NCBI GenBank assembly: GCA_011620345.1 | Contig: WOZJ01000009.1 | Span: 1 to 6,575, forward strand | DNA: 6,575 bases | DNA from: Nitrospirota bacterium | GTDB taxonomy: Bacteria > UBA2233 | Direction of reading: 5' to 3' | Part shown: positions 1 through 6,575 of the stretch, piece by piece | How positions within the stretch are numbered: the stretch's first letter is position 1 | How the letters are laid out: each line of letters begins with the position of its first letter | Made by a program: the position numbers and the translations under genes | The notes under the pieces: generated by a model | Database searches by the model: none | What the model saw: the letters and a program-made list of their open reading frames with translations, nothing else | Told to the model about the DNA's origin: nothing

Positions 1-185
1 CCTTGAGCCCGGCTTAGCGGCATCCTCTTTGGGCCCGGGATACAGGTCGGTCAACTCTATGGCCTAGGATAGCCCGCATTGGGTGTGCTTGGGCTTTTTG
101 GTCGAGGCCTGGTAAAGCGCTATGTATGAGGCCAGGTCTTCGGTGTGCCTCCAAGCCTCTATCGCCGCCTTCTTTAAAGCCTCGT
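1..185 (-). pseudogene. Coding-like remnant of unknown identity, interrupted by TAG
   Basis: Downstream of the acyl-CoA ligase stop, one minus-strand frame reads like genuine protein: lysine, glutamate and alanine rich, with stretches such as EAWRHTEDLASYIALYQAS. It ends at an in-frame TAG (64-66) and then continues as AIELTDLYPGPKEDAAKPGS to the window edge. No ATG, GTG or TTG with a ribosome-binding site starts the first stretch. Upstream the same frame runs antisense-like through the ligase gene, where its composition turns arginine and glycine rich and looks like a shadow. The simplest reading is a decayed gene fragment joined to the end of the ligase gene. Alternatively a separate gene starts at a TTG just after the TAG, but no Shine-Dalgarno sequence supports it. 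I do not recognise the family. Confidence 0.25.
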
Positions 186-1802
186 TTATACGATTCCGCT
201 CAGGTAGCGATCTCGCAGGATCCTCTTGGAAAACTTTCCCACAGATGTTTTTGGAATCTCGCTGACGAAATAAAACGCTCCAGGAATCCAGAAGCTTGCC
301 ACGCGATCTTTTAAGAAGCTTGCGAGCTCTTCTTTGGTCAGGCTCCCTTGAAAGCCCTTTCGTGCGACTATGTAGGCAACGGGACACTCCCCCCATTTTT
401 CGTCCGGCACACCGATGACGCACGCCTCGGCGACTTTTGGGTGGGCCATGAGCGTGTTTTCCAAATCGAGGGAAGAAACCCACTCTCCGCCCGACTTGAT
501 GAGGTCTCGTTCCCTATCGACTATGAGAATGTAGCCTTCTTCGTCCACCGTGACGATATCCTGCGTCCGGAACCAACCGTCCGCAGTAAAGCTTGCCTTG
601 GTCATCTCGGGGTCCTTGAAGTATTCTTTCGCAATCCATGGCCCTCGAAACTGTAGCTCGCCGATCTCTTTGCCGTTCCATGCGATTTCTTTGCCGTCCG
701 GCCCGACGACGCGGAAATCCACGCCAAAAAGAGGGAGCCCTTGCTTGGCCTTGATGCTCAAAAGCTCATCGTAGGGAAGCTCTCTAAGGCCGCTCTTAAT
801 CCAGCCCACCGTCACGATCGGAGAGGTCTCCGTCATCCCATAGCCTTGCATGATGGGTACGCCGATCTTTTTTTCGAACGTTTCGATCAGGGCCTTTGGA
901 ATAGCCGCCCCGCCGTTCACAATGACCCGGAGCGAGGAAACGTCGTGCCGCTCGTTCAAAAGCGTATCGGCCATGCCCACCCATACCGTTGGCAGGCCGG
1001 CCACTGTCGTGACTCGTTCGGCCTCGATCAGCTCCACGAGGTCTTTGGGTGTAGGCTTAGGGCCCGGCAGGACGATATTGGCGCCGACCCCCACTGCGGC
1101 GAACGGGATCCCCCAGCCATTCACGTGGAACATGGGGACGACGGGCATGACCACGTCCGACTCCGAGAGCCCGGCCGAGTCCACCATTCCGGTGGCCATC
1201 GAGTGCAGGAAAAGCCCCCTGTGCGTGTAAATCACCCCTTTGGGGTTGCCCGACGTGGCCGTCGTGTAGCACAGCCCGCAGGGCGTCCACTCGGAGAGGT
1301 CCTGCCTTGGTTCGATGGGTCCTGCCGTTTCAAGCAGCGTCTCGTAGTTGAGAGCGCCCTCCAAGTCTTCCGGAACCGCATTCTCTTTTTCGGCCAATAC
1401 GACGAACCGCTCCACGTTGGGCAGTTTGTCTATGAAGGGCTTGAGCAAGGGCAAGATATCGTCCCCCACGAAAATCACCTTGTCTTCGGCGTGATTGATA
1501 ATGTAGGCGAGCTGGTCGGGGAACAGTCGGAGGTTGATCGTATGGAGGATGGCGCCAAGCATGGGTACGGCGAAGTAAATCTCCAGGTGCCTGAAGTCGT
1601 TCCAGGCGAACGTCCCGACAACATCGCCCTCCTTTACTCCCATGCCTTTGAGCGCCCCCATCAAACGAAGCACCCGCCCGGCGAAATCGGCGTAAGTATA
1701 CCGGAAGACCCCTTCAAGCGTCCTGCTCGCGATTTGTTTTTTGGCAAAGAGCTTCCGGCCGCGATTAAACAAATGACTCAAAAGCAACGGGTACTCCATC
1801 AT
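186..1802 (-). CDS. AMP-forming medium/long-chain fatty acyl-CoA ligase (AlkK-like)
   Basis: A 538-residue cytoplasmic enzyme of the ANL superfamily. It should activate a carboxylic acid with ATP to an acyl-adenylate and then form the CoA thioester. Length is normal for AlkK-like ligases. Visible motifs are the P-loop region [11 protein letters not shown] (179-189), MFHVNGWG (224-231), the A5 motif QGYGMTET (319-326), the A7 motif GWFRTQD (409-415), the A8 hinge [20 protein letters not shown] (429-448) and the A10 motif [11 protein letters not shown] with the adenylation lysine at 523. The SGGEW hinge is typical of the AlkK/fatty-acyl group. Two motifs deviate: the P-loop has TTATSG where TSGTTG is usual, and A7 has TQD for TGD. 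The ATG at 1802 is preceded by GGGAGGA (1810-1816) with 7-nt spacing; a second ATG follows immediately. It is transcribed divergently from scoAB. Chain length or an aromatic substrate cannot be told from sequence alone. Confidence 0.93.
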
Positions 1803-1831
1803 GATTTATTCCTCCCGTGTTGTATGCATAA

Positions 1832-2313
1832 CATAATTCTTATTGTATAAGCTTTCAGCAGCGCATCAAAGCATTCCAAGGTCTCGATATTCATCCCTGC
1901 GAAGCTTTAAATCAAGGACGCCGTTTGGTTTGCAGAGGGCTACAGGCAACGTTCGGCAAGAAACCGGAGCAATGAGCCGCTCGATCCGAGCTCGAGCGCT
2001 GGTGGATCGAGGAAGTAGAGCAAGAATGGAAGCTATGCTTTGGTCGCTACAATGCTCCAGGCGATTGCATCGTGACATCAACTGGCATTATTATTCATGT
2101 TGTTGGCAAGATGGGTGTGGCCATCAAGCCCATCATTGAAGAGGCATCGACCCATGGGTACCCAGCGATCCACGGCTTTGAGCCAACATCAAGGGGTTTT
2201 ACAAGGGCTGGCTTGGCCTTGAGGTGCCCGAACGCAACAATGGATAGAATGGCAGGGTGCATAGATTTGCCAATGTATACTCTTGACCCACGTAATCAAC
2301 AGGGCGGTTGAAC
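1832..2313 (+). pseudogene. Probable decayed gene of unknown family in the ligase-scoA intergenic region
   Basis: This 512-bp gap has no intact gene. One plus-strand frame, open from 1832, is interrupted only by a TGA at 1973-1975 and then stays open for 112 codons to a stop just before scoA. Its translation looks protein-like rather than random: AFQGLDIHPCEALNQGRR before the stop, then ELERWWIEEVEQEWKLCFGR, GIIIHVVGKMGVAIKPIIEE and GYPAIHGFEPTSRGF. No ATG with a Shine-Dalgarno sequence begins it; the first usable start after the TGA is a GTG at 2072 with only a weak AGG upstream. The start end also overlaps the candidate ligase promoter. I do not recognise the family and see no transposase signature or terminal repeats. 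A TATACT (2276-2281) near the 3' end could be a -10 box for scoA, but it has no convincing -35. Chance remains possible. Confidence 0.35.
1842..1869 (-). promoter_or_regulatory. Candidate sigma70-type promoter for the acyl-CoA ligase
   Basis: Read on the minus strand, TTGATG (1864-1869) is followed after 16 nt by TACAAT (1842-1847). These match the consensus boxes 4/6 and 5/6. They lie about 40 nt upstream of the ligase start, leaving a leader of roughly 30 nt that contains GGGAGGA. No operator-like palindrome was seen over the boxes. Prediction by eye only. Confidence 0.4.
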
Positions 2314-2314
2314 G

Positions 2315-3010
2315 ATGAACAAGGTTTACAGCACGGCTGCCGAGGCTATCGCCGACATCCCGGACGAGGCGACGATCATGGTCGGGGGGTTTGGCCTCTG
2401 CGGCATCCCCGAGAACCTGATTTTGGCGCTCCACGACAAAGGCGTCAAAGGCCTCACCGTCATCTCGAACAACTGCGGCGTCGACGACTTCGGCCTTGGC
2501 ATCCTGCTTCAGGCCCGCCAGATCAAGAAAATGGTCTCAAGCTACGTCGGGGAAAACAAAGAGTTCGAGCGCCAGTACCTCTCTGGCGAGCTGGAGCTCG
2601 AGTTCAACCCTCAAGGCACGCTGGCAGAACGCATCCGGGCCGGAGGGGCGGGCATTCCCGCGTTCTTCGTGCCCGCCGGTACGGGCACGATCCTTGCCCA
2701 AGACAAGGAAACAAGGGCGTTTGAAGGCAAAGAGCACGTGATGGAGACGGCCCTCAAGGCCGACTTCGCGCTCGTCAAGGCGTTCAAGGGCGATAAGGAG
2801 GGCAACCTGATCTACAAGAAGGCGGCCAGGAACTTCAATCCCATGATGGCCGCGGCGGCAAGGGTGACGATCGCCGAGGTGGAGGAGCTCGTAGAAATCG
2901 GCGAGCTCGACCCGGACTTCATCCACACGCCGGGCATTTATGTCCGGCGGATTCTTAAGGGCGAGCGCTACGAGAAACGGATCGAGAGGAGGACCCTAAG
3001 GTGCGCTTAA
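2315..3010 (+). CDS. scoA: Succinyl-CoA:3-oxoacid CoA-transferase, subunit A
   Basis: A 231-residue class I CoA-transferase alpha subunit. With ScoB it moves CoA between succinyl-CoA and a 3-oxoacid such as acetoacetate, in the cytoplasm. The glycine-rich motif [13 protein letters not shown] (24-36) is the hallmark of SCOT-type A subunits. It is followed by [35 protein letters not shown], the turn FVPAGTGT and the tail ending [13 protein letters not shown]. As recalled, these blocks match the N-terminal half of mitochondrial SCOT (OXCT1) closely, which favours SCOT over AtoDA- or PcaIJ-type enzymes. Length is usual for the family. The ATG at 2315 has a modest AGGG (2301-2304) 10 nt upstream. 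The stop overlaps the scoB start by 10 nt, indicating translational coupling. In this setting it would use succinyl-CoA to activate a ketoacid, or recover CoA from acetoacetyl-CoA. Confidence 0.94.
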
Positions 3011-3654
3011 CGCGCGAGGGGATCGCCAAAAGGGCGGCCAAGGAGCTTAAAGACGGGATGTACGTAAACCTTGGGATCGGCATTCCTACGCTCGTTGCCA
3101 ACTTTATCCCCCCGGGCATGAAGGTCATGCTCCACTCTGAAAACGGCGTGCTAGGTGTCGGCCCTTATCCCACAGAAGGCGAGCTCGACCCGGACTTGAT
3201 CAACGCCGGCAAAGAAACCATCACGGTCGTTTTGGGGGCGAGCTTTTTTGACAGCGCCGAGTCGTTTGCGATGATTCGAGGTGGCCACGTTGACCTCGCT
3301 ATGCTTGGCGCGATGGAGGTCTCTAAAGACGGCGATTTGGCCAACTGGATGATCCCTAAAAAGATGGTCAAGGGGATGGGCGGGGCCATGGATTTGGTCC
3401 ACGGGGCCAAACGCCTGATCGTTTTGATGGAGCATGCAAGCAAGGACGGTATGCCAAAGATTCTGAACTCCTGCGCGCTCCCTTTGACGGGCAAAAAGGT
3501 TGTGCATGCGATCATCACGGACATGGCCACTATCGAGATCACGGCCGAGGGGCTTGTGCTGAAAGAACTGGCCGAGGGAGTGAGCCTTGAAGAAGTGCAA
3601 GCGCTTACCGAACCAAGGCTTATCGTTCAAGGCGAGATCGGCAAGATGGCTTAA
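3001..3654 (+). CDS. scoB: Succinyl-CoA:3-oxoacid CoA-transferase, subunit B
   Basis: A 217-residue beta subunit of the same class I CoA-transferase, which completes the heteromeric enzyme. The catalytic glutamate that forms the glutamyl-CoA thioester is Glu47 in [13 protein letters not shown]. Other SCOT-B blocks are [15 protein letters not shown] (21-35), [30 protein letters not shown] (positions only approximate), [18 protein letters not shown] and [14 protein letters not shown]-like [14 protein letters not shown]. The chain ends in [20 protein letters not shown] and a [14 protein letters not shown] helix, as in the family. It starts at GTG 3001 inside the scoA 3' end; the AGGAGG-like bases of the scoA codons just upstream (GAGAGGAGGA) act as its ribosome-binding site. 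The length is complete and no key residue is missing. A strong terminator follows, so scoAB appears to be a two-gene transcript. Confidence 0.95.
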
Positions 3655-3659
3655 GGAGG
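3652..3659 (+). promoter_or_regulatory. Orphan Shine-Dalgarno sequence after scoB
   Basis: TAAGGAGG, a full match to the anti-Shine-Dalgarno complement, begins with the scoB stop codon itself. No ATG, GTG or TTG lies at a usable distance (the next bases are GCATACCCAAAAGGCATC), and a terminator follows within 20 nt. It may be a relic of a third operon gene now lost, or chance. Confidence 0.3.
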
Positions 3660-3677
3660 GCATACCCAAAAGGCATC

Positions 3678-3714
3678 ACGCCCCGGGGGTCTTGGCCCTC
3701 CGGGGCGTTTTCTT
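3678..3714 (+). terminator. Intrinsic terminator of the scoAB operon
   Basis: ACGCCCCGG (3678-3686) pairs perfectly with CCGGGGCGT (3700-3708). The stem can extend with GGG/CCC around a bulged T, and the T-rich run TTTTCTTTC follows at 3708-3716. It lies 24 nt after the scoB stop, between convergent genes. On the minus strand the hairpin lacks an adjacent T-tract, so it should act mainly for scoAB. Confidence 0.85.
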
Positions 3715-3720
3715 TCGGCT

Positions 3721-3739
3721 TGCCTTTATGTTAAAGGCA
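3721..3739. other. Short perfect hairpin between convergent operons
   Basis: TGCCTTTA (3721-3728) and TAAAGGCA (3732-3739) form an 8-bp perfect inverted repeat with a 3-nt loop. It begins 7 nt after the stop codon of the DUF35-SCP2 gene on the minus strand. No T-tract follows on either strand, so it is not a classical intrinsic terminator. It could be a 3'-end stabilising hairpin or a weak terminator for the minus-strand operon. Confidence 0.4.
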
Positions 3740-3746
3740 GTGCGGC

Positions 3747-4754
3747 CTACCCCTTGGCGGCGCCTTCTTTCTTTTCCCTGGCCAGGAACCTTGCCAGCCG
3801 ATCGAGCTTGAAGATCGTGACGAACTCGATGTTCTTGCTGATCCAGAGCTTTCTTTTAACGATGGCGTCCGTGATGGCGCCTTTGTAGTTGAGTCCGTCC
3901 AAAAGCACGCGAATGTCTTCTGTCGCCATCACGAAATCCGAGCTCTTAGGCCTTCCTTTTTCAAGCCATATCCGCCCGTTGTCGATGATCAGCCCAAACT
4001 CTACGGCAGGCGTCTTGACGGCGATCGTTCGCTTCCAGTTTTCGATCGCTTTGCTCGCCCTTTTGGAGGCGTTCATTTCTTTGAGCAGCGACTCTAGCTC
4101 TACAAGCGCCCCTTGGGAGACCCGCTTGGCCTCCTCGGTCGCCTGGCCGAGGTCGGGCTCTTTTACGGCCGCCCAGTTAAGCTCGCTCGTCAAAAGCCCT
4201 GGTTTTTGAACCTGCTCCGGGGTGAGCTCGGATGTGGGTACGCCAAAGATGTCGGAGATTTGGCCGGTGCGCTCGTCTTGAAAGACAACCTTGATCTCTG
4301 TCCCCTTTTTCATGATGCCGGGCGTCAAGATCCCCGTGGTTGTGTAGAGCATGATCGAAAGGGCCGTGTCCGCGCCCTCCAACACCACCCGTCCCCGGCC
4401 GAACGGTGCCTTGTCCAAAAACATCGAGGTGGCGAAGTACGTGATCGGAGGGGTGGAAAGAAGCTTGCCCGTTTGGCCGACTTCGATGGGCTCGGTAGGG
4501 GCGAAGGCGCAGTCCGGGCAGTGGGTAAGCATAGGGGGGCAGCGCACGATCCCACAGGCGCTGCACCGGCACCCCAAAATCTTTTTCTCGTCCCTCAACG
4601 CCATGAAAAACTGCGAGAATTCGCCCATGCTCCGCTCGTAGAACGTGTACATCGCATCGTTCATGAGCAAGTAGTCTTTGCCCTCCAGCCGCAAGGTTCG
4701 CGAGGCCTCGATGGGTATGTAACTCTCCGGGATGACTTTTTTTCTTTGCTCCAT
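3747..4754 (-). CDS. DUF35 zinc-ribbon/OB-fold protein fused to an SCP2 sterol-carrier domain
   Basis: A 335-residue cytoplasmic protein with two recognisable parts. An N-terminal helical lead (to about residue 58) precedes a zinc ribbon with Cys64, Cys67, Cys79 and Cys82 (CSAC...CPDC) and the PP motif between the pairs. A beta-rich OB-fold region follows (about 90-172). Together these are DUF35 (ChsH2/BbsA type), the obligate partner of many thiolase-fold enzymes, in which it contacts the acyl-CoA. A charged helical linker (about 178-240) leads to an SCP2-like domain (about 225-325) containing VEFGLIIDNGRIWLEKG and ATEDIRVLLDGLNYKGAITD, a fold that binds acyl chains or sterols. DUF35 proteins are usually 130-150 residues long, so the fusion is unusual. 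The gene lies 22 nt after the thiolase-fold gene. The start is Met at 4754, with GAGGAG upstream; the open frame extends to 4895, but those codons are antisense-like overlap with the upstream gene. The SCP2 assignment is less certain than DUF35. Confidence 0.85.
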   Translation of the reverse strand: MEQRKKVIPESYIPIEASRTLRLEGKDYLLMNDAMYTFYERSMGEFSQFFMALRDEKKILGCRCSACGIVRCPPMLTHCPDCAFAPTEPIEVGQTGKLLSTPPITYFATSMFLDKAPFGRGRVVLEGADTALSIMLYTTTGILTPGIMKKGTEIKVVFQDERTGQISDIFGVPTSELTPEQVQKPGLLTSELNWAAVKEPDLGQATEEAKRVSQGALVELESLLKEMNASKRASKAIENWKRTIAVKTPAVEFGLIIDNGRIWLEKGRPKSSDFVMATEDIRVLLDGLNYKGAITDAIVKRKLWISKNIEFVTIFKLDRLARFLAREKKEGAAKG

Positions 4755-4764
4755 ATCCTTGGTG

Positions 4765-4770
4765 CTCCTC
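4765..4770 (-). promoter_or_regulatory. Ribosome-binding site that sets the DUF35-SCP2 start
   Basis: GAGGAG on the minus strand lies 10 nt before the ATG at 4754, within the 22-nt gap after the thiolase-fold gene. The upstream in-frame Met at 4895 has no comparable site and would give an arginine/serine-rich leader, so 4754 is the better start. Confidence 0.6.
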
Positions 4771-4776
4771 AATTTT

Positions 4777-5997
4777 TTAGTCCTCGTGTTCCAGGATAGC
4801 CACGCCGCCGTACTGGCAGATCGTCGAGCCTGTCCCGTGGACGAGCGCCCTGTGCTTGCCCTTGTCGATGAGCTCGTTGCGCGCGGCCCAGGCACTCATG
4901 ATGTTGGAAGCGCCGACCGCGTGTCCACAGTAAAGAAGCCCTCCTGAAGGGTTGACGCTGATCGGACCGCCGTCTAGCATGAGGCCGTCATCTATCAGCG
5001 CATCCGCCCTGCCCATCGGGACGAACCCCATCTCGGCCATCGAAATCTCGAGCTGCTGAATGAAGGCGTCGTGGAGTTCTATCACCTGAATTTCCTTGGC
5101 AGGGTCCGTGATGCCAGCCATCTCGTAGGCCTGCTGGGCGGCCACGTGATGCGAGTAGATCCTGCCCCAGTGGTTCATGCCCTTTCCTGCGAAGCTCCAT
5201 TCGTTGGAAAGCCCCACGCCCGTGATCCAAACGACGGGACGGCCCGTGTTCTTGGCGATCGCCTTGGCGGTCTCTTCCTCGGCCAGGATAAGGGCGGCCG
5301 CGCCCTCCGAGTACACGCAGATCTCCATCTCCTTCAAAGGGTAGACGATGTAGCGGGAGTTCAACACTTCCTCCGGCGTAACCTGGTCGAACTGACGCTG
5401 GGCGTAGGGGTTCGTCTTGACGTGCTCAGAAAGCACGCTCGAGATTTTGGCCGTCACTTCGGGCTTCAAATCACCGGGATGCTCGTCCATGTAGGCCAAG
5501 ATGACCTCGGCGTAGCTGTCCGAAGCCGTCCAGCCGATCTTTTGCTCGAAGAACGAATCGCCCGACCAGGCGATCGTCTTGATCACCTCGGGTGTGGCCG
5601 AGCGCGAGACAAAGTCGTAGCAGTCGGTCGCCTTCTCGACGCCGAGCACCAGGGCGGTGTCGTACATGCCGGATGCGACGAACGCGAACGCCGAGGCGAT
5701 CGTGTAGATTCCGGTCGCCCCGCCGTTCGTCACCCGGATGCCCGGCTTGTTGGGCAACCCGATGATGCCCTGCAAGGGGTGTTCTGGAATGGCGGCCCGC
5801 TCGAAGATGTCGTTGTAGATGCCGTAAGCGACGGCGTCCACCTCGGCAGGCGAAATCCCGGCGTCTTTCAGGGCATCGCGCGTCGCCCACTGGGCAAGGT
5901 CATAGAAGGTTTTTTCTACCCACCGGCCTTTGAACGGCGTTACAGACGCCCCGACAATTCCTACTTTCCTCGCGGCGAACGACTTCTTCTTGGCCAT
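4777..5997 (-). CDS. Thiolase-superfamily protein (SCP-x/lipid-transfer type) lacking the nucleophilic cysteine
   Basis: A 406-residue protein with the two-lobed thiolase fold. Visible blocks are VGIVGASVTPF (12-22), an EVDAVAYG turn (52-59), RVTNGGATGIYT (88-99), VYSEGAAALILAEEE (228-242), IELHDAF (306-312), NPSGGLLYCGHAVGAS (349-364) and a GTGSTICQYGG tail (388-398). HDAF, with His309, and GHAVGA, with His359, are the SCP-x/lipid-transfer versions of the thiolase active-site loops. The usual nucleophile in N-x-C-S/A-T/S-G is replaced by Gly93 (codon GGG, 5719-5721), so a covalent acyl-cysteine intermediate is not possible at that site. In the DUF35-partnered aldolase Ltp2 the thiolase fold catalyses retro-aldol cleavage without thiolase chemistry; a C-C lyase or CoA-binding role is therefore as likely as thiolysis. 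It is cotranscribed with the DUF35-SCP2 gene, its likely partner. The ATG at 5997 is preferred over a GTG at 6003 on ribosome-binding-site spacing. Confidence 0.9.
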   Translation of the reverse strand: MAKKKSFAARKVGIVGASVTPFKGRWVEKTFYDLAQWATRDALKDAGISPAEVDAVAYGIYNDIFERAAIPEHPLQGIIGLPNKPGIRVTNGGATGIYTIASAFAFVASGMYDTALVLGVEKATDCYDFVSRSATPEVIKTIAWSGDSFFEQKIGWTASDSYAEVILAYMDEHPGDLKPEVTAKISSVLSEHVKTNPYAQRQFDQVTPEEVLNSRYIVYPLKEMEICVYSEGAAALILAEEETAKAIAKNTGRPVVWITGVGLSNEWSFAGKGMNHWGRIYSHHVAAQQAYEMAGITDPAKEIQVIELHDAFIQQLEISMAEMGFVPMGRADALIDDGLMLDGGPISVNPSGGLLYCGHAVGASNIMSAWAARNELIDKGKHRALVHGTGSTICQYGGVAILEHED

Positions 5998-6002
5998 TGG
6001 CA

Positions 6003-6008
6003 CCCCTC
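6003..6008 (-). promoter_or_regulatory. Ribosome-binding site that sets the thiolase-fold start
   Basis: GAGGGG on the minus strand ends 5 nt before the ATG at 5997. The alternative GTG (6001-6003) would overlap this site, so the ATG is favoured. Beyond it, positions 6009-6208 are AT-richer and hold no convincing gene or clear minus-strand promoter. Confidence 0.55.
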
Positions 6009-6208
6009 GTTGGTTTTTTGGTGTTAGATTTTAGAAATGTATCAAAAAAACAAAAGAAAGCCCATGTTTTGTATGCCGTGAGTTAGAATACACTGCATTG
6101 GCTTAGCGGACAAGTGTTCGAGGTTGTGCCAAATTAGCAGGCAAGGGCTTTGTATCCTCGATCCACACAGACCGGCCGCATTGGAGAATAAAAAGCCATC
6201 TTGACGCC

Positions 6209-6238
6209 TTGCAAAGCTTTTCGCGGCCGTATTACAAT
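6209..6238 (+). promoter_or_regulatory. Candidate sigma70-type promoter upstream of the DctP fragment
   Basis: TTGCAA (6209-6214) and TACAAT (6233-6238) are separated by 18 nt and match the consensus boxes 4/6 and 5/6. They sit about 35 nt before the ATG at 6273, leaving a short leader with GAGGA. A closer -35 match, TTGACG at 6201, is too far from the -10 (26 nt). Prediction by eye only. Confidence 0.45.
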
Positions 6239-6272
6239 AGACCGACAAAATGCAAATAAAGAGGAAGCCCCT

Positions 6273-6467
6273 ATGCGCCCCAAGCCCCGCATTGTTCCAT
6301 GCCAGATCGTTGTAGTGGTTGGGTTTTTCCTGGCGATGGCCGGTCTAGGAACTATAAAACCAGGTTACGCTAAAGAAATTCCGATCAAATTAGGTTCGCT
6401 GGCTCCTGCCGGTACGTCCGTCGCCGTGGCCGTAGGGACGTTTTTGGACGGGCTAAAGACTTTCTAA
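6273..6467 (+). pseudogene. Truncated TRAP-type periplasmic solute-binding protein (DctP family), N-terminus only
   Basis: Sixty-four codons encode a Sec-type signal peptide: basic MRPKPR, a hydrophobic core IVVVVGFFLAMAGLG and a likely cleavage site after GYA (residue 33). The mature start KEIPIKLGSLAPAGTS resembles the first beta strand of DctP/TRAP receptors, which normally run to about 330 residues. The frame then meets TAA at 6465-6467, and none of the three plus-strand frames beyond continues with a recognisable DctP sequence. A different coding start follows 14 nt later. This suggests a deletion or recombination that removed some 90% of the receptor but left its promoter, ribosome-binding site (GAGGA at 6261-6265, 7-nt spacing) and leader. 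A genuine short exported peptide cannot be excluded. An in-frame start at 6201 lies over the promoter and is not favoured. Confidence 0.65.
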
Positions 6468-6481
6468 GGGCTTCAAGCCAC

Positions 6482-6575
6482 ATGAGCGAAATCAAAAAAC
6501 TCTTTGGGACAAAGGAGGATATCAAAACCAGGGCCCAGGAGTGGCTTTCCTACATCGAGAGCAAAAAATACAAGG
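6482..6575 (+). CDS. Start of an unidentified protein, cut by the window edge
   Basis: An ATG at 6482 opens a frame of 31 codons that is still open at the window end. The peptide MSEIKKLFGTKEDIKTRAQE and the following WLSYIESKKYK are charged, helix-prone and cytoplasmic in character, with no signal peptide. A weak AAGGG (6466-6470) lies 11 nt upstream, at the end of the DctP stub, so the two may share a transcript from the promoter at 6209. The family is not recognised from so short a piece. Confidence 0.55.
   Translation, partial: MSEIKKLFGTKEDIKTRAQEWLSYIESKKYK

Follow-up and report, generated by a model that had tools for sequence, protein, structure and literature searches.

The window analysed here, that is, the whole stretch of 6,575 nucleotides at positions 1-6,575 of contig WOZJ01000009.1 (GCA_011620345.1, Nitrospirota bacterium), carries a gene for a thiolase-fold protein without catalytic Cys and, starting 22 bases downstream of it, the gene of a partner protein, together with both subunits of a 3-oxoacid CoA-transferase and an AMP-forming acyl-CoA ligase (Table 1). 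The open reading frame of the thiolase-fold gene spans 4777-6003 (-), with a GTG at 6003 as an alternative start upstream of the ATG used here. Its product matched Pfam Thiolase_N, Thiolase_C and Thiolase_C_1, all above their cut-offs, and naming by NCBIfam returned 27 families at E <= 0.001, none of them above cut-off among the best 25 of the 27. At 6273-6575 (+) lies the remnant of a TRAP transporter solute-binding (DctP) gene, consisting of its first ~65 codons, a stop and its last ~30 codons with the middle gone, and the intact 481-aa DctP gene is present in the sister genome (G001:C53:21837-23282), adjoining a tandem paralog. Between the ligase and the CoA-transferase (1850-2310) there is no credible intact gene, and this may be a degraded one.

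Table 1. Genes of the window and active-site positions of the thiolase-fold protein.
Feature	Position	Strand	Evidence and remarks
AMP-forming acyl-CoA ligase	186..1802	-	PRK06187, 572.6 bits; link to the pair not conserved
3-oxoacid CoA-transferase subunit A	2315..3010	+	TIGR02429, 284.7 bits (cut-off 128.5)
3-oxoacid CoA-transferase subunit B	3001..3654	+	TIGR02428, 331 bits (cut-off 243.55)
Partner, DUF35 with C-terminal SCP2 domain	3747..4754	-	335 aa; zf-ChsH2/SCP2 scans, Foldseek
Thiolase-fold protein without catalytic Cys	4777..5997	-	406 aa from ATG at 5997-5995
His359 of GHAVGA	4921..4923	-	aligns with Ltp2 Tyr344 and Sal Gln352
His309 of HDAF	5071..5073	-	aligns with Ltp2 Tyr294 and Sal Tyr302
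Tyr229 (CVYSEG), candidate catalytic residue	5311..5313	-	conservation; inference
Gly93 codon, nucleophile position	5719..5721	-	GGG coding, CCC on + strand; RVTNGGATGIY
Tyr61-Asn62 (GIYND), candidate catalytic or substrate residues	5812..5817	-	conservation; inference

In pairwise phmmer alignments, the nucleophilic Cys of 6ESQ, 6HSJ, 7YVY and BbsB falls on Gly93 of the window protein, and an 84-row alignment gives the same placing at the nucleophile position of SCP2-type thiolases, bearing out the original prediction that a glycine occupies this site. Furthermore, Ala311 (HDAF) stands where SCP2 thiolases carry their second Cys (HDCF), and Gly388 (GTG) takes the place of the Cys of the thiolase CxG motif. 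With His309 and His359 retained, every Cys of the thiolase mechanism is thus gone while both catalytic His are kept.

The same site recurs throughout the family, which we divided into a core of 21 orthologs (48-99% identity) and a sister clade of 15 members (40-43% identity). Gly93 is found in 21/21 core orthologs and in 15/15 sister-clade sequences, and is therefore neither a product of chance nor a sequencing error; Gly93, His309, Ala311 and His359 are together invariant in all 36 aligned members from several phyla, which indicates a site under selection and not one in decay. The further claims that both His are retained and that the gene is intact, free of general decay, are supported as well, the two His being present in 36/36 sequences. 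Judging from these alignments, the loss of Cys is real and is the mark of a family more than a one-off. One genome scan gave 25 loci at 48-99% identity, labelled Nitrospirae, Chloroflexi, Rokubacteria, Acidobacteria, Deltaproteobacteria, Myxococcales, Schekmanbacteria, Elusimicrobia, Firmicutes and Actinomycetes, and the best match stood far above the other thiolases in 19/19 genomes. The sister clade is present in 9/9 genomes of a second phylum (f21). In the Chloroflexota the family is rare (2/301 genomes at E 1e-60, one of the two being the genome used as centre), and the plasmid matches are distant relatives only, at ~28-33% identity among the matches listed. Three orthologs (L059:5998-7175, L051 and L052) are broken over at least two frames, through frameshift or metagenome assembly error.

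Beyond these four residues, Asp310 is invariant across phyla, and Tyr61, Asn62 and Tyr229 are invariant in the core and the sister clade and occur in almost none of the Cys thiolases. The loop corresponding to Tyr61-Asn62 lines the pocket in the steroid aldolase Sal (PMC12329534). By their conservation, Tyr61, Asn62 and Tyr229 would be better catalytic candidates than Tyr356, which had been proposed as an Ltp2-like catalytic Tyr; that proposal fails, for Tyr356 aligns with Gly341 of Ltp2 and gives way to Phe in 7/21 orthologs and to Gly in the sister clade. Cys357 and Cys394, named beforehand as residues that might turn out to fill the nucleophile role, both vary as well, the orthologs having C, G or S at 357 and mostly Ala at 394.

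AlphaFold2, run on the family alignment, gave a model with pLDDT 81.8 and pTM 0.87, in which the loop 127-156 is of low confidence. Gly93 is predicted to lie just before helix 95-108, where thiolases carry their nucleophile. In VIA-align the model superposed on 6ESQ_A with Z 50.2 (rmsd 2.3 over 377 residues), on BbsB with Z 46.0, on Ltp2 with Z 43.0 and on Sal with Z 42.8; on the model's evidence all of these are clear thiolase folds, and the rank of their Z values says nothing on function.

Which of these relatives, then, does the protein most resemble in its active site? In Sal (Comamonas testosteroni, 9MYR), a Gly replaces the thiolase Cys and the enzyme is incapable of thiolysis (PMC12329534). 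Alignment with 9MYR and with Ltp2 (Thermomonospora curvata, 6OK1) puts the Gly of both enzymes at the position of Gly93, and both share with the window protein the thiolase fold and a DUF35 partner, the latter with a zinc ribbon and an OB fold in Sal and with a C4 zinc ribbon in Ltp2. We built a residue map from the alignments of an own-genome paralog to 9MYR and 6OK1 and from the 84-row alignment. According to this map, G93/H309/A311/H359 of the window protein would correspond to Gly/Y294/H296/Y344 in Ltp2, to Gly/Y302/C304/Q352 in Sal and to C/H/C/H in SCP2 thiolase, so that both Ltp2 tyrosines are His in the window protein. The Tyr base of the Y-D-[HC]-[FY] motif is accordingly absent, all members having His309-Asp-Ala-Phe, and so is the general acid of Ltp2 (Tyr344) or of Sal (Cys304), with His359 and Ala311 in their places. 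BbsAB (benzoylsuccinyl-CoA thiolase, 7PXP) resembles the window protein in having a DUF35 partner, HDAF without the second Cys and the GH motif; unlike it, BbsB retains the nucleophilic Cys and is a real thiolase despite its HDAF. The nearest solved fold, 6ESQ (the acetoacetyl-CoA thiolase of the archaeal HMG-CoA synthase complex), likewise has a DUF35 partner but retains Cys at both the nucleophile and the HDCF positions.

In the IQ-TREE tree of all columns a single branch (96/92) sets the Gly-types, including Sal and Ltp2, apart from proteins of the Cys, Ser and Pro types, with one Ala protein (L091) nested among the Gly-types. When the active-site columns were taken out, this split remained at 89/78 and was present in 91% of bootstrap trees. 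Given this single Gly/Cys split, the sequences suggest that the Gly-type proteins lost their Cys once, which is likely, not certain. The window clade and its sister clade join at 99/95, and Sal, Ltp2, 4U4E and the own-genome paralog form a branch of their own (100/99) with the window protein outside. The kinship with the DUF35-associated aldolase Ltp2 that had been suggested is therefore supported, and extends to Sal, by the same Gly and by the tree grouping; in its sequence, the window protein is neither a Sal nor an Ltp2. The glycine itself had been presented as unusual; it has been published for Sal (PMC12329534) and is common, in the 84-row alignment, to several large uncharacterised groups.

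Some other members of this assemblage deserve mention. The own-genome paralog (L001:739-1944 (+)) is a second Cys-less thiolase-fold protein, with GGATY, YDAF and GHTG, and is a candidate aldolase in the Sal/Ltp2 branch. On the Cys side of the tree, 4YZO (Sulfolobus tokodaii ST0096), L023, L026 and L019 form a small branch with Ser or Pro at the nucleophile position and His-His kept. Tandem pairs of two differing Cys-less thiolase-like proteins were seen at L111:10841-13671, L082, L081, L009, L016 and L087, several with a DUF35 gene nearby; one partner is of a Gly/Tyr/Asn type, the other has an altered or missing nucleophile loop, and from their sequences these pairs look like heterodimers.

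Wherever an ortholog locus had enough flanking sequence, a relative of the partner gene adjoined the thiolase-fold gene. When the partner was scanned by Pfam as a long ORF with its N-terminal overhang, no match was obtained; permissive scans from the partner ATG and of the whole family detected zf-ChsH2 in 18/18 members and SCP2 in 8/18, with weak scores. Foldseek with the partner model returned first the DUF35 domains of Ltp2-ChsH2 and of Sal-Shy, then SCP2 proteins, and from the scans and Foldseek together we take the partner to be a DUF35 fused to SCP2. The DUF35 portion consists of a C4 zinc ribbon (C64/C67/C79/C82, the four Cys invariant) and an OB fold, and in the sister clade the corresponding portion is DUF35 alone. 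This architecture differs from that of the known complexes, since in Sal the DUF35 is fused to a MaoC hydratase and in Ltp2 it belongs to the hydratase subunit. The enoyl-CoA hydratase expected by analogy with Sal and Ltp2 is neither fused to the pair nor conserved beside it, and no MaoC hydratase gene is conserved there.

The gene neighbourhood links the pair to acetoacetate. In at least five lineages its neighbours include genes for acetoacetate activation, coding for 3-oxoacid CoA-transferase or acetoacetate-CoA ligase, and often an acyl-CoA dehydrogenase as well. In the f21 phylum (L114, L118) the genes run ACAD-GlyThl-DUF35-ScoA-ScoB, all on the same strand and with junctions that are tight or overlap. 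Downstream of the pair in L045 and L046 come an acyl-CoA dehydrogenase and an acetoacetate-CoA ligase, identified in L045 by NCBIfam. In L039 ligase and CoA-transferase are both nearby, and a CoA-transferase is found near the pair in the window, in its sister genome and in L040. According to the genome count, the subunit A gene of the window is the only scoA copy found in its genome. The sole genomic scoA lies within ~9 kb of the Gly-thiolase gene in six genomes (G000, G001, G021, G378, G379 and G383), as does the sole acetoacetate-CoA ligase in three (G062, G066 and G067), and 10/19 genomes are without such a link (e.g., G061, G063, G065 and G384). Treating the five lineages as independent at 1% each, the binomial probability is ~1e-6 to 1e-7, a rough figure because acyl-CoA genes cluster anyway. 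Elsewhere in the window genome, contig C63 (L136:2473-12324 (-)) carries a cluster of acyl-CoA ligase, enoyl-CoA hydratase, carboxyltransferase, biotin carboxylase and acyl-CoA dehydrogenase, which resembles a leucine/isovalerate-type cluster without HMG-CoA lyase and would fit an isovalerate-type route.

What may be inferred from this about the reaction, the catalytic bases and the substrate of the Gly-His-Ala-His enzyme? Because the Cys is always Gly, this Gly is common to the steroid aldolases and the neighbours often activate acetoacetate, the enzyme probably cleaves a C-C bond by a cysteine-free route. On balance we lean towards the view, in keeping with the retro-aldolase or C-C lyase suggested at the outset, that it is the thiolase-fold subunit of a DUF35-type complex and splits C-C bonds of acyl-CoA substrates non-covalently, most likely by retro-aldol cleavage of a 3-hydroxyacyl-CoA, in the light of the four residues invariant in 36/36 sequences, the Gly as in Sal and Ltp2, the tree, the partner and the gene linkage. 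Sal and Ltp2 are both proven aldolases with DUF35 partners (PMC12329534 for Sal). The CoA thioester would bind as in thiolases. The 3-hydroxyl may give up its proton to His309 or to one of the invariant tyrosines Tyr229 and Tyr61, and the backbone NH of Gly93 could hold its oxygen, a role already proposed for the corresponding Gly in Sal and Ltp2. Breakage of the C2-C3 bond would follow, the acyl-CoA enolate being received in a His309/His359 oxyanion hole inherited from thiolases and then protonated, to give acetyl-CoA (or a 2-alkyl homologue) and a free carbonyl compound. The neighbours suggest that this compound, or a closely related acid, may be a 3-oxoacid such as acetoacetate, which the adjacent CoA-transferase or ligase would activate. 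The pocket would be closed by the DUF35-SCP2 partner, which may also offer a lipid-like acyl-CoA to the enzyme. Several observations run against a lyase: His takes the place of the Tyr base on which Sal and Ltp2 depend; the enoyl-CoA hydratase, which provides the step before the aldolase in steroid pathways, has no conserved counterpart in or beside the pair; the model lies nearer to Cys thiolases than to Ltp2 or Sal, and the sequence falls outside the Sal/Ltp2 clade; the Gly branch has moderate support without the active-site columns; and the acetoacetate link is missing in about half of the genomes.

A more specific and rather doubtful form of this proposal is a job like that of HMG-CoA lyase, in which 3-hydroxy-3-methylglutaryl-CoA (or 3-hydroxy-3-alkylglutaryl-CoA) would be split into acetyl-CoA and free acetoacetate (or another 3-oxoacid), to be activated by the neighbouring CoA-transferase or acetoacetate-CoA ligase. 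It is suggested by the linkage, in several lineages, to what is the genome's sole gene for acetoacetate activation, by the acyl-CoA dehydrogenase in the operon, by the HMG-CoA lyase model having no match in 14/14 close core genomes (it matched in 4/7 more distant ones), and by the separate ligase/ACAD/carboxylase/hydratase cluster of the window genome. The sister phylum (f21) apparently has propionyl-type carboxylases only, by carboxylase counts, which speaks against it as regards the source of HMG-CoA. HMG-CoA lyase is a metal-dependent TIM barrel of a fold unrelated to thiolases. Being without sequence relation to the window protein, it would be a functional analogue only, sharing the kind of reaction (retro-aldol to acetyl-CoA and acetoacetate) if the acetoacetate hypothesis holds.

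Other chemistries were weighed against the C-C lyase. Cys-less ketosynthases decarboxylate malonyl thioesters, and the present site is similar to theirs in having two His without a nucleophile. A decarboxylase that stabilises the enolate of an alpha-carboxyacyl-CoA and releases CO2 would accordingly suit the two conserved His and the lack of Cys, and a Cys-less relative, TbSLP, is cited in PMC12329534 as decarboxylating malonyl-CoA, very slowly; CtSal, a Gly-type relative, shows no malonyl-CoA decarboxylation (PMC12329534), and as the link to acetoacetate activation would be left unexplained, we regard this function as improbable. We give no better chance to an enzyme forming C-C bonds, in which an aldol or direct Claisen reaction, with no acyl-enzyme involved and fed by acetoacetate activation, would join an acetyl- or acyl-CoA enolate to a ketone or thioester: one site can serve both the lyase and the synthase direction, but 6ESQ, the synthetic DUF35 member, retains its Cys, and the ACAD and CoA-transferase/ligase neighbours look degradative. 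Somewhat less probable again is an inactive thiolase homologue, serving as CoA-binding scaffold or regulator for DUF35-SCP2 and the neighbouring enzymes; all thiolase Cys positions are indeed lost, but the fold is kept (AlphaFold2, VIA-align) and both His, Asp310, Tyr61, Asn62 and Tyr229 are invariant across phyla, which is unusual for a dead site. A thiolase with another nucleophile (Cys357, Cys394, Cys126 or Cys227) is highly improbable, given that Cys357 and Cys394 are variable, that Cys126, invariant in the core, is Asn in many sister-clade members, and that Cys227, invariant in the family, is also common in Cys thiolases already having their own nucleophile and is thus probably structural.

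That Gly can stand at the nucleophile position is already known from Sal and Ltp2, and our literature search for thiolase-like, DUF35-associated proteins lacking the Cys brought up nothing nearer than the Sal work; a Gly-His-Ala-His site, a DUF35-SCP2 partner and a link to acetoacetate were not found described in searchable papers. Among the thiolase-fold enzymes that lack Cys and are bound to DUF35, of which the ones characterised so far are steroid aldolases, the family thereby represents a third active-site solution, and it ties this enzyme type to the acetoacetate metabolism of bacterial phyla that have been little studied. Should the protein indeed be a C-C lyase, the database names thiolase and acetyl-CoA acetyltransferase would give the wrong reaction for such proteins, and the chemistry of these enzymes would reach far wider than steroid degradation.
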